Origin: Methanoregula sp.
GTDB taxonomy: Archaea; Halobacteriota; Methanomicrobia; Methanomicrobiales; Methanospirillaceae
Direction: 5' to 3'
Assembly (NCBI RefSeq): GCF_028679125.1
Contig: NZ_JAJRCG010000001.1
Span: forward strand, 186,001 to 250,000
Length of the DNA stretch: 64,000 nt
The translations under genes were made by a program, and so were the position numbers. The notes under the pieces are model-generated. The model did not search any database, was not told the origin of the DNA, and saw nothing but the letters and a program-made list of their open reading frames with translations. This document shows positions 1-64,000 of this stretch, piece after piece. The stretch's first letter is position 1, and each line of letters starts with the position of its first letter.

Positions 1-24
1 CGGAGGGGGTATGATCCGGCTAAC

Positions 25-130
25 TGGGGGGAGGGGTCTCCCGGATACCCCCCCACCCCCATGCAGGGGGGGTCTGCACAAAATAAAATCAAACGGGCGG
101 GGGGGTATGGCAGAGACCCCCCTCCCCCCA
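25..130. repeat. Imperfect G/C-run inverted repeat
   Basis: The left arm (about 25-57) is a G-run, GGTCTC, then ATACCCCCCC. The right arm (about 99-130) is nearly its reverse complement, separated by an A-rich spacer. The two arms could fold into a long hairpin, and the G-runs could also stack. No gene is seen in positions 1-224. The function is unknown; a palindromic dispersed repeat or a terminator of a gene to the left are both possible. Confidence 0.5.
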
Positions 131-224
131 ATCAGCAGCAGGATTCCGACATGTATATCGTGAACTCCGCGTACTCTTCTCACACTATACGGTAGGTGCG
201 ATCCTGAACACAATCCATAAGAAG

Positions 225-692
225 ATGCTACTCCTTGTGCTGATCTTTGCCTGCGGGGTATTCCTCGGCGCAGTATATACCACGTATCTCACTCCCCCGG
301 CAGTACACCCGGCAAAGCAGGCGGTCTTTTCAAAGAATGCACCGGAACCCATCGGGCCGTACAGCCAGGCCATCGAGTCCGGCGATTACGTGTACCTGTC
401 CGGCCAGATCGGCCTGGATCCTGCAACCGGCAACCTGACTGCCGGAGGCGCACAGGAACAGACCGTCCGGGCCATGGAGAACCTCCACGCCGTCCTCAGT
501 GCTTCCGGGCTCTCGTTCTCCGATGTGGTCCAGACGCGGATCTATCTCACCAGCATGAGTGATTTTACCACGGTGAACCAGGTCTATGGCACGTATTTCA
601 ACGATACCTGGCCGGCACGCTCCACGGTGCAGGTTGCCGGTCTTCCCAAAGGGGGGGTAGTCGAGATCGAGATGGTGGCGCAGAAGCGGTAG
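225..692 (+). CDS. RidA-family (YjgF/UK114) protein with N-terminal membrane anchor
   Basis: 155 aa. Residues 1-20 form a hydrophobic segment that could be a signal anchor. From about residue 32 the protein is a complete RidA domain, with IGPYSQAI near the start, YLSGQIGLDP in the middle and PARSTVQVAGLPKG near the end. The Arg of PARS is the ligand-binding residue of imine/enamine deaminases. Family members hydrolyse reactive enamines such as 2-aminoacrylate from PLP enzymes and are normally soluble and about 130 aa. The extra hydrophobic N-terminus is therefore unusual and suggests an extracytoplasmic or membrane-tethered form. The gene is monocistronic and converges on the downstream sensor gene. 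Confidence 0.85.
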   Translation: MLLLVLIFACGVFLGAVYTTYLTPPAVHPAKQAVFSKNAPEPIGPYSQAIESGDYVYLSGQIGLDPATGNLTAGGAQEQTVRAMENLHAVLSASGLSFSDVVQTRIYLTSMSDFTTVNQVYGTYFNDTWPARSTVQVAGLPKGGVVEIEMVAQKR

Positions 693-736
693 GCCTCATT
701 CGCCTGTGCACTCAGGCAATGCCCCGGTTGCTTATG

Positions 737-2368
737 TTATGCAGTGCCTTCGGGTGAATCCGTCGGCCCGCATCTCATCTCATTCTCTTCAAGGATATGA
801 AGCAGCCCTTCAACTCCCGCAGGCCGGTCCATCTCGTCATAATAAATGTGGCTTGTTGCCGTCACTTCCATCTTTGAGCCGTCACGTTTCTTCAGGGCAA
901 GACGATATCCTTTCAGTTCCCTGGATGCAGAGATCTGTCTGAAGAATTCGTCCCGGTCCGATGGATGGTAATAAAACGATCCGGCAACATTTTTCCCGAT
1001 GATTTCGTCAATGGAATCATATCCCATCGCCCTGACAAAGGACGGGCTGACGAGAATAATATTGCCTTCCTTATCCGTCCGGTAAAATGCGTCCTGGAGG
1101 TTCTCGATGATAGAGCGGTAGTTTCGCTCGCTCTCCTGTATCTTCTTCTGGCTGTGGTCCAGTTCCTCATACTGTGCCCGCAGTTCCTCTTCCGTTGCGG
1201 TCAGCTGCTCGTACGTTGCCCTCAGTTCATCCTCGGCCTTTCTCCGGGCGGTGATGTCCACGAGGGATACCACGCTGTTGGTAGTGCCCGGGATCATGCG
1301 GACGTTCACGATGCAGTAGCGTACAGAGGTATCACCGCCGATCATCCGGCATTCGTACACACCGGGAGCCGACGACGGATCGTTCCTCCGTGCATAGTGG
1401 TACTGCTTCAGTCTCTCCACGTCATCGGGATCGATGAAGACCGTCCAGCTCATCCGGTTCTCCTGCTGTTCCCGCACAACACCCGTCAGTGTCTCCCACC
1501 CGGCATTGGCGAGCAGGATCGTGGTGTTGTGGGCTGTGATGATCGTGGCGGCGCCCGTTGTGTTGAAGATCGTCCGGTACAGGTCCTCCGACACTTTGAG
1601 AGCCTCTTCGGCGGTCTTCCGGTCGGTGATATCTTTTCCTGCCGACTGGTACTCGGCAACCCTGCCCTGGTCGTCAAAGATGGCCCGGTCGCTCCACCAC
1701 TGCCAGCGGATCTGGCCGTCGGGCAGGATGACCCGGTGTTCGATCTCGGCAACCGGGTGTTCCCTGCTCAGCGATCGGATATGCCGGTGTATCAGTTCCC
1801 GGTCTTCCGGCAGGGTGCCCGGGACAAACCGGTGCCCGACAATCTCCTCCCGCTGCTTCCCGAAATACCGGCAATAGGCTTCGTTGACAAAGACATGAGT
1901 CCCATCCGGCAGGAAGCGGCAGATGAATTCGGTCTGGGTCTCGACCACGTCGCGGTATCTTCGTTCGCTCTCTGCAAGTGCCACGACTGCCTGCCGCCGC
2001 TGCACCGAGAGCCGGACCTTGTGCGCCAGCTCGGCAAACTGGGGCTTTGGTGCCCCGCCTTTCTGGATATAGAAATCCGCCCCGTTGTTGAGGGCAAGGA
2101 TGACAACGTCTTCCCTCCCGCGCCCGGTAAAAAGGATGAACGGGATATTCCCGTACTCTTTTCGTACCTCACGCAGGAAAGCCAGCCCGTCCATGTCAGG
2201 CATCTGGTAATCGGAGATGATGGCATCGTACCGGTGGGTTTTTAAATGTTCGAGGGCGGCAGTCGCCGACTCCATCAGGTCTACCCTGAAGTCACCGGTC
2301 TCTTCCAAAAAGATCTTTCCGATATCAAGGAGTCCCTGTTCATCATCCACGTACAGGACAGAGATCAC
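737..2368 (-). CDS. Response regulator with three PAS domains (no kinase domain)
   Basis: 543 aa. An N-terminal receiver domain (about 1-120) has the acidic pair in VDDE, the phospho-acceptor Asp53 in IISDYQMPDMDG, Thr81 in the FTGRG segment and Lys103 in YIQKGG. PAS domains follow at about 140-250, 260-375 and 425-525, each ending in the usual PAC-like DITxRK-type sequence. A charged coiled coil (about 380-420, rich in EEL and QYEEL) lies before the last one. No HisKA, HATPase, GGDEF or DNA-binding domain is visible, so this is a REC-PAS-PAS-PAS protein of the kind common in methanogenic archaea. It probably relays or integrates phosphorylation and redox or ligand signals through partner proteins encoded elsewhere. 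Confidence 0.85.
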   Translation of the reverse strand: MISVLYVDDEQGLLDIGKIFLEETGDFRVDLMESATAALEHLKTHRYDAIISDYQMPDMDGLAFLREVRKEYGNIPFILFTGRGREDVVILALNNGADFYIQKGGAPKPQFAELAHKVRLSVQRRQAVVALAESERRYRDVVETQTEFICRFLPDGTHVFVNEAYCRYFGKQREEIVGHRFVPGTLPEDRELIHRHIRSLSREHPVAEIEHRVILPDGQIRWQWWSDRAIFDDQGRVAEYQSAGKDITDRKTAEEALKVSEDLYRTIFNTTGAATIITAHNTTILLANAGWETLTGVVREQQENRMSWTVFIDPDDVERLKQYHYARRNDPSSAPGVYECRMIGGDTSVRYCIVNVRMIPGTTNSVVSLVDITARRKAEDELRATYEQLTATEEELRAQYEELDHSQKKIQESERNYRSIIENLQDAFYRTDKEGNIILVSPSFVRAMGYDSIDEIIGKNVAGSFYYHPSDRDEFFRQISASRELKGYRLALKKRDGSKMEVTATSHIYYDEMDRPAGVEGLLHILEENEMRCGPTDSPEGTA

Positions 2369-2524
2369 GAGAAGGCACTCCGGAGTTCATGATAGATAGA
2401 ACAATACCGCCGATCTACAAAAATGTTCTGGAGCCCCGGGGAAATACAAATGGCAGGAGTCCTGGATTATGATTTCAGGTTGCCATGGTGCGAAAAAAGG
2501 GAAAAATTACCTGGTTTTGGACGA

Positions 2525-2773
2525 TCAGCTCTCCTTACACACCAGGTCCCCTTCGTGGACCCGTTCGTTCACGAGAATGCCGATGTCCTGTCCCGGGTCG
2601 GCCTCCTCGATAGGATTGTGGTCGTACTCCATCGAGGTCACCGTCTGGTAGAGGTCATCATGCGGTCCATGGATGCGGATCCGGTCGCCCCTGGCAATGT
2701 GGTCCGAAAGGACGATCGCGGCAACACCAACTCTCGGGTAGTAGTGGGATACCCTTCCAATCATGGTTATCAT
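2525..2773 (-). CDS. Small translation-elongation-factor-like protein (EF-Tu domain 2-like)
   Basis: 82 aa. The start at 2773 is chosen because a GGGAGGGAG Shine-Dalgarno lies just upstream; another in-frame ATG lies nine bases downstream. The sequence from IGRVSHYYPRVGVAAI through GDRIRIHG to GILVNERVHEGDLV matches the beta-barrel of EF-Tu/IF2 domain 2 (gain, basal level and 'regulates by binding' strands). Stand-alone EF-like barrels of this size occur in many methanogens and are annotated as translation elongation factor-like; their function is unproven. No GTPase domain is present. The gene is transcribed alone, downstream of the DJ-1/PfpI-like gene. Confidence 0.65.
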   Translation of the reverse strand: MITMIGRVSHYYPRVGVAAIVLSDHIARGDRIRIHGPHDDLYQTVTSMEYDHNPIEEADPGQDIGILVNERVHEGDLVCKES

Positions 2774-2841
2774 CGTCTTCTCCCTCCCAACATGAGACTG
2801 ATATCCTGCTGGGGAGATAAAAGTATTCCCGGGTTTTCCGG

Positions 2842-3483
2842 TTACCTGGGAGCGGGAGGCTGGGGAAGGGACTGCATCAGAGCATAGAAATATTCCGGTT
2901 TTTTGGTGGTATAGACCCCGTACCATGCCTCAAGGGTAGCCGGAAGCATAACGCCAAGTCTTTTGAAGACCTGGTACGCGAACTCGACCGGCGCCGCCCC
3001 GCATGCCGTGACGAGGTTGCGATCAGCAACCGCAGGTTCGTTCACGTAGAAGTGCTCGCCATGATACCCCGGGCAGAAATTCTTCAGGGCAGCGAGGTCG
3101 TTGCTCGTGTGCGGGCGGTTGTCCAGCAGGCCGGCGTTTCCAAGACCGAATGTTGCCCCGCAGATCGCAGCCACCACCGCGTCGCCCGCAAGCACATCAC
3201 GGGCCTTTGCAAGGACTGGTGCCTGTGCCGGATCGAGCCACGTGGTTGCTCCCGGCAGGAGGAGTAAGTCGCCTGCATCGGGCCTGATATCAGCGATCAG
3301 TTCATCGGGTGTCAGGTGCAGGCCACCCATTGTCGTGATCGTATCCATGGTCCGGCCGCACAGCACGGTATCGTATCGTAAGGCCGGGTCTTTTAAGAAC
3401 CGCCCCGAGTGGAGTTCGGCAAGGACATGGCCCGGTTCCCAGTCGGCGAGCGTGTCCTGAATGTAAACGTACATCGTTCTCAT
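2842..3483 (-). CDS. DJ-1/PfpI-family protein
   Basis: 213 aa. It has the class I amidotransferase-like fold of DJ-1/PfpI: DLLLLPGATTW around residues 72-82 and the nucleophile-elbow Cys108 in AAICGATFGL, followed by GLLDNRPHTSND, which places a His after the elbow as in this family. Members include glyoxalase III/deglycase-like enzymes, proteases and redox sensors, so the substrate cannot be assigned. The ATG at 3483 is preceded by an AGGA motif six bases upstream. The gene is flanked by same-strand genes but with gaps, so it is probably its own transcription unit. Confidence 0.75.
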   Translation of the reverse strand: MRTMYVYIQDTLADWEPGHVLAELHSGRFLKDPALRYDTVLCGRTMDTITTMGGLHLTPDELIADIRPDAGDLLLLPGATTWLDPAQAPVLAKARDVLAGDAVVAAICGATFGLGNAGLLDNRPHTSNDLAALKNFCPGYHGEHFYVNEPAVADRNLVTACGAAPVEFAYQVFKRLGVMLPATLEAWYGVYTTKKPEYFYALMQSLPQPPAPR

Positions 3484-3542
3484 GGTTATCCTGTCGTCTC
3501 CCGACAGAAAAAAAGTTTGGAATGGGAAGTGAAAGTGTCCCG

Positions 3543-4652
3543 CTACTGCATCGGCAGGATGCCTTCTGTTCTCAGATCGGTGATGGAGAGATCCTGTGAT
3601 GCATTGGTTTTGAAATTCCCGTTGGAGATCTCGGTCTGGTACTTCTCAGTCCCTTCTTCCAGCGCCTGTTCGAACGTCCAGTCCCCCGAGGTCATCGTGG
3701 TCTCGAGACAGATGAGCCGGCCGGAGTCGTCAGGCTTCGAATCATAGCAGGTGAACGCGTGGCTCGGTGTCGTGATGATGTGTGGATGCATGCCGATCGA
3801 TTCAAGGGCCGATGCATACAGCACTGCGCCATCGATACAATTGGCGGATTTTGAAGACAGGGACTCTTTTGGCAACCGGACCCGCTGGGGGTTCACGTTC
3901 CCTTTTCCAAACGCCGTGGGCGAGTTGATGTACGTGAGCTGGTAATCTTCTTTGAGTGCCATGTAGATCGCTTTCACCTGTGCATTCGTGTCTGCAACCC
4001 ACTCGGTATCCGTGCAGCTGTCCCCGCACTGGTATCCCGTCATTGCCTTCTCCGGGTGGTGCTCGGCAGCCTTGCGCACGAGTGTATCGATTGCCGGTTC
4101 ATGGGGGGTTACCCACGCGGCAACGTACGGGGTCATGTCGATCCATTCGCCGTCTTCTTCGACTCCCCAGATCATCGTGTCCTTCGGGTAGATCGTGACG
4201 GTATCGCTCTGTTCGGTAATGCGTGTCCCGTCAGCGAGGGCGACCTTGTAGTGGAGCGATGCGGATGTCCTCTCTACGGGAATTGCACTGGTGCGGAGGG
4301 AAGGGGTCTGCCCGACCGTGATGTTCCCGTGGGCAGGGACTTCAACCGTACTGATCGACTTTTCCGTATAGCCGGGGATCTCCGATTCCACGATGACCGT
4401 CTTAGCGGTGTCTGTGGGATTCGTGATCGTGAAATCGATGAAGGTGATGTCAAGGTTCGGGAGCTGGACGTACGTGGAGGTAAGGACGAAATCCATCGGG
4501 TTGACCGTCACCGTGATGCCTCCCGCACCGGTACTGGCTGCGGGAGACGCACCAGAAGAATCTGATGAAGTCGGGGAGGTTTCGGTACAACCTGCGGCCA
4601 GGATGAGGATGACAACAAGACCGGATATCAGGAGAAGGATGCTGCTTTTCAT
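3543..4652 (-). CDS. Transglutaminase-like lipoprotein
   Basis: 369 aa from the ATG at 4652; an in-frame TTG nine codons upstream is less likely. The N-terminus is a lipoprotein signal, with a hydrophobic run ending in LAAGC, followed by a Ser/Thr/Ala-rich linker. The middle portion looks like a beta-sandwich (secreted, Ig-like). The C-terminal third carries the transglutaminase/protease core: Cys in SANCIDGAVLYASALESIG, His in TPSHAFTCYDS and an Asp soon after. Family members cut or cross-link peptides outside the cell. It probably sits anchored on the outer face of the membrane. Substrate unknown. Confidence 0.75.
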   Translation of the reverse strand: MKSSILLLISGLVVILILAAGCTETSPTSSDSSGASPAASTGAGGITVTVNPMDFVLTSTYVQLPNLDITFIDFTITNPTDTAKTVIVESEIPGYTEKSISTVEVPAHGNITVGQTPSLRTSAIPVERTSASLHYKVALADGTRITEQSDTVTIYPKDTMIWGVEEDGEWIDMTPYVAAWVTPHEPAIDTLVRKAAEHHPEKAMTGYQCGDSCTDTEWVADTNAQVKAIYMALKEDYQLTYINSPTAFGKGNVNPQRVRLPKESLSSKSANCIDGAVLYASALESIGMHPHIITTPSHAFTCYDSKPDDSGRLICLETTMTSGDWTFEQALEEGTEKYQTEISNGNFKTNASQDLSITDLRTEGILPMQ

Positions 4653-4746
4653 AACTGGTCCGGTTATTGTGCATTCCAACTATTTGGTAGCATCGTGGGG
4701 CGGGGAGAAAAACCGATCCAAAAAGAGTCCGGAAAAATGAAGAACA

Positions 4747-5970
4747 TTATTTATTGATGTGCACGACTTTTGCCGGCGGGAAGCCGTTGAAGTACGTGGA
4801 CGAGGCATGGGAGTATGCCCCGATATTCTCCGAATACACGAGGTCGCCGATATCGAGATCGGGCAGCTCGGCCGAAAGGGTGATCGTGTCAAACGCATCG
4901 CAGGTCGGCCCGAACACTGCGGAGATCTGGGTCTCGCCTTTCTTGAACGCAAGGACCGGGTAATTGACATGATCGAAGACCTGCCCGGAGTACGTGTGGT
5001 AGACACCGTCGTTGATGTAGTAGCAGGGCTTGCCGTCGCGGATTGCCTTCCCTACCACCTTTGCAACGAGCGTGCAGGTGTTGGCAACCAGGAACCGGCC
5101 CGGTTCGGCAAGGATCTGCATATCGCTCGGGAAGAGCCGCTTTATCTCGGCGTTCAGTTTCCGTGCAAGCGTCCGGATGGACCGGATGCCGGGGTGGTAC
5201 TTCACCGGGAAACCCCCGCCGATATCGAGGATGCGGATCTTCCGGCCGGTCCGGTCTTCCACTTCCTTGATGATACTGGCCGAGATCTGGAGCGCCTGCA
5301 TGTAGTTCTCGAAGTTGGTGCACTGGCTTCCGACATGGAAGCTCAGGCCCTCGACAACCAGGCCGTTCTCGAATGCCTCGACGATCAGGTCTACGGCCTC
5401 GCCGGGGTGGGCGCCGAACTTGCTGGAGAGTTCCACCATGGAGCCCGTGTTCGGGACGCGGAGCCGGAGGACGAGTCCTGCATGGGGTGCATGGTCGCGG
5501 ATCTTCAGGATCTCGAAGTGGTTATCGAATGTAACGAGCGGTTTGTACTTGTCCAGCGCATTCAGGGTATCGATCGGCTTGATGGTGTTGGCATAGATGA
5601 TCTTGTCCCAGATGAACTCCTGCTGCTCTTTCTTGGGCAGGTGCTTGAAGTTCTCGTGCACGATCATGAACTCGGGCATTGACGCCACATCGAAACTGGA
5701 TCCGATGTCGTACAGGGTTTTGACGATCTCGGCATTGGAGTTGGCCTTGACCGCAAAATAGATCTGCACGTTGGGCAGGTGCTTGTGGAATTCCCGGTAA
5801 TTCTGCCGGATCTTCTCATGATCGATCACAAAAATAGGGGTGCCGTGCTCTGCAGCAAGGTCCAGCAGGTGTCTCTTCCCGCTGTGCCCGATATGGTGAA
5901 CGGGAGTGGGGACCTCTTCGGTCTCCTTTTTCTTCCGTCTCTTCTTGTTATCAACCGCGACTTTTGTCAT
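4747..5970 (-). CDS. PLP-dependent ornithine/lysine-type decarboxylase (fold III)
   Basis: 407 aa. The alanine-racemase-fold barrel has the PLP lysine in YFAVKANSN (about residue 75), HVGSQ, DIGGGFP, an EPGR motif (AEPGRFLVA) and the catalytic Cys in FGPTCDAFD near residue 350. The Cys-Asp signature fits ornithine/lysine decarboxylases better than diaminopimelate decarboxylases. A basic Lys/Arg-rich N-terminal extension of about 15 residues precedes the domain. It lies 12 bp downstream of a homospermidine synthase gene on the same strand, which supports a role in making putrescine for that enzyme. The exact substrate is inferred from this context. Confidence 0.8.
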   Translation of the reverse strand: MTKVAVDNKKRRKKKETEEVPTPVHHIGHSGKRHLLDLAAEHGTPIFVIDHEKIRQNYREFHKHLPNVQIYFAVKANSNAEIVKTLYDIGSSFDVASMPEFMIVHENFKHLPKKEQQEFIWDKIIYANTIKPIDTLNALDKYKPLVTFDNHFEILKIRDHAPHAGLVLRLRVPNTGSMVELSSKFGAHPGEAVDLIVEAFENGLVVEGLSFHVGSQCTNFENYMQALQISASIIKEVEDRTGRKIRILDIGGGFPVKYHPGIRSIRTLARKLNAEIKRLFPSDMQILAEPGRFLVANTCTLVAKVVGKAIRDGKPCYYINDGVYHTYSGQVFDHVNYPVLAFKKGETQISAVFGPTCDAFDTITLSAELPDLDIGDLVYSENIGAYSHASSTYFNGFPPAKVVHINK

Positions 5971-5982
5971 TATATGATTGAT

Positions 5983-7428
5983 TTACTGCACGAATAAGAA
6001 GTTTTTGAATTGCCAGATATCTTCGCGGTCATAATTGTTCTCCGGGTTCTCCTTGAAGTAGACCACGCGGTTCTTCATGGGTGTCCAGTCCGAGGGCCCC
6101 GACCAGAACTCCCCTAGGTAGGGGCGGGCAATATCGAGGACGAACTCGTGCGGCAGGTCGTCGGGCAGGCAGAATCCCTTCTTCGGGTTGTCGATCATCC
6201 ACATCACCGCGCTGACAACGCCGAGCGCTACCTGGATGGTGGTGGCGTTCTCGCCGGGTGCGAGTTTCTTGGCTTCGTCAATGGAGAGGATGCTCCCCGT
6301 CCACCAGGATTTGTAGGGATGCCCCATGAGGAGCGCACCGAGAATATCTGCACCGGAGACGATCTCCCGGTCGTTCAGGATGCGGAGCTTGGGCTGGAGG
6401 ACGTAATTCCTCGCCCGGAGCTCCTGGATGGACGCGATGGTGGCATCGCAGGGCATGTAGGCATAGTGGACGGTCGGGCGGTAGATGGCTTTGCCGTCCT
6501 TCCAGACGGTCCACCGGTCGGAGATACCGAATGCCTCCCCATGCCGGATCACCATGCCGATGATCTCCTGGTTGGGGATCCAGGACCGGACCCAGGTATT
6601 GATCCCCATCTTGGGGATCAGGATGCCGTTTTTGGGGCCGACCGGTGGCACGATGGCAAGGGGGGGCAGGGTCTTCTCGTGGGTGCCCCACCCGATCTCT
6701 GCCGGGGCGATCCCCTCTTCCCGGAGCCCCTCGATACACCAGGTCCCGACGAATTCCCCGACCTTCTTTGGGGACCGGGAGATCTGGGTGTCGTGCTCCG
6801 AACAGTGGATCACCTTGACGCCGACTTCCATGGCAAGTTCGGCGAAGTTCTGGTCCTGGATCAGCTGCTGTATCCGGTCCGGGTCCTTTGCGATCTTATC
6901 CTCGATCATCCGGTTGGCGATATCCACCAGGCCGTGCTTGGCAAAGTGCGAGATAAGACCCGGGTTTGCCCCGTGGTCCACGACGCAGGTCGTAGCATCA
7001 TCCTTCCAGTCCTTTGTCAGTTCCATGAGCCGCATCTGGCGGAAGTACAGGGTCTTCTCATACGGGCTTGCCGTGGCAGCGATGGCCTCGGGATCCCAGG
7101 CTTCCACGGACGTGTTGACGTAGAGGACATCGTGGTCATGGCACCACTGTACGACCTCGCAGCAGTCGATGTTCCACGCCTCGTCGATCAAGAGGCCGCC
7201 CGGGGTAAGATATTCGGAAAGGACTTTGCCAAGGTTTTCCTGGGTGATCTTCTGCTTGAAGAACCGGAGGCCTCGTGTGGTCCAGGCCTTGAGATCCGCT
7301 GATTTATCCTTGAAATCGAGGATGGTGATATTCTCCAGGGGAATGTTCACATGGCGGAGCAGGATCGGGAACATGCACTTGCAGACAGCACCATATCCGA
7401 TGATCAGAACCTTGTTTTTGAATTCCAC
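5983..7428 (-). CDS. hss: Homospermidine synthase
   Basis: 481 aa, the usual length for bacterial-type homospermidine synthases. It has an N-terminal NAD-binding Rossmann segment (VLIIGYGAV), VDHGANPGLISH near residue 150, WGTHEK in the middle and GEFVGTW and ENATT motifs, all typical of this saccharopine-dehydrogenase-related family. The enzyme condenses two putrescines (or putrescine and spermidine) to sym-homospermidine in an NAD-dependent reaction. The start is a GTG at 7428 with GGGAGG upstream. It is followed by a decarboxylase gene, giving a two-gene polyamine operon. In most archaea polyamines come from agmatine and dcAdoMet, so this route is notable. Confidence 0.85.
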   Translation of the reverse strand: MEFKNKVLIIGYGAVCKCMFPILLRHVNIPLENITILDFKDKSADLKAWTTRGLRFFKQKITQENLGKVLSEYLTPGGLLIDEAWNIDCCEVVQWCHDHDVLYVNTSVEAWDPEAIAATASPYEKTLYFRQMRLMELTKDWKDDATTCVVDHGANPGLISHFAKHGLVDIANRMIEDKIAKDPDRIQQLIQDQNFAELAMEVGVKVIHCSEHDTQISRSPKKVGEFVGTWCIEGLREEGIAPAEIGWGTHEKTLPPLAIVPPVGPKNGILIPKMGINTWVRSWIPNQEIIGMVIRHGEAFGISDRWTVWKDGKAIYRPTVHYAYMPCDATIASIQELRARNYVLQPKLRILNDREIVSGADILGALLMGHPYKSWWTGSILSIDEAKKLAPGENATTIQVALGVVSAVMWMIDNPKKGFCLPDDLPHEFVLDIARPYLGEFWSGPSDWTPMKNRVVYFKENPENNYDREDIWQFKNFLFVQ

Positions 7429-7693
7429 AACAACCCTCCCGGCTCACGTTACAAATGAGCTTATCCTTCTCTTTGTCCCTGTTCCCTAATAAACTGATGA
7501 GCGCGACTAAAATTACGCCGTAAAACTGCCTTGCTGAAGTAGCCATCCGGTGCACCCGGCGGCCCGTTTCCTCTTCGTCAATCCTTACAATGATGTATTT
7601 ATTGTGGTGGAGAACATACATATCTGGAGTCATAATACTAGTGCAATAGGATATTTTACGGAGTGGCGGATTTTGGCAGATAAGAATGCACCA

Positions 7694-8125
7694 ATGAACC
7701 AGCAGGAACTGATGACCCTCCAGAACTACCTGCAGGAGTACGGGCAGCAGGCGGAGATCTTTGTCCAGCAGTTACAGATGCTGGAGAACGGCAGGCTGGA
7801 AGCCCATGCGGCTATCGAATCGCTGGAAGACATGCTCACCGCTGAAGACGGGACGGTCCTCCTCCAGATCGGTGGCGGGGCGAGTGTCCGGGCAAAGGTC
7901 GTGGAACCGGAGAAGGTCCTCCTTGCGATCGGTTCGGAAGTTATTGTCGAGCGCTCCAACAAGGAAGCGATCGATTTCCTCAAAGAGCGGATCATGGAGA
8001 TGGAGGCCTCGCAGAAGAAGGTGGCCGAGACGCTCGACCGGCTCCGGGCCCAGATGAATGAAATCAATAAGCGGATCGAGTCGGGATACCAGCAGGCAAT
8101 GGCTGCCGGCCAGAATCCCGGATAA
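7694..8125 (+). CDS. pfdA: Prefoldin subunit alpha
   Basis: 143 aa. N- and C-terminal coiled coils (about 1-45 and 90-140) flank the beta-hairpin region (GTVLLQIGGGASVRAKV and EKVLLAIGSEVIVE), the standard class I prefoldin alpha layout. The start is the ATG giving MNQQELMTLQ; longer in-frame readings upstream look non-coding. Prefoldin is a jellyfish-like hexamer that hands unfolded proteins to the thermosome. The beta subunit is at 51,755-52,117. This is the first gene of the SRP/translation operon, 17 bp before ftsY. Confidence 0.92.
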   Translation: MNQQELMTLQNYLQEYGQQAEIFVQQLQMLENGRLEAHAAIESLEDMLTAEDGTVLLQIGGGASVRAKVVEPEKVLLAIGSEVIVERSNKEAIDFLKERIMEMEASQKKVAETLDRLRAQMNEINKRIESGYQQAMAAGQNPG

Positions 8126-8142
8126 GCGGAGTCATAGGATCC

Positions 8143-9198
8143 ATGTTCGGGGGACTTCGGGACAAGCTGCGGGCGGCACGTGCCCGGATAGGCGGCAGTA
8201 TCCAGGCAGCAGAAGGAAAGGCCGGATCTGAAGAGAAGGCTGTTCCGGCAGCAGCCCCGGCACCGCAATCCCCCACGGCAGATGGACAGGCGGCTCCTGC
8301 CCCCGCATCACCTTCCTTTGTCGATAAGGTCAAGGTTCTCATCACGGAGCGGGAACTGATAGTCTCGGAGAAAGACCTGAACGATGCCCTCTCCGAACTG
8401 GAGATGACGCTTCTCGAGAGCGATGTCGCTCTCCCGGCAACCGATGCGATCATCAGCAGCGTGAAGAAGAACCTTGTCGGGAAGCACCGGAAGATCGGCG
8501 AATCGGTGGATGCACTGGTGGTCAATGCCCTGAAGATCGCCCTGCTGGACGTGCTCGGCAACGGCTTCGATCTCAAGGAATACATCACGAAGCACGAGCG
8601 GCCGGTGAAGATCCTCTTCACCGGTGTGAACGGGACCGGCAAGACCACGACCGTTGCCAAGATCGGTGCATACCTCAAGAAGGAAGGGTTCACCGTCGTG
8701 ATCGGGGCCGGCGACACGTACCGGGCCGGGGCCATCGAGCAGATTGCTGTCCATGCCGAGCGTATCGGTATCCGGGTCATCCAGCACCAGGAAGGTGCGG
8801 ATCCCTCTGCGGTGCTCTTCGATGCAGTGGACTATGCAAAAGCTCACAAGATCGATGTTGTCCTTGCCGATACCGCGGGACGGTTCCACAACAAGGCGAA
8901 CCTGATGAGCCAGCTGGAGAAGATCAAACGCGTCATGAAACCTGACCTCGTGGTCTATGTCGACGAAGCCGTGGCCGGGAACGATGCTGTGACCCGGGCA
9001 TTCGAGTTCGACAAGACCGTTGGTGCGGATGCTGTGGTGCTGACCAAGGCTGACATGGATTCACGTGGCGGTGCTGCGATCTCGATCGCCCACACGATTG
9101 GAAAACCGCTGATGTTCCTCGGCGTGGGACAGGCCTATGAGGATATCATGCCCTTTGTCCCGGAGACGGTTGTTGAAGACCTGCTGGGTGGTGCATAA
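8143..9198 (+). CDS. ftsY: Signal recognition particle receptor FtsY
   Basis: 351 aa. A variable Ala/Pro-rich N-terminal region (1-60) is followed by the N domain and the NG GTPase: G1 [10 protein letters not shown]3 DTAGR, G4 TKAD and a closing [12 protein letters not shown]. It docks the SRP-ribosome complex at the membrane and is activated by reciprocal GTP hydrolysis with SRP54. Its TAA stop overlaps the ATG of srp54 by one base, so the two partners are translationally coupled. Confidence 0.96.
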
Positions 9199-10526
9199 TG
9201 CTCGACGGCCTCTCCTCATCCCTCAAGGACGCGCTCAAGAAACTCGCCGGCAAGTCGGTGGTTGACCGGGCAGCGGTCGATGAACTGATCAAGGATCTCC
9301 AGCGGGCGCTGATCTCATCGGATGTCAACGTCAAGCTCGTCATGGAGCTCAGCAAGGCGATCCGTACCCGTTCGCTTGATGAGGAACCGCCCAAGGGCAT
9401 GAACGTCCGCGAGCACGTGCTCCGCATCGTGTACCAGGAACTGGTACGGCTCATCTGGGCATCGAGCGATGTCCGGCTTGAACCCCAGACCATCCTGATG
9501 GCGGGTCTCCAGGGGAGCGGCAAGACCACGACCACGGCAAAGCTCGCCCGTTACTTCCAGAAGAAGGGCATGAAAGTCGGGGTCATTTGTGCTGATACGT
9601 TCCGGCCCGGTGCCTATGACCAGATCTCCACGCTCTGTGCGAAGATCAATGTTCCCTGTTTTGGCAATCCGCAGGAGAAGGATGCCTTAAAGATCACCCG
9701 CGAGGGGCTTGCAGCATTAAAAGAGCAGGAACTGATCATCGTTGATACGCAGGGCCGGCACGCGCTGGAAGCCGATCTCATCCAGGAGATCATCGACCTC
9801 AATGTCCTGACAAAGGCGACCCACCGCTGGCTCGTGATAGACGCAGCACTGGGCCAGCAGGCGAGCGAGCAGGCAAAACGGTTCCACGAAGCGATCGGGA
9901 TCGACGGGGTCATCATCACCAAGATGGACGGCACTGCAAAAGGCGGTGGCGCCATGTCGGCCGTTGCCGAGACCAAGAGCGGGATCGCGTTCATCGGCAG
10001 CGGGGAGACGATCGAGGATCTCGAACGGTTCGATCCCGACGGGTTCATCTCCCGGCTGCTCGGCATGGGGGACTTAAAGGCCCTCATGGAGAAGGCGAAC
10101 GAAGCGATCAACCCCGGGGACGTTGATGTCAACGCGATGATGAAGGGGAAGTTCACCCTCCGCGATATGTACAAACAGCTCGAAGCCCTGAACAAGATGG
10201 GCCCCTTAAAGCAGATCATGGGGATGCTCCCGCTCGGGAACATGCAGCTGCCCGAGGGCGTGTATGATGTCACCAGCACGAAGATGGTCCGGTACCGGAT
10301 CATCATGGACTCGATGACGCCGGGCGAACTCGACGACCCGGCACTCATCAACAGTTCCCGCATGCAGCGGATCGCCCACGGGGCGGGCGCCACGCCCGAC
10401 GAGGTCAGGGAACTGATCAAGTACTACAAGATGATGCAGCGGACGCTCAAGGGGCTGCGGGGCGGCCAGGGTGGCGGAAAGTTCAACATGCAGCGCCTGA
10501 TGAAACGCTTCTCCGGAATGCAGTGA
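9198..10526 (+). CDS. srp54: Signal recognition particle protein SRP54
   Basis: 442 aa. It has the N domain (1-90), the G domain with [10 protein letters not shown] (P loop), [11 protein letters not shown] (G4) and GSGE, and a Met-rich M domain from about 300 to the end that binds 7S RNA and signal sequences. The G3 motif reads DTQGRH, with Gln where DTAGR is usual; ftsY next door keeps DTAGR. It recognises signal sequences as they leave the ribosome. The stop is followed after one base by the ATG of trmY. Confidence 0.96.
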
Positions 10527-10527
10527 G

Positions 10528-11106
10528 ATGACCTCGTTTGCGATTGTCGGGCACCTTGCCCGGACGGACGGGAATTTCTCGATCAATGACCTGCCGGGCA
10601 GCGGGGGCCGGATGGACATCCTCTGCCGGTGCGTGAATGCATCGCTCTTCCTCTCGCACGACCTGCGACGGGATGTGGACTGTTATCTTGTCCTCCTCGG
10701 GGCACCATCGGGACCAAAGACCGTGAAGTTCTCGGGTGCGTCCGTGCGGTCGCTCTCGCCGGATGAGAGAAGTGCGGCTGCCCTGATCAAGAAAGTGATC
10801 GATGTTCCCTGCGGCAGTGAGTTCCGCGAGGGAGCTGACGGGGTCTCGATCCGGAAAGGCGGGCTTGAGCGGCTCGCACAGGACATGCCGCTTGCCGTGC
10901 TCGATGAGAACGGGGAGGATATCCGGAAGGCACCGGCATTACCGGGTGCATTCCTCCTCTCCGATCACCTGAACTTCACGGATGCGGAGAACGAACTGGT
11001 CCGGGACTGCCCCCGGTATTCGGTGGGGCCGAAATGCCTGCACGCCGATCATACCATCACGGTATTGCACAATGAACTGGACAGGAGGATGAGCGGATGG
11101 AAATGA
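10528..11106 (+). CDS. trmY: tRNA (pseudouridine54-N1)-methyltransferase
   Basis: 192 aa. It matches the SPOUT-class TrmY/DUF358 family: FAIVGHLARTDGNFSINDLPG at the N-terminus, YLVLLGAPSGPKTV in the middle, LLSDHLNF near residue 150 and a C-terminal SVGPKCLHADHTI knot segment. TrmY methylates pseudouridine 54 in the tRNA T-loop to m1-pseudouridine. The next gene, overlapping by 10 bp, encodes Pus10, which makes that pseudouridine, so consecutive enzymes of one modification are coupled. Confidence 0.93.
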   Translation: MTSFAIVGHLARTDGNFSINDLPGSGGRMDILCRCVNASLFLSHDLRRDVDCYLVLLGAPSGPKTVKFSGASVRSLSPDERSAAALIKKVIDVPCGSEFREGADGVSIRKGGLERLAQDMPLAVLDENGEDIRKAPALPGAFLLSDHLNFTDAENELVRDCPRYSVGPKCLHADHTITVLHNELDRRMSGWK

Positions 11107-12329
11107 ACGAACAGGTAAAGGCGATCCTCGCCTACGGGGAAGCTTGCGATCACTGCCTCGGGCGTTTCTTTGGGAAACGCTCGCACGGGCTCTCGAACGA
11201 TGAACGCGGCAGGGGCCTCAAGATTGCGCTTGCCCTTGCCGAGAACCAGCCGTATAAGAAGTTCGCAGGGACCTGCTGGGTCTGCGGCAACTTCTTCGAT
11301 GACGTACCGGTCTGGGCGGATCGCGTTATTGAAGCAACGAAGGGCATCGAACACTCAACGTTCCTTGTCGGGTGCCGCGTGCCTCCCATGATCGCCGAGA
11401 ACGAGGAGATGGTCTGGAGCGACCTCTCGCTTGCGGAGCCGGAGCCCTTCAAGTCGGAAGTGAACCGGGAAGTCGGGAAGGCTGTGTCGGCAAAGACCGG
11501 CAAGGTTGTCGATTTCAAGAAGCCGGAGGTTGTCGCAATCCTCGACCCGTCGAATGGCAATGTCGAGGTCCAGATCAACTCGGCCTTCTTCTATGGCCGG
11601 TACCAGAAGTTCGAGCGCGGTATCCCGCAGACCCACTGGGACTGCAGGGCCTGCCATGGCGCGGGCTGCGAGAAGTGTAACTTCACCGGTGCCCAATACC
11701 TGGACTCCGTGGAAGAACTGATCGGCAGGCCGGTGATTGAGGCGTTTGACGCAGAGAATGCCGTGCTCCATGGCGCGGGGCGCGAGGATATCGATGCCCG
11801 CATGGTGGGCACCGGCCGGCCGTTCATCCTCGAAGTAGTCTCTCCAAAGAAGCGTTCCATCGACCTTGCGGAACTCGAAGAGGCAATCAACCGGACTGCA
11901 GAAGGACGCGTTTCTGTTGCGATAAAACGCTGGGCTGACCGCGCAGAGGTGGAAACCCTTAAATCAAACAAAGCGCATAAAAAATACAGGATCCTGGTCG
12001 AGGTTGACGGCGAATTATCTGCGGATGAGTTCGCAAAAGCCGTAAAAACCCTGGAGGGCGTCACAATATACCAGCGCACGCCCGAACGGGTTGCACATCG
12101 CCGGGCCGACAAAGTCCGCGAGAGAACAGTCCTCGGTATCGAGTGTATGGGGCAACAGGACGGCAAATTTATTGTTGAAGTCCTGGGTGAAGCCGGCCTC
12201 TACATCAAAGAACTCGTGTCCGGGGACTCGGGGCGAACCCGTCCAAGTCTTGCCGAGATCCTGAACAGAACGGCTCACGTCACCAGCCTCGACGTCACGC
12301 AGGTGGAAGGAGCAAAGGAGGGAGAATAA
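11097..12329 (+). CDS. pus10: tRNA pseudouridine synthase Pus10
   Basis: 410 aa. The N-terminal THUMP/zinc-binding region has CDHCLGRFFGKRSHG and CWVCG, with CRACHGAGCEKC later. The catalytic core contains the GREDIDARMVGTGRPF motif with the catalytic Asp, ending in the KELVSGDSGRTRPSL segment. Pus10 forms pseudouridine 54 and 55 in archaeal tRNAs. The ATG at 11,097 has AGGAGG upstream inside trmY. It is followed by the ribosomal protein L21e gene after one base. Confidence 0.95.
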   Translation: MEMNEQVKAILAYGEACDHCLGRFFGKRSHGLSNDERGRGLKIALALAENQPYKKFAGTCWVCGNFFDDVPVWADRVIEATKGIEHSTFLVGCRVPPMIAENEEMVWSDLSLAEPEPFKSEVNREVGKAVSAKTGKVVDFKKPEVVAILDPSNGNVEVQINSAFFYGRYQKFERGIPQTHWDCRACHGAGCEKCNFTGAQYLDSVEELIGRPVIEAFDAENAVLHGAGREDIDARMVGTGRPFILEVVSPKKRSIDLAELEEAINRTAEGRVSVAIKRWADRAEVETLKSNKAHKKYRILVEVDGELSADEFAKAVKTLEGVTIYQRTPERVAHRRADKVRERTVLGIECMGQQDGKFIVEVLGEAGLYIKELVSGDSGRTRPSLAEILNRTAHVTSLDVTQVEGAKEGE

Positions 12330-12330
12330 A

Positions 12331-12621
12331 TTGGCACATCACAATGGTCCAAGAAAGAAGACACGGTATAAGTACAAGAAAGAACTGAGAAAGCGCGGCC
12401 TGCCGCCGGTAACCTCGGTTATCCAGCGGTTCGAGATTGGCGACCGTGTCCACGTTGTTGTCGAGCCGAGCATCCAGAAAGGGATGCCCCACCGCCGCTT
12501 CCACGGAAAGACCGGCACGGTCATCGGTCAGCGCGGCCGTGCATGGATGCTCACCATCCGCGATGGTGACGCCGACAAGATTGTCATTGCAAGACCGCAA
12601 CATCTAAAAGCACAAAAGTAA
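12331..12621 (+). CDS. rpl21e: Ribosomal protein L21e
   Basis: 96 aa. The sequence starts AHHNGPRKKTRYKYKK and contains IGDRVHVVVEPSIQKGMPHRRFHGKTG, which is the SH3-like barrel of eukaryotic/archaeal L21e. The start codon is TTG, one base after the pus10 stop, with an AGGAGGG Shine-Dalgarno. It is a structural protein of the 50S subunit. Confidence 0.96.
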   Translation: MAHHNGPRKKTRYKYKKELRKRGLPPVTSVIQRFEIGDRVHVVVEPSIQKGMPHRRFHGKTGTVIGQRGRAWMLTIRDGDADKIVIARPQHLKAQK

Positions 12622-12633
12622 ATTCTCTGTCAG

Positions 12634-12993
12634 GTGATTGGCATCAAAGTAAAGGGTATTATTAGCGAAGAGAAGGTCACGCTTCCTGAGATGCGCAGCG
12701 TCCTCTTACGGGTTGAATCCCAGCGGCTCGCTGCCGAGAAGGAGATGTCCTATGAGTTCAGGCGCAGTATCGAGCATGCCAATCAGCTCTCCAAAACGGA
12801 TCCTGAAAAGTCCCGCGATCTGGTGACTGAACTCTCCAAAATGGAAAAGATGAAGCCCGAGATCGCGTACAGGATTGCCAACATCATGCCTAAGACACGC
12901 GATGAAGTGCGGGCAATCTTTGCCAAGGAGCGGTTCACGCTGTCTCCTGAAGAGATTGATTCCATCATCGAACTGGTAACCACACACTTCTGA
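12634..12993 (+). CDS. rpoF: DNA-directed RNA polymerase subunit F (Rpo4/RpoF)
   Basis: 119 aa starting at GTG 12,634. It is the archaeal Rpb4 homologue, a helical protein with the HRDC-like fold: VTLPEMRSVLLRVE early, and MKPEIAYRIANIMPKTRDEVRAIFAKE in the C-terminal half. It pairs with Rpo7 to form the polymerase stalk. Position between L21e and DUF655 is the conserved euryarchaeal order. Confidence 0.93.
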   Translation: MIGIKVKGIISEEKVTLPEMRSVLLRVESQRLAAEKEMSYEFRRSIEHANQLSKTDPEKSRDLVTELSKMEKMKPEIAYRIANIMPKTRDEVRAIFAKERFTLSPEEIDSIIELVTTHF

Positions 12994-13003
12994 GGTGTGT
13001 CAC

Positions 13004-13567
13004 ATGAAGGCGGAGAAGAAAGAGGTCAACGCGATAGTACTGGATGTGCTGATGAAGGGGCACTCCAGCGACCCGCGTCCTACTTTTAAACGGGAGCCGG
13101 TTGTCCAGGCCATGGGTCTCGAGCAGTTCAAACTTCTCGAGCTCGTGCCGAAACCTGCGGCTGTCATTAACTTGTACGACAAGGTCTATATCGGAGATTC
13201 CGAGCGCGACAAGATCGAACGCGTGAAGCGCCGGATCGGGTACGAGGAGCTCACCCCGACAGCACGGGGTGAACTGCCGTTCATCATCGAGAAGGTGGTG
13301 AAGGAGCGTGAGCCGGAGTTTGTCCTGTTCTTCAACAAGGCAATCTCGATTACGCCCAAGCTCCACATGCTCCATCTCCTCCCGGGCATCGGCAAGAAGC
13401 TGATGTGGGAGATCCTGGAGGCCCGCGGCAAGAAGCCGTTCGAGAGCTTTACTGACATCTCGGCACGGATCAAGGCGATCCCGCACCCGGAGAAGATGAT
13501 CCAGGCACGTATCATCGAAGAACTCCAGGACAAGGACACCAAGTATCACCTCTTTACCACGAAATGA
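13004..13567 (+). CDS. DUF655 RNA-binding-like protein
   Basis: 187 aa from the ATG at 13,004; a GTG nine bases earlier is the alternative. The N-terminal half is an OB-like region (VYIGDSERDKIERVKRRI) and the C-terminal half has a helix-hairpin-helix-like segment, LHLLPGIGKKLMWEILEARGKKPFESF (positions about 115-142). DUF655 genes sit between rpoF and ksgA in many euryarchaea; a role in RNA or ribosome biogenesis is inferred from that context only. The stop overlaps the ksgA start (ATGA). Confidence 0.85.
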   Translation: MKAEKKEVNAIVLDVLMKGHSSDPRPTFKREPVVQAMGLEQFKLLELVPKPAAVINLYDKVYIGDSERDKIERVKRRIGYEELTPTARGELPFIIEKVVKEREPEFVLFFNKAISITPKLHMLHLLPGIGKKLMWEILEARGKKPFESFTDISARIKAIPHPEKMIQARIIEELQDKDTKYHLFTTK

Positions 13568-14328
13568 AAGCACCCCGCGACCAGCATTTCCTCATTGACC
13601 CAAATGCGGTGAACCGCATAGCGGACCTTGAGGATGTGCAAGGGAAGAAGGTGCTTGAGATCGGGCCGGGCAACGGGGCGCTGACCCGGGCCCTGCTCGA
13701 TCGTGGCGCCATTGTGCATGCGATTGAACTCGACGGGCTGCTCTGCGAGCAGCTTGCCGTGACGTTTTCTCATGAGATTGAACAGGGGCAGCTCACGCTC
13801 CAGCACGGCGATGCAACCCGCTGTGAGATCCCGCCGTTCGAGATGACGGTCTCGAACCTGCCCTACTCGGCATCATCGAAGATCACGTTCCGGCTGATGG
13901 GCATGGGATTCCGGGTAGCAGTGCTGATGTACCAGGCCGAGTTTGCCGACCGGATGGTGGCAAAGGCAGGGACCAAGGACTGCGGCCGCCTCTCGATCAT
14001 GGTACAGACCTATGCCGTAGTGCAGCACTGTTTCCGGCTCCCGCCGCAGTGCTTCTCGCCACGGCCCGAAGTGCATTCGGCTGTCGTGAAGATCTTCCCC
14101 CGCGATCCTATCTTTTACATCAATGACCGGAAGGTATATGCTGACGTGGTCCGGGCCCTCTTCTCCCACCGGAGGAAGACGGTCAGGAACTGCCTTCGCG
14201 GCTCGGGCAGCCTGCTTGGCGAGGCATGGGTGAACCGGGTGATTGCTGCACTGCCGGAAGAGATTCTTAAAAGCCGGCCTGAAGAACTGTATCTTGAGGA
14301 TTTTGCAACCATTGCGAATATCCCCTGA
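13564..14328 (+). CDS. ksgA: 16S rRNA dimethyladenosine transferase (KsgA/Dim1)
   Basis: 254 aa. SAM-dependent class I methyltransferase with DQHFLID at the N-terminus, motif I LEIGPGNGALT, the acidic motif II AIELD and motif IV SNLPYSASSKI, where NLPY is the catalytic signature. A C-terminal helical part carries FSHRRKTVRNCL. It dimethylates two adjacent adenines near the 3' end of 16S rRNA during small-subunit maturation. It is the last gene of the operon. Confidence 0.95.
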   Translation: MKAPRDQHFLIDPNAVNRIADLEDVQGKKVLEIGPGNGALTRALLDRGAIVHAIELDGLLCEQLAVTFSHEIEQGQLTLQHGDATRCEIPPFEMTVSNLPYSASSKITFRLMGMGFRVAVLMYQAEFADRMVAKAGTKDCGRLSIMVQTYAVVQHCFRLPPQCFSPRPEVHSAVVKIFPRDPIFYINDRKVYADVVRALFSHRRKTVRNCLRGSGSLLGEAWVNRVIAALPEEILKSRPEELYLEDFATIANIP

Positions 14329-14387
14329 AAAGCAGAACTCTTTTTGCCATTGTACGCTGGTGTACTGGTAGTGACACGTGACCTGCC

Positions 14388-15443
14388 ATGAAATGGAACG
14401 GCTGGGAGAAGATCCCGCTTGATATTCCCGATTCTTCTGCACCTTCAGGAGTCCGCACGGTTCTGGCAGTTGCCCCGCTTATTATCTCTGCCAGCCGTTC
14501 CACGGATATCCCGGCATTCTATGGCGACTGGCTGATGGCACGGCTGAAGGCGGGATACGTGCAGTGGAGAAGCCCGTTTGGCGGAAGCCCGGTCTATGTC
14601 TCGTTCCGGAATACCCGGCTCTTTGTCTTCTGGTCAAAGAACCCGGGCCCGTTCATCCCGTCCCTTGATGCCCTCGATCGTCTCGGGTACCGCTATTACT
14701 TCCTGTATACCCTCAACGATTACGAGAACGAACACTTCGAACCAAATGTGCCCCCCCTGGACGAGCGGATTGCGACCTTCATCCGTCTCTCGGAACGGCT
14801 CGGAAAAGGAAGGGTGGTCTGGCGTTTCGATCCACTGATCCTTACCAGTAATATAACCGTTGATGACCTGCTGGATCGCATCCGCTGTATTGGTGACCGG
14901 ATTGCTCCCTGGACGCGAAGACTGGTCTTCAGTTTCGTGGATATAGAGAAGTATGCGAAGGTCCGGCGGAATCTTACGGCAGGAGGATGCGGGGGAGCAC
15001 GTGAATTCACCGACCCCGAGGTTGCAGAATTCTGTGAGGGTCTTGCAGTGCTCAACCGTGCATGGGGGCTTTCACTCACCGCTTGTGCGGAAGGGCGGGA
15101 TCTCTCCCGGTACGGGATTGGCCGGGGGCAGTGTATCAGTTACGACCTCATCAGAACGGAATTTTCCGACGATGTTCCCCTGATGGCATTCCTTGAGCCG
15201 GGGACCCAGCAGACGCTTACCGGATGCCCTACCTCGACCGATCCGGCCCGGTTCCTGAAGGATCCGGGCCAGCGGAACACCTGCCGGTGTATTGTATCGA
15301 AGGATATCGGGCAGTACTCGACCTGCATGCACCTCTGCACGTATTGTTATGCAAATACCTCTCCTGCGGCGGTGCAACGGAATTATGCGCAGTATTACAC
15401 TGATCACGAACGTGGGACATTCCACGACTCAATCCTTAGGTGA
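14388..15443 (+). CDS. DUF1848 protein with C-terminal Cys cluster
   Basis: 351 aa. The DUF1848 signature is present: IISASRSTDIPAFYGDW near residue 33, VFWSKNPGPF, LYTLNDYE and VWRFDPLI. The C-terminal end has closely spaced cysteines (CRC, then CMHLCTYC), probably ligands for an Fe-S cluster. The biochemical function of DUF1848 is not established. It lies 59 bp after ksgA, and its last 15 bases overlap tail-to-tail with thiC. In related gene orders a HemK-like methyltransferase usually follows ksgA, so DUF1848 and thiC appear inserted between them. Confidence 0.75.
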   Translation: MKWNGWEKIPLDIPDSSAPSGVRTVLAVAPLIISASRSTDIPAFYGDWLMARLKAGYVQWRSPFGGSPVYVSFRNTRLFVFWSKNPGPFIPSLDALDRLGYRYYFLYTLNDYENEHFEPNVPPLDERIATFIRLSERLGKGRVVWRFDPLILTSNITVDDLLDRIRCIGDRIAPWTRRLVFSFVDIEKYAKVRRNLTAGGCGGAREFTDPEVAEFCEGLAVLNRAWGLSLTACAEGRDLSRYGIGRGQCISYDLIRTEFSDDVPLMAFLEPGTQQTLTGCPTSTDPARFLKDPGQRNTCRCIVSKDIGQYSTCMHLCTYCYANTSPAAVQRNYAQYYTDHERGTFHDSILR

Positions 15444-16682
15444 GGATATGACGGGAACGAACTCCCGCATGATTTTTATCGCACAGAACTCGCCGCACAT
15501 TGTACACTCTTTTTCCCCGTCAGTGAGTTCCCGTGCCCGGGCCGGGTCCATGGCGCACCGGATCTGTCCCTCACGGTCAAGGTCTGCCCGGAGCACGGCA
15601 ACTTCCCAGTCCTGCATGTCTTTGCCATACTTGACCGTGTCGCCAATATGGGCTGCGATCCTGAACGCAATGAGTCCCTCTTTTACCGCATCCGGGCCCG
15701 GGAGCCCGAGGTGTTCGGCCGGTGTGATATAACAGAGATAATCGGCCCCGGCCGCGGCTGCAGCGCTACCCCCGATAGCACCGGCAATGTGGTCATATCC
15801 CACAGCGATATCCGTAGGCAGCGGACCGGCCACGAAGAGCGGGAACGGTGACCGCTTCTTGTACCGGTGGATCATGGAAGCGATCCGGTCGGAGCGGATA
15901 TGGCCTCCCGCGCCTTCGATGATCACCTGCACCCCGGCATCAAGAGCCCTGTGGGCAAGCACGATGTTCTGGCGGATCTCCGCCAGCTGGAATGCATCCC
16001 TCTGGTCATGGATGCATCCGTTCCGGGCCGTGTTGCCGAGTGAGAGAACGATATCGTATTTCCTGCAGACCGACAGGATCTCGTCAAAATGCTCAACGAA
16101 CGGGTTCTTGCAGTCATGCATGAGCATGAACGCGCTGGTGATCGATCCGCCCTTGGACACCATACCAAGGACACGTCTCTTCTTTTTAAAGGCAGCAAGC
16201 ATCTGTCGGGTCACGCAGTGTACGACAACAGAACTGATGCCCTGCGTCGCCTGCATCTTCAGGGTGGAGAGGATATCATCTGCGGTCATTTCCCTAAGTC
16301 CGTACCCGATAACCGCCTGGTAGACCGGTACGGTGGTGACAGGCAGCGTTGTATGGGCAAAGATCTCCCGGCGGATGGCGTTGATGTCCCCTCCCATCGA
16401 GAGGTCGCTGATGGTATCGGCCCCGAACTCCTCTGCTATACGGGCCTTTTGTATCTCCTCACGGACATCGGCTTTTCCGGTTGAGGTGCCGAGGTTGACA
16501 TTGATCTTGGTACGGAGCCCGCTGCCAATACCGGTCAGATGTTTTCCGCGCCGCATGATCACGACGCTCCCTTCAGCAATCTGATTGCAGAGGACAGAGG
16601 GATCGACCCCCTCATCCTTTGCAACCGACTTCATCTGGCGGGTGATGGTTCCGTCTCGTGCATATTCAACCTGGGTTTTCAT
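15429..16682 (-). CDS. thiC: Phosphomethylpyrimidine synthase ThiC
   Basis: 417 aa from the ATG at 16,682; an in-frame ATG 45 bases upstream is the alternative. It converts aminoimidazole ribotide to HMP-phosphate for thiamin synthesis, by a radical SAM mechanism. The barrel carries DTISDLSMGGD and IEGAGGHIRSDRIASM, and the C-terminal non-canonical cluster motif is CTMCGEFC (CxxCx4C with the earlier Cys-poor spacing). The length fits the shorter archaeal ThiC. No TPP riboswitch is seen upstream; two inverted repeats are instead present in the divergent promoter region. Confidence 0.93.
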   Translation of the reverse strand: MKTQVEYARDGTITRQMKSVAKDEGVDPSVLCNQIAEGSVVIMRRGKHLTGIGSGLRTKINVNLGTSTGKADVREEIQKARIAEEFGADTISDLSMGGDINAIRREIFAHTTLPVTTVPVYQAVIGYGLREMTADDILSTLKMQATQGISSVVVHCVTRQMLAAFKKKRRVLGMVSKGGSITSAFMLMHDCKNPFVEHFDEILSVCRKYDIVLSLGNTARNGCIHDQRDAFQLAEIRQNIVLAHRALDAGVQVIIEGAGGHIRSDRIASMIHRYKKRSPFPLFVAGPLPTDIAVGYDHIAGAIGGSAAAAAGADYLCYITPAEHLGLPGPDAVKEGLIAFRIAAHIGDTVKYGKDMQDWEVAVLRADLDREGQIRCAMDPARARELTDGEKECTMCGEFCAIKIMREFVPVISSPKD

Positions 16683-16748
16683 GGGTACTGCAGCGCTCCT
16701 GTAAGGTAATTTTCGCGCTCCTGCCATATGGATGTCCGCTATGTGAGT

Positions 16749-16790
16749 CCGGTTGGAAGAACCGGTGGCACAAATTCGATGAATTTTGTG
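16749..16790. promoter_or_regulatory. Two adjacent inverted repeats between divergent thiC and hemK-like genes
   Basis: The first is CCGGTT-5 nt-AACCGG (16,749-16,765). The second is CACAAATTC-3 nt-GAATTTTGTG (16,769-16,790), with one bulged base. They lie between the start of thiC on the minus strand and the methyltransferase on the plus strand, so they could be operators for either gene. A thiamin regulator such as ThiR is a candidate, by inference. Confidence 0.45.
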
Positions 16791-16990
16791 GATATTCCTT
16801 CAAATAAACTGCCGGTGGGTTTATGATCGTGATGGACCATTTTGCGGTTCTTCGGGGAAGATCCGGGACATTTTCGGGCTCTGATGCGGATGATACAATG
16901 ATTGATCCTGCATCTTCTGCCGGAAATTACCTGCCCGCCGCTTACCATCCAATCCCTTTTTGCACCCTGCATCCAACCATTCCCTACCAT

Positions 16991-17539
16991 ATGCACTACG
17001 ATCCATCCCAGGTGTACCAGCCCGAGGCTGACACGTACCTGCTGCTCGATGCAGCGTTAATGGAAGTCCGGCCCGGTGACCGGGTACTGGAAGTGGGCAC
17101 GGGGTCAGGATTCATTGCTGCGGAGATGCGGAAAAAAGGCTGCACCATTGCCACCGATATCAATCCCCACGCCGCGATGAGTGCGCATAAGGCCGGTGTT
17201 GACGTAGTGCGCTGCAACCTCTTCGATGCGCTCGGGGGGACATTCGATCTCATTCTCTTCAATCCCCCCTACCTCCCTACGGAACCTCATGAGCGGATCG
17301 ATGACTGGCTTGAGTACGCACTGGATGGCGGAACGTCCGGACGGGATACCATCGTGCGGTTTGCAGCGGGTGTGTCCCGGGTGCTTGCACGCGACGGGAG
17401 GATCCTGCTGCTCGTCTCGTCCCTGACGGGACTAACTGAAGTGAAGACTCTGTTCTCTGCGGAAGGTTTCACATCGGAAGTTGTCCGGCAGGAAAAGGTG
17501 GAGGACGAGATACTGTACGTCCTCCGGTTCCACCGGTAA
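16991..17539 (+). CDS. HemK/PrmC-like class I methyltransferase
   Basis: 182 aa from the ATG that gives MHYDPSQVYQPEADTYLL; upstream in-frame codons look non-coding. The sequence has motif I VLEVGTGSGFIA, ATDIN, and the NPPYLP motif IV typical of amino-methyltransferases acting on glutamine or adenine. Small archaeal homologues are orthologous to Mtq2, which methylates the GGQ glutamine of release factor aRF1 (with a Trm112 partner). This assignment is by family and position near ksgA. It is divergent from thiC and convergent with the ABC permease gene. Confidence 0.8.
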   Translation: MHYDPSQVYQPEADTYLLLDAALMEVRPGDRVLEVGTGSGFIAAEMRKKGCTIATDINPHAAMSAHKAGVDVVRCNLFDALGGTFDLILFNPPYLPTEPHERIDDWLEYALDGGTSGRDTIVRFAAGVSRVLARDGRILLLVSSLTGLTEVKTLFSAEGFTSEVVRQEKVEDEILYVLRFHR

Positions 17540-17547
17540 CCGGCTGT

Positions 17548-18333
17548 TCAGACGATCAGCCGTCTCCGCATCAGGTTGATGGAGAGAAGGCAGAAGAGAG
17601 CAGTGACTACTGCGATCCAGGCGATGTGGGCGAAGATCATCCACGAGAGCGCGGGCAGCGTGAGCATCCGCATGATTGCCACAACGTGCGTGAGCGGGAG
17701 CACGGAAAGGGCAATGTACTGGAGGAAGGCCGGCATCAGCGTCAGCGGGAAGAACGTACCCGAGAAGAGCGCCATGGGCGTGATGAAGAGAAACGCCGGG
17801 TAGTTCAGGGTGTCGATACCGGGGCTTATGGAAGTGAAGCACATCGCAATGCCCGCAAACATCAGGCCTCCGAGGAACGCAACCGGGACGGCAAGCAGTG
17901 CGAGTGGAAGGGAGATGACCCCGAACGCTGCGAGTACGGGCAGCATGATGACCACGTAGATGACGCTGCGGGTTGCCCCCCAGAGCAGTTCTCCCGCGAT
18001 CACATCCTCGATGGAGAGCGGGGTCGCTATCATGGCATCGAAACTCTTCTGGTAATACATCCGGACATACGAGCCGTACGTGCACTCGAAGAATGCGGAG
18101 TTCATGACCGCAATAGCGAGGATCGCCGGGGCAATGAAATTCACGTACGGGATCCCCTCAATCTCCTTCACGTAGGTCCCGATGCCGAGGCCGATGGCAA
18201 AGAGGTAGAGGAGCGCCTCGACAAGCGGCGGGAAGAAGTTCACCTGCCAGGTCCGGACAAAGACAACCATATTCCGGTACCAGACTTTTATAGCCCGGCG
18301 GGTGATGCGGGGGAACGAGACCAGGGACGGCAT
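17548..18333 (-). CDS. ABC-2 type transporter permease
   Basis: 261 aa, with about six hydrophobic helices: VEALLYLFAIGLGIG, FIAPAILAIAVMNSAFF, VIYVVIMLPVLAAFG, LLAVPVAFLGGLMFAG, FLFITPMALFSGTFF and a C-terminal one before MRRR. It belongs to the NodJ-like ABC-2 family. The ATG at 18,333 follows the stop of the ATPase gene by two bases, so the two are one exporter operon. Substrate unknown; drug or lipid-linked sugar export are typical for the family. Confidence 0.88.
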   Translation of the reverse strand: MPSLVSFPRITRRAIKVWYRNMVVFVRTWQVNFFPPLVEALLYLFAIGLGIGTYVKEIEGIPYVNFIAPAILAIAVMNSAFFECTYGSYVRMYYQKSFDAMIATPLSIEDVIAGELLWGATRSVIYVVIMLPVLAAFGVISLPLALLAVPVAFLGGLMFAGIAMCFTSISPGIDTLNYPAFLFITPMALFSGTFFPLTLMPAFLQYIALSVLPLTHVVAIMRMLTLPALSWMIFAHIAWIAVVTALFCLLSINLMRRRLIV

Positions 18334-18335
18334 GG

Positions 18336-19250
18336 CTACTCCCGGAGTCCCCGTCCGGTCAGTTTCAGGAACACGTCTTCGAGCGTGGCAGGCCGGGTAA
18401 TCATCCGGCCGGGCCTGCACCGGTCGAGCACGGTGCGGGCAACCTCGCGGGCTGTATCTGTTGGTGCAACGATCTGGAGCATGTCGCCGGTCTTCTCGAA
18501 CGGGATCTTCAGGTCGACAAGGCACGCGATTACATCATCGCTCGTCTCCACTTCCACGATCTCATGGCCGGCATGCTGTCGGACAAGCTCTTCGGGAGTG
18601 CCTTCCACCAGGATCTTCCCGTTGTCCATGATCACGAGCCGGTCGCAGAGCCGGGCTGCCTCGTCAAGGTAATGGGTGGACATGACGATGGTATTCCCCT
18701 GTGCCTGGAGACTCCGGAGTTTTTCCCAGATCAGGTGCCGGGCCTGCGGGTCGAGACCGATCGTGGGCTCGTCCAGGATGAGCAGGTCCGGGTTGTTGAC
18801 GAGCGCCCGGGCAAGGATCAGGCGCCGCTTCATCCCGCCGGACAACTTATCTACCGCTACATCCCGCTTCTCCTTCAGCTGGACAAACTCCAGCAGTTCA
18901 TCTGCTCTCTTTGCCGCTGCCTCTTTCGGGATATCGAAGTAGCGCGAGTAGTAGAAGAGGTTCCCGAAGCAGGTGAAGTCAGGGTCGAGGTTGGTCTCCT
19001 GCGGGACCACCCCAAGGCGCTGCTTGATCTCTGCGGGATTTGTCTCCGGGTCCATGCCAAGAACGCGGAGCGTGCCGGAGGTGCGGGGCGAGACGCAGGT
19101 TATCATCTTCATCGTGGTGGTCTTGCCGGCCCCGTTGGGTCCGAGGAAACCGAAGATCTCGCCTTTCCTGACCGTGAAACAGATACCATCAACCGCGATG
19201 GTGGGGCCATAGGTTTTTTTCAGATCCCCTGCTTCGATAATGTCAGGCAT
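18336..19250 (-). CDS. ABC-2 type transporter ATP-binding protein
   Basis: 304 aa. Walker A GPNGAGKTTT (about residue 38), Q-loop VPQETNL, signature LSGGMKRRL, Walker B LLILDEPT and the H-loop STHYLDEA are all intact. A C-terminal extension of about 90 residues (IVEVETSDDV to the TLEDVFLKLTGRGLRE end) is typical of DrrA/NodI-like subunits. It powers the permease encoded immediately downstream. Confidence 0.93.
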   Translation of the reverse strand: MPDIIEAGDLKKTYGPTIAVDGICFTVRKGEIFGFLGPNGAGKTTTMKMITCVSPRTSGTLRVLGMDPETNPAEIKQRLGVVPQETNLDPDFTCFGNLFYYSRYFDIPKEAAAKRADELLEFVQLKEKRDVAVDKLSGGMKRRLILARALVNNPDLLILDEPTIGLDPQARHLIWEKLRSLQAQGNTIVMSTHYLDEAARLCDRLVIMDNGKILVEGTPEELVRQHAGHEIVEVETSDDVIACLVDLKIPFEKTGDMLQIVAPTDTAREVARTVLDRCRPGRMITRPATLEDVFLKLTGRGLRE

Positions 19251-19330
19251 GATCCCACCTTGTCAATCAGTGTTTCAGCGGGCGTACCTGATAACCCTCG
19301 CGATTGGAGCAGGCAGTACCAAAAGAAAAA

Positions 19331-19753
19331 TTACGCGAGCGATTCCGGTTTGACAAGGACAATACCTGCAATCAGGACTGCGAGGAGTGCAACCGTGCCG
19401 AACAGGACCGCCGGGTCCACCGTGCTCACATTGTAGATGAGGACATGCCGCACCATGCCCGTGAGCCCTGCGATGAGGAGAGCCCGGACTTCGACGTGCT
19501 TGGTCTTGAAATAGACCGTCACGGTCTCGAAGAGTACGATGATGGTGATCGTCAGGAGAAGGGCATAGATGACATTGACGAGCCCGTTGGTAAAGTCCCG
19601 TGTCAGGATCATCTGGGCGATCAGCTGGAGTGCGTCCCATACGGAAAATGCGGCGATGATCGTGAGCAGGATTGCCACGATCGTGTAGAGGACCATTGGT
19701 ACAAGTGAAAAAAAGGCGATGAGATGTTCCATGATCGTTTTGTTGGAATTCAT
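19331..19753 (-). CDS. PsiE-like membrane protein
   Basis: 140 aa with four predicted transmembrane segments (about 10-37, 57-78, 88-107 and 115-133). The motif VTVYFKTKHVEVRALLIAGLTGMVRHVL matches the conserved core of the phosphate-starvation-inducible PsiE family at about residues 79-105. Function unknown. It lies between the ABC exporter and a HEAT protein; a TATA-like region upstream suggests it is monocistronic. Confidence 0.75.
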   Translation of the reverse strand: MNSNKTIMEHLIAFFSLVPMVLYTIVAILLTIIAAFSVWDALQLIAQMILTRDFTNGLVNVIYALLLTITIIVLFETVTVYFKTKHVEVRALLIAGLTGMVRHVLIYNVSTVDPAVLFGTVALLAVLIAGIVLVKPESLA

Positions 19754-19838
19754 ACAAGAGACCTCGGTATGTCGTTACACGTAGTGTGGGGTCATGAGCA
19801 TAAAAAAGGTGCGGGAACGTTCGTTCATCCCCTCGTGT

Positions 19839-20309
19839 TTATTCCCTGAAACGCAGGAGTGCCGCCTCGGCTGCCTCGCGGACTTCCGAGAATGGATCGT
19901 GAGCCAGCTCGTTCAGCGGCTCAACTGCCCGACGGTCCCCCAGTTTCCCGAGTATTACTGCGGTACCGATTCTTACCTCCACGTCCCGGTCATTTTTGAG
20001 CCGGATAACCGCAGGGACTGATGTTGGATCTTTTAATTTCCCGAGTGCTGCGAGAGCAGCGGCCCTGACTGCCGGTTCGGCATCTTCAAGGGCATGGATG
20101 ACAGGGGGAACAGCGGATGGATCGGCAAGCCGGCCGAGTGCTGAAACGATCTCGCACCGGACCGCCGGGTGGGGATCGCCGAGCGCGGCAGCGAGCATCG
20201 GGATTGCAGCAGTACTCCCGGATTTTCCCAGTGCCGCAGCAGCTGCCCGCCGTTTCACTACGCTTCCGGCTGTGAGGTCAGCAAGAAACGGGGCAATGCC
20301 GGTCTTCAT
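19839..20309 (-). CDS. HEAT-repeat (PBS lyase-type) protein
   Basis: 156 aa from the ATG at 20,309, which has AGGGA upstream; a TTG 15 bases earlier is possible. The whole protein is four to five short alpha-alpha repeats of about 31 residues with the pattern AVPxLxxAL-D-xVRxxAAxALGKLGD. Such scaffolds bind proteins or phycobilin-like ligands; no partner can be named. It starts 15 bp after the stop of the hypothetical gene upstream, suggesting co-transcription. Confidence 0.8.
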   Translation of the reverse strand: MKTGIAPFLADLTAGSVVKRRAAAAALGKSGSTAAIPMLAAALGDPHPAVRCEIVSALGRLADPSAVPPVIHALEDAEPAVRAAALAALGKLKDPTSVPAVIRLKNDRDVEVRIGTAVILGKLGDRRAVEPLNELAHDPFSEVREAAEAALLRFRE

Positions 20310-20324
20310 GAGAAGTCCCTGCAA

Positions 20325-20672
20325 TCAATGTGCACATTCGTTTCCGGATTCGTATGCGGAGATGACCGCCTGTGCAACTTCAGGAGAGATCTTGTCATGG
20401 ACGTGGTGGACAAATGCCTCAACATCCTCAACCGGCAGGCATCCGAGGCTCTCTTCTCCCTTCCGGATCATGTCCGTGATATAGGTTAGTTCCTCCGTGC
20501 TCAGCTGGCTGATGCGCCGTATGAAGTCCTCGGAGTCCTCCGAGAAGTGGTTGGAGACCGGGGGGAGAATGGAGTGGAACATATGGCCGGAACCGGAGCA
20601 GGTCAGTTCGCCGCATTCCGGCGCGAGTTTTTTCAGGATGGCTATATCTTTCTCGTCAAGTTCCCGTGGCAT
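20325..20672 (-). CDS. Hypothetical protein
   Basis: 115 aa from the ATG at 20,672. Not recognised. The N-terminal third contains LKKLAPECGELTCSGSGHMFHSILPP (residues about 14-40), with two Cys and a His that might bind metal. The rest is helical and acidic, ending CAH. Codon use matches the host. It precedes the HEAT-repeat gene by 15 bp on the same strand and is probably in the same operon. Confidence 0.6.
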   Translation of the reverse strand: MPRELDEKDIAILKKLAPECGELTCSGSGHMFHSILPPVSNHFSEDSEDFIRRISQLSTEELTYITDMIRKGEESLGCLPVEDVEAFVHHVHDKISPEVAQAVISAYESGNECAH

Positions 20673-20884
20673 GGTAGGTGTACCTGCGTTAGTATTTTCC
20701 GGGCTTTGGAATAAACGTGCGGGAAGGGCACCGCTCCGCATCGCGATCCGGCATGGTCTCACCGTTGATACGGCACTCTCCCCGGTCTTTTGATCTCGGT
20801 ATGTAACTGATACAGTCAGCACAGGATGGCATATGCTCTTCCTTGGTGGTCCTGCCCGATTATCCTTGCTCTAAAAAAAGAATA

Positions 20885-21259
20885 TCAGAAATATTTGCCC
20901 AGCCAGTTCTTGATCCCTGCGAAAAAGCCGCCGGAACTTCTCGAGCCGGATGATTTCTTGCCACGGGGTTCCATGGTCTGTGCCGGACGGGCGATGGTCC
21001 GCTTGACCGGGGGAGATCGTGGTTCGGGAATATCCCGGAGCGTGGCTTCCGGCTCGTCAGCAGTCGGCTCAAAACCCCAAGCGAACCCGATCTTGTATTC
21101 CTTCTCGTGCTGGCGGATCCAGTTGGCTGCACCCATATACCCGCGGTCTTCTGCCTTCTTGATGGTGTCCTGGTGATCCTGGGTGAAATGGATCTCACGC
21201 TGGAGGCATACTAACTCCTCGTAGACTTTTCCGGGGACCTTGATCTTCTCCCTGCTCAT
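20885..21259 (-). CDS. Hypothetical protein
   Basis: 124 aa. Not recognised. The first 65 residues are charged and helical (KVYEELVCLQREIHFTQDHQ). They are followed by a low-complexity Pro/Arg/Ser linker and a short C-terminal segment GGFFAGIKNWLGKYF that looks amphipathic and could associate with the membrane. The ATG at 21,259 lies just inside a plausible AT-rich promoter region. No neighbour gives a functional clue. Confidence 0.55.
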   Translation of the reverse strand: MSREKIKVPGKVYEELVCLQREIHFTQDHQDTIKKAEDRGYMGAANWIRQHEKEYKIGFAWGFEPTADEPEATLRDIPEPRSPPVKRTIARPAQTMEPRGKKSSGSRSSGGFFAGIKNWLGKYF

Positions 21260-21423
21260 AAGTTCTCGTATAGGATTATGCCGGGATGCGCTATTTAATG
21301 CTTCGGTTATATAACGCCGAAAATACAGGGGAATCTGCCGGATTGTACGTTACGGCAGGAACCGCCATCGCACAAAATTGATAAGGGTGGTCAGCAATTG
21401 TTCACCATACCAGGAGGGATAGT

Positions 21424-21612
21424 ATGGTAAAAGTCGTTTATGAAGGGGACGATTTCAAGAGAATGCTCAGGTCGGACAAGCTCGCTCTCGAACGTCTTGT
21501 CGCCCAGGGAAAAACCGGTATCCATGAAGTAAAATACAAGGATACCACCATCAAGGTCGAGATCAAGAAGAAGGGAATGGATCTCGTTGTCAAACGGTTC
21601 CGGGCAATATAA
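21424..21612 (+). CDS. Small conserved-looking protein, 62 aa
   Basis: A clean small gene with a strong Shine-Dalgarno (CAGGAGGG) upstream of ATG 21,424. The protein starts MVKVVYEGDDFKRML, is highly charged and has an alternating pattern (IHEVKYKDTTIKVEIKKKG) suggesting a beta-rich fold. Not recognised as a named family. It is monocistronic with its own spacer on both sides. Confidence 0.65.
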   Translation: MVKVVYEGDDFKRMLRSDKLALERLVAQGKTGIHEVKYKDTTIKVEIKKKGMDLVVKRFRAI

Positions 21613-22058
21613 TCCCGGACCCTTCGTTTTTCTTTTCATCCGTTTTTTTAAATCCGAATCCCGGCCAGGGACCGTGCGGGCCGGAGCACTTCCCCTTGGG
21701 AGAATAGTACTATTCGGAGCCCGCAAAGGGCTCCATTTGCCAATACGGGGATCGTCTTCCGTGCCGGATTGGAAACGGTGTCAACACTTTTGCAAAAGTC
21801 CTTGAAAACCGGAGATTTCCTCAAAAAAAGGATTTTCTCCGTTTTAAACCTGCGAAAACAACAGACTTTCCTGAAGCGTCTTTTTTCAGGCCGGAGGAAA
21901 GACCCTGCCGGAGAAAGGAGGCCCTGTCCCGGGATCCGGGAATATTCCTCCCCTTCACAGAGATGATAATGGCCTGGCATGCGAGAGTTTACGTCAGCAA
22001 ATCTCGCTCCCGCTCATTTGAAAAACAGTTCAGGGAATCAGATCATCAGAAGAAGAAA
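21613..22058. other. Gene-free spacer with hairpins
   Basis: No convincing gene in 446 bp. It holds a perfect 14-base palindrome at 21,702-21,715 (GAATAGTACTATTC) directly followed by a 7-bp stem hairpin at 21,716-21,734 (GGAGCCC/GGGCTCC), then several purine-rich blocks and a short stem (CTGAA/TTCAG) near 21,875. A TATA-like run (TTTTTTTAAAT) lies near 21,645. The area could contain an untranslated RNA, but nothing specific is recognised. Confidence 0.4.
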
Positions 22059-22133
22059 TGCTGCTAATGGGATTTGAACCCATGTCGCGAGCGTGAGAGG
22101 CTCGCATGATTGGCCGGTCTACACTATAGCAGC
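22059..22133 (-). tRNA. tRNA-Glu (CUC anticodon)
   Basis: Full cloverleaf on the minus strand: acceptor GCTGCTA/TAGCAGC, D-arm with GTGTAGACCGGCCAATCAT (typical of archaeal tRNA-Glu), anticodon stem CGAGC-GCTCG enclosing CTCTCAC, and T-arm ATGGG-TTCAAAT-CCCAT. The discriminator is A and CCA is not encoded. No intron is seen. Confidence 0.92.
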
Positions 22134-22277
22134 AGAGTTGCTTAATAAAATGGGCTATATGGTTACTTATAGTTTTTTACAGGTGAACCCCAGGCCGGTT
22201 CCCGAAGGAACCGGTCCACCGTGCCCTCTCACCTGAACAATCAACTATATCTCGAACATACGACGAATAATGTAGGA

Positions 22278-23390
22278 ATGAGTAGTCTTGAAGAACAGAT
22301 CAAGGAGCTCGAGGATGAGCTCACCAAAACCCCTTATAACAAGGCTACATCGAAACATATCGGCAGAATCAAGGCAAAGATAGCCCGGTTCCGCGACGAG
22401 GCGGTCAACCGCGCAATGAAAGCCGGTGGCGGCGGCGAAGGCTACCAGGTCAAGAAGTCCGGGGATGCAACCGCCGTTCTCGTGGGTTTCCCTTCAACCG
22501 GTAAAAGTACGCTCCTCAATAAACTCACCGGTACCGCAAGTGCGGTTGCCGCGTACGCATTCACCACCCTCACCGTAGTTCCCGGAGCACTTGAGCACAA
22601 GGGAGCAAAGATCCAGCTCCTCGATATTCCCGGACTCATTGCCGGTGCAGCAATGGGCAAGGGCCGGGGCAAGGAAGTCATTGCGGTTGTCCGCGGTGCC
22701 GATATCATCATCATCCTCGTGGATGTTTTCAATGAGCGGCACTTCGATGTCCTCCTCAAGGAACTGTACGATGCCGGGATCCGGATCAATGTCCCGAAGC
22801 CGGATATCACCATCAAGAAATCGTCACACGGGGGTGTCCGTCTCAACGCGGTTGGCACACTGGACCTGGATATCGAGGAAGTGCGCTCGATCCTTTCGGA
22901 AAGCAAGGTGATGAATGCCGACATCCTCATCCGCGGGAATGCAACGCAGGATGATTTCATCGATGCCGTGCAGGGCAACCGGGTCTATATCCCGGCTTTC
23001 ATCGCGGTCAACAAGGTCGACCTCGTGGACAAGGCACGGTATCAGGAGATCGAGCGCGACCTTACCGGACGGTTCGGCAGCGCACCGATCATGATCTCGG
23101 CCGCTGCCGGGTATCATACCGAGGAACTCAAGGATGCCATCTACGACTGCCTCGGGTTCATGCGTGTCTACCTGAAACCCGTGGGTGAAGACGCGGATCT
23201 CGAAGAGCCGCTGATCATCCGGAAAAACAGCACGGTGGAAGACGTGTGTAATAAGCTTCACCGGGAATTCGTGCAGAAGTTCCGCTATGGCCGGATCTGG
23301 GGCACGTCTGTCAAGCACCCCGGCCAGCGGATAGGCCTGACCCACCGGCTCATCGATGGCGACATCCTCTCGATTGTTGTCGAACGTTAG
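22278..23390 (+). CDS. DRG-family GTP-binding protein
   Basis: 370 aa from the ATG at 22,278; a GTG further upstream gives a less likely extension. An N-terminal helical region (ELEDELTKTPYNKATSKHIG) precedes the Obg/DRG-type G domain with GFPSTGKSTLL, DIPGLIAGAA and NKVD, and a C-terminal TGS domain ends in DGDILSIVVER. DRG proteins bind translating ribosomes or tRNA; they are near-universal in archaea and eukaryotes. It is transcribed alone, divergent from tRNA-Glu. Confidence 0.92.
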   Translation: MSSLEEQIKELEDELTKTPYNKATSKHIGRIKAKIARFRDEAVNRAMKAGGGGEGYQVKKSGDATAVLVGFPSTGKSTLLNKLTGTASAVAAYAFTTLTVVPGALEHKGAKIQLLDIPGLIAGAAMGKGRGKEVIAVVRGADIIIILVDVFNERHFDVLLKELYDAGIRINVPKPDITIKKSSHGGVRLNAVGTLDLDIEEVRSILSESKVMNADILIRGNATQDDFIDAVQGNRVYIPAFIAVNKVDLVDKARYQEIERDLTGRFGSAPIMISAAAGYHTEELKDAIYDCLGFMRVYLKPVGEDADLEEPLIIRKNSTVEDVCNKLHREFVQKFRYGRIWGTSVKHPGQRIGLTHRLIDGDILSIVVER

Positions 23391-23657
23391 AATCGTTCCT
23401 GATCGACCCTTCCGGGCTTCCGGTCTTATCTCCTTTATTCAGAGAACGGCACTATGACAATCCTGCCGGTCGGTGCGTTGCCAAATACCTCTGCGGGGTT
23501 CTGCAGGTATTTCCCGGTTCATCGGGACTTTGTGTTCAAACCGGCAGCCTTTAAAAAAAATCTCGTTCCCGCTGCTGATGATCGCATGGATCTGCCGTGA
23601 GAGAAAGCGGCCGGGCCCGCTCTCCTCCTCAAATCCCCGTATCCAGGTTCTTTCAGG

Positions 23658-24782
23658 TTATTCGGAATTCTTGCCAGAGATTGCTGAAAGAACCGTTTCC
23701 AGTGGTGCTGTTGTTTTGATACCATAGCCGGAGAAATGCGTCCTGCTTGCCGGGTAGCCTTTCGCAGCAATGCGGGAAAGGACCGTTGTTATGTCCGGAG
23801 GGGAGCAGACCAGCAGTTTTGCAAGCACATGGTAATCGTAGAAACCCGGCTCCGGAAGTTCTTCGCTACAGCAGTCCAGCAGTTTCACCAGTTCCTTCTG
23901 GGATCCAAGGCTCATCCCCTCAAGTTGTGCCCGCATATCGGCAAGCAGGGTCCGGTTGTGGAGATCCCCGAGCCAGACGGGTCCGATGGGCTGGAGCGGC
24001 TCCCCGCACCGGGGGCAGGTGCGGGATGAAGAGAGGATGGCAGCCTCAGTCTCACGGTACGGGCATTTCCTGCACTGGTGGATATACCCGGTCTGCTTCA
24101 GGGAATCGTCGGCAGCCTGCGGGCCCCGGAGAAGGTGGAGGTGGAGACGGGCGAAATGCTCGCGGGCATAGCAGAAGATCGGTTCAACCCCCCGGTCGTA
24201 CCGTGCAGTCTGCCGGACAACAAAGCCCAGCAGGATGCGGAGCCCCACCTCGCTGTGGTAGGGTGTGTTCATCGGGTATGCCGAGTAGCGCCGGATCCCG
24301 GCTTTCAGGTGGGCGCCGCAGAGCGGGGCAGTATCGGTTGCCGTCACGAAGAGGTACCTTCGTGTCCCCTTTATTGCAGCATCGATGAACGGCGCCGGGG
24401 TGCCGAAAGGATCGAGATCAACGGTATCGAAGGACTGTTCCGAGAGCAGGGCATTGACATCCCGCTGGATGACCGTGACCGGCAGGCCGGACCGCTCCAC
24501 ATTCTTGGTGATCAGATCGATAGCCACAGGTTCCCGGTCGCTGATCGTGACCGGTATGCCGCACTCGGTTGCTACCCGGAGACCCCGGATGCCGGTTGCA
24601 CCCATGCCATCGAGATAATCGGATGGATGGAGGATTGAGAGGAGAAGGACGGTCACATCCCGGTTGAGCTCCATCCGGCGGTTGAAGAAGATCGGGGCGG
24701 AACCGGGCGGGAACCGGGCCGTGTCATCCTGGACCGGGACAAGGAATGATGTCCTGCCTTCGGTTGCCTCGGTCAGATCCAT
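23658..24782 (-). CDS. trm1: tRNA (guanine26-N2)-dimethyltransferase Trm1
   Basis: 374 aa. The SAM domain has DGMGATGIRGLR (motif I), ISDREP and the DLDPFGTP motif IV, followed by a C-terminal domain with two Cys pairs (CRKCPYR and CPRCG) that form the zinc site. It makes N2,N2-dimethylguanosine at position 26 of tRNA. Convergent with the DRG gene; the 267-bp spacer between them (23,391-23,657) shows no gene. Confidence 0.93.
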   Translation of the reverse strand: MDLTEATEGRTSFLVPVQDDTARFPPGSAPIFFNRRMELNRDVTVLLLSILHPSDYLDGMGATGIRGLRVATECGIPVTISDREPVAIDLITKNVERSGLPVTVIQRDVNALLSEQSFDTVDLDPFGTPAPFIDAAIKGTRRYLFVTATDTAPLCGAHLKAGIRRYSAYPMNTPYHSEVGLRILLGFVVRQTARYDRGVEPIFCYAREHFARLHLHLLRGPQAADDSLKQTGYIHQCRKCPYRETEAAILSSSRTCPRCGEPLQPIGPVWLGDLHNRTLLADMRAQLEGMSLGSQKELVKLLDCCSEELPEPGFYDYHVLAKLLVCSPPDITTVLSRIAAKGYPASRTHFSGYGIKTTAPLETVLSAISGKNSE

Positions 24783-24811
24783 GGTGCCAGAGATGTTACC
24801 GCGCGCAAAAC

Positions 24812-24820
24812 TTATACATA
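24812..24820 (+). promoter_or_regulatory. TATA box for tRNA-Arg
   Basis: TTATACATA, preceded by a CAAAA-type BRE-like stretch, about 25 bp upstream of the tRNA-Arg 5' end, as expected for archaeal tRNA promoters. It also lies upstream of the divergent trm1 start. Confidence 0.55.
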
Positions 24821-24844
24821 TTCCCCCGCAATGGTTATGGGCAT

Positions 24845-24919
24845 GGGCGAGTGGCTTAGCCCGGACATAGCGTCAGCCTCCTAAGCTGAACGCCGGGGGT
24901 TCAAATCCCCCCTCGCCCG
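24845..24919 (+). tRNA. tRNA-Arg (CCU anticodon)
   Basis: Cloverleaf with acceptor GGGCGAG/CTCGCCC, anticodon stem TCAGC-GCTGA enclosing CTCCTAA (anticodon CCT, reads AGG) and a T-arm of GGGGG-TTCAAAT-CCCCC. The discriminator is G; CCA is not encoded. It sits between trm1 and the prenyltransferase gene. Confidence 0.92.
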
Positions 24920-24971
24920 TTATCATTCCTTTTCGCGCATTTTATGAGCCTGATGATCAGAGTGTAATCCA

Positions 24972-25820
24972 ATGAGTGCTGCCGGTTTCCTGAAGATAAC
25001 CCGCCCGGCCAATGCGGTGATGGCCGGTGTTGCATCGGTCGTGGCCTACCTCATTGCCACCGGCACTCTCATCCCGGCAGTTATCCTTCTCCTTGTCGTT
25101 GTCACGCTTATCACGGCCGCCGGCAACGTGATCAACGATTATTACGATGCGGAGATCGATGCCGTCAACCGGGCCGATCGCCCGATCCCCTCCGGCCAGA
25201 TCTCCCGCAATGCAGCGCTCTGGTACGCGATCTTCCTCTTTGCCGCGGGTATTGCTGTCAGCGTGTTCACGAACCCGATCTGTATCGGTTTTGCCATCGT
25301 CAATTCCCTCCTGCTGGCGTTCTATGCGGCCCGGCTCAAGAGCATGCCGGTGGTCGGGAACGTGGCGGTTGCCTACCTGAGCGGGAGCATGTTCCTCTTT
25401 GGCGGGGCTTTTACCGGTATTGACGGGCTCATCCACCTCACACCTCTTGCGGTCATGACGTTCCTTGCCATGATGGCGCGCGAACTGTTAAAGGATGCTG
25501 AAGATGTGGAAGGAGATGCAGCCGGCGGGGCGTCCACGCTCCCGATACGGATAGGCGTGAAGAAGACTGCGCAGTGCGCCTTTGTCTTCGTCCTGCTCTC
25601 GGCATGTGCGAGTACCGTCCCCTTCCTGGTATGGGGGTGGGGCATCCCGTACCTCGTCATGATCGGTATGGTGGATCTTATCCTCATTGTTGCAGCGTTC
25701 CGGGCATTGCATTGCGACAGCCCGTCATGCATCCGGGAGTCCGGGGCATCATCGGCCCTGAAGTACAGCATGTTTGCCTCGCTGATTGTGTTCGTCATTG
25801 CCGTGATTTTTCTCCAGTAA
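24972..25820 (+). CDS. Digeranylgeranylglyceryl phosphate synthase (UbiA family)
   Basis: 282 aa, eight to nine transmembrane helices. The two Asp-rich sites of UbiA prenyltransferases are present: NDYYDAEIDAVNRADRP (about residue 57) and DAEDVEGDAAGG (about residue 175). In archaea this enzyme adds the second geranylgeranyl chain to GGGP in ether-lipid synthesis. Identification is by these motifs and length; other UbiA enzymes such as those for quinone synthesis are less likely in a methanogen. Confidence 0.88.
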   Translation: MSAAGFLKITRPANAVMAGVASVVAYLIATGTLIPAVILLLVVVTLITAAGNVINDYYDAEIDAVNRADRPIPSGQISRNAALWYAIFLFAAGIAVSVFTNPICIGFAIVNSLLLAFYAARLKSMPVVGNVAVAYLSGSMFLFGGAFTGIDGLIHLTPLAVMTFLAMMARELLKDAEDVEGDAAGGASTLPIRIGVKKTAQCAFVFVLLSACASTVPFLVWGWGIPYLVMIGMVDLILIVAAFRALHCDSPSCIRESGASSALKYSMFASLIVFVIAVIFLQ

Positions 25821-25912
25821 CGTATTTTATGAACACTCTCTTCACCCCTCTCTGCCGAGCAACAAGTTTATCCCCCCGATCGCTCCACAGTTACCCTGAG
25901 AGATAGAGATTC

Positions 25913-26326
25913 ATGCCCACACTCATTCAGAAAGGAACTACCTATTTTGCGCAGAAGGGATCCTATTTTGAAGGGAATGTCCGGGTTGACGGCGATTTTG
26001 TCGTCCCACCCCGGACTCATTTCTGGGGCAGGCTCACCATCTCCGGCAGCCTTGAACTGGGTCCCCGCTCCAGCGTTGCGCTCGATATCACCTGCGGGAG
26101 TGCCGTTATCGGGAGCCAGTGCCGGATCAAGGGCCCGCTCACCGCAAGCGGCGATGTGGCCATCCTCGACCACGCGAGCGTCCATTCCGTCAGGGCCGGC
26201 GGCCGGGTGATCCTGCGCCCCGGTGTCATTGTCGGTGACGTCACAAGCCAGGGCGAAATTGTCGTCCACGGGAAGATCAAAAGCGGGAATTTAATCGGAA
26301 AGAGTATGAAGGTCCTCGGGGATTGA
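25913..26326 (+). CDS. Bactofilin-like (polymer-forming cytoskeletal) protein
   Basis: 137 aa. The central part is a repetitive beta-helix with short repeats ending in hydrophobic/Gly steps (GSYFEGNVRVDGDFVV, SVRAGGRVILRPGVIVGDV, GEIVVHGKIKSGNL), as in bactofilins. Such proteins polymerise into scaffolds without nucleotide. The last 36 bp overlap tail-to-tail with the convergent DUF116 gene. Confidence 0.75.
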   Translation: MPTLIQKGTTYFAQKGSYFEGNVRVDGDFVVPPRTHFWGRLTISGSLELGPRSSVALDITCGSAVIGSQCRIKGPLTASGDVAILDHASVHSVRAGGRVILRPGVIVGDVTSQGEIVVHGKIKSGNLIGKSMKVLGD

Positions 26327-26992
26327 GGCCGGGTCGATTCCCAGCACGGCCACTTCATAGACATCAGGCCAGTTGACGATCGTCTCAACACATCCTTCTT
26401 TTAACGTCACTACGCCCATGACGACAAGTCCCATCTTGTCGGCCATGTCGATCCCCTCTTTCACTTCCGTCAGGCACCCGACTCCGATGATCGCCTTCGG
26501 CCGGTATTTCTTCACCATGCGTTTGATGAACGAGGATCCTGGCACGATGAAGATGCGGTATCCGAGCCCTTCGAGCAGGATCCGTGCCCCGCCGACCGTG
26601 CACTGGCCGCAGTTTACGCATTTGAGGCCTTCCGGCGTGAGATGAGCGGGGCACTGGGACGAGCGGAGGCACTGGGGCATGAAGACCGCCCGTTCAGTGA
26701 CCCGGATACGCCCGAACTCGGCAGCGTTCATGGTGTTATGGATCTTGATGAAAAAGGTGAGCATCTCCCGGTCCTCAAGGCCGATGAGCCGGAACATTGC
26801 CTTCATCAGTCCCTCCAGGAAGACCAGCCCGGACTTGATCAGTTTCGGGAAGTAGAGTTTCTGCTTCCGGATGGAGTAGAGCGAGATGATGACGAGGATA
26901 AAGGAGATGACCACAGCCCCGAGTATGATGATGACGGTGATCTCGCCGATGAGATACATCAGGCTGTTCCAGAACGTGAAATCAAAGGCCAT
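26291..26992 (-). CDS. DUF116 membrane protein
   Basis: 233 aa from the ATG giving MAFDFTFWNSLMYLIG. One or two N-terminal transmembrane segments (about 8-40) precede a soluble domain with the DUF116 cysteine signature CLRSSQCPAHLTPEGLKC followed by VNCGQC (residues about 110-135), likely an Fe-S or metal site. It is the last gene of the operon with the HdrA-like and MtnA-like genes. The biochemical function is not established. Confidence 0.8.
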   Translation of the reverse strand: MAFDFTFWNSLMYLIGEITVIIILGAVVISFILVIISLYSIRKQKLYFPKLIKSGLVFLEGLMKAMFRLIGLEDREMLTFFIKIHNTMNAAEFGRIRVTERAVFMPQCLRSSQCPAHLTPEGLKCVNCGQCTVGGARILLEGLGYRIFIVPGSSFIKRMVKKYRPKAIIGVGCLTEVKEGIDMADKMGLVVMGVVTLKEGCVETIVNWPDVYEVAVLGIDPASIPEDLHTLSD

Positions 26993-27014
26993 GAGGGGTG
27001 CCCGTTGTGCTTGA

Positions 27015-28058
27015 CTAGTGGGATTTACAGAATGATAAGTGTGACCGGGTATCGATGGGCTGGCGGAGCACGCCCTTCTCGGTGATGATGGCCGTGACAA
27101 GCTCCATGGGTGTTGCATCGAACGCGGGATTCTTCACCTTTGCGCTGTCGGTAACATAGGTGCGGTTGCCCATGATGGTGATTTCCTCCCGCGCCCGTTC
27201 CTCGATTACCACGTCGCGTTCATTCCTTTCGGCATCGAACGTAGACAGCGGTGCTGCCACGTAAAACGGGATCTTGTGATACCGGGCAGTGACGGCATGG
27301 GTGTAGGTCCCGATCTTGTTGAAGACGGCATCGTGGGTGATCCGGTCGGCGCCGACAATCACCGCATCGATCGCGCCGGCCCGCATGAAGTGGGCGGCCA
27401 TGGAATCGGTGATCACGGTCACGTCGATCCCGTCCCGCGCCAGTTCCCATGCCGTGAGCCGTGCTCCCTGGAGGAGCGGCCGGGTCTCGCAGGAGAACAC
27501 CTTCACGTCCTTTCCTGCTTCAATGGCAGACCGGATCACGCCGAGCGCCGTTCCCCACGAGGAGCAGGCGAGCGCGCCGGCATTGCAGTGGGTGAGGACA
27601 GTGCACCGGTCGGGCAGCAGGGCAGCACCATGCCCGCCGATTGCATGACAGCAGGCCGTATCTTCCGCTGCAATATTCTCCGCCTCGCGGAGTGAGATGG
27701 TGCGTACCTCGTCAGAGGTGCGGGCCGCGGCGAGTCCCTTGAGCACCCGGTCGATCCCCCAGCCAAGGTTGATGGCGGTTGGCCGCGTGGAGCGGAGCAG
27801 TTCTGCGGCCTGCCGTACACCCGTCATAACCTTACTGAAGTCAGTGTGAGGGGAGGTGCGGGCGGCAAGGGCAACGCCATATGCGCCGGCAACACCGAGT
27901 GCCGGAGCGCCCCGGATCTCAAGTCGTCTGATGGCCGTGGCGAGCCGGTCAACATCCCGGCATTCGATGATCCGGTATTCTCCCGGAAGGAGTGTCTGCT
28001 CGATGTAACAGAGACAGTCTTTATGACTGTCCCACCAGAGCGTGGCAGAGGTGTCCAA
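27015..28058 (-). CDS. MtnA-like isomerase (methylthioribose-1-phosphate isomerase family)
   Basis: 347 aa. It has the eIF2B-related isomerase fold with RGAPALGVAGAYGVALA (about 49-65), a catalytic Cys in THCNAGALAC, the Asp in VGADRI and NKIGTYTHAV. MtnA converts 5-methylthioribose-1-phosphate to the ribulose form; related archaeal enzymes act on ribose-1,5-bisphosphate, but the RGAP and NKIGTY motifs favour MtnA. The start is a TTG immediately after the stop of the HdrA-like gene, so the two are coupled. Confidence 0.82.
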   Translation of the reverse strand: MDTSATLWWDSHKDCLCYIEQTLLPGEYRIIECRDVDRLATAIRRLEIRGAPALGVAGAYGVALAARTSPHTDFSKVMTGVRQAAELLRSTRPTAINLGWGIDRVLKGLAAARTSDEVRTISLREAENIAAEDTACCHAIGGHGAALLPDRCTVLTHCNAGALACSSWGTALGVIRSAIEAGKDVKVFSCETRPLLQGARLTAWELARDGIDVTVITDSMAAHFMRAGAIDAVIVGADRITHDAVFNKIGTYTHAVTARYHKIPFYVAAPLSTFDAERNERDVVIEERAREEITIMGNRTYVTDSAKVKNPAFDATPMELVTAIITEKGVLRQPIDTRSHLSFCKSH

Positions 28059-29336
28059 TCAGATCCCCGTCTTCATTGCAGTGATCCATGCCCGTACTGC
28101 TGCCGCGCCTGCCGATGCCACGCTGTCCGGGATATCCCGGGGAGCCGTGGCAGTTCCGGCCACGTAGATCCCCGACCGGAGGGTCTCGGCCGTGTTGAGC
28201 GCATCATGCACTGGCCGGATGAACCCGGTATCTTCACATCCGATGCCCAGTTTTTCCGCAAGGGCAGATCCCCCGTCCGCAGGCCGGATTCCGACCGAGA
28301 GGACCACGAGTTCCGGGTGGATCACGGTCACCTCGCCGGTCTCGGTATTCTCGAGCTGGAGGGCCATACCATTCCTGTCCGGCAGCACATCGGATGGCAT
28401 GCCCCGGAAGAACCGGATACCGAGAGCCTTTGCCCGCTCGAAGTACTCTTCATACCCCTTGCCATAGGCCCGGATGTCCATGTAGCAGATGATCACGTCC
28501 ATCCCCGGGTTCTTCTCCTTGATCAGCATCGCGTTCTTCAGCGCCTGCATACAACAAACACAGGAGCATGCCGGCCGGCCGATCGCCATATCGCGGGACC
28601 CCACGCACTGGATGAAGACAATGGACTTCGGTACCTGCCCGGTGCTCATCCGCTTCACCTTGCCCCCGGTCGGTCCCCCGGCGTTTATCATCCGCTCCAG
28701 TTCGAGGCTCGTGACAACATCCGGCAGCTGGAGATAGCCGAGCGGGGATTTCATCCGGGCATCGAACACATCGTATCCCGTGGTGATGACAATACTGGCC
28801 GCATCGATGGTGAGTATGGTCTCCTCGTCCTTTTTGCGGATCGAGCCCGGGCCGCAGACATCATAGCAGAGCCCGCACTCGATGCAGTGTTCCGTATCCC
28901 GGATCACGATCTCCGGTACAGCCTGTGCGTGCGGCTTGTAGATCGCTTTTCGGACACCCACTCCTGCGTCGAACCGGTTATAGACCTCCACCGGACAGAT
29001 CTGGATGCAGTCCCCGCAGCCGGTACAGGTCGATTCGTCTACATAGCGCGGGTGTTTCTTCACCGTGACGTGGAAATTTCCTGCATCGCCCCCGATCCCT
29101 TCAACCTCGGCACAGGTATGGATCGTGATAAGCGTGTTCCGTGCCACGTCTACCATCTTGGGCGAGAGGATGCACATCGAACAGTCGTTTGTCGGGAATG
29201 TCTTGTCCAGCTGCGCCATGTGCCCGCCGATGGTGGGCTCCCGCTCGATGAGGTCTACATGGACCCCGTGGCCGGCAATATCGAGTGCAGCCTGGATACC
29301 CGCCACTCCCGCCCCGATGACAACAATGTTAGCCAT
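28059..29336 (-). CDS. HdrA-like FAD/iron-sulfur protein
   Basis: 425 aa from the ATG giving MANIVVIGAGVAG. A FAD-binding dinucleotide motif is at the N-terminus. The HdrA-type Cys segment NDCSMCILSPKM follows, then two 4Fe-4S ferredoxin motifs, CTGCGDCIQICP and CIECGLCYDVCGPG, and CVGSRDM with a CSCVCC cluster. It is shorter than full HdrA (about 650 aa) and lacks the extended C-terminal ferredoxin part. Such short HdrA paralogues are thought to move electrons between flavin and Fe-S partners; the partner here is unknown. It overlaps the gamma-carbonic anhydrase gene by 8 bp. Confidence 0.82.
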   Translation of the reverse strand: MANIVVIGAGVAGIQAALDIAGHGVHVDLIEREPTIGGHMAQLDKTFPTNDCSMCILSPKMVDVARNTLITIHTCAEVEGIGGDAGNFHVTVKKHPRYVDESTCTGCGDCIQICPVEVYNRFDAGVGVRKAIYKPHAQAVPEIVIRDTEHCIECGLCYDVCGPGSIRKKDEETILTIDAASIVITTGYDVFDARMKSPLGYLQLPDVVTSLELERMINAGGPTGGKVKRMSTGQVPKSIVFIQCVGSRDMAIGRPACSCVCCMQALKNAMLIKEKNPGMDVIICYMDIRAYGKGYEEYFERAKALGIRFFRGMPSDVLPDRNGMALQLENTETGEVTVIHPELVVLSVGIRPADGGSALAEKLGIGCEDTGFIRPVHDALNTAETLRSGIYVAGTATAPRDIPDSVASAGAAAVRAWITAMKTGI

Positions 29337-29826
29337 GGTGCGCGTATTCACCTGCGAGTTCGACATAGGATGCGGCGTTGGTGAGGATGTGCTGCTGCTG
29401 GCTGTCGCTTGCCTGCTTGATGATCTTACCCGGGACCCCCACGACAACCGATCGCTCGGGGACGATCATGCCCTCGGTCACGACCGCCCCTGCACCGATA
29501 ACCGAACCGTCCCCGATATTTGCGCCATTGAGCACGATGGCACCCATCCCCACCAGCACGCGGTTCCCGATGGTGCTGCCATGGATGATCGCCCCGTGGC
29601 CGATGGACACATCGCTGCCGATAAGCACCGGGAATCCCCTGCTCGTATGGACAACGCAGTTATCCTGGACATTGGACCGGTCCCCGATAACGATACGGTC
29701 CTTGTCCGCACGGATCACCGCACCGAACCAGATCCCCACCTGGTTACCGATCGTGACATCCCCTGTAACCGTTGCATTGCCCGCCTGGAAGAGCGCTTCG
29801 CCGGAGATCTTCGCATCCATATGCAT
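29329..29826 (-). CDS. Gamma-carbonic anhydrase/acetyltransferase-like protein (YrdA/PaaY type)
   Basis: 165 aa left-handed beta-helix with hexapeptide repeats (VTIGNQVGIWFGAVIRAD, IGDRSNVQDN). The metal-binding histidines of the family are present in NCVVHTSRG, SIGHGAIIHGS and nearby. Family members bind zinc and may hydrate CO2 or carry out acyl transfer; activity is not predictable. First gene of the four-gene reverse operon. Confidence 0.8.
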   Translation of the reverse strand: MHMDAKISGEALFQAGNATVTGDVTIGNQVGIWFGAVIRADKDRIVIGDRSNVQDNCVVHTSRGFPVLIGSDVSIGHGAIIHGSTIGNRVLVGMGAIVLNGANIGDGSVIGAGAVVTEGMIVPERSVVVGVPGKIIKQASDSQQQHILTNAASYVELAGEYAHHG

Positions 29827-29856
29827 AATAACATAGGAAATTAAGAATCAAAGAGT

Positions 29857-30315
29857 ATGAAGGTTATGGTAGGAGGCACGTTCGATCCCCTTCATGACGG
29901 CCACAAGAGCCTCCTGAACCGGTCGTTCGAACTTGCCGGGCAGTCAGGGCATGTCGTAATCGGGCTGACCACCGATACATTTGCCAGCCGGAAGGTCCAT
30001 CCTATCCGCCCGTTTGAAGAACGGAAAGCGGACCTTATAACCTACATTACCGGAAAGCACTATCCTGTCGACTGGGTGATCGAGCCGCTGAGCGACCGGT
30101 TCGGTTCCGCTCTTGCATCTGATTTCGATGCGATCGTGGTCTCCGAAGAGACCCTTCCCGTTGCAGTCGAAATCAACAAGATCCGGCGGGAGAGTGGCAG
30201 ACGAAAGGTCGATATCCACCAGATCACCTGTGTCCTTGCCGAGGACAATCACTGGATCTCCAGTACCCGTATTTACCGTGGCGAGATCGATATCCACGGC
30301 CATATCCTGCACTGA
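29857..30315 (+). CDS. coaD: Phosphopantetheine adenylyltransferase, archaeal type
   Basis: 152 aa. It has the nucleotidyltransferase signature GGTFDPLHDGHKSLL and the C-terminal SSTRIYRGEID, equivalent to the ISSTxI motif. It transfers AMP to 4'-phosphopantetheine in CoA synthesis. Only 30 bp separate it from the divergent carbonic-anhydrase-like gene, so the promoters overlap. Confidence 0.93.
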   Translation: MKVMVGGTFDPLHDGHKSLLNRSFELAGQSGHVVIGLTTDTFASRKVHPIRPFEERKADLITYITGKHYPVDWVIEPLSDRFGSALASDFDAIVVSEETLPVAVEINKIRRESGRRKVDIHQITCVLAEDNHWISSTRIYRGEIDIHGHILH

Positions 30316-30451
30316 TTCCCTGGCAGGAACCTGCTGGCAACCTCGTGCTGAATCGGCGGGCCAGGAACTTTTAACCCTGTTTTCAGGATATTTACGGATG
30401 AACCGGTACATTACCGGATCGTTAAACCATGCACTGATAAAAAAAAGATGA

Positions 30452-32722
30452 TTATTTCCTGTGGACGACAGCGATTGCCATCATCGCAATGGCTGCTGCG
30501 ATCACGGAAACTGCCACCGGCAGGGGGGCCTGGGTGGTTGGTTTTGCCGTTGCTGCTGTTGCAACAGGGGTGGTCGGTATCTCTGTCGGTGCTGCAGTCG
30601 GAGCAGCGGTGGTGACCGCAACAGTTACTGGTGTATTGGCTGCGGATCCGGTCTTGAACATGGTGTCGCTGCCGTACTGGTTGGTTGCAGTGAGGCTGAC
30701 ATCATAGGTGCCTTCGCGCAGGTAGATGTGGCGGGGGTTCTGTTCGGATGATTCTGTGCCATCTCCGAAGTCCCACTTCCACGAGGTTGGGGCGTTGGTT
30801 GAGAGATCGGTGAACTCGACAACGAACGGTGCCTTCCCAATCTGCCTGTCTGCCTTGAACTCAGCAACCGGTGCAAGGGTTGTTACGATGTAACTGGCCT
30901 TGGTCATGGTGTCTGCACCGTCCTTGTTGGACGCTGTCAGGGAGACCGAGTAGGTGCCAAGCGTCGTGTAGGTGTGGGTCGGGTTCTGCTCAGCAGATGT
31001 TGCGCCGTCGCCGAAGTCCCACTTCCAGGAAGTCGGTGCATTGGTTGACTTGTCAGAGAATGCGACTGCCATGGGGGCGCCGCCACGTGTCTTGTCGGCA
31101 ATGAAATCCGCCCTGGGGATGGAGAGGACCGTGATATACTGGTTCTTGGTCCGCGAGTTGGTCATGGACGGGTTCGATGCCGTGAGCGTAATGTCATAGA
31201 CACCTGTTGCCCGGTACACGTGGTCAGGGTTTGAACCGGTACCGGTTACACCATCGCCAAAGTCCCAGACCCAGATCGTGGGGTTGTTGGTTGAGAGATC
31301 CGTAAAGGAGACAATCCTGCCAACACCAACGGTTGTCGAGTCAGCGGTGAAATCAACGGCTGCGCCGCCACCTACGGTGATGAGGTTTGTACGCACCTTG
31401 GTGTCAGAACCAAAGGTGTTCTTGGCGGTCAGGGAGACGGTATAGGTTCCTTCTTTTGCATAGATGTGGCTGGGGTTCTGTTCGGTGGATGTTGCACCGT
31501 CACCGAAGTTCCACTCCCATGAGGTTGGCAGTGCGGTTGACTGATCGATGAACGAGACTGTCATTGGCACCTTGTACTGCTGGTAGGGCACGATGACTGG
31601 TATGAACTCGGCAGTTGGGGGCATACCCACATTGATGTAACTGGTTTTCGTCTCGGTGTCCTTGCCGTTTGCATTCCGTGCATTCAGCGAGACCGTGTAG
31701 ATACCCTTCACCTGGTATGCATGGGTCGGGTTCTGCAGGGTAGAGGTCGCCGTGTCTCCGAAGTCCCATGACCAAGCGGTCGGTGCATTTCCGGACTTGT
31801 CGGTGAACTGGACATTTTCATTGGGGTTCACCTGCGTCGGTGTGCCAACGAAATCGGTGTTCGGGACGCCGCCGACGTTCAGGGTCTGGGTTGATGAGGC
31901 GGTCTCGGTGCCCCGGGTGATGGTGAGTTTCACATCATACGAACCAGCGTTGGTAAAGGTATGGCTGGGGTACTGCTCAGTTGAGGTGATCCCGTCGCCA
32001 AAGTCCCATGCCCATGTTGTCGGGCTGCCGGAGGACCGGTCCGTGAAGGTCACCGCAAGGGGTGCCTTGCCGGATGCGGGATTGGCGGCAAATTTCGAGA
32101 CAAGGTCATCGGATACCACGATGTACTGTGCCTTGGTTATATCAGAAGATCCGTGCTCGTTGGATACGGTCAGAATGACGTTGTAGGTCCCGGCAGTCCA
32201 GTAGGTGTGGGTCGGGTTCTGCTCGTTCGATCCCTTTCCGTCACCGAAATCCCAGGTCCATGTGGTTACCTGGCCGGTTGACTGGTCGGTGAATCCCACG
32301 CTCAGCGGGACACTGCCTGAAGTCGGGTTTGCAACAAAAGCCGCCTTGGGTGCTACACCAACGGTAATGTAGTCTTTCTTCTCTGCGGTGCTGACACCGT
32401 AGGAATTCTTCACGGTCAGCTTAACCGTGTAGGTGCCGCGCTGGAGATACAGGTGGCTGGGGTTCTGGTCGGTGGACGTTGCGCCATCGCCGAAATCCCA
32501 TGCCCATGTCATCGGGGTTGAACCCAGTGAATTGTCAACAAACTCAACCTTGGTCGGGATGGTAGTAAACGCATAGTGGGCATCGAACTGTGCTACCGGT
32601 GCCACACCAACGGTGATGTAGCCTGATTTAGCGGTATCAGCTGCTGATACCCCGGGTACTGCCAGGGCCAGGAGCAGGAAAATCAATCCTGCATATAACA
32701 AGAACTTAACGGATCTCATCAT
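30452..32722 (-). CDS. Cell-surface protein with eight PKD domains
   Basis: 756 aa. A signal peptide (hydrophobic run ending VPGVSA) is followed by eight PKD domains, each with the WDFGDG core (variants WNFGDG and WDFGDT) and the SxxNPxHxY tail. A Thr/Pro/Ala-rich stalk and a C-terminal transmembrane helix (VAVSVIAAAIAMMAIAVV) with a short basic end anchor it. PKD proteins coat the surface of Methanomicrobiales and mediate adhesion or S-layer structure. The repeats differ from one another at both amino-acid and DNA level, so they are not a recent amplification. Start ATG at 32,722 chosen over a GTG two codons upstream. Confidence 0.9.
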   Translation of the reverse strand: MMRSVKFLLYAGLIFLLLALAVPGVSAADTAKSGYITVGVAPVAQFDAHYAFTTIPTKVEFVDNSLGSTPMTWAWDFGDGATSTDQNPSHLYLQRGTYTVKLTVKNSYGVSTAEKKDYITVGVAPKAAFVANPTSGSVPLSVGFTDQSTGQVTTWTWDFGDGKGSNEQNPTHTYWTAGTYNVILTVSNEHGSSDITKAQYIVVSDDLVSKFAANPASGKAPLAVTFTDRSSGSPTTWAWDFGDGITSTEQYPSHTFTNAGSYDVKLTITRGTETASSTQTLNVGGVPNTDFVGTPTQVNPNENVQFTDKSGNAPTAWSWDFGDTATSTLQNPTHAYQVKGIYTVSLNARNANGKDTETKTSYINVGMPPTAEFIPVIVPYQQYKVPMTVSFIDQSTALPTSWEWNFGDGATSTEQNPSHIYAKEGTYTVSLTAKNTFGSDTKVRTNLITVGGGAAVDFTADSTTVGVGRIVSFTDLSTNNPTIWVWDFGDGVTGTGSNPDHVYRATGVYDITLTASNPSMTNSRTKNQYITVLSIPRADFIADKTRGGAPMAVAFSDKSTNAPTSWKWDFGDGATSAEQNPTHTYTTLGTYSVSLTASNKDGADTMTKASYIVTTLAPVAEFKADRQIGKAPFVVEFTDLSTNAPTSWKWDFGDGTESSEQNPRHIYLREGTYDVSLTATNQYGSDTMFKTGSAANTPVTVAVTTAAPTAAPTEIPTTPVATAATAKPTTQAPLPVAVSVIAAAIAMMAIAVVHRK

Positions 32723-32883
32723 GATCACTAACCTGATTTATCACTGAACACGTATTTAATTCCTCACTTCATCGTCAATGAGGCGGACTGTAGTGGAGTT
32801 GTACAATTGGAATGTTTGGATGTATAGCTATCTCCATACTAGTAAAAAGGTGTTTTCCCGGGGGTGGAGATGCCCCGGGCAGA

Positions 32884-33357
32884 TCAGATGATGTGGCTGG
32901 TGATGTCGCGTGAGATCACCCAGTCGCAGTAGATACAGTGAATTCCTTCAGGCCGGACCCGGAACTTGCTCCGGATGGGCTCGTGGGTATTGGAGATGCA
33001 CCCGGGATTCGGGCAGCGGACAAGGCCCTCAATCAGGGTCGGGATCTCCACGCCTTTCTTCTCGAAGACCTTGAAGTTCCGGATGATATTGATGGTTGCC
33101 CGCGGGGAGATGAGGGCGATCCGGTCCACTTCCTCCTTGGAGAGCTCCCTGTTGGTCAGCTTGACGATGTCCTTTTTCCCCATGTTGCCGCTCGGGACAT
33201 TGGTTGCAATGGAGAGTGCCTCCTGCGTGGTGCCCGTGATACCGAGGATCTTGACCACATTGAGTGCCTCGCCCCCGTCGATATGGTCGATCACGGTGCC
33301 GTTCTTGATCCGCCGGACCAGCAGCCCCTCGTTTTCAGCAGCTTCATTGTTCTTCAT
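32884..33357 (-). CDS. pyrI: Aspartate carbamoyltransferase regulatory subunit
   Basis: 157 aa. An N-terminal allosteric domain (KNGTVIDHIDGGEALNVVKILGI) is followed by the zinc domain with CPNPGC and CIYC. It binds nucleotides that control PyrB and holds the catalytic trimers together. Its ATG overlaps the pyrB stop by four bases (ATGA). Confidence 0.95.
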   Translation of the reverse strand: MKNNEAAENEGLLVRRIKNGTVIDHIDGGEALNVVKILGITGTTQEALSIATNVPSGNMGKKDIVKLTNRELSKEEVDRIALISPRATINIIRNFKVFEKKGVEIPTLIEGLVRCPNPGCISNTHEPIRSKFRVRPEGIHCIYCDWVISRDITSHII

Positions 33358-34250
33358 TGCATCACCTGCATGAGCATCGCCATCCGGACCGGGACCCCGT
33401 TTCTTGACTGCTCGAAGTAGCGGGCATGGGGCAGGGCATCGACGCGGGGGTCGATCTCATCGACCCTCGGGAGCGGGTGGAGGACGATAAGCCGTTTCTT
33501 TGCCCCGGCCAGCAGTTCCGGCGTGATCCGGTAACTTGAGGCCACGTTGAAGTACGAGGCCGAGTCGGGGAACCGTTCGCGCTGGATGCGGGTGACGTAG
33601 AGCACATCCATATCGGGGATGATCTCCTCGAGATTGTCGTGCTCGATGATCTCCGTCCCCTTGGCGGCAAGCTGTGCAGCAAGGGTTGCCGGCAGTTCGA
33701 GTCCCTTGGGGCAGATCGTGTGCAGCCGTGCGTTATAGAGAGAGAGGGCGGAGGCAAGGGAGTGTGCGGTCCTGCCATAGCGCAGGTCGCCGATGAGCGC
33801 GATGTCCAGCCCGTCCAGGGGCATGGACTGGCGGATCGTGTACAGATCGAGGAACGTCTGGGAGGGGTGCTGGCCTGCACCGTCCCCGGCATTGATGACC
33901 GGGACCGTGGAGAACTCTGCTGCAAGCCGCGCCGCCCCCTCTTTCGGGTGCCGGATAACGATGGCATCGGCGTACCCGCTCACGACACGGACGGTATCTG
34001 CGAGTGTCTCGCCTTTTGCCATGGAGCAGGCCTCGACACTGCCGACCGAGAGGGATGTGCCACCGAGACGGGCCATGGCTGACTGGAAGGAGAGCCTGGT
34101 CCTCGTGCTGGGTTCAAAGAAGAGGACGGCCAGGATCCTGCCGTCAAGGGCATGCGCATCGTACTTTTTCTTCTGGATCTGCCCTGCGTGATCCAGCAGG
34201 CGGTCGATCCCGTCCCGGTCAAAATCCCCGATAGATATGATGTGGTGCAC
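33354..34250 (-). CDS. pyrB: Aspartate carbamoyltransferase catalytic subunit
   Basis: 298 aa. It contains FFEPSTRTRLSF (carbamoyl phosphate loop), SVEACSMAKGETLADT, DGAGQHPSQTFLDLYTI and HPLPRVDEID, all ATCase signatures. It forms carbamoyl aspartate in pyrimidine synthesis. The GTG start at 34,250 has GGGAGG upstream. Operon with pyrI. Confidence 0.95.
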   Translation of the reverse strand: MHHIISIGDFDRDGIDRLLDHAGQIQKKKYDAHALDGRILAVLFFEPSTRTRLSFQSAMARLGGTSLSVGSVEACSMAKGETLADTVRVVSGYADAIVIRHPKEGAARLAAEFSTVPVINAGDGAGQHPSQTFLDLYTIRQSMPLDGLDIALIGDLRYGRTAHSLASALSLYNARLHTICPKGLELPATLAAQLAAKGTEIIEHDNLEEIIPDMDVLYVTRIQRERFPDSASYFNVASSYRITPELLAGAKKRLIVLHPLPRVDEIDPRVDALPHARYFEQSRNGVPVRMAMLMQVMQ

Positions 34251-34405
34251 AGCAGTTCACCCTCCCGAATATCTGATGAATATATCGTGCTCATGCCCTA
34301 ATTAGCTATCTTTCGCGTTGCATGGTCCATGCGGTAACAGGAACGCTATTATTGGATCATGGCGCATTTTTATTCAGTATTTGTCATATTTTGCGGGGTA
34401 ATTCT

Positions 34406-35500
34406 TTGGATCCTATACCCATTGCGCGGCCGGTGATAGGCCGGGACGAAATTGATGCCGTGACTGCGGTGCTCGAATCCGGGATGCTTGCATCCGGCAG
34501 CCGCGTTGCAGAACTGGAACGATCATTTGCGGATTACTGCGGTGCTGCCCATGCCGTTGCGGTCAACAATGGCACAGCAGCCCTCCATGCAGCGCTGATG
34601 GCTGCGGGGATCGGTCACGGTGACGAGGTGATTGTACCGGCCTTTACGTTCTATGCAACGGCCTCATCTGTGCTGATGTGCGGGGCAACGCCGGTCTTTG
34701 CGGACGTGGATGAGAAGACCTTCAACATCGACCCGCGGAAGATCAGCGCGTGCATAACGAAAAAGACCAAAGCGGTCATCGGTGTTCACATCTTCGGCCA
34801 GCCATTCGATATTCCTGCCGTGCAGGAGATCTGCGGGCGCCACAAGTTGATCCTGATCGAAGATGCTGCACAGGCCCACGGAGCATCCCTGAACGGGAAG
34901 AAGGTTGGATCGTCTGGTGATCTCGCCTGCTTCTCGTTCTATGCCACCAAGAACATGAGCACCGGGGAAGGCGGGATGGTGACCACAGGCAGCAAGGCCC
35001 TGAATGACCGGTTGCGGCTGGTCATCAACCATGGCCAGAGTGAAAAATATCTCCATACCTGCCTTGGCTACAACTACCGCATGACCGACATGGCGGCAGC
35101 ACTGGGGATCGTCCAGCTGAAGAAGCTTGACGGCTTCAATGAGCAGCGCCGGAAGAATGCCGCATACCTGAATGCGCACCTCTCTGTAAACGGCCTGGTC
35201 ACACCGGTCACGCCAAAGGGCATGCAGCCGGTCTTCCACCAGTATGTCATCCGGCTGACCGACGAGTTCCCGATGAACCGGGCGGCGTTCATGGACTACC
35301 TGAAAGAAAACGGTATCGGGAGCGCGATCCACTACCCGATCCCCCTCCCCCGCCAGCCGGTCTTCGGCCTCAAAAACGATCCCGACCCCTGCCCGGTCGC
35401 AACCAGGCTTGCGGCATCGGTGCTGAGCCTGCCCGTCCACCCCTCGGTGGATGAGAAACAACTGGCATATATCTGCGATACCATCAACCGGGTGAAATAA
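34406..35500 (+). CDS. DegT/DnrJ/EryC1-family sugar aminotransferase
   Basis: 364 aa from a TTG start with GGGG upstream; a GTG at 34,322 would add a poor extension. It has the PLP-fold motifs VNNGTAALHAAL, PAFTFYATASSV, IEDAAQAHGA and SFYATKNMSTGEGG, where the Lys binds PLP. It most resembles WbpE-type aminotransferases that aminate a UDP-3-keto-hexuronate. The next two genes encode a Gfo/Idh oxidoreductase and a UDP-sugar 6-dehydrogenase, which supports UDP-diacetamido uronic acid synthesis for surface glycans. Confidence 0.85.
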   Translation: MDPIPIARPVIGRDEIDAVTAVLESGMLASGSRVAELERSFADYCGAAHAVAVNNGTAALHAALMAAGIGHGDEVIVPAFTFYATASSVLMCGATPVFADVDEKTFNIDPRKISACITKKTKAVIGVHIFGQPFDIPAVQEICGRHKLILIEDAAQAHGASLNGKKVGSSGDLACFSFYATKNMSTGEGGMVTTGSKALNDRLRLVINHGQSEKYLHTCLGYNYRMTDMAAALGIVQLKKLDGFNEQRRKNAAYLNAHLSVNGLVTPVTPKGMQPVFHQYVIRLTDEFPMNRAAFMDYLKENGIGSAIHYPIPLPRQPVFGLKNDPDPCPVATRLAASVLSLPVHPSVDEKQLAYICDTINRVK

Positions 35501-35501
35501 C

Positions 35502-36410
35502 ATGGATGTTGGCATTATCGGCGTAGGGACCATGGGGAAGAACCATGTCCGCGTCTATTCCGAGCTCAAGAGCGTGGACAGCGTCTCTGTCTTTGATGTG
35601 AACCAAGCAGCGGCAAAGACAATTGGCAACCAGCACGGCGCTAATGTCTGTGCCACCATGGACGAACTTCTGGCCGGCACGGATGCGGTCTGTGTCTGCG
35701 TTCCAACGCAGTTCCACGCGGCGACGGTGAAACAGGTCTTTTCAGCGAAAAAGTCCGTGCTTATCGAGAAGCCGATCGCTGCCACGGCAAAGGAAGCCAT
35801 CGACCTCATGAAGTCGGCACCCGGAGGAGTCACGATCGGTGTCGGCCATATCGAGCGGTTCAACCCGGTGGTGAGCGAGATCAGGAAGATCGTGAACAAG
35901 CCACTCTATGTGGAGATGAAGCGCCACAACCCGGCTTCCGCACGGGTGACAGGGAGCACGGTTGTTGAGGACCTGATGATCCATGATATCGACATCCTCC
36001 TCAATGTGTTCGGCCATCCGACCGATATCCACAGCGCCGGTAATGCGGATGTCTGCAGTGTCCTGATGAAATGCGGGAAGGTCCCGGTCTCCCTCTCCGC
36101 GAGCCGCAAGGCCTCCAAGAAGATCCGGATGATCTATGTCGAGGAGGAAGATTTCACTATTGAGGGTGATTTCATGACGCAGGAGGTCACCATCTACCGG
36201 AAGCCGGGGCAGTACCAGTTCGAGGCCGAGCGGTACGTGCAGGAGAACATCATCGAGAAGGTGATGGTGAACAAGCTCGAGCCGCTGAAACGCGAACTCT
36301 CTACCTTTGTCGAGTGTGCGCGGGAGAACCGTCCGTTCCCGATCACGCCGGAACAGGCCATTGATAACCTGCAGGTCTGCGAGCAGATCCAGGCCGGACT
36401 TTCAATCTGA
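35502..36410 (+). CDS. Gfo/Idh/MocA-family oxidoreductase
   Basis: 302 aa. It has the N-terminal NAD(P)-binding GIIGVGTMGKNH, the EKPIAA motif with the conserved Lys, and GHIERFNP, typical of WbpB-type UDP-sugar 3-oxidases. It starts one base after the aminotransferase stop. In the WbpA-WbpB-WbpE scheme it oxidises the C3 hydroxyl of the UDP-hexuronate before amination. Specific substrate inferred from the operon. Confidence 0.85.
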   Translation: MDVGIIGVGTMGKNHVRVYSELKSVDSVSVFDVNQAAAKTIGNQHGANVCATMDELLAGTDAVCVCVPTQFHAATVKQVFSAKKSVLIEKPIAATAKEAIDLMKSAPGGVTIGVGHIERFNPVVSEIRKIVNKPLYVEMKRHNPASARVTGSTVVEDLMIHDIDILLNVFGHPTDIHSAGNADVCSVLMKCGKVPVSLSASRKASKKIRMIYVEEEDFTIEGDFMTQEVTIYRKPGQYQFEAERYVQENIIEKVMVNKLEPLKRELSTFVECARENRPFPITPEQAIDNLQVCEQIQAGLSI

Positions 36411-36422
36411 ACCACCCCTATC

Positions 36423-37871
36423 ATGACGACGAATGTATCGAAACTGGCAGAAATTATCAGGAAACGCGGGCCGATAAAGAAGATCGGCGTGCTTGGTATG
36501 GGATACGTGGGTATCCCGGCCGCAGCGCTGTTTGCGGATGCCCCGCAGTTTGAGAAGGTATACGGGTTTCAGCGTGACTCCAAGTCCTCGGGATACAAGA
36601 TCGCGATGCTCAACCGGGGGGAGAGCCCGCTCAAGGGCGAGGAACCGGGGCTTGAAGACCTGCTGAAGAAGGTCACTTCGCAGGGGAAGTTCTCCTGCAC
36701 CTCGGACTTCTCGAAGATCCGGGAGCTGGATGCGGTCACGCTCTCGATCCAGACTCCGTTTCTGAACAAGGAAGACCTGCTGCCGGACTTCTCCGCCCTG
36801 TTCGAAGGGGTTCGGAACGTAGGCCGCAACCTCACGCCCGGTATGCTGGTAGTGCTCGAATCCACGATCACGCCCGGCACGACCTCCGGGATTGCCTGCG
36901 AGATCCTGGAAGATGAGTCCGGCCTGGTTGCCGGGGATGACTTTGCCCTCGCCCATGCACCGGAGCGGGTGATGGTCGGCAGGCTCCTGCGCAATATCCG
37001 GGAGCACGACCGTATTGTCGGCGGCATCGATGCGACGAGCACGAAGCGGGCAACCGAACTCTACTCCCCTGTCCTTACTCTCGGGAAAGTTATCCCGATG
37101 ACCTCGACCGCTGCGGAAGTGACGAAGACCGCGGAGAACACGTTCCGCGATCTCCAGATCGCCGCCATCAACGAGCTCGCTCTCTACTGCGAGGCGATGG
37201 GGATCAACGTGTACGATGTCCGGACCGGCATCGACAGCCTCAAAGGGGAAGGCATCACGAGGGCGATGCTCTGGCCGGGGGCCGGCGTTGGCGGCCACTG
37301 TCTTACGAAAGATACCTACCACCTGGAACGCGGTGTCCAGATGCTCGGGAAGGATCTGCTCGATTACCCGACCGGCGAGCCGTCGCTCTACGTGCTTGCC
37401 CGGCGGATCAACGACTTCATGCCGAGCCACATGTTCCGGCTCACGAAGGAGGCGCTCGAACGGGCAGGCAGGCCGATGAAAGGGGCAAAGATCGCCCTGC
37501 TCGGCTGGGCGTTCCTCTCGAATTCGGATGATACCCGGAACACACCCGCCGAGCCGTACCGCGATCTGCTGGTGAAAGAGGGTGCGGTTGTCAGGGTCCA
37601 CGATCCCTTCGTGGCTGAGTATCCCGGTGTCCCGCTTGTCCCCACGGTAGATGTGGCGCTCAAAGGTGCCGATGCGGTTATCATCTTTGCCGGCCACCAC
37701 CAGTACCGGACGCTGGATGCAAAGGAGATCCGGAAGGTATCCGGCAGGAAACACCCGGTTATTATCGATGGCCGGAATATGGTGGATCCTGATGCATATA
37801 TCCGGGAAGGGTTTGTCTACAAGGGTATCGGTCGCGGGGATAAGAACGAGCATGCAATCGTGGACGTATAA
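36423..37871 (+). CDS. UDP-sugar 6-dehydrogenase (WecC/WbpA family)
   Basis: 482 aa. The Rossmann segment IGVLGMGYVGIPAA, AHAPERVMVG, the Lys in EVTKTAENTFRD, and the catalytic Cys in GVGGHCLTKDTYHLE are present, followed by LLGWAFLSNSDDTRNTP. It oxidises a UDP-HexNAc C6 to the carboxylate. This is the first chemical step of the diacetamido-uronate route although it is the third gene of the operon; an acetyltransferase (WbpD-like) is missing from the window. Confidence 0.88.
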   Translation: MTTNVSKLAEIIRKRGPIKKIGVLGMGYVGIPAAALFADAPQFEKVYGFQRDSKSSGYKIAMLNRGESPLKGEEPGLEDLLKKVTSQGKFSCTSDFSKIRELDAVTLSIQTPFLNKEDLLPDFSALFEGVRNVGRNLTPGMLVVLESTITPGTTSGIACEILEDESGLVAGDDFALAHAPERVMVGRLLRNIREHDRIVGGIDATSTKRATELYSPVLTLGKVIPMTSTAAEVTKTAENTFRDLQIAAINELALYCEAMGINVYDVRTGIDSLKGEGITRAMLWPGAGVGGHCLTKDTYHLERGVQMLGKDLLDYPTGEPSLYVLARRINDFMPSHMFRLTKEALERAGRPMKGAKIALLGWAFLSNSDDTRNTPAEPYRDLLVKEGAVVRVHDPFVAEYPGVPLVPTVDVALKGADAVIIFAGHHQYRTLDAKEIRKVSGRKHPVIIDGRNMVDPDAYIREGFVYKGIGRGDKNEHAIVDV

Positions 37872-37947
37872 TTCCGCTAATCACTATTTTTATTGAGCCG
37901 TATCCTGACAGATCGCCTTAATATCACGGAATGTGTCAATTACCCGT

Positions 37948-38721
37948 ATGGACACCAGCCTCCGCGACCGGTTCACTGCCCTGTGGCAGCAGCATTTCCC
38001 GGGTGCAGAACTTCCCCTTGCCCTTGAATTCCGGACCGATCCCGGTACTGCAGAGAAGGTCCCGCCGCCTTCCGGCCACCGCTGCATCATCTGCCAGATC
38101 GGTCGGGCCCGGAACGGGACGCCGCTCGCCTTCGATGCCCGCTCGATCACGTGCGGGGGCGGGCTCGTGTTCACCGGGTATTCCGGTACGCGCCCGCCCG
38201 GCTTCCGGTTCTTCCTCTCGCACGGCAAGGCGGGCGTAGTCGAAGGGGAGCGGTACAAGCAGACCCCCGAGATCGTTGATGCCTGGGAGAAAGCGTATGT
38301 CCCCATCTCCTCGCAGGGGAAGGAGATGGTCTTCACACGCTGGGACCAGCTGACGGAGAAGGATAATCCCGAAGTCGTGATCTTCTTTGCCCGCCCTGAA
38401 GTCCTGAGCGGGCTCTTCACGCTCGCGAACTTCGATCAGTCCGACCCGAACGGGGTCATCTGCCCCATGGGGGCCGGGTGCAGTTCCATCATCCACTGGC
38501 CGAGGCTCGAACAGCAGAAGGATGACCCGAAGGTCGTGCTGGGGATGTTCGACCCGTCAGCACGGCCCTGTGTCCCGGTGGATGTCCTGACCATGGCGTT
38601 CCCGATGAAGCGCTTCGTGAAGGGGATCGGGTACATGGAGGAGAGTTTCCTCATCACGAAGACATGGGATGTCGTGAAGAAGAAGATCGAACGGAGCAAC
38701 GCAGCGCAGAAGAAAGCGTGA
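37948..38721 (+). CDS. DUF169-family protein
   Basis: 257 aa from the ATG at 37,948, with a GTG five codons upstream as alternative. It has the DUF169 features CIICQIGRARNGTPLAF, an N-terminal Cys-rich patch with ITCGGG, and PMGAGCSSII near residue 175. DUF169 proteins are common in methanogens and anaerobes; no function is proven. Immediately downstream of the sugar operon but with its own promoter space of about 75 bp. Confidence 0.8.
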   Translation: MDTSLRDRFTALWQQHFPGAELPLALEFRTDPGTAEKVPPPSGHRCIICQIGRARNGTPLAFDARSITCGGGLVFTGYSGTRPPGFRFFLSHGKAGVVEGERYKQTPEIVDAWEKAYVPISSQGKEMVFTRWDQLTEKDNPEVVIFFARPEVLSGLFTLANFDQSDPNGVICPMGAGCSSIIHWPRLEQQKDDPKVVLGMFDPSARPCVPVDVLTMAFPMKRFVKGIGYMEESFLITKTWDVVKKKIERSNAAQKKA

Positions 38722-38763
38722 GGGGACCTGCTCTCCCCCCGGGACATCTTTTCTTTCCTGTCC

Positions 38764-39267
38764 TCACCGGAGTTCCGTCACGCTGTCCGCCCACTCCTCC
38801 ACCTTCCGGCGGATCGCATCGTCCGTGTAGGACGAGACCGTGATCCGGTCGCGGGCAAGGCTCACGAAATAGAGTTCGCCCGCAGGGTCGTGGCATTTCA
38901 GCGTGACGGAGAAGAGATCGGCCTCCTTCAGGTGGTTCACCGTCCCCCGGTGGGCGGCGATGTTCGCCATGTTCGTGATCATGGAGGCAACGCCCGTCTC
39001 GTAGCCCTCGGCCGAGTCGTACACTTCCGAGCTGGCGCCCACCTGCTTTCCATTCTTGTCAAGGTACACGAACTTTGCCGTATAGCGTTCGCGCACCGGC
39101 ATGACTGGTGGGAAATTTCTCCGTTGGGCGTAGTATGAGGTGCATCCGAGCGGGTTTTTGAGCCGCAGCGCCTGAACAACTGCGGAGAATGCCGCACTGT
39201 CCGGGAACGGGTGTTTCAGCCTTCTCGATGCACTCTTGGATCCGGGTCGTGAGCGGAAATGGGTCAT
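38764..39267 (-). CDS. Hypothetical protein
   Basis: 167 aa from the ATG giving MTHFRSRPGS. Not recognised. After a basic N-terminus the rest looks globular: VRERYTAKFVYLDKNGKQVG and SASYDSAEGYETGV-like segments suggest an alpha/beta fold (residues about 60-160). Codon use matches the host, and it converges on the DUF169 gene. No partner. Confidence 0.55.
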   Translation of the reverse strand: MTHFRSRPGSKSASRRLKHPFPDSAAFSAVVQALRLKNPLGCTSYYAQRRNFPPVMPVRERYTAKFVYLDKNGKQVGASSEVYDSAEGYETGVASMITNMANIAAHRGTVNHLKEADLFSVTLKCHDPAGELYFVSLARDRITVSSYTDDAIRRKVEEWADSVTELR

Positions 39268-39387
39268 GATATCTCCTGCCCTCTTCTGGTCCTGCTCCGT
39301 GGGGTGAATTCCCCGGTTCACAGGATGCCTGAGTAGGAGAATGGGGGGGACCGAGAAAGCCTTGGTGGTCCGGTGCACGGATGAAGT

Positions 39388-39660
39388 GGGGGGTCGCGTG
39401 GGTACAAGATGCTGATCGGTTCATGGATCCGGGGCCGGTGGGTTTTGCCCCTTGTGACCGGAGTCTCCATCGCTGTATGCAGGGCCCTGATGGGGATTAT
39501 GTGGTCTTTTGACATGGTGCTGCGGGCGTTCAAAATATTCTTGTACCCACGCGACCCCCCCTTGCCCCTTCCGGATTTTGTGCGAAATTTGTAAAATTTT
39601 ACTTCTGTAATGTGTGCGAACAGGAGGATTTGTGGTGAGGGGGGGTCGCGTGGGTACAGA
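39388..39660. repeat. Three copies of a ~20-bp GC-rich repeat
   Basis: The sequence GGGGGGTCGCGTGGGTACA occurs at about 39,388-39,408 and 39,640-39,660 in direct orientation, and inverted at 39,541-39,560. Spacers differ in length and sequence, so it is not a CRISPR. The inverted pair could fold into stems. It lies in the gene-free stretch 39,268-39,916, next to the dispersed element at 39,691. Confidence 0.65.
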
Positions 39661-39690
39661 AAAAATGGAATAAGTCTCAACGATTGCGAT

Positions 39691-39798
39691 GCCTGCCGCC
39701 GCCCCGAAGGACGCCCCGCGGCGGCTCACATACGTTTTCAATCACGTGAACAGGTAAGTGAGTAGCGCAAAACCCGACGAGGCGTTTTGAGCGTAAGG
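39691..39798 (-). repeat. Dispersed ~110-bp element, copy A
   Basis: Read on the minus strand, this matches the segment at 45,852-45,962. The best 50 bases (39,748-39,798 against 45,853-45,902) differ at only three positions. Inside are a stem formed by CTCAAAAC/GTTTTGCGC and a second GC-rich stem (GCCGCC/GGCGGC) at the other end. The GC-rich end faces the host genes and the other end faces the AT-rich PLD-RDD gene. Confidence 0.8.
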
Positions 39799-39916
39799 CC
39801 TCATAAATTATAAGTTGAGAAGAACTTTGATGTTTCATTCTCGTTGAAAGCTACGTCCCAAAAGTATTATTCCATAATTTTATGCCTTGATGAATTGAAT
39901 TGAAGATTGATACCAC

Positions 39917-40891
39917 ATGGTAAAATTTGTAAATGGTGCAATGTCCTATGGTGCTATTACTGAAATCATAAACGGCGCCCATGATGAGCTATATATCGTT
40001 GCGCCATACCTCAAAATTCCACAACAGACAAAAAATTATATAAAAAATGTAGATACGCGAGGAATAAAGTTTATAGTTATTTCACGAGCCGAGAATAATA
40101 CACAAAGAAATGTCGATGAGAATGACATTCAATTCCTACGGGGTCTAATTAGCGCAGATGTTCGTGTTTGTGAAAACCTTCATGCGAAGTGTTTCATAAA
40201 TGAGAATGAAGGTCTGATAACCTCAATGAATCTTCACGAACATTCACAGGCATATAATTGGGAAATGGGGATACGGTTCACGAAGAATGAGGATCTCGCC
40301 ATATATGATGCAACGTTCGACGAAGTTCAAATGATTGTAAAACAGAGTAAAGAAAACCCAAAAATTAAATTTGTCAATCCTGCAGCGAGATCGCAAAAAT
40401 TTACACCGGGACCCGTCCCCCCAAAAAACAACTCAAATTCCGAGTTAAAGCCAAACAACAACTACGCTTCAACAAGTGAAACACTAACATTTGGAAACAA
40501 AGAGTTAGGAATTAACTATGCAGGCTTTTGGCTGAGATTAGCTGCAGCAGTAATTGACGGATTAATTTTGCTTATTCCATTTGTTATCTGTGTTGTAATA
40601 TCTGGAACAAATCCATTGATTTTCTATTTTTTAATCTGGATAGTGGGATTTGCTTATTTTGCTTATTTAGAGAGTTCTCCGAAAATGGCAACATTTGGAA
40701 AAGAGGCTATGGGATTGATTGTAACAAATATGGATGGATCACAATTAACGTTCAAACAGGCATCCATTCGATATATTGGAAAATTGTTATCTCTTGTAAT
40801 CTTATATGGGGGGTTCATCATGATTGGATTCACAGAAAAGAAACAAGGACTTCATGATATGATAGCAAAAACACTTGTGGTCAAGAAATAA
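39917..40891 (+). CDS. PLD-like nuclease domain fused to RDD membrane domain
   Basis: 324 aa, AT-rich unlike its neighbours. Residues 1-160 form a single PLD-like domain with H89-A-K91, Glu96 in the HxKx4(D/E) position, and S103/N105 in ITSMNL, matching an HKD half-site with Glu for Asp. A low-complexity linker (about 160-195) leads to an RDD domain with AGFWLRLAAAVIDG, two to three transmembrane helices and the end KKQGLHDMIAKTLVV. RDD domains are membrane transport-like or regulatory modules. The combination may be a membrane-tethered nuclease or lipase; its role is unknown. Probably acquired. Confidence 0.6.
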   Translation: MVKFVNGAMSYGAITEIINGAHDELYIVAPYLKIPQQTKNYIKNVDTRGIKFIVISRAENNTQRNVDENDIQFLRGLISADVRVCENLHAKCFINENEGLITSMNLHEHSQAYNWEMGIRFTKNEDLAIYDATFDEVQMIVKQSKENPKIKFVNPAARSQKFTPGPVPPKNNSNSELKPNNNYASTSETLTFGNKELGINYAGFWLRLAAAVIDGLILLIPFVICVVISGTNPLIFYFLIWIVGFAYFAYLESSPKMATFGKEAMGLIVTNMDGSQLTFKQASIRYIGKLLSLVILYGGFIMIGFTEKKQGLHDMIAKTLVVKK

Positions 40892-40971
40892 AGGAAGTAT
40901 ATCTTTACTTTGATTACGGGTAAGATACATTTTACAATTTTTCACTTTTCCCTATGCAAAATCATAAAATA

Positions 40972-41697
40972 TCATTTCCTCGCAATCGTCACATACCCCG
41001 AGTGACACACACTCGTCGAAGGCCGGGTCCCCCTCTTCGACCGGATCATCTCCCGTTCGATCAGTTCATGGGTATGGACTTCGGAAAACCGCTCGGCAGC
41101 CGTATCGACCACGATCGCCATCTGTTCGAGGAACGGCGTGTAGCACGCGAGGTATCCCCCGGACCGGAGCAGGGAATACGCATGGATCACGTGCTCTGAC
41201 TGGATCTGCAAATCGAGGTGCACAACGTCATAGAGTCCGGTTGCGGCAAGGAAATCCAGGGGAATTGCCTCGATATTGGTGAGTTTTGCATCCGTGATAT
41301 TCTTCATCGCGAGCGTGGAGAACTCGGGGCGGACCTCGTAGGTCTTCACGGTCTTTGCAACGCCGGCAAAATAGATCGCGGCAATCCCGCTGCCGGTGCC
41401 GGCATCGAGCACGTCATCGTTGTGGTTCATGCCGGTGTAGGCAATGACAAGGCCGATATCCTTTGGGAGCATCGGGGCGCCGGAGCGCTTGCCGTGCGTG
41501 AAAAAATCGGTTGGCCGGGGGATCCGGATCGTGAACTCCGCACCGCTGTGCGTAGTGATGGTATCCCCGGAGTTCTTCCCGACAATCGCTGCAAGGTCCA
41601 GCTGGCCCTTGTCCGTGCCAAGCGAGCCCTTCCCCGCCTTGATGTAGAATTCCCGTCCTGCCCCGACGAGCAGGATCCTATCGCCCTCTTCGATCAT
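40972..41697 (-). CDS. trmI: tRNA (adenine-N1)-methyltransferase TrmI
   Basis: 241 aa. An N-terminal beta domain (GDRILLVGAGREFYIKAG) precedes a SAM domain with VLDAGTGSGIAAI, the archaeal TrmI/Gcd14 layout, with PMLPKDIGLVIAYTGM before it. It forms m1A57/58 in the tRNA T-loop. The ATG at 41,697 overlaps the stop of NAC by one base (TGATG), so coupling is likely. Confidence 0.9.
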   Translation of the reverse strand: MIEEGDRILLVGAGREFYIKAGKGSLGTDKGQLDLAAIVGKNSGDTITTHSGAEFTIRIPRPTDFFTHGKRSGAPMLPKDIGLVIAYTGMNHNDDVLDAGTGSGIAAIYFAGVAKTVKTYEVRPEFSTLAMKNITDAKLTNIEAIPLDFLAATGLYDVVHLDLQIQSEHVIHAYSLLRSGGYLACYTPFLEQMAIVVDTAAERFSEVHTHELIEREMIRSKRGTRPSTSVCHSGYVTIARK

Positions 41698-42044
41698 CAC
41701 GATGCGAGCTGCATGATTGCTTCGGCAATGTCGCCCTTTGACGCTACGAGTGCGGCCTTTGCCTTCTCTTCAGAGACATTTGCCTGTGCGGCAACCATCG
41801 TGATATCCTCTGCGGGGATCTCGACAGCCGCTGCCTCGAACCGGGGGTTTCCCTGGATCTGGTACGAGACCGAGCCCTGCATGGTCATCACGGTGACCTC
41901 CGCAGCGTCGAAGACGTAGTTGCCCTTCGGGGTCTTGATCACGATACTCTGCACGTCTTCAATCTGCTCGACATTCATGCCGAGCTTCTTCATCATCGCC
42001 TTCATCTGGCGTGGATTGATGTTTCCCGGAAGCATCCTTCTCAC
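41697..42044 (-). CDS. nac: Nascent polypeptide-associated complex protein
   Basis: 115 aa from GTG 42,044, or 112 from the ATG at 42,035. It has the NAC domain (NVEQIEDVQSIVIKTPKGNYVF, the dimerisation barrel) and a C-terminal UBA helix bundle (VSEEKAKAALVASKGDIAEAIMQL). Archaeal NAC homodimers bind ribosomes near the exit tunnel. The N-terminal GNINPRQMKAMMKKLGM segment is typical. It shares 86 bp with the upstream PUA gene in another frame. Confidence 0.92.
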   Translation of the reverse strand: MRRMLPGNINPRQMKAMMKKLGMNVEQIEDVQSIVIKTPKGNYVFDAAEVTVMTMQGSVSYQIQGNPRFEAAAVEIPAEDITMVAAQANVSEEKAKAALVASKGDIAEAIMQLAS

Positions 42045-42513
42045 ATCCCTGCCGTACTTTTACGGCGGCTCCGTAATTAAATGCAATCATATCGGGGCCC
42101 GAGATCATCGCACCGCCGCACGCAATCACCCGGTCGCCTTCTGCAACAACCATGACATCGTCGCCCGCGCGGATCTGCGGGTCGGCCGCGGTCACGTGCT
42201 TGGCAAACACGTTCTTGCCTTTCGCGATGAACTCTGCCACATCCTCGAGGACCGTGACCCGGTAATTCGGTGCCGGCAGGGCTGCCCGGAGCCGGTATGC
42301 CCCCTCGATGCTGAGCGTGAGCCGGCCGTCCGATGCCCGGACCGTTGCAAGGCGCACCCCGTTGTTCAGCACCTGCCGGACCCGTCCGGTGGTGGAGTAG
42401 ATGAACGTGCAGCCCTCCGGGAAGAGATGGGGTCCGGCATTACCGCCGAACTGGAAGTCAGCTATGACCTGGACCCGCCGCAGTAAACTGTTCTCCGAGT
42501 ATACGGTTGACAC
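41959..42513 (-). CDS. PUA-domain protein
   Basis: 184 aa from a GTG at 42,513 with GAGGAG upstream. The C-terminal PUA fold is seen in NVFAKHVTAADPQIRAGDDVMVVA and ACGGAMISGPDMIAFNYGAAVKVRQG. The tail after that is acidic and has no motif. Such PUA proteins next to NAC/TrmI are found in methanogens and are expected to bind RNA. The start is uncertain. It overlaps the DHH gene by 56 bp and the NAC gene by 86 bp, all on the same strand. Confidence 0.7.
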   Translation of the reverse strand: MSTVYSENSLLRRVQVIADFQFGGNAGPHLFPEGCTFIYSTTGRVRQVLNNGVRLATVRASDGRLTLSIEGAYRLRAALPAPNYRVTVLEDVAEFIAKGKNVFAKHVTAADPQIRAGDDVMVVAEGDRVIACGGAMISGPDMIAFNYGAAVKVRQGCEKDASGKHQSTPDEGDDEEARHECRAD

Positions 42514-43864
42514 GAATAACAAACTCCTCTTCCGCTGCCTTGGGGATATATGCTCCCGCAGCAATCTTATGTCCTCCGCCCCCGCCGCCATATTCAGAGG
42601 AGGCGTCCGAGAGGGCTTTCTGGAGATCGATTCCTTTCTCGACAACCCGCTCGGTGGTGCGCATCGAGACTTTGGTCAGGCTCCGGTCCTCGGGCACCTC
42701 GCACATGATCAGGATGGGCTTGTTGGCATTCAGTTTCGAGAGCGCCATCCCGGCTCCTATCCCCACAATCGTGTCGGGATACTTCCCGCCGACATGGAGG
42801 TACTGGAGGTATTCCAGTTCCTTCACCCCCGTATCCACGATATACTGGAGCAGCTCGCGGAGGATTGCACGGTGGTTGTTGAGCATGTGTTCCGCATCGC
42901 GGTATGCCGTGCCCCGGTCGCCCCGGAGGATGGCGCCGCCGATCTGAGGCTTCGACCAGCGCCCGCAGGCATTGAGCAGAGTCGCATATTCCTGGGCATT
43001 CCGGAGGGGTGTTCTTGGGATCTCGCCGGGGAACCGGTAGGTCTCCGCAAGCAGGCGGTCGGTCTTATCCCCGTTTGCCATCAGTTGCTGGGCGAGTGCC
43101 GAGATGATCGTCCTGTGGTCGTCATCGGAGAGTTCCTCCCAGACATACCACCGCCCGTCCGGGGCCTGCTGACGGATCCCCAGTCTCTTTAAGAACTGGC
43201 GGGCGCCTTCGGGATTGTTGCTGATCCCCTTCACGAACGGGTCGTCATTATACGCGAGTGACAGGTGGACCGGGCGGGTCGCTGTCCCGTAACAGTTGAG
43301 GTCTTTCTTGTTGACCCTGACCGACCCGTGCTTAATTCCGTCCTCGACAATGATCTCCCGTGCAGGCCCGACAAGCCCGCACTTCTCCCGCGCCATCATG
43401 TCGCCGACATTGCCGACAATCGCGAGCTGGGCGAGGTCGATGTTCGCAGTATCCATCTGCTTTGCGACAAGATACGCAACGCCCGCCGCGCTCATCCGCG
43501 TATACCCGTAGGGCAGGCAGTTCACCTGCGTATACTCCCGCTCGCAGGGCTGGCTGACGTGGTGGTCGATGATAAGGACTTCCTTATCCGTAAAACCCCG
43601 TTCGAGCATCAGGTTCTGCTGGCCGGCGCCGAGATCGGAGAAGATCTTGAGCGAGGAATCGGACGGGACCTGCGGCATCGTGAGGGGTTCGAGCTGGCGC
43701 ACAAAAACGGATTTGACCGGGATCTCCTGCCGTGAGATCGCCTGCGACAGGATCGCCTCGCAACTGATGCCGTCCGCATCGATGTGGGAGATGATGGTTA
43801 TTTCCGGTGCTGCCGCGATCTGTTCGGCGGCTGCTTTGACATCATCGCAAAAACCCATTGCCAT
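42458..43864 (-). CDS. DHH-family RecJ-like phosphoesterase (archaeal GAN/RecJ type)
   Basis: 468 aa from the ATG at 43,864, with another ATG two codons on. The DHH domain has the DADG motif in HIDADGISCEA, the central IIDHHVS and other metal-site Asp/His. The C-terminal DHHA1 domain ends with GGGGGGHKIAAGA. Archaeal RecJ-like proteins act as 5'-3' exonucleases with the replication GINS complex (GAN), or as oligonucleases. No Shine-Dalgarno is visible; a TATA-like CTAAATATATG overlaps the start, suggesting a leaderless mRNA. Confidence 0.88.
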   Translation of the reverse strand: MAMGFCDDVKAAAEQIAAAPEITIISHIDADGISCEAILSQAISRQEIPVKSVFVRQLEPLTMPQVPSDSSLKIFSDLGAGQQNLMLERGFTDKEVLIIDHHVSQPCEREYTQVNCLPYGYTRMSAAGVAYLVAKQMDTANIDLAQLAIVGNVGDMMAREKCGLVGPAREIIVEDGIKHGSVRVNKKDLNCYGTATRPVHLSLAYNDDPFVKGISNNPEGARQFLKRLGIRQQAPDGRWYVWEELSDDDHRTIISALAQQLMANGDKTDRLLAETYRFPGEIPRTPLRNAQEYATLLNACGRWSKPQIGGAILRGDRGTAYRDAEHMLNNHRAILRELLQYIVDTGVKELEYLQYLHVGGKYPDTIVGIGAGMALSKLNANKPILIMCEVPEDRSLTKVSMRTTERVVEKGIDLQKALSDASSEYGGGGGGHKIAAGAYIPKAAEEEFVIRVNRILGEQFTAAGPGHS

Positions 43865-43901
43865 ATATTTAGGGAGTTCATACAGATGAATTAGACGAAC
43901 C

Positions 43902-45302
43902 ATGCAACCCGATCCGGCCGAAGGCTTTTCTGAAACAGGGCTTATCACCCCTGAGCGGATGCGTGCTGTGGATGCCAATGCGATAGCGCTGGGCGTCACG
44001 GAGCTCCAGCTGATGGAGAGCGCGGGCCGGGGGCTTGCAGAGCATGTGCTTGCCCGGAATCCCTCCCGCGTGCTCATACTCTGCGGGAAGGGGAACAATG
44101 GCGGCGATGGCATGGTTGCGGCCCGCCACCTGCGGCGTCACGCGGTCACGGATGTCTGTTATCTTGACTACGGGCAGCAGAGCAGCGCCTGCGAACACCA
44201 GCTCCGCGCTCTTTCGCATTCGCGGATCGCGCTCCACCCGTTTGCATCCCGCGACGATCTCGATTTGCTCCACCCGCTCTTTGCGGAATCCGATGTGATT
44301 GTCGATGCCCTGCTCGGCACGGGTACGAGCGGGAGCCTCAAAGAGCCGATCCGGACCTGCGTGGCGATGGCCAATGCATCGCAGGCGAAGATCATCGCGG
44401 CCGATATCCCGACGCCCGGTATGCGGGCGGACCAGATCTGTGCGTTCCACCGCCCGAAAGTGGCGGGATCGACCGTCATCGACATCGGTATCCCGGTCGA
44501 GGCGGAGTGCTTCACCGGCCCCGGGGATCTCATGCTCATACCCTCACGCCCGAAGAAGGCCCACAAGGGCAATGGCGGGGAGGTGCTCATCATCGGGGGA
44601 GGGCCGTACCAGGGCGCTCCCTGGCTGGCGGGTCTCGGGGCGCTCCGGGCCGGTGCGGATATCGTGCGGATCGCGTCGCCGGTCTTCGAGCCCGTGCCTG
44701 ACCTGATCTATGAACGGCTGGAGGGGAAGGTGATAGGGCCGGAACACACCGAACGGCTCATCACGCTAGCAGAGAAAGCGGACGTGGTGGTCTGCGGGAA
44801 CGGTCTTGGCGCAGACAGCCATTCGGTTATCACAGCCATTGCCCCGCACTGCAAAAAAGCGGTCTTCGATGCCGATGCGCTGCGTCTTCCCCTTCCCAGC
44901 GCTGCGGGTGAAACGATCTATACCCCGCATGCCGGGGAATTTGCCCGTATCGCCGGTGTCACGCTTCCCGGTGATACGACCGGGCGGGCCCGGGCAGTGC
45001 AGCATGCCGGTATCAAAGGCACGGTGCTTCTAAAGGGGCACATCGATATTATTACGGACGGGAAGCAAGTGCGGTTCAACCGGACCGGCGACCCCGCGAT
45101 GACCGTGGGAGGGACCGGCGACGTGCTTGCCGGTATCGCCGGTGCACTGCTCTGCCGCCTTCCCGCGTTCGATGCGGCCTGCATTGCTGCATATGTCAGC
45201 GGGAAAGCAGGGGAAGCTGTGGTCGCGGAGCGGGGCGGGGGGATGCTTGCCTCGGATATCATCGGGAAGATCCCGGCAGTGCTCTTCAGGAAAGGTGCGT
45301 GA
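43902..45302 (+). CDS. nnr: Bifunctional NAD(P)H-hydrate repair enzyme (epimerase + dehydratase)
   Basis: 466 aa. The N-terminal YjeF_N epimerase domain has LMESAGRGLAEHV, CGKGNNGGDGM and LLGTGTSGSLKEP. The C-terminal ribokinase-like dehydratase has HKGNGGEVLIIGGG, TPHAGEFARIAG and the GGTGDVLAGIAGALL motif. It repairs damaged NADHX and NADPHX. Fusion of both domains is common in archaea and bacteria. Divergent from the DHH gene with 37 bp between. Confidence 0.94.
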   Translation: MQPDPAEGFSETGLITPERMRAVDANAIALGVTELQLMESAGRGLAEHVLARNPSRVLILCGKGNNGGDGMVAARHLRRHAVTDVCYLDYGQQSSACEHQLRALSHSRIALHPFASRDDLDLLHPLFAESDVIVDALLGTGTSGSLKEPIRTCVAMANASQAKIIAADIPTPGMRADQICAFHRPKVAGSTVIDIGIPVEAECFTGPGDLMLIPSRPKKAHKGNGGEVLIIGGGPYQGAPWLAGLGALRAGADIVRIASPVFEPVPDLIYERLEGKVIGPEHTERLITLAEKADVVVCGNGLGADSHSVITAIAPHCKKAVFDADALRLPLPSAAGETIYTPHAGEFARIAGVTLPGDTTGRARAVQHAGIKGTVLLKGHIDIITDGKQVRFNRTGDPAMTVGGTGDVLAGIAGALLCRLPAFDAACIAAYVSGKAGEAVVAERGGGMLASDIIGKIPAVLFRKGA

Positions 45303-45776
45303 ATGGTGAAATTTACTCATATCGAGAACGATCGGGCGCAGATGGTGGACATCAGCGGAAAGGGAGATGTTGTGCGCGAAGCGGTAGCGGCAGGGAAGAT
45401 CTATCTCCGGCCGGAGACGCTCGCTGCCATACGGGAGGGAACGGTAGTGAAGGGCAATGTGCTGGCAACCGCCCGCGTGGCAGCAACGCTTGCGGTGAAG
45501 AACACCTCTTCTCTCATCCCGATGTGCCATCCCATTCCGATCAGTTCCATCACGGTCGACTTTACCGAAGGCGACGGGTATATCGAGACCACCGTTGTCG
45601 TCAAGATGACTGGTAAAACCGGCGTGGAGATGGAAGCGTTAACCGGAGTCTCTCTGGCATTGCTTACCGTATGGGACATGGTGAAATCAGCTGAGAAGGA
45701 TAAGGATGGGCAGTATCCCGTGACCCGGATTACCGATATCCGGGTGATCGAGAAGAAGAAGGGGAAGTCTCCCTGA
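45303..45776 (+). CDS. moaC: Cyclic pyranopterin monophosphate synthase MoaC
   Basis: 157 aa. MVDISGK, ATARVAATLAVKNTSSLIPMCHPIPI and GKTGVEMEALTGVSLALLTVWDM match MoaC, including the substrate-binding Lys/His residues. It makes cPMP in molybdenum (or tungsten) cofactor synthesis, needed for formylmethanofuran dehydrogenase in methanogens. It starts right after the nnr stop. Confidence 0.96.
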   Translation: MVKFTHIENDRAQMVDISGKGDVVREAVAAGKIYLRPETLAAIREGTVVKGNVLATARVAATLAVKNTSSLIPMCHPIPISSITVDFTEGDGYIETTVVVKMTGKTGVEMEALTGVSLALLTVWDMVKSAEKDKDGQYPVTRITDIRVIEKKKGKSP

Positions 45777-45851
45777 TTTTCGTTTCTTACAAGAACTTCG
45801 TAACGCTCACGGGGGCATCGCCCCCGCTGCTGTGGCATCCCCATAACGATA

Positions 45852-45962
45852 CTTTACGCGCAAAACGCCTCGTCGGGTTTTGCGCTACCCACTTACCTGT
45901 TCCTAACGGGAATAGTCCATTGAGGTCGCCGCGGGGGCGCCCCGTCGGGGGCGGCGGCGTTC
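45852..45962 (+). repeat. Dispersed ~110-bp element, copy B
   Basis: Reverse orientation relative to the copy at 39,691-39,798. Its first stem is perfect: GCGCAAAAC, a 10-nt loop, then GTTTTGCGC (45,858-45,885). A GC-rich block with CCGCGGGGG and GGCGGCGGCG follows. It lies between moaC and an AT-rich two-gene island. Confidence 0.8.
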
Positions 45963-45976
45963 AGCATAATTTGAAA

Positions 45977-46531
45977 ATGGAAGATTTATCTACTGAAAAT
46001 CATTATTGCATATTATATATGGATTCTGAAGAAATTGACGAAATTTGTGAGGATCTATTATCCTTCAATCAATCTATAGATTCACAAATTGAACTTTATC
46101 AAAGCAAAATTGCAGCATGCCAGAATATGAGGAATAATCCTGATTTTTCTTCTAATGTACTCCTAACTCACGGAGATTCAGAAAGAACTGAAATAAAATC
46201 AACAGACATTCGTCGATACGTGTGGCCTTTCTTTTTTGTTTTTGTTGGAAGTATTGCATTAATTATCAGTATAATATCCTTATCAGAAGGAGCGGCTTCA
46301 CTTACAACACCAGGAGTTTCAATACCTACTGTGGAGGCTGCGATTGCGGCTTCATTGGCAATATATGGTGCAGGGATCGCCGTTTTGTTATTCGGTGCAG
46401 ATTTGATTTTACAGACAAAAACTGATATCAGAGATGAGGTTACGAATAAAAAAATGTTTAAGGAACTTGAAAAGATTGTCGTTCAAAATCGCAAATTAAT
46501 AGACCTTTTGGAACGGAATAAGGAACCGTGA
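45977..46531 (+). CDS. AT-rich two-helix membrane protein, unknown
   Basis: 184 aa. An N-terminal acidic helical region (SEEIDEICEDLLSF) is followed by two transmembrane segments (about 87-108 and 121-143, VWPFFFVFVGSIALIISII and AAIAASLAIYGAGIAVLLFGA) and a C-terminal charged helix (KKMFKELEKIVVQNRKLIDLLERN) that may be a coiled coil. No named family. Base composition is AT-rich. It lies 58 bp upstream of the Shedu-like gene on the same strand and may form an operon with it. Confidence 0.6.
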   Translation: MEDLSTENHYCILYMDSEEIDEICEDLLSFNQSIDSQIELYQSKIAACQNMRNNPDFSSNVLLTHGDSERTEIKSTDIRRYVWPFFFVFVGSIALIISIISLSEGAASLTTPGVSIPTVEAAIAASLAIYGAGIAVLLFGADLILQTKTDIRDEVTNKKMFKELEKIVVQNRKLIDLLERNKEP

Positions 46532-46589
46532 TAGGTGCATCGGTTATTCATTTTTTCCTCGTCAATTTCTGAAGTAGGTAGTGCACAGA

Positions 46590-47489
46590 ATGACTGGTTT
46601 GAAACCCACATATCAAATTGAAACACCTCCTGAACCGGCAATGGAGTGGAAAGATTATGAACAATTAATACTGTCTGAATGGCAGAAACTTCTGGATGGT
46701 ACTCCGGCACCAACTGAAAAAGAGATGCAACATTTTTTGGAGCAATATCCTTCAATGGTACCGGGGGCTTTCAATCTTATCGGTTGCGAGAGTGGACATT
46801 ATCCATGGCTTTGTGGTTTGATCTCGCAACCTATACTTCCATCATTCGACCATCGCAAACCTGATTTCATGTGGCTTTCACTCAACAGTGCAACAATCGA
46901 ACCGGTCCTCATAGAAATTGAAGCTCCAAACAAACGCTGGTGGACAGAATCTGGTCAACAGACAGAAAGACTAACGCAAGCATTAGACCAAATTCTCCAA
47001 TGGAAAATGTGGTTTAAGGAGCCACATAACTTGGATGCATTTAAAAAAATGTATGGACTTGATTTGGCAACACCTACGAAGAGGAATTTTAGACCATCCT
47101 ATCTCTTAATTTTCGGACGTCGAGCTGAAGCGAATGTAAAACCTGGTCTTATTGCAAAACGCAGTCTTTTAGCTCAAGATGATGTCACAGTAATGACCTA
47201 TGATCGGTTAAATCCGAATCCTAAAGCACATAATCTAGTTTGCATGAAAATTAAAAATGACCGTGGTGATTACTCTTTCAAAACAATCTCTGTACCGGCA
47301 ACATTCACTTTAAAACCCCGTTTAGCAATTTGCCGTTCACGTCTTCATGATCTTGATATTGCAATTAATTTAAACAATCATATTTCGAAAAAGCGGAAAA
47401 AATTCTTAATTCAACGACTTCCTTACTGGAATGTTTGGCTAAAAGAAACGGGTGGGTGTGGAACTATTAAACCAGTTGATGAAGAGTAG
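46590..47489 (+). CDS. DUF4263/Shedu-like PD-(D/E)xK nuclease protein
   Basis: 299 aa from the ATG at 46,590; a GTG nine bases upstream is possible. After EKEMQHFLEQYPSM (about 43-56) comes a nuclease-like core: Asp92 in KPDFMWLSL, Glu109 and Glu111 in VLIEIEAPNK, and a Gln-rich helix QTERLTQALDQILQWK. This spacing fits the SduA/Shedu (DUF4263) family of anti-phage nucleases, although the usual K of the ExK motif is Glu here. The C-terminal 150 residues are not recognised. The island is AT-rich, next to a dispersed repeat, consistent with a defence cargo gene. Function in defence is inference. Confidence 0.55.
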   Translation: MTGLKPTYQIETPPEPAMEWKDYEQLILSEWQKLLDGTPAPTEKEMQHFLEQYPSMVPGAFNLIGCESGHYPWLCGLISQPILPSFDHRKPDFMWLSLNSATIEPVLIEIEAPNKRWWTESGQQTERLTQALDQILQWKMWFKEPHNLDAFKKMYGLDLATPTKRNFRPSYLLIFGRRAEANVKPGLIAKRSLLAQDDVTVMTYDRLNPNPKAHNLVCMKIKNDRGDYSFKTISVPATFTLKPRLAICRSRLHDLDIAINLNNHISKKRKKFLIQRLPYWNVWLKETGGCGTIKPVDEE

Positions 47490-47594
47490 TGATACAAATT
47501 TCGAAATCAAACGAAATCTTGTAACTGGCTTCTCAATTAGGTTACTCCTGATTTAGTTGTCCGCGCCTGCATCCTTTAATACCCCCCATAACGT

Positions 47595-47650
47595 AGTATA
47601 TAGGAATACGGGTGCGTCCCGTATACAAGGAATGTAGCCCTCTTTGGGCT
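47595..47650 (+). promoter_or_regulatory. TATA box and adjacent inverted repeats upstream of rpl15e
   Basis: AGTATATA (47,595-47,602) is followed directly by ATACGGG-5 nt-CCCGTAT (47,606-47,624), a perfect 7-bp inverted repeat where a repressor or TFB-competing protein could bind. A second stem AGCCC-TCTTT-GGGCT lies at 47,636-47,650, probably in the mRNA leader. The start codon follows at 47,669. Confidence 0.5.
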
Positions 47651-47668
47651 GAACCTTAGGTGATTACC

Positions 47669-48259
47669 ATGGTAAAATCGATGTACGCCTTCGTCAGGGA
47701 GGCATGGAAGAGACCTGATAAGTCAGAGGTCAAGGAACTCCTCTGGAACAGGATGCAGGAATGGCGCCGCGAGGGCAGCGTTGTCCGGATCGAACACCCG
47801 ACCCGTATCGACCGCGCACGCACACTCGGCTTCAAGGCCAAGCAGGGCATTGCTGTTGCACGTGTCCAGGTACGCCGCGGTGGCCGCAGGGCATCCCGGT
47901 ACGTCCGTGCACGCCGCTCCGCCCGGATGGGTAAGAGACATCTTACTCCCGGCAAGAGCATCCAGCGCATTGCTGAGGAACGCGCGTCCAGGAAGTTCCC
48001 GAACATGGAAGTCCTCAACTCCTACTGGGTAGGGCAGGACGGAAGGCGGAAATATTACGAGGTTATCCTCGTTGACGGGCACCACCCGGCCATCCGTGCA
48101 GACAAGAACCTTGCATGGCTCGCAGACCCGGTACACCGGGGACGTGCAGAGCGCGGCAAGACCTATGCAGGCCGGAAGGGCCGTGGCATGATGACCCGGG
48201 GCAAGGGAACCGAGAAGACCCGCCCGAGCATCCGTTCCCACGCGAACCGTGGGAAGTAA
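47669..48259 (+). CDS. rpl15e: Ribosomal protein L15e
   Basis: 196 aa starting [14 protein letters not shown]. The highly basic sequence with [27 protein letters not shown] and [22 protein letters not shown] is typical of L15e. It heads the RNase P/proteasome cluster. Confidence 0.96.
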
Positions 48260-48291
48260 CCTTATTCTTTTTTCAACACAACGTTACACTC

Positions 48292-48936
48292 ATGAAGATC
48301 ACCGATGCAGCAGTCTGCCCGTTCCCGAACGGGGATTCATCGGTGCGCAGGTTTGCGTTGGAAGCAGCAGCGCTGGGACTTGACAGCCTCGTTGCCATCG
48401 ACACGCCCTCTGCAACCTATGGCAGTGTCGTGGTCAGGAACGGTGTGTTCCTCCGGAAAGCCGGCATGAAGGATGTCATCAATCAGGTAAAGCGGGGAAA
48501 GGATCCCTCGAGCGTGATATCGGTGCAGGCCGGGGATGCCGGGTTCAACCGGGGCGTTGTCGGCCTTCGCGGGGTGCACATCCTCCGCGGTGTTCATGCT
48601 GCTGATAAGAATGCCTTCGATCACGTGACGGCGAAGATGGCGGCAGACAACCGGGTGGCGATCGATATCGACCTGTCTGTTCTCATAGCGGCCCGGGGAG
48701 TTACCCGCCAGCGGGCAATCCAGCGGTACCGCGATGTGCTCGTGCTCCAGCGCCGGTTTGAGTTCCCGCTCACGCTCTCCAGTTATGCCCGTTCTGTGCT
48801 GGACCTGCGCGCTTCCCGGGAGATCAGCGGTCTCTGCTCCCTGGTCGGCATGGATATGTATGATGTGGAGAAGGCGTTTTCCGGTGTGGATATCGTTACT
48901 GCCACGCCGGAACCGTCCGTCCGGGTGGTGGAATGA
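48292..48936 (+). CDS. rnp3: Ribonuclease P protein component 3 (p30)
   Basis: 214 aa. A TIM-barrel-like protein matching archaeal RNP3/Rpp30: LVAIDTPSATYGSVVVRNGV, GFNRGVVGLRGVHILRGVHAADKNAFDHVTAKMAADNRVAIDIDL spread over residues about 40-130, and a C-terminal LCSLVGMDMYD. It is a structural subunit of RNase P for tRNA 5' maturation. Overlaps the next gene by four bases. Confidence 0.9.
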   Translation: MKITDAAVCPFPNGDSSVRRFALEAAALGLDSLVAIDTPSATYGSVVVRNGVFLRKAGMKDVINQVKRGKDPSSVISVQAGDAGFNRGVVGLRGVHILRGVHAADKNAFDHVTAKMAADNRVAIDIDLSVLIAARGVTRQRAIQRYRDVLVLQRRFEFPLTLSSYARSVLDLRASREISGLCSLVGMDMYDVEKAFSGVDIVTATPEPSVRVVE

Positions 48937-49463
48937 CCGTCAGGCCCCCGACCCTTCGCGATAAGCGACGGTATCTCCTGGTCCGTGTCGATCCCCCGGG
49001 AGTCCCTCTCGACCCAAAAGAGCTCTATTATGCAATATCGGATGCCGTCACATCTGTCTGGGGCGATGCGATGGCTGCGATAATCGTCCAGGCGGTCATC
49101 TGTGTCGAAGGCAGGTATGCCATAATCCGGTGCCGGCGCGGGACCGAAGGCGAGCTCTCGATCGCGCTCTCCACGGTTACCCTGCTCCGCGACACCCGGA
49201 TTGCCCTGCGGATCATCGCGGCATCCGGCACCATCGACAGCCTCCGTGACCGGATGCAGCCCGCGATACGAAACCCCCCTGCGAATGCCAATGAGGCACC
49301 GGTTCCGGAGTACCGGTTCTGCGGGAAGGAGTACGTTCCCGTGCATTGTGACGGTCAGAAGGTTGATGTGATTGAAAAGGGATTTAAAAATACAAGCCGA
49401 TTGTTTCTGACAACAGAAGATCTGGAGACTCTAAATGCAACCACAATACCAGATGGGATATGA
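48933..49463 (+). CDS. rnp2: Ribonuclease P protein component 2 (Pop5)
   Basis: 176 aa. It has the Pop5 fold signature [15 protein letters not shown] and [20 protein letters not shown], with [15 protein letters not shown]. The C-terminus after residue 110 is longer than usual for Pop5 (about 120 aa); its last 29 bases overlap the start of psmA. It pairs with RNP3 in the catalytic-side protein module of RNase P. Confidence 0.88.
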
Positions 49464-50157
49464 CCGGGCCATCACCGTCTTTTCACCCGACGGCCGGCTC
49501 TACCAGGTAGAGTATGCCCGTGAAGCCGTGAAGCGCGGGACCACGGCAGTAGGGATCAAGGCAAAGGACGGCGTTGTGCTGATCGTTGACAAGCGTGTCA
49601 ACTCAAAACTCCTCGAAGCCTCCTCGATTGAGAAGATCTTCAAGATCGACGAACACATCGGGGTCGCCTCTTCAGGTCTTGTCGGGGATGCCCGTGCGCT
49701 CGTGGACCGGGCCCGCGTGGAATGCCAGATCAACCGCGTCTCCTACGATGAGCCGATCGAGGTCGAGGCGCTCAGTAAGAAGCTCTGCGACCACATGCAG
49801 AACCTCACCCAGTACGGCGGCATCCGCCCGTACGGCACTGCGCTCCTGATCGCCGGTGTCAGCGACGGGGAGAGCCGGCTCTTTGAGACCGATCCCTCCG
49901 GCACGCTCCTTGAATACAAGGCAACCAGCATTGGTATCGGCCGCCCTGCGGCAATGAAGGTCTTCGAGGAAGAGTACAACCCCGAATCGGAGATCAAGGA
50001 TGCAATCCTGCTGGGCCTGAAGGCGCTTCACTCCGCAACGGAAGGCAAGTTCGATGTCGACACGGTCGAGATCGGTGTCATCGGCAAGGAGCACCCGGCG
50101 TTCCGGAAGATGAGCAGGGAAGAAGTTGCCTCGTTTGTAGAACAGTTCAAGCCGTGA
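49435..50157 (+). CDS. psmA: Proteasome alpha subunit
   Basis: 240 aa. It has the alpha signature [27 protein letters not shown] and [13 protein letters not shown]. It forms the outer rings of the 20S proteasome and the gate. The first 29 bp overlap the RNase P Pop5 gene. Confidence 0.96.
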
Positions 50158-50161
50158 TCGT

Positions 50162-50866
50162 ATGATACCGCTCGACCATGCCGTTGTAGCACGCCTTGAA
50201 AGTTACGGGGAGCGTTTCGAGATCCTCGTTGACCCGCACAAGGCAGCGCTGGTCCGCCAGGGCCAGCCGGTTGCAATCGAGGATGTTGTAGCAGCGCTCA
50301 ATGTCTTCGGCAACGCCTCAAAGGCAACCCGGGCCTCAGACGAAGCGCTGATGAAGGTCTTCCACACCACGGACTTCGACGCGGTTGCGCGGAGGATCAT
50401 CGAGAAGGGCGAGATTCACCTGACGGCCGATCAGCGTAAGATCATGGTGGAGGAGAAACGCCGCCAGGTGATCACGTTCATCTCGCGGAATGCGGTCAAC
50501 CCCCAGACCGGCCACCCGCACCCGCCTGCCCGGATCGAGATGGCCATGGAAGAGGCGCGGGTGAATATCGACCCGTTCAAGCACGTGGACGAGCAGGTGA
50601 AGGAAGTGGTCAAGGCCCTGCGCCCCCTCCTCCCGATCCGGTTCGAGGAACTCCGGCTTGCGATCAAGATCCCGCCGGAACTGGCAGCAAAGGCATACGG
50701 CGATATTGCCGCGGCATCCACCATGGAGAAGGACGAGTGGTTAAAAGACGGCTCGTGGGTCTGCGTGGTGCGCATCCCCGCTGGTATCCAGGGGGAATTC
50801 TACGACCTTGTCAACAAACTCTCCAAGGGCGAGGGACAGGTCAAGATCCTCAATCAAGTATATTAG
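50162..50866 (+). CDS. SBDS-family ribosome maturation protein
   Basis: 234 aa. The three SBDS domains are visible: N-terminal FYSH (RFEILVDPHKAALVRQGQ, VFHTTDFDAVARRIIEKGEIHLTADQR), the central HPHPPARIEMAMEEARVNIDPFK region, and a C-terminal ferredoxin-like domain ending GEGQVKILNQVY. SBDS releases eIF6 during 60S maturation and is implicated in archaeal ribosome assembly. In most archaea exosome genes (rrp4, rrp41, rrp42) follow directly; here rpl37ae does. Confidence 0.94.
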   Translation: MIPLDHAVVARLESYGERFEILVDPHKAALVRQGQPVAIEDVVAALNVFGNASKATRASDEALMKVFHTTDFDAVARRIIEKGEIHLTADQRKIMVEEKRRQVITFISRNAVNPQTGHPHPPARIEMAMEEARVNIDPFKHVDEQVKEVVKALRPLLPIRFEELRLAIKIPPELAAKAYGDIAAASTMEKDEWLKDGSWVCVVRIPAGIQGEFYDLVNKLSKGEGQVKILNQVY

Positions 50867-50909
50867 TGCAGAGGACAAATAAAAGAAGACAGATCGGTGG
50901 GTAACCATC

Positions 50910-51203
50910 ATGGTAAAATCAACACTCAAAGCAAAGGGAAAAGTAACCGGCAGTGCAGGCCGTTTCGGTTGCAGGTATGGAAGGTTCGTCAGGAAGAGAG
51001 TATGCGAAATTGAGAAGATTTCGCGCGCCCTTCACCGCTGCCCGAAGTGCGACATGGATACGGTTGCACGGAAGGGAACGGGTATCTGGGAATGCCGCAA
51101 GTGCGGATACAAATTCGCCGGCGGTACCTATCAGCCCCAGACTCCCACCATGAAGATCGCGCAGCGTGCGATCGACCGTACTGCTGATGAGCTCAAGAAA
51201 TAA
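50910..51203 (+). CDS. rpl37ae: Ribosomal protein L37Ae
   Basis: 97 aa. A basic N-terminus with TGSAGRFGCRYGRFVRKRV is followed by a zinc ribbon, CPKC and CRKC. It is a component of the 50S subunit. A 43-bp AT-rich gap separates it from SBDS, so it may also have its own promoter. Confidence 0.95.
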   Translation: MVKSTLKAKGKVTGSAGRFGCRYGRFVRKRVCEIEKISRALHRCPKCDMDTVARKGTGIWECRKCGYKFAGGTYQPQTPTMKIAQRAIDRTADELKK

Positions 51204-51213
51204 ACGGTAATCT

Positions 51214-51348
51214 ATGGCAAGTACCTACAAGTGTGCTCGGTGCAAGCAGAAAGTCGAGATCGACGTCAATGTCCGGTGTCCCTACTGTGGCCACCGGATC
51301 CTGTTCAAGGAACGGGGCGCGGCGATCAAGGAACTCAAAGCCCGTTAA
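51214..51348 (+). CDS. rpoP: DNA-directed RNA polymerase subunit P (Rpo12/RpoP)
   Basis: 44 aa. The Rpb12-like zinc ribbon is complete: YKCARC at residues 5-10 and CPYC further on, then [10 protein letters not shown] and a basic end. ATG at 51,214, TAA at 51,346. It lies between rpl37ae and pcc1, the conserved order in euryarchaea. Confidence 0.92.
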
Positions 51349-51417
51349 GCACTGCCGGGCGTTTCCCGGAAAAACCTATATCTTCTTTTTTTACCAATAC
51401 CCCGGAGAGGGTACCCT

Positions 51418-51666
51418 ATGCATAACCACGAGGCGATATTCCGGTTCAGGACAGAACATGCCGGGCGTATCTACCGGTCGCTCCAGCCGGAACTGGACGA
51501 CGAGGTGAACCCAAGGTCCGCAGTGGCATGCCGGCTCGAAGGGGATGACCTGCTTGTCATGACCGTGACTGCCCAGGATATCTCGTCGCTTCGTGCAGCG
51601 CTCAACATGTACCTCCGCCTGGTGAACGTGGCAGACGAGGTCACCGATCTTGCAGAAAAGTCCTGA
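51418..51666 (+). CDS. pcc1: KEOPS complex subunit Pcc1
   Basis: 82 aa. The short ferredoxin-like protein (FRFRTEHAGRIYRSLQPELDDEVNPRS, LVMTVTAQDISSLRAALNMYLRLVNVADEV) matches Pcc1, the dimerisation subunit of the KEOPS complex that makes t6A in tRNA. GGAGAGGG lies upstream of the ATG. Same cluster as in other euryarchaea. Confidence 0.88.
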   Translation: MHNHEAIFRFRTEHAGRIYRSLQPELDDEVNPRSAVACRLEGDDLLVMTVTAQDISSLRAALNMYLRLVNVADEVTDLAEKS

Positions 51667-51754
51667 ACCCGTCCGCTCATGAGAGCCGATCTTCAGGTGC
51701 AAAGGAATAACCCTTTTTAGCATACGGCGCCGATATTCTCTACAGGAATTTCTT

Positions 51755-52117
51755 ATGAACAATATCTCACCCAAGGTCCAGAACCAGATCGGCATGCTCC
51801 AGCAGATCCAGCAGCAGCTCCAGACGATCCTCCAGCAGAAGGCCCAGTATGAGATGGCCGTGCGCGAAGCAAAGCGCGCTCAGGAAGAGATCAGCGATTC
51901 TGCCGAAGATGCGGTCATGTACATGAGCGTCGGCACCGTCATGATGCAGAAGAAGAAAGAGGTCATCAACGCCAAGCTCAACGAGAAGGTCGAGACCCTC
52001 GAGCTCCGCATCAAGTCCCTGGAGAAGCAGGAGAAGATGCTGCAGGGTAAGTTCGAACAGCTCCAGACCCAGATCAAGTCAGCCATCGAGGGCAAGAGCG
52101 CCCCGAACGCTGAATAA
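51755..52117 (+). CDS. pfdB: Prefoldin subunit beta
   Basis: 120 aa. Two long coiled coils (about 5-45 and 70-110) flank a short beta-hairpin containing AVMYMSVGTVMMQ. It pairs with the alpha subunit at 7,694-8,125 in the prefoldin hexamer. This is the last gene of the cluster. Confidence 0.92.
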   Translation: MNNISPKVQNQIGMLQQIQQQLQTILQQKAQYEMAVREAKRAQEEISDSAEDAVMYMSVGTVMMQKKKEVINAKLNEKVETLELRIKSLEKQEKMLQGKFEQLQTQIKSAIEGKSAPNAE

Positions 52118-52230
52118 ATCTTTTTTCAACCATCCAGGTCCTGATTTCAAATTCTCATGTATGCCGAGACCCCTCCGGCATTCCAATACCTGATCCCCGC
52201 AATTAAAACGATCATTAGTGAGTTGTTCTG

Positions 52231-52263
52231 CTGAACGGTTTACCGTTACATGGCACCGTTCAG
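52231..52263. repeat. Perfect 9-bp inverted repeat in pfdB-leuA spacer
   Basis: CTGAACGGT and ACCGTTCAG are separated by 15 nt in the gene-free interval 52,118-52,391. It could be a transcription end for pfdB or the convergent leuA. No T-run follows in either direction, so a terminator is uncertain. Confidence 0.4.
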
Positions 52264-52391
52264 AGATCCCGCAGGATTTCATGAGCGGGCAGCCTGAATC
52301 GGGAAGACTATACAGACCTTCCGGCTGTTCCTGCAAAATGCATTGTCCCGGCCGGGATTACCCGAATAAAAAGTGAGGCTTCTGACCGGGC

Positions 52392-53909
52392 TTACGCCCG
52401 GTTGATCAGGTTGATTGCGTTGACCAGCGCTTCGACTGAGGAAAGAACGATGTCGTCCCCCGTCCCGCTGGCATCAAAGATCTTCCCGTGCTCGTCTTCG
52501 ACCGCGATGGTCACGTGGCACATGGCGTCCGACCCGCCGGAGATCGCCTCGATGGCAAACTCCTTGAGCTGGAGTTTCGACGGGGTGATCCCGAGGATCG
52601 CGTTCAGCGCTGCATCGACCGGGCCGTTCCCTACCGCGGAGAAGACATGCTCCTTTCCGTTCACCATGGCCCTGACGCTGGCGGTCGGGATGGCGTGGTT
52701 GCCGGTCATGATCGCGATGTCCTTTAAGTCGAGGATCTTCTGGTTGATCTCGATCCCCATCACGCTCTCGGCGATCTCGTACAGGTCCGCATCGGTGACC
52801 CGCTTGCCCCGGTTGGCAATCGCTTTCACCTTCTCGATGATCGCCATGAGCTGCGGATCGGTCGGGGTGATGTGGACGTCAGCGAGCATCTGCCGGACCG
52901 CGTGATGTCCTACATGCTTCCCCAGCGTCAGCCGCCGCCGGTGTCCCACCATTTCCGGTGTCATGATGCCCGGTTCGAAGGTGGCCGAGTTCTGGAGCAC
53001 GCCGGCCGAGTGGATGCCGCTCTCATGCGAGAAGACATTCTCACCGACAACCGGCTGGATGGGAGGGATGCCGAGGCCGGAGAACCGGGATACGAGGCGC
53101 GAGGTTTCGACAAGGCGCTCCTTTGCGATCCCGGTCCTGATCCCGTACATCGACTCCATGATCATAACGGTCTGGGCAAGGTCGGCATTGCCGGCCCGCT
53201 CGCCAATCCCGTTCACGGTCACCTGCACCTGCGAGGCGCCGGCCTCGACTGCAGCGATCGTGTTCGCCACTGCAAGGCCGAAGTCATTGTGGCAGTGGAC
53301 ATCGATCGGGCATCTCACGTCCTTGTTGATGCGCGTGATCAGGGTCTTCATCGCGGACGGCGAGATGACTCCCACCGTATCCGGCACGTTGATGATCGTG
53401 GCCCCGGCGTCAGCGGCGGTCCGGAACACCTCGATCAGGTAGTCCCAGTCCGTCCTTGTCGCGTCCATGGCGGAGAACATGCAGAGGTCCGAGCGCTTCC
53501 GGATATGGCCGATGATATCGGCCGTGATCTCAAGCACTTCCTTTCTGCTCTTATGGATCGTGTTCTCCCGCTGGATATCCGAGGTCGGGATGAAGACATG
53601 GACCATGTCGACATTGCAGTCAAGGCAGGTGTCCACATCGGCTTTCACGGAGCGGGCGAGCCCGCAGGTCTTCGCTTCAAGCCCGAGTTTTCTGATAGCG
53701 CCTACGGTCTCTTTCTCGGCTTTCGAAGATGCAGGGAAACCTGCCTCTATCGTATGTACGCCGATTGCGGAGAGCTGGCGGGCAATTTCGATCTTCTGTT
53801 CAAAGGTGAATGCAATACCAGGGGTCTGTTCTCCGTCACGTAATGTGGTATCGAAAACAGTTATTTCTTCACGAGCATGGCTATCGGTGAAGAAAACGAT
53901 CCCCCGCAA
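52392..53909 (-). CDS. 2-isopropylmalate synthase family enzyme (LeuA-like)
   Basis: 505 aa from a TTG start; no good ATG in frame. The catalytic TIM barrel has DTTLRDGEQTPGIAF, HCHNDFGLAVAN and GIGERAGNADL. A C-terminal allosteric domain (about 370-500) with KEFAIEAISGGSDAMCHV resembles the leucine-binding regulatory domain of LeuA. Related methanogen enzymes make citramalate (CimA) or homocitrate (AksA); the regulatory domain and length suggest isopropylmalate or citramalate synthase. Convergent with pfdB. Confidence 0.82.
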   Translation of the reverse strand: MRGIVFFTDSHAREEITVFDTTLRDGEQTPGIAFTFEQKIEIARQLSAIGVHTIEAGFPASSKAEKETVGAIRKLGLEAKTCGLARSVKADVDTCLDCNVDMVHVFIPTSDIQRENTIHKSRKEVLEITADIIGHIRKRSDLCMFSAMDATRTDWDYLIEVFRTAADAGATIINVPDTVGVISPSAMKTLITRINKDVRCPIDVHCHNDFGLAVANTIAAVEAGASQVQVTVNGIGERAGNADLAQTVMIMESMYGIRTGIAKERLVETSRLVSRFSGLGIPPIQPVVGENVFSHESGIHSAGVLQNSATFEPGIMTPEMVGHRRRLTLGKHVGHHAVRQMLADVHITPTDPQLMAIIEKVKAIANRGKRVTDADLYEIAESVMGIEINQKILDLKDIAIMTGNHAIPTASVRAMVNGKEHVFSAVGNGPVDAALNAILGITPSKLQLKEFAIEAISGGSDAMCHVTIAVEDEHGKIFDASGTGDDIVLSSVEALVNAINLINRA

Positions 53910-54077
53910 AATCCTTGCGAGTACTCATACCACATACTAGGCATACGAATTATTTAAAGAATCGCTGCACCAGAATTATTCCGGAGGGATCTGACTATCA
54001 ATCACGTCGTACCCATCATACGGATAGCATCCGGTATGTCCTGGCGGAATTTCAATAATTGAGTCCTGGTGCACATC

Positions 54078-54686
54078 ATGAAAAAGAGTAACGTTACCTG
54101 CGATTATCCCTGTGCTGATGTACGGAAGGAGATGATCTTCCCGCAGGCAGACCTCGATTCCGAGACAATAAAAATTGTCATGATTTCAGAATGTCCTCCT
54201 GCCAACCGATCGGATTATTTTTACGAGAATTGTTCAGGTGCCTTCTTCCAGACAACAAAAACAGCATTCCAGGACGCGGGAGTTGTCATTGAAAATTATG
54301 AAGATTTAACCCGCAGGGGTATCTATCTCACGACTGCCATCAAATGCGGTAAGACCGGGTATCTCGTATCTGCAAAGACCATAAAAGAGTGTGCGTTACG
54401 ATTTCTGAAACCTGAACTGGAGCAGTTCCCCAATATCGTGATGATCCTGTGCATGGGGGATTTTGCCATCAAAGCGGTGAATTATATTTGTAAAGAGAAA
54501 TACGGTAAAAGCCCGATACCCCCGGGATCTACCTATAAAATCCGCAAACAGGAATATGTCCAAAACGGCATACGGTTTCTCCCTTCCTATACCCATACCG
54601 GAGACAGTTTCAATATCGAAAAGGTGAAGCGGCAGATGATTGCCGAGGACATCAGGACCGCCCTGGGTTACCTGAAGTCTCACTGA
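54078..54686 (+). CDS. Uracil-DNA glycosylase superfamily-like protein
   Basis: 202 aa from the ATG giving MKKSNVTCDYPC. The fold resembles UDG-like proteins: VMISECPPANRSDYF (motif near the N-terminus equivalent to GEAPG), TTAIKC in the middle and NIVMILCMGDFAIKAV, which fits the conserved central strand of the superfamily. Catalytic motif identity is not certain and no Fe-S Cys set is complete. Monocistronic, upstream of the tRNA genes. Function not assigned. Confidence 0.5.
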   Translation: MKKSNVTCDYPCADVRKEMIFPQADLDSETIKIVMISECPPANRSDYFYENCSGAFFQTTKTAFQDAGVVIENYEDLTRRGIYLTTAIKCGKTGYLVSAKTIKECALRFLKPELEQFPNIVMILCMGDFAIKAVNYICKEKYGKSPIPPGSTYKIRKQEYVQNGIRFLPSYTHTGDSFNIEKVKRQMIAEDIRTALGYLKSH

Positions 54687-54881
54687 TCGCTCTGCTGCTG
54701 TGGGCACGGTATGGTGCAGGCCGGGGGGGAAGCCGGATCTGACCGTTTTTGCCGCAGGAATCAGCGCATCGTACGGTACGACACGATCCTTACGATAAAT
54801 CCAGGCATTTTTTACCCGGAACCGCCGGGGATCTTACGATACGTTTAATACGAAACTTGCCATACATTAGTAGCGCAGTGC

Positions 54882-54987
54882 CCCGCCTTAACTCAGCCTG
54901 GTAGAGTGCGCGGCTGTAGTATGGTTTGCCGATTCAGGCAACTGCGCGGCTACCGCGATGTCCCCGGTTCGAATCTGGGAGGCGGGA
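54882..54987 (+). tRNA. tRNA-Tyr (GUA anticodon) with 32-nt intron
   Basis: Acceptor CCCGCCT/AGGCGGG and a D-arm with CTCAGCCTGGTAGAG. Anticodon stem CGCGG/CCGCG encloses CTGTAG, then an intron at 54,920-54,951 after position 37, then A. The T-arm is CCCGG-TTCGAAT-CTGGG. The intron end can pair with the anticodon loop in a bulge-helix-bulge-like way (4 bp with two wobbles). The discriminator is A. An AT-rich TTTAATA box at about 54,844 is the likely promoter. Confidence 0.85.
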
Positions 54988-55000
54988 TTACTGTAAAATT

Positions 55001-55073
55001 GCCCAGGTAGTGTAGTGGCCTATCATGATTGCCTGTCACGCAATCGACTCGGATTCGAATTCCGACCTGGGCG
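55001..55073 (+). tRNA. tRNA-Asp (GUC anticodon), element integration target
   Basis: Acceptor GCCCAGG/CCTGGGC, anticodon stem ATTGC-GCAAT enclosing CTGTCAC, T-arm TCGGA-TTCGAAT-TCCGA. It is 14 bp after tRNA-Tyr. Its 3' part from 55,031 is repeated exactly at the right end of the integrated element, which leaves this gene intact after integration. Confidence 0.93.
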
Positions 55074-55415
55074 TCCACCTTTTAGGGATTCTTCAGTAGA
55101 GTAAGGATCTTTTTTATTTTCGTTAGGTTTACACTCACCGTTCTGTGCATCTACGAGGGCACGAGATATATCAGAGTTAGGGCTTTCAGCGCTAGTGTTT
55201 AAACTTGGTGTAAACTGCTCCTTTTGTGAAGCGTCCAATGCATTAGGCTTGGATTCAGAATCTAATGATATATAGAAAACATTGCCGTTTTTGTAAATAG
55301 TGATGGGCTTACCAATCAATGATTCATCGTAACTCCAAGGGAACTGCACATAGGGCGCTACATATCCCTGTTTTGGACTCATACGTTTTACCTTCGTTTG
55401 GCAGATTAAATCCAT
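55023..55415 (-). CDS. Integrase N-terminal fragment, int(N)
   Basis: 130 codons, of which the first 128 are shared with the rebuilt integrase. The ATG at 55,415 overlaps the stop of the serine recombinase by one base (TAATG), so it is translationally coupled. The sequence (QGYVAPYVQFPWSYDESLIGKP) is not a known fold; a Ser/Asn-rich linker follows. It reads into the att core as RPGRNSNPSRLRDR and stops two codons beyond, in the tRNA gene. In the circle it would continue into the int(C) reading frame. Confidence 0.8.
   Translation of the reverse strand: MDLICQTKVKRMSPKQGYVAPYVQFPWSYDESLIGKPITIYKNGNVFYISLDSESKPNALDASQKEQFTPSLNTSAESPNSDISRALVDAQNGECKPNENKKDPYSTEESLKGGRPGRNSNPSRLRDRQS
55031..55074. 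repeat. attL core (44 bp) within tRNA-Asp
   Basis: Exact 44-bp direct repeat of 60,473-60,516. It runs from the anticodon stem to one base past the tRNA 3' end. It is also read, on the minus strand, as the end of the integrase N-terminal fragment. Confidence 0.9.
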
Positions 55416-55990
55416 TACATCACCTTTTGTTTACGTCTGATTAACGTCACATATGGGACATCGATCTTTTCAGCAATCTCCTTGTAGTTCATTCCCTCTT
55501 TGTGAAGAAGATCAACATACTTCCAATCGATTTCTTTGAAGGGTCTCCCGCAATGTTTCCCCTCATCCCTAGCTCTTTGCATTCCAACCTTTGTCCTCTC
55601 AATAAGGTTCTCCCTCTCTCGTTGAGCACACCACGCCATAACAGAGATAATTAGTTGGCGAATGGATGGATCACAATTTAGCCACGTCTCGTTTGGGGAA
55701 ATTGATTGAACACAGACACCGAGTCTGTCAAAGTCTCGTATTACATTAAGAGTGTCTGTAAGATCTCTCGCTAGACGTGAAAGCTCATAGATGTAAAGAT
55801 GAGTGGCATTATTCTCTTTGATGAAGTCCATCATCTTTTGGAATCCCTTACGTTCATACGGAGATATAGATCCAGAGATCCCAACATCTTGGAATATGTG
55901 TTTTCTCTCAACACCTTTCGCTAACAATTCCTGGATCTGATTTTGCTCATGTTCTGTAGCAAGAGAAGTTCGAACATACCCTATTATCAT
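55415..55990 (-). CDS. Serine recombinase (resolvase/invertase family)
   Basis: 191 aa. The catalytic Ser9 lies in GYVRTSLATEHEQNQ. DVGISGSISPYERKGFQ, LYIYELSRLARDLTD with its conserved Arg, and the E-helix CAQRERENLIERTKVGMQRARDEGKHCGR (residues about 125-153) follow, then a Hin-like HTH (NYKEIAEKIDVPYVTLIRR). Family members resolve multimers or invert DNA. Its presence alongside a tyrosine integrase in so small an element is notable; it may resolve replicating circles. Confidence 0.88.
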   Translation of the reverse strand: MIIGYVRTSLATEHEQNQIQELLAKGVERKHIFQDVGISGSISPYERKGFQKMMDFIKENNATHLYIYELSRLARDLTDTLNVIRDFDRLGVCVQSISPNETWLNCDPSIRQLIISVMAWCAQRERENLIERTKVGMQRARDEGKHCGRPFKEIDWKYVDLLHKEGMNYKEIAEKIDVPYVTLIRRKQKVM

Positions 55991-56504
55991 AAAGCACCCT
56001 TATAGTAACTAGAAGGAGATCTTAGTATAAAGCTTTACCGGCCAAAAATGAGTTATCGCAAACGAACCCTTGTGATCATCATAATGTCAAAAGTAGATCT
56101 CTACAAGACCCTAATAAGCACTTATTAGCACTGAATCATGTTTGATTGATAGAAATGTGCAACAGGAAAAATGAAATTCCTAGCAGAGCCTTATTACGCT
56201 ATTACAGCCCCTAAACTCAAAATAAAGGGCGAATTAGATAGTTTTATGTTGTAATAAAACAAATACTACCTAGACAATTTTTCTGGTTCGTGTTTTAAGT
56301 AACATCATTTTTCGATAGCCTTGGCTCTTTCCTTCGGTAAAATCTCCGAACAATAGCACCGCGTATCGACTTTTATTTTTAACCACGTCGCTAGAAGGGC
56401 ACAGGTGAGAGGGATGTAAGGTATGGTATGTGTAGCGGAGGCTATTGAGTTATTTTCATTTTGTATTGTCAGTTGAAAAAATCCAATCTAATAATGTGAT
56501 TTAA
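55991..56504. other. AT-rich intergenic region of the element, with palindromes
   Basis: No gene in 514 bp between divergent serine recombinase and ATPase genes. A perfect palindrome CTAATAAG-CA-CTTATTAG is at 56,111-56,128, and GTTTTAT-6 nt-ATAAAAC at 56,241-56,260. These are candidate operators, recombination (res-like) sites or part of an origin. Promoters for both flanking operons must also be here. Confidence 0.55.
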
Positions 56505-57788
56505 ATGAGTGAAAAGATAGACGAAAAAGCATGTAAAACTAGTGACGTTCATACGTCAACAAATTCAGGTATCGAAGAAGAAGCTATGAAGATTCTCCGA
56601 GGTGGAAATCCTATTGATTATATTATGAAAGAGTACAATCGGATTCACGTTGGGGATAAAGAGTTAGGTGAGTTCTTATTAACGACAATCGGCTGCTCGC
56701 TCTGTGCCAATACGGATGGATTACAACCAGATCTATCTGGTGAGAGTGGAAAAGGCAAGAGTGATGCATGTAAGGCAATGGGATCCTTGGTGCCACAAGA
56801 GTATTTTAATAAGGGCAGTCGTTCTGCAATGGCACTCTTCTATACAGATGGACTAAAGGCTGGCTCCATTATTTTTATGGACGATGTCGAAAGTTTCTCT
56901 CAAAAGGAGGAAAGCATCCTGAAGGTGGCTACTTCACAATATCAGGAGGCTTTCGAACATTCATATACCGACATTAACCAGAAAGGGGCCAATAAGGGTC
57001 GCAAGGTTAGCCTACCCCCGAGACAGTCCTTTTGGATTACAAGCGTAAGCTCATCTTTCGATCCCCAAGTTTTAAATCGTTGTATCAAACTGCATGTCGA
57101 CGAGAGCAAAGAGCAAGATGAGGCGGTGTTTACTAGGCAAAAGGATGCAGCCAGAACGGGATCTTATCGTGCATCATTAACGCATGAGACATTAGTTTGT
57201 CGCGCAATGATCAAGCATCTGAAAGAATTGGAGCTCGTAAATGTGAGCATCCCATTTGTTGATAATATCCAATGGCACGATTATTCGAATAGACGTAACT
57301 TCCCTATGTTCTGTGATATTGTCAGAGCATTCGCAGCGGTAAACCAGTATCAACGAGCCACGAATGAGGAACGTTATCTGATTGCAGATTTGGATGATTT
57401 TGATCGTGCTGCGAATTTGTGGTCAACAATTGATAAGGCACAAAGTACGGGTCTCACTAAAGACGAACAAACGGTATTGTCTGCTATCCCCAGGTCAGAT
57501 AATAAAGGGATCTCACAGTCGCAACTGGCAATCCAATGCAACAAGAATAAAGGATCGATATTCCGAGCATTATTCGGAATCAAGCAGCCAGATAAATCAT
57601 ACAAAGGTGGACTGATGAACAAAGTTCCAGGAATTGACTATAATTCCGATGAGCGGATATTTCGATATAACGGGACACTTCTCTCATCTGAGACCAAGGT
57701 CTCATTAATCAATAGAGATGAGATTGAGAAATGTTGCACAAGGTTGCATACAGTTACAACCCCAATGCAACCAGTTTTATCGACGTGA
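56505..57788 (+). CDS. P-loop ATPase, replication helicase-like
   Basis: 427 aa. Walker A GESGKGKS at 79-86, Walker B IIFMDD near 122-127, a polar sensor-like segment FWITSVSSSFDPQVLNRCI near 185, and a C-terminal winged-helix-like stretch (ISQSQLAIQCNKNKGSIFRALF). This layout is similar to AAA+/SF3-like replicative ATPases of archaeal plasmids and viruses. No primase domain is seen. The first gene of the rightward block, probably the replication protein of the element. The last 60 bases contain part of the GTTGCA repeat cluster. Confidence 0.6.
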   Translation: MSEKIDEKACKTSDVHTSTNSGIEEEAMKILRGGNPIDYIMKEYNRIHVGDKELGEFLLTTIGCSLCANTDGLQPDLSGESGKGKSDACKAMGSLVPQEYFNKGSRSAMALFYTDGLKAGSIIFMDDVESFSQKEESILKVATSQYQEAFEHSYTDINQKGANKGRKVSLPPRQSFWITSVSSSFDPQVLNRCIKLHVDESKEQDEAVFTRQKDAARTGSYRASLTHETLVCRAMIKHLKELELVNVSIPFVDNIQWHDYSNRRNFPMFCDIVRAFAAVNQYQRATNEERYLIADLDDFDRAANLWSTIDKAQSTGLTKDEQTVLSAIPRSDNKGISQSQLAIQCNKNKGSIFRALFGIKQPDKSYKGGLMNKVPGIDYNSDERIFRYNGTLLSSETKVSLINRDEIEKCCTRLHTVTTPMQPVLST

Positions 57789-58610
57789 AATATAAAAAGT
57801 TGCATGATTATCAGAATCATAATTAGTTAAATAAATTGTAATATGAGTGATAATGAACGAATTCTTTCATCTTGATCGAAGTAAAAAACTTACCTCTGGA
57901 AAAATACTCACCTGCGATTCAAACTATGATGATTGTGAATCTTGGGTTGTTACAGATCTTTTTGAAAAAAATGACTTAATCCGTTTGATTAATGATTTAT
58001 ACCCTAATGGATTAACAGAACACGGGAAAAAATACCTATTAGAGCAAGGACTTATCATAAAAGGTCTAGTCTTCGAATACAAATCTCTTATAAAAAGTGA
58101 TCAAATTACAGGCCTTGAAATCGGCAATCAGATATGTAATATCCCTAGAGGGCCTGCACAATTCATTCATAACATACCGATAATTGAATTAACATTTGAA
58201 CTTATTCGCAGAATGGAGTTTCCACAACTCCCCTCAAGATTTCAGTCGATCTTCGGTTGGAGCACACTTAATGAAGCTAAAGCATTTCGGGAAACACACG
58301 GAAATGGTGAATCCGATATCTATTCTGTGAAATGCGAAGAGTGTATCAAAGTTGATATGAATTTATTATTAATGGGCGGCAGCCCGATTGGAAGCATCAT
58401 CCTAGCAAGAAAATATTGGAGTGGGGAGGCAGGGAATAATCCAAGATGGGAAATTCTAATGAAACCTCCTGTTTACATAATCCACAAAGTAGAGTGAGTT
58501 ATTATACAATGAAATTATGCAACTTTTACTTATTTTTATAAAACCTATCTCGTAAAAATGTCTTGAGATCTAGTTGCAATGCCCATGCAACTCAATGTAA
58601 CTAATGCAAC
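57733..58610. repeat. GTTGCA/TGCAAC repeat cluster (iteron-like)
   Basis: The hexamer occurs at 57,733, 57,743, 57,766 (inverted), 57,799, 58,518 (inverted), 58,573, 58,586 (inverted) and 58,605 (inverted), with one-mismatch copies GTTACA at 57,753 and TGTAAC at 58,596. Several are spaced by 9-10 bp, one helical turn. The group flanks the DUF2441-like gene and includes the gene-free 58,498-58,943. This looks like binding sites for a replication or regulatory protein. Confidence 0.6.
57853..58497 (+). CDS. DUF2441-like protein
   Basis: 214 aa from the ATG giving MNEFFHLDRS. The segment FPQLPSRFQSIFGWSTLNEAKAFR (about 124-147), and the ending with a W-containing hydrophobic strand (PRWEILMKPPVYIIH), resemble DUF2441, a family linked to ADP-ribosyltransferase-like folds. 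The match is from memory of the pattern and not certain. It sits between two iteron-like repeat groups. Function unknown; could be an accessory or toxin-type cargo protein. Confidence 0.4.
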   Translation: MNEFFHLDRSKKLTSGKILTCDSNYDDCESWVVTDLFEKNDLIRLINDLYPNGLTEHGKKYLLEQGLIIKGLVFEYKSLIKSDQITGLEIGNQICNIPRGPAQFIHNIPIIELTFELIRRMEFPQLPSRFQSIFGWSTLNEAKAFRETHGNGESDIYSVKCEECIKVDMNLLLMGGSPIGSIILARKYWSGEAGNNPRWEILMKPPVYIIHKVE

Positions 58611-58943
58611 TATCAGAGTTAAAAAAAACCAATAAGTATCAATAATGTATTTACGGCGGATTATGGCAAAAAATGTGTTTGACAAATGTCGGCTAAATAA
58701 TAAGCAAGTGCCTATGCAAAATTATGAGAAAAAATCAACTTTCTGACGTAAAGTTGAATATATGAGTACAATTTTGATCTATGCGTATAGTTTTTTGTAT
58801 GCACATGAAAAAGTCCACGCAAATTTAAGTTTTTGGAAAATGAGGGGCAATAGCTCAATATTTTATACTCCATTTTATGAATTAAAGTTACATTCCAAGT
58901 AAAAAGCAAAACGTATATCGGATATTGATATGATGTTTTCATC

Positions 58944-59549
58944 ATGGGTTTTTTTGGAGATCTCTTAACAAAATTGAACAGCATCCCAGAAAAGTCGGTG
59001 AGTGCAGAGGAGGCGCAGAAATCATTTGAGGCTAACATATTCTTTGCGAAAACTTGTTTTGAGAGGGGTGAGTCTGATTCTGGACTCGGATTTCTTAACA
59101 TGGCTATGCTAGACAATCCGAACTGCATCACGATATTGAATAATCAAGGTATTTTATCATTAAATGAAGGCGATGATGAAGAAGCTCTTGTTTTTTTTGA
59201 TATGACACTTGCGCTCTCTCCAAAATATTCTGATGTGTGGCGTTATCGAGGAGAGGCTTTACAAAACCTTGATCGTTATGCAGAAGCGGTTGCATCATAC
59301 GATAAGGCTATTTCAATAAATCCTAACGACGAAAACTCGTGGAATAATAGGGGAGTTGCACTATTAGATCTTGGAATGAATAATGAAGCTTTATCATCAT
59401 ATGAACAAGCCATTACCCTCAATCCAAATTTTGCTTTGGCTTGGAATAACCGAGGAAATCTGTTACGGCATTTTGGAAGAGATAAAGAGGCGGAGGTCTC
59501 ATACAAAACGGCAATAGATATCCACAAAAAGCAGATAAACTCTAGATAA
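58944..59549 (+). CDS. TPR-repeat protein
   Basis: 201 aa. After a variable N-terminus (1-28) come about five tetratricopeptide units: the clear ones show WRYRGEALQNLDRYAEAVASYDKAISINPN, WNNRGVALLDLGMNNEALSSYEQAITLNPN and WNNRGNLLRHFGRDKEAEVSYKTAI at roughly 95-195. It is a protein-binding scaffold. The gene converges with int(C) with 9 bp between; its own 5' spacer of about 450 bp is gene-free. Confidence 0.85.
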   Translation: MGFFGDLLTKLNSIPEKSVSAEEAQKSFEANIFFAKTCFERGESDSGLGFLNMAMLDNPNCITILNNQGILSLNEGDDEEALVFFDMTLALSPKYSDVWRYRGEALQNLDRYAEAVASYDKAISINPNDENSWNNRGVALLDLGMNNEALSSYEQAITLNPNFALAWNNRGNLLRHFGRDKEAEVSYKTAIDIHKKQINSR

Positions 59550-59558
59550 GACCCTCTC

Positions 59559-60485
59559 TCAAATTATTTTGATCGGCTCCCAACACTCTATATACCTTTT
59601 ATAGACATTCTCTGGCAAGAATTGCTTATACGACGTCCAATTAATCGAACTCACTCCGTGACTCATTATAAAGTTCTTATTAGCATCCACGAACCCAACT
59701 TCATCGCTCTTCTGCTCGAAGAATTTGCGCAGGTCTCTTTGCTGAAGGTTTCCCTTTGTGTGACTCATGGAAATTGGGTGATGCTTAAACCATCTCTGCA
59801 AGCCAAGATAATCAAAGACCAAATTATCCTCCTTTTTTCCTGTGACGATCTTCTCAATAAGAGGAATAAGCACGGGATGTAACGGAACATAATGAGCCAT
59901 TCGGATCTTATCCTGCTCTGCCTCCACAGTTAGCACTGGTGGATTATGGTTAAGAGCATCCTTGAATTGGCTTACCGTTAATCTGGATGCGGTTATTGTT
60001 CTTTGACCTGAATACGAGAGAAATAGTATCGACGATTGATAGTTCTGTTTCTTGACATTTGTTAACTCTGAATCATTTGCTATGGCATTCAGTGCCTTCT
60101 CAATGTCCTCTTGAATGATAATCCTAGAAGTGAGTAACTTGATTGGCTGTTTGTTCTTGGGCCTTTCAAAGATAGAATGGTAAGATAGAATTTTAGGATT
60201 CATCGTGAGTTTATAGAGGTAATTGAAGAATGCGCGCGTGTAATTGAAACACTTCTCTAGGGCTGATGTGCTCTTGCATTTTGTGATAAAGAAGTCTGAC
60301 AAATTACCAAGTGTCGCTGTATTGATTACACCGTTTAGTATTGCCCATATCTCCGAACCTACTTTCTTGATAATGTTCACTGTGTTTCTGTTAATCCCTC
60401 TTGAACGATATCTCACAAAACTGTCTAATTCTTCTTGGGTAAAATAAACCCAATTTGAATCTTGATCATCGAGCCTGTCACGCAA
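59559..60485 (-). CDS. Tyrosine integrase C-terminal fragment, int(C)
   Basis: 308 codons open from the att core; a TTG inside the core (60,485) is the only start-like codon, so this fragment may not be expressed. The core-binding part is at about 20-100. The catalytic domain has R162 in SGQRTITASRL, a basic beta-hairpin before YVPLHP, R253 in RDLRKFF, H276 in MSHG and a Tyr at 295-298 (VYKRYIE). These match the R..K..HxxR..H/W..Y layout. The reading frame matches int(N) across the core. A full-length protein would be about 432 aa. Confidence 0.85.
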   Translation of the reverse strand: MRDRLDDQDSNWVYFTQEELDSFVRYRSRGINRNTVNIIKKVGSEIWAILNGVINTATLGNLSDFFITKCKSTSALEKCFNYTRAFFNYLYKLTMNPKILSYHSIFERPKNKQPIKLLTSRIIIQEDIEKALNAIANDSELTNVKKQNYQSSILFLSYSGQRTITASRLTVSQFKDALNHNPPVLTVEAEQDKIRMAHYVPLHPVLIPLIEKIVTGKKEDNLVFDYLGLQRWFKHHPISMSHTKGNLQQRDLRKFFEQKSDEVGFVDANKNFIMSHGVSSINWTSYKQFLPENVYKRYIECWEPIKII

Positions 60486-60516
60486 TCGACTCGGATTCGA
60501 ATTCCGACCTGGGCGT
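60473..60516. repeat. attR core (44 bp)
   Basis: Exact duplicate of the tRNA-Asp 3' segment 55,031-55,074. It marks the right border of the element; host sequence resumes after 60,516. It also encodes the first residues shared with int(N). Confidence 0.9.
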
Positions 60517-60680
60517 ATAACCGTTTTTGGGAAATTTTTCTGAACGTTTCAACTGTTTTCATTCTGGTTGATTCAGATTTTGTTGTAAATCTCCAACCGA
60601 TTTTATGATTTTTACCGGTTATGGCGTGGGAAGCTTCCCCACGGTGTGAAAAAAGGAAAAAAATGATTCCTGTTCAGCCC

Positions 60681-61388
60681 TCACACCAGTGCCCACGCAG
60701 CCTGGTGGTCCGCATCGAGCGTGCCCACGAGCGCTGCTTTGGTGAGATCAATGGTGGCCGGCACATCATATGCGAGGAACCCTTCATTTGCGTTACTCGT
60801 GCCCGGCAGAATATACCCAATATGGCCCCCGGTTTCGTACTCGTAATTATACTGGGGGCCCAGGCCGTTCGCGACGGTTATCTGTGCACCCTGGATGGAA
60901 CTGTATGCATAGTCCTTTCCGTTGTAGTGAAGGAGGAACTGGTTGCCGGATGGGGCAACAAGGCCCTTTGTCCCGGTATCGATGACCCTGACATAGGTGA
61001 AGACGAATACATTGCCCGGTGAAGGTTCCTGGGTGTTGTACCCATACTGGGTAGTGAATAACGTATCACCGGCATGCAGCTGATCGTGGACGCTGTTGAA
61101 CGAGGGGTCCGACCAGCTGTAATTCGGCAGGATCTTGACGCCGTACACTGTTGCCGTGCCGGTCCGGTCATCCTTTCCGAAGGCTGCCAGCTGGTTCAGG
61201 GCAAGAGTACCCGGATAGGCTGTTGCTGCGGGTACGGGTGTTGCAATCATTGCTGTCTCCGATACCAGTGTCGGGGTTGTTGTTGCGACTGCCGATTGTG
61301 GCGGTGCACGTTGCACACCGGTGCACCCGGCGCAGAAGATCAGGGCGATGACAATAAAAATGATTCCGATTATAGGGACTGCTTTCAT
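60681..61388 (-). CDS. Secreted lipoprotein, DUF4352-like
   Basis: 235 aa from the ATG giving MKAVPIIGIIF. A lipoprotein signal ends in FCAGC, followed by a Thr/Ala-rich linker (about 25-50). The rest looks like an Ig-like beta-sandwich with FVFTYVRVIDTG, LLHYNGKDYAYS and a closing strand, similar to extracellular DUF4352 domains. Function not known. Base composition is host-like, so the mobile element ends before it. Confidence 0.65.
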   Translation of the reverse strand: MKAVPIIGIIFIVIALIFCAGCTGVQRAPPQSAVATTTPTLVSETAMIATPVPAATAYPGTLALNQLAAFGKDDRTGTATVYGVKILPNYSWSDPSFNSVHDQLHAGDTLFTTQYGYNTQEPSPGNVFVFTYVRVIDTGTKGLVAPSGNQFLLHYNGKDYAYSSIQGAQITVANGLGPQYNYEYETGGHIGYILPGTSNANEGFLAYDVPATIDLTKAALVGTLDADHQAAWALV

Positions 61389-61653
61389 AGACAGTCGATT
61401 ATTATGTACGGGTAAAACGATTTGGTAACATTGCAAAAAAAATCACGTGTTCTTTATTGCGGAAAGATTTACGGTTCAAAAAATCTGTGGGCTGCCGTGA
61501 TCGTTCCTGTCAGGATCCGGGGAATGGATGCCGTAAACGATAGCGGGTGGTATTCCGCCACAATCCGGAGACTGTGTTGTCGGTTCACGTACCTTTGCGG
61601 TTCTCAGAAAAATGTTGGATATATGAACCCGGAACCGGGTAATAAAAAGGAGA
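61389..61653. other. Gene-free spacer with one palindrome
   Basis: No gene seen. A perfect palindrome ACCCGG-AA-CCGGGT lies at 61,627-61,640, just beyond the wHTH stop. It could be part of a terminator or operator. Confidence 0.35.
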
Positions 61654-61938
61654 TCAACTGGTTGATGCCGGCTGGATCAGGAGACGGCCCCTGGATGTGA
61701 GCCGGAGAATAATCTCGCTGCTGGACTTCCCCCCGTCCAGATACCGCTTGGAGAGGAGGACCCTGACACCGGACCGGACACTGCTCTCGCTGTGGACGGT
61801 ATGCAATGCCTGGACAACCTGGGTGATGTGGCAGCTCTGCTTTTCTGCAACAGCCTTGAGGATGTCGAGATGAACAGGCAGGGGCACAAACACATCAGGA
61901 GGTGCGAAGGAGATTGATTTCATTGTGGCTTCTTTCAT
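61654..61938 (-). CDS. Small winged-helix-like protein
   Basis: 94 aa from ATG 61,938; an ATG five codons later is possible. A helix-turn-helix layout is suggested by HLDILKAVAEKQSCHITQVVQALHTVHSESSVRSGVRVLLSKRYLDGG, and a wing ILRLTSRGRLLI. Probably a DNA-binding regulator. No partner is evident; it may regulate its own promoter. Confidence 0.6.
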   Translation of the reverse strand: MKEATMKSISFAPPDVFVPLPVHLDILKAVAEKQSCHITQVVQALHTVHSESSVRSGVRVLLSKRYLDGGKSSSEIILRLTSRGRLLIQPASTS

Positions 61939-62070
61939 GATAGATCCTGGTGATAGCGAAAACACGGACCATTCCTGATTGCGGAGAACGGATCACCAGT
62001 ATAGTATATGCGGTATGAGATAAAGTAACCATGCTTATAAACCCGTACTAATCAGCCGGAATATTCCGGG

Positions 62071-62541
62071 CTATTCAACCTGGTATCCTTTGTCCCGGAG
62101 GAATGCGGCAATCCACGGTTCGGCTTCCGTATCGGATTTCGGGCGTTTCCGTTCAACTTCTTCCCACAGGGTCCGGAGTGCGGGATCGTCCGCATGAAGC
62201 GCCAGCGCGCCGGTAACCCTGCCGAGCGGTATTCCCCTGCTGTCGGCGACCTTCATCGCAACGCACCGGTAGTATTTACATTGCGCCGGACTGTCACGGT
62301 GGATGGTGCAGCGGAGGAGACTGCCATACGGCCGGAGAAACCGGCAGGCATGGGGGTGCTGGTCCGGAAACGTGTGATCGAGAAAGATCTCCCGCTTGTC
62401 CTCATCCACTTCCGCGGTAAACGGTGTGCCGGTGGAGACGGATTCGCATGCGAATACGAACGGGGCGGTCTGCTGTTCGATCACGATATAATCGCCAAGA
62501 TACATGCAGCATGTCCCGCACTGCCGGCAGCAAAAAACCAT
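62071..62541 (-). CDS. YkgJ-family CxxCxxCC metal-binding protein
   Basis: 156 aa from ATG 62,541, with AGGA upstream. The N-terminal CRQCGTCC and the later CRFL, CTIH and CKYYRC cysteines match the YkgJ/CxxCxxCC family, which binds zinc or iron. No enzymatic role is known. Monocistronic. Confidence 0.8.
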   Translation of the reverse strand: MVFCCRQCGTCCMYLGDYIVIEQQTAPFVFACESVSTGTPFTAEVDEDKREIFLDHTFPDQHPHACRFLRPYGSLLRCTIHRDSPAQCKYYRCVAMKVADSRGIPLGRVTGALALHADDPALRTLWEEVERKRPKSDTEAEPWIAAFLRDKGYQVE

Positions 62542-62615
62542 GTTCACTCGTCCTGCAGGTACTATTCTGCTGGATCGTACAAAAAGATTTCAAAAAGAGT
62601 GGGCGTGCGATCCCG

Positions 62616-63272
62616 TTACTGTATCCTGTCGGCTGCTGTCTGTGCAAGCGATTTGAGAATCTCGTAATCGGTGCTGGTGCCGGACAGCGTGATCTGCTCG
62701 TACACATTTTTCTTCGTGAATATGACCGTATAGGTGACTATCGTGCCATAACTCCCGCTCCTCGTTGTCCGCCACGCCATGCTCCGGTCACCCTGCTGCG
62801 GGAAGGGAACCTGGTAGTCAGTCGCATTGTCCTCAGGGGGACACCGCCGGTCCTTCTCCAGGAAATAAACCTCTTTTACGGTTTCCGGGGGATATATGCC
62901 GATGTCCTGCGTGATCAGGGTCATGTCGTCCCGATCCTTATCCAGCCGGTAAAACGAGACCCGGTATCCCTGCCTCCAGCCGAGATCGCGGAATATCTTG
63001 TCAATACCGGCATACGCGGTGGCGCTCCGGTCCCGGAGGATATAATCCGGTGGCAGGTCGGCTTGCTGGAATGCCATGTCAGCAGCCATGACGGTTGCAA
63101 GAGTACTTTCCGGTGCCGGCGAGACCCTGGTCTCTGTCGGTGGGATCGTGGCAGACAGGGATGCCGGGGAATCCATCCCCAGAAGACATCCTGCTGACAC
63201 GGTGCAGGCGAATGTCAGGAGTGCGGCCAACAGGCCCCAGGTGCGGTACCCGCGTTCCATATCGTACACCAT
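62616..63272 (-). CDS. Lipoprotein of unknown function
   Basis: 218 aa from ATG 63,272, or four codons shorter. The hydrophobic N-terminus ends in VSAGC, a lipobox. A Pro/Thr/Ser-rich linker follows. The rest is alpha/beta with no named motif. It diverges from the next gene, 88 bp away. The upstream ATG choice is not certain. Confidence 0.6.
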   Translation of the reverse strand: MVYDMERGYRTWGLLAALLTFACTVSAGCLLGMDSPASLSATIPPTETRVSPAPESTLATVMAADMAFQQADLPPDYILRDRSATAYAGIDKIFRDLGWRQGYRVSFYRLDKDRDDMTLITQDIGIYPPETVKEVYFLEKDRRCPPEDNATDYQVPFPQQGDRSMAWRTTRSGSYGTIVTYTVIFTKKNVYEQITLSGTSTDYEILKSLAQTAADRIQ

Positions 63273-63359
63273 GGCACAGTGGATTTAAAATGTTGGTGGA
63301 TGGACAGACCGAGCACAAGCGCTATAACCACGGGCGCAGAAGATCCTGAAGAGGTAAAA

Positions 63360-63809
63360 ATGCCAGCTGCCAGCATCGCCATGCTTGATAAGGACCATCA
63401 TATCCACATGGTCCCGCCGTACCGCATACTCATGCTGAGTATCGAACATTCGGCAGTGAAGAAGGTCGAGATCGAACGGTTCGAGGTTGAGTGTTCCCTG
63501 AAACTCTCGGTCGAGGGATTCCCGCACCCGCTCGAGGATACGATCCGGTTCACGTTTGCCGCCACCCGGGTTCCCGACCAGCAGATGATGACGGAGCTCA
63601 CCTTTGTCCAGAACCACATCATCAAATCTGTCTTTGACCAGGGTATTTCCGGAGAACTGACCGGCTGCCTGCCGGATGATCCCGGGGCACGGGAATCCGG
63701 TGTCACCATATCATCCGAGATTAAATCCCAGATGGCCGCATCAACCCAGCTCAGGGAAGTGCTTGCAAAGAACGGAGCATTACCGGAATCCCTTGTATTT
63801 ATACGGTAA
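63360..63809 (+). CDS. Hypothetical protein
   Basis: 149 aa. GAGGTAAAA lies just before the ATG, giving a clear start (MPAASIAML). The sequence is alternating and charged (VKKVEIERFEVECSLKL), suggesting a beta-rich fold, with a helical end. Not recognised. Divergent from the lipoprotein gene. Confidence 0.55.
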   Translation: MPAASIAMLDKDHHIHMVPPYRILMLSIEHSAVKKVEIERFEVECSLKLSVEGFPHPLEDTIRFTFAATRVPDQQMMTELTFVQNHIIKSVFDQGISGELTGCLPDDPGARESGVTISSEIKSQMAASTQLREVLAKNGALPESLVFIR

Positions 63810-63919
63810 TTTTGTCATGATCCGTTGCGTTCCCGTGGATTTTGCCGATTCCCGGTGATAAATACCTTTTTCCCGTGTAAGGATCAACCACTACCGAACA
63901 GGCTTAAGAGCGTGGTATC

Positions 63920-64000
63920 ATGGGCGATCCAGATCTCAACAATGGCGAACAGGTTCTTATAAGGACGCCGGGGATCCTTGTCAAGGCGATCCCGTTTGAG
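63920..64000 (+). CDS. Truncated CDS at window end
   Basis: 27 codons from ATG 63,920, open to the window edge: MGDPDLNNGEQVLIRTPG then ILVKAIPFE. No family can be called from this fragment. Confidence 0.45.
   Translation, partial: MGDPDLNNGEQVLIRTPGILVKAIPFE

What the first reader, a model, noticed from the sequence alone, without database searches (positions are those of the whole stretch)
55023..60516. A 5.4-kb tRNA-Asp element with an SSV-type split integrase
Seen: an exact 44-bp repeat of the tRNA-Asp 3' half at 55,031 and 60,473. On the minus strand, one reading frame crosses the left copy from an N-terminal fragment and another crosses the right copy into a tyrosine-recombinase catalytic domain. 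Both read the core in the same frame (RPGRNSNPSRLRDR), so excision would fuse them into one ~432-aa gene. Known: SSV-type integrases are interrupted by their own integration in this way. Inference: this element integrated by that mechanism and cannot re-express full integrase unless excised.
Basis: partly seen in the sequence, partly recalled or inferred. Interest (0 to 1): 0.85.

Follow-up and report, generated by a model that had tools for sequence, protein, structure and literature searches.

The report
Self-splitting integrase element in tRNA-Asp
A small mobile element sits in a tRNA gene of a methane-making archaeon and appears to have cut its own integrase gene in two when it inserted; its integrase lies on a branch apart from the best-known self-splitting enzymes, yet shares its detachable front half with them.

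Summary
An exact 44-bp copy of the tRNA-Asp 3' half flanks a 5,442-bp element. On the minus strand an N-terminal fragment (IntN) and a tyrosine-recombinase fragment (IntC) read both copies in one frame. Eight of eight undecayed elements of this lineage, window included, do so, in tRNA-Asp, -Glu and -Val; one decayed relative does not. Eleven same-genus tRNA-Asp loci show neither half in the stretch held. The host is Methanoregula-like.

It works like an SSV-type ("suicidal") integrase but does not pass as a member of the SSV/pT26-2 (PF16795) family. IntC has no PF16795 match, and its lineage (profile matches in 44 of 294 phylum genomes) clusters apart from SSV and pT26-2 integrases, with weak distant links.

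Unexpected: homologous IntN modules (up to 56% identity) are joined, at tRNA-antisense att codons, both to this lineage and to PF16795 catalytic domains. In two pairs checked within the lineage IntN is the faster-changing half, so sharing points to module exchange at the att. How hybrids arise (tandem integration?) is inferred.

The parts
55000..55077 (+). tRNA-Asp(GTC), intact, remade at the left junction; its last bases (CCA, 55075-55077) lie on the element side of the core
   Evidence: ARAGORN; none of the 13 other same-genus tRNA-Asp copies shown is followed by CCA
55031..55074 (.). left att core, 44 bp
   Evidence: exact direct repeat
55023..55415 (-). IntN: N-terminal integrase module plus att codons; reads antisense into the tRNA and stops two codons past the core
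   Evidence: ORF; homologous modules in 9 further of 199 genomes, in 7 of those 9 next to or over a tRNA gene; same-frame test
55415..55990 (-). small serine recombinase (resolvase); its stop codon overlaps the IntN start (TAATG)
   Evidence: PF00239 3.4e-31; 57% identical protein in the tRNA-Glu element of G041
56505..57788 (+). 427-aa protein, P-loop-like by eye, perhaps part of a replication protein (inference)
   Evidence: no Pfam or PHROG match at E<=0.01; relatives in 115 of 199 genomes, own included; 53% identical in the G021 element
57847..58497 (+). protein with DUF2441
   Evidence: PF10386 2.2e-7; phrog_5663 3.1e-38, unknown function
58944..59549 (+). tetratricopeptide-repeat protein
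   Evidence: PF00515 4e-32
59559..60516 (-). IntC: att codons plus tyrosine-recombinase catalytic domain, cut off from its start
   Evidence: PHROG integrase matches; AlphaFold model pLDDT 81 matching Tn1549 Int, XerA, lambda Int; conserved R172, K203, R263 and a tyrosine near the end
60473..60516 (.). right att core, 44 bp (tRNA fragment)
   Evidence: exact direct repeat

Best explanation
This is a 5.4-kb integrated element, plasmid-like, with no recognised virus gene. As a circle it would carry one ~432-aa tyrosine integrase whose attP is codons ~115-128, read antisense to a tRNA. Recombination with the 3' half of tRNA-Asp remakes the tRNA and parts the gene: IntN stays behind the resolvase gene and runs into the tRNA, and IntC is left at the far end without its start. 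[Geometry shown; circle and reaction inferred.] The catalytic domain belongs to a lineage found in several families of the phylum, here called the A lineage, which is distinct from the PF16795 (SSV, pT26-2) lineage but does the same thing. The IntN module is exchangeable between the two lineages, with the tRNA-derived att as the seam. [Shared module shown; route inferred.] Excision would need a full-length integrase from a relative, or from a hybrid gene remade at the inner att of a tandem array. [Inferred.]
For: Exact 44-bp repeat and same-frame halves. Same phase and open in 8 of 8 undecayed A-lineage elements, window included. Tyrosine-recombinase fold. Eleven same-genus tRNA-Asp loci hold no IntN or IntC in the stretch fetched (0.9 to 8.2 kb past the tRNA), while the same profiles ring in the occupied loci L113 and L120. 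In G018 the HTH gene that follows the window's element starts 322 bp after the tRNA; the window's right flank aligns to the G018 and G036 3' flanks (0 and 1 of 500 shuffles). Best BLAST E between A-lineage groups is <=2.3e-30 and between the PF16795, SSV and pT26-2 groups <=3.9e-19; across the two sets the best outside the att peptide is 6e-6, over 90 aa. IntN of L044 (A) and G130 (PF16795) are 56% identical over 96 aa (9e-35 in a 14-sequence set), while A and PF16795 IntC frames of 13 elements reach no better than E 0.004.
Against: No circle and no empty-site strain of the same species was seen. The flank match is short and T-rich: the G018 flank also scores against the element's left flank (2 of 500 shuffles), and 7 of 10 flanks tested show no clear match to the right flank. 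The two lineages are distant kin: a profile of 22 PF16795-lineage proteins reaches the G041/G056/G086 group at 2.6e-10 and the window's own group at best 8.7e-5 (62 sequences, filters off), and at G289:C38 and G385:C8 one place is hit by both profiles. One origin of self-splitting is therefore not excluded. The IntN tree is poorly resolved and its starred branches do not rule out one change. Of the 44 genomes with an A-profile match, the weakest (E 1e-7 to 3e-5) may be other recombinases.
Confidence: 0.9

Rival explanations
1. It is simply an ordinary SSV/pT26-2 (PF16795) family integrase that has diverged, with a single origin of self-splitting and nothing separate about the lineage.
For: Same att geometry as SSV1, whose 44-bp site lies inside int. 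Weak matches: PF16795 to G041 IntC at 0.0029 and G056 at 0.05, both below the cut-off; PF16795-lineage profile to the G041/G056/G086 group at 2.6e-10 and to the window's group at best 8.7e-5; two places hit by both profiles (G289:C38, G385:C8); hhalign with SSV aligns the R...Y region, E 0.076 but probability 0.7%.
Against: No PF16795 match in the window IntC at E<=10 or in its genome at E<=0.001. Two-cluster structure. Both lineages occur at separate loci in the same genomes, e.g. G263 and G285.
Confidence: 0.2
2. The halves are dead leftovers: the element is a decaying relic whose integrase never acts again.
For: IntC has no ATG near its start. Decayed relatives exist: L040 with stops, and an 80-aa IntC remnant elsewhere in the own genome.
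Against: The window's att cores are identical, both half-frames are open, and cargo ORFs are intact.
Confidence: 0.25
3. IntN and IntC are separate working proteins after integration, for example IntN as a regulator (a free-standing IntN-like protein lies next to IntN in G021) or both halves acting together.
For: L113 4456-4815(-) is a stand-alone IntN-like protein directly upstream of IntN. The review (passages) mentions trans-complementation suggesting a role for Int(C) in excision by an outside integrase.
Against: The same review (passages) reports that SSV2 halves did not interact in solution without DNA and that several truncated integrases were inactive in vitro. IntN runs into tRNA sequence.
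Confidence: 0.1
4. Chance repeat and unrelated ORFs.
For: None found.
Against: 44 of 44 identical bases; same-phase pattern repeated at three tRNA types in other genomes.
Confidence: 0.01

Closest known systems
SSV1 integrase (Fuselloviridae)
   Same: 44-bp integration site inside the int gene, early in the reading frame (record annotation); IntC would carry the catalytic domain
   Different: PF16795 and PF07935 domains in SSV1, neither in the window halves; BLAST between SSV integrases and the group that holds the window no better than E 0.34
pT26-2 / pGE2 integrases (Thermococcales plasmids)
   Same: self-splitting att in the 3' part of various tRNAs (PMC6972569 passages; PMC8371274 passages)
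   Different: pT26-2 matches PF16795-lineage proteins of the phylum (5e-68); best match to the A lineage is 0.001, with the G041-type group; different N-terminal part by eye
   Same: IntN module homologous to that of the window's lineage, joined at tRNA att codons
   Different: catalytic domain of the other lineage
fam30-08 of the 2021 classification (no Pfam domain detected, spread over classes or phyla)
   Same: lack of a Pfam match and wide spread would fit
   Different: identity could not be checked (supplementary files not readable here); the passages seen do not call it self-splitting

Membership tests
SSV-type / type I / suicidal integrases (mechanistic class) | attP lies within the int reading frame; integration leaves int(N) and int(C) | tested here: met
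   same-frame halves at both cores; 8 of 8 undecayed A-lineage elements, window included. The unsplit form itself was not seen
SSV-type / type I / suicidal integrases (mechanistic class) | att of about 40-50 bp from the 3' part of a tRNA gene, tRNA remade | tested here: met
   44 bp, tRNA-Asp intact; relatives 42-45 bp in tRNA-Glu and -Val
SSV-type / type I / suicidal integrases (mechanistic class) | full-length enzyme integrates and excises; halves alone do not | not testable with these tools
   needs enzyme assays or circle reads
SSV / pTN3 / pT26-2 integrase family | PF16795 (Phage_integr_3) catalytic domain, as the 2021 review states for all three | tested here: not met
   no PF16795 hit for window IntC at E<=10 (HMMER filters on), none in the own genome at E<=0.001; weak link only with a custom profile
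SSV / pTN3 / pT26-2 integrase family | full-length sequence similarity to known members | tested here: not met
   two clusters; SSV and pT26-2 tested; pTN3 not available
SSV integrases | PF07935 N-terminal domain | tested here: not met
   present in SSV1; not among the hits of IntN at E<=10
Tyrosine recombinases (superfamily) | catalytic fold with R, K, R and a tyrosine nucleophile | tested here: met
   Foldseek hits to Tn1549 Int 5.3e-5, XerA 3.7e-4, lambda Int 9.2e-4, with low whole-chain TM-scores of 0.3-0.4; R172, K203, R263 invariant; Y296 in 15 of the 16 rows that reach it. Which tyrosine is the nucleophile is not shown; residue roles are recalled

The most novel reading that the evidence does not exclude
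Self-splitting integration is a modular system with at least two deeply parted catalytic lineages that trade one IntN module through the tRNA-derived att. The seam is the att itself: when two elements integrate in tandem in one tRNA, the inner core joins the IntN of one to the IntC of the other in frame. That remakes a full-length, hybrid integrase, undoes the 'suicide' and shuffles specificity. At tRNA-Val, A-lineage (L043, L044, G121) and PF16795 (G227, G252, G312) elements read the att in the same frame (IRT.D..RV[KR]A), so in-frame hybrids are possible. G252 has three identical 46-bp cores in a row (a tandem), and G312 has a full-length 442-aa integrase at the outer core of an element that still has its own, different IntN at the tRNA. 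Against it: in G252 no IntN module stands before the inner core; in G312 no third core lies within about 78 kb on that side; and G130, whose IntN is the closest to an A-lineage one, reads its tRNA-Val att in another frame.
Probability: 0.35. Interest if true: 0.75.

Novelty: new variant of a known kind. Interest (0 to 1): 0.52.

Why it matters
The 2021 review of archaeal tyrosine recombinases suggests that self-splitting integrases arose once and ties them to PF16795. Here a second catalytic lineage that Pfam does not recognise, found in methanogens and other families of the phylum, does the same and shares the detachable front half. If right, the att is not only a target site but the joint at which integrases are rebuilt. 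That would help explain how elements that destroy their own integrase persist and change tRNA target.

Tried and rejected
Viral origin: no relative of IntC or of the 427-aa protein was found in the viral contigs, by searches that rest on a few short peptide patterns. Among phage records the 427-aa protein had no match and IntC only two weak Pseudomonas phage hits (E 0.1). Plasmid records gave nothing for IntC. A viral origin is not excluded.

IntN fold: the model had mean pLDDT 50, and Pfam gave nothing over its cut-off for ten IntN modules. An AbrB-like look was considered and not claimed.

Role of the 427-aa protein: no Pfam match at E<=0.01, nor for one of its ~1,050-aa relatives; PDB sequences gave only AAA proteins at E 0.15 or worse. 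Replication is a guess.

Independent origin of self-splitting: considered, not supported either way.

Tandem regeneration: G252 and G312 inspected; suggestive, incomplete.

G019's second split integrase (tRNA-Thr, contigs C41 and C21) has an odd layout, with a whole tRNA beside IntC, and was left unresolved.

Print searches. No listed title or abstract start speaks of self-splitting integrases in Methanoregula or Methanomicrobiales; the papers behind those listings were not read, except three opened in part (PMC8371274, PMC6972569, PMC2237900). The review's Table 1, in a passage seen, lists Methanosarcinales in brackets for the pT26-2 family. The primary 2020 paper on deep-sea archaeal suicidal integrases (title recalled) was not among the four held papers that use the term.

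Full report
WHAT IS THERE. The window is part of a 2.67-Mb, 33-contig genome (G000). An exact 44-bp repeat, 55031-55074 and 60473-60516, is the only direct-repeat family of at least 16 nt reported in 52-63 kb. The left copy is the 3' part of an intact tRNA-Asp(GTC). Between them lie, in order: IntN (-), a small serine recombinase (-), a 427-aa protein (+), a DUF2441 protein (+), a TPR protein (+) and IntC (-). The resolvase stop and the IntN start overlap (TAATG), so in a circle the resolvase and the whole integrase could form one transcription unit (read; inference).

THE SPLIT READING HOLDS. Both cores are read RPGRNSNPSRLRDR on the minus strand. I looked for the same in relatives. Of 25 fetched loci searched for a second copy of a tRNA part, six had one that I tested. 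A seventh (L126, 36 bp) was not followed, and the other 18 showed none in the stretch held. Five of the six (L113 = G021, tRNA-Asp, 10.1 kb; L031 = G041, tRNA-Glu, 8.3 kb; L033 = G056, tRNA-Glu, 6.3 kb; L043, tRNA-Val, 5.1 kb; L044, tRNA-Val, 6.2 kb) have identical cores and both half-frames open in the same phase. The sixth (L040, tRNA-Thr) is decayed, with unequal cores and stops. G019 has the two junctions on two contigs, again in the same frame, and G121 (L240, tRNA-Val, 14.8 kb) was added later. Counting the window this is 8 of 8 undecayed elements of the lineage.

EMPTY SITES. A match to the tRNA pair is present in 183 of 199 genomes. I fetched eleven same-genus loci besides the occupied ones (L114-L119, L128-L132). 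The window's IntN and IntC find nothing there by tblastn. Because that IntN query also missed the divergent IntN of G019, I repeated the test with profiles: IntN, A-lineage and PF16795-lineage profiles find nothing in the eleven, while IntN rings in L113 and L120 and the A-lineage profile in L113. The stretches reach 0.9 kb (L128) to 8.2 kb past the tRNA, and ten of the eleven hold a single copy of the core (L128 has a variant core). In G018 the HTH gene that follows the window's element starts 322 bp after the tRNA. The window's right flank aligns to the 3' flank in G018 (0 of 500 shuffles) and G036 (1 of 500), less in G029 (17 of 500), and not clearly in the seven other flanks tested. The G018 flank also scores, less well, against the element side (2 of 500), so this boundary evidence is modest.

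WHAT THE ENZYME IS. IntC has no Pfam match at E<=0.01 and no PF16795 match at E<=10. PHROGs gives integrase. The AlphaFold model (pLDDT 81.3) matches Tn1549 integrase, XerA and lambda Int by Foldseek. In a 17-row alignment R172, K203 and R263 are invariant, and Y296 is present in 15 of the 16 rows that reach it. Relatives occur in 21 of 199 genomes, own included, by single sequence and in 44 of 294 genomes of the phylum by profile; the weakest of these may be other recombinases. PF16795 rings in 84 of 294 (69 over the cut-off). The seven same-genus genomes named in that output, own included, have no match.

TWO CATALYTIC LINEAGES. I compared 62 integrases: 31 A-lineage, 22 PF16795 from the phylum, 7 fuselloviral and 2 Thermococcales plasmid. 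The best BLAST hits between A-lineage groups are all E<=2.3e-30, and those among the PF16795, SSV and pT26-2 groups all <=3.9e-19. Across the two sets 12 of 15 group pairs have a best hit above 0.001. The exceptions are 8e-8 (tRNA-derived att peptide only), 6e-6 (G086 type, 90 aa) and 0.001. Profiles see a little more: the PF16795-lineage profile reaches the G041/G056/G086 group at 2.6e-10 and the window's group at best 8.7e-5, and two places are hit by both genome searches (G289:C38, G385:C8). So distant kinship is likely and the window is not close to PF16795.

SHARED FRONT HALF. An IntN profile from ten A-type IntN modules hits the N-terminus of an intact PF16795 integrase in G312 (1.1e-17); the next of 229 test frames is at 0.23. 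By genome search IntN-like modules are in 49 of 294 genomes. Using the part of the lists that I entered by hand (70 IntN, 60 PF16795 and 31 A-lineage rows), 24 IntN rows lay within 30 kb of a PF16795 row: 19 in the order left by integration, 2 in intact-gene order, 3 on opposite strands. For the A lineage it was 12 (window included, some elements counted twice): 9, 1 and 2. Of 12 such loci fetched, 8 had a tRNA-linked repeat of at least 28 bp. In 6 of those both halves were open in the same phase (L233, L236, L237, L238 and L244 with PF16795; L240 with the A lineage), and in L234 and L239 they were not. L235, L241, L242 and L243 had no such repeat. IntN of L044 (A) and G130 (PF16795) are 56% identical over 96 aa (9e-35), and 27 of 48 A-by-PF16795 pairs reach E<1e-6 (14 sequences). 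The IntC frames of 13 of these 14 elements (G019 left out) never do better than 0.004 across lineages, although within each lineage all pairs are <=2e-22. L043 and L044 are 48% identical in IntN and 62% in IntC; the window and G021 are 47% and 80%. In these two pairs IntN is the faster part. Shared vertical descent would therefore not be expected to leave IntN alike and IntC unalike, and exchange is the simpler reading. Inside the genus, the IntN of G019 is too unlike the window's for tblastn, though the IntN profile finds it, while its IntC is 81% identical. The IntN tree itself is weak: A is mixed with PF16795, three changes, but starred branches force only one.

HOW EXCHANGE MIGHT HAPPEN. 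In a tandem of two elements at one tRNA, the inner core would carry IntN of the outer element and IntC of the inner one in one frame. G252 has three identical 46-bp cores (at the tRNA, +15.8 kb and +23.5 kb), with a PF16795 IntC beside the second and the third, but no recognisable IntN module before the second. G312 has a complete 442-aa integrase across the outer core of an element whose own, different IntN is at the tRNA, but no third core within about 78 kb on that side. G130 reads its tRNA-Val att in another frame than the A-lineage tRNA-Val elements, which such a hybrid would not easily explain. This is suggestive only. The review describes a related idea, chimeric integrases from homologous recombination between elements within the pT26-2 family (PMC8371274, section 31 read).

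WHAT IS KNOWN. PMC8371274 (section 9, part 1 of 2, and section 31 read; passages elsewhere) ties self-splitting integrases to SSV, pTN3 and pT26-2 with PF16795 and suggests one event. PMC6972569 (passages) gives tRNA 3'-end att sites for pT26-2 elements. A family without Pfam domain (fam30-08) is named in the review and might be the A lineage; I could not check. pTN3 itself was not available.

VERDICT. Observation confirmed, mechanism well supported, family label corrected. The new part is the second lineage and the shared IntN module.

Noticed in passing
window 54886-54989 (+): An intron-containing tRNA directly before tRNA-Asp, not reported by ARAGORN in default mode; in relatives intron mode labels it Asn or Asp, by eye it looks like Tyr.
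   Followed up: partly
L113 4456-4815 (-), G021 element: A free-standing IntN-like protein directly upstream of IntN, where the window has the serine resolvase; possibly a regulator or a leftover of a module swap.
   Followed up: no
L036 (G000:C18) 9683-9925 and L025 (G027:C45) 5735-6235: IntC remnants within about 1.3 kb of a tRNA-Lys in the own genome and in a relative, so related elements may also have used tRNA-Lys.
   Followed up: no
L121 926-1312 and L024 9721-10728 (G019): A second split integrase apparently aimed at tRNA-Thr, with a complete tRNA-Thr beside IntC and, by eye, only the 5' part of it behind IntN: a layout that the simple model does not give.
   Followed up: partly
genomes G199, G208, G217, G226, G234, G240, G246 (one genus, family f7): Eight A-lineage integrase matches in each (all that were scored) and up to 20 IntN-like modules in one genome: an unusual load of such elements, many broken.
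   Followed up: no
window 55075-55077: The integrated element supplies an encoded CCA to the tRNA-Asp; the eleven element-free same-genus copies shown lack it, as do the two other occupied ones.
   Followed up: no
window 56505-57788: The 427-aa protein resembles part of ~1000-aa proteins present in up to 8 listed copies per genome (115 of 199 genomes); one such relative has no Pfam match.
   Followed up: partly
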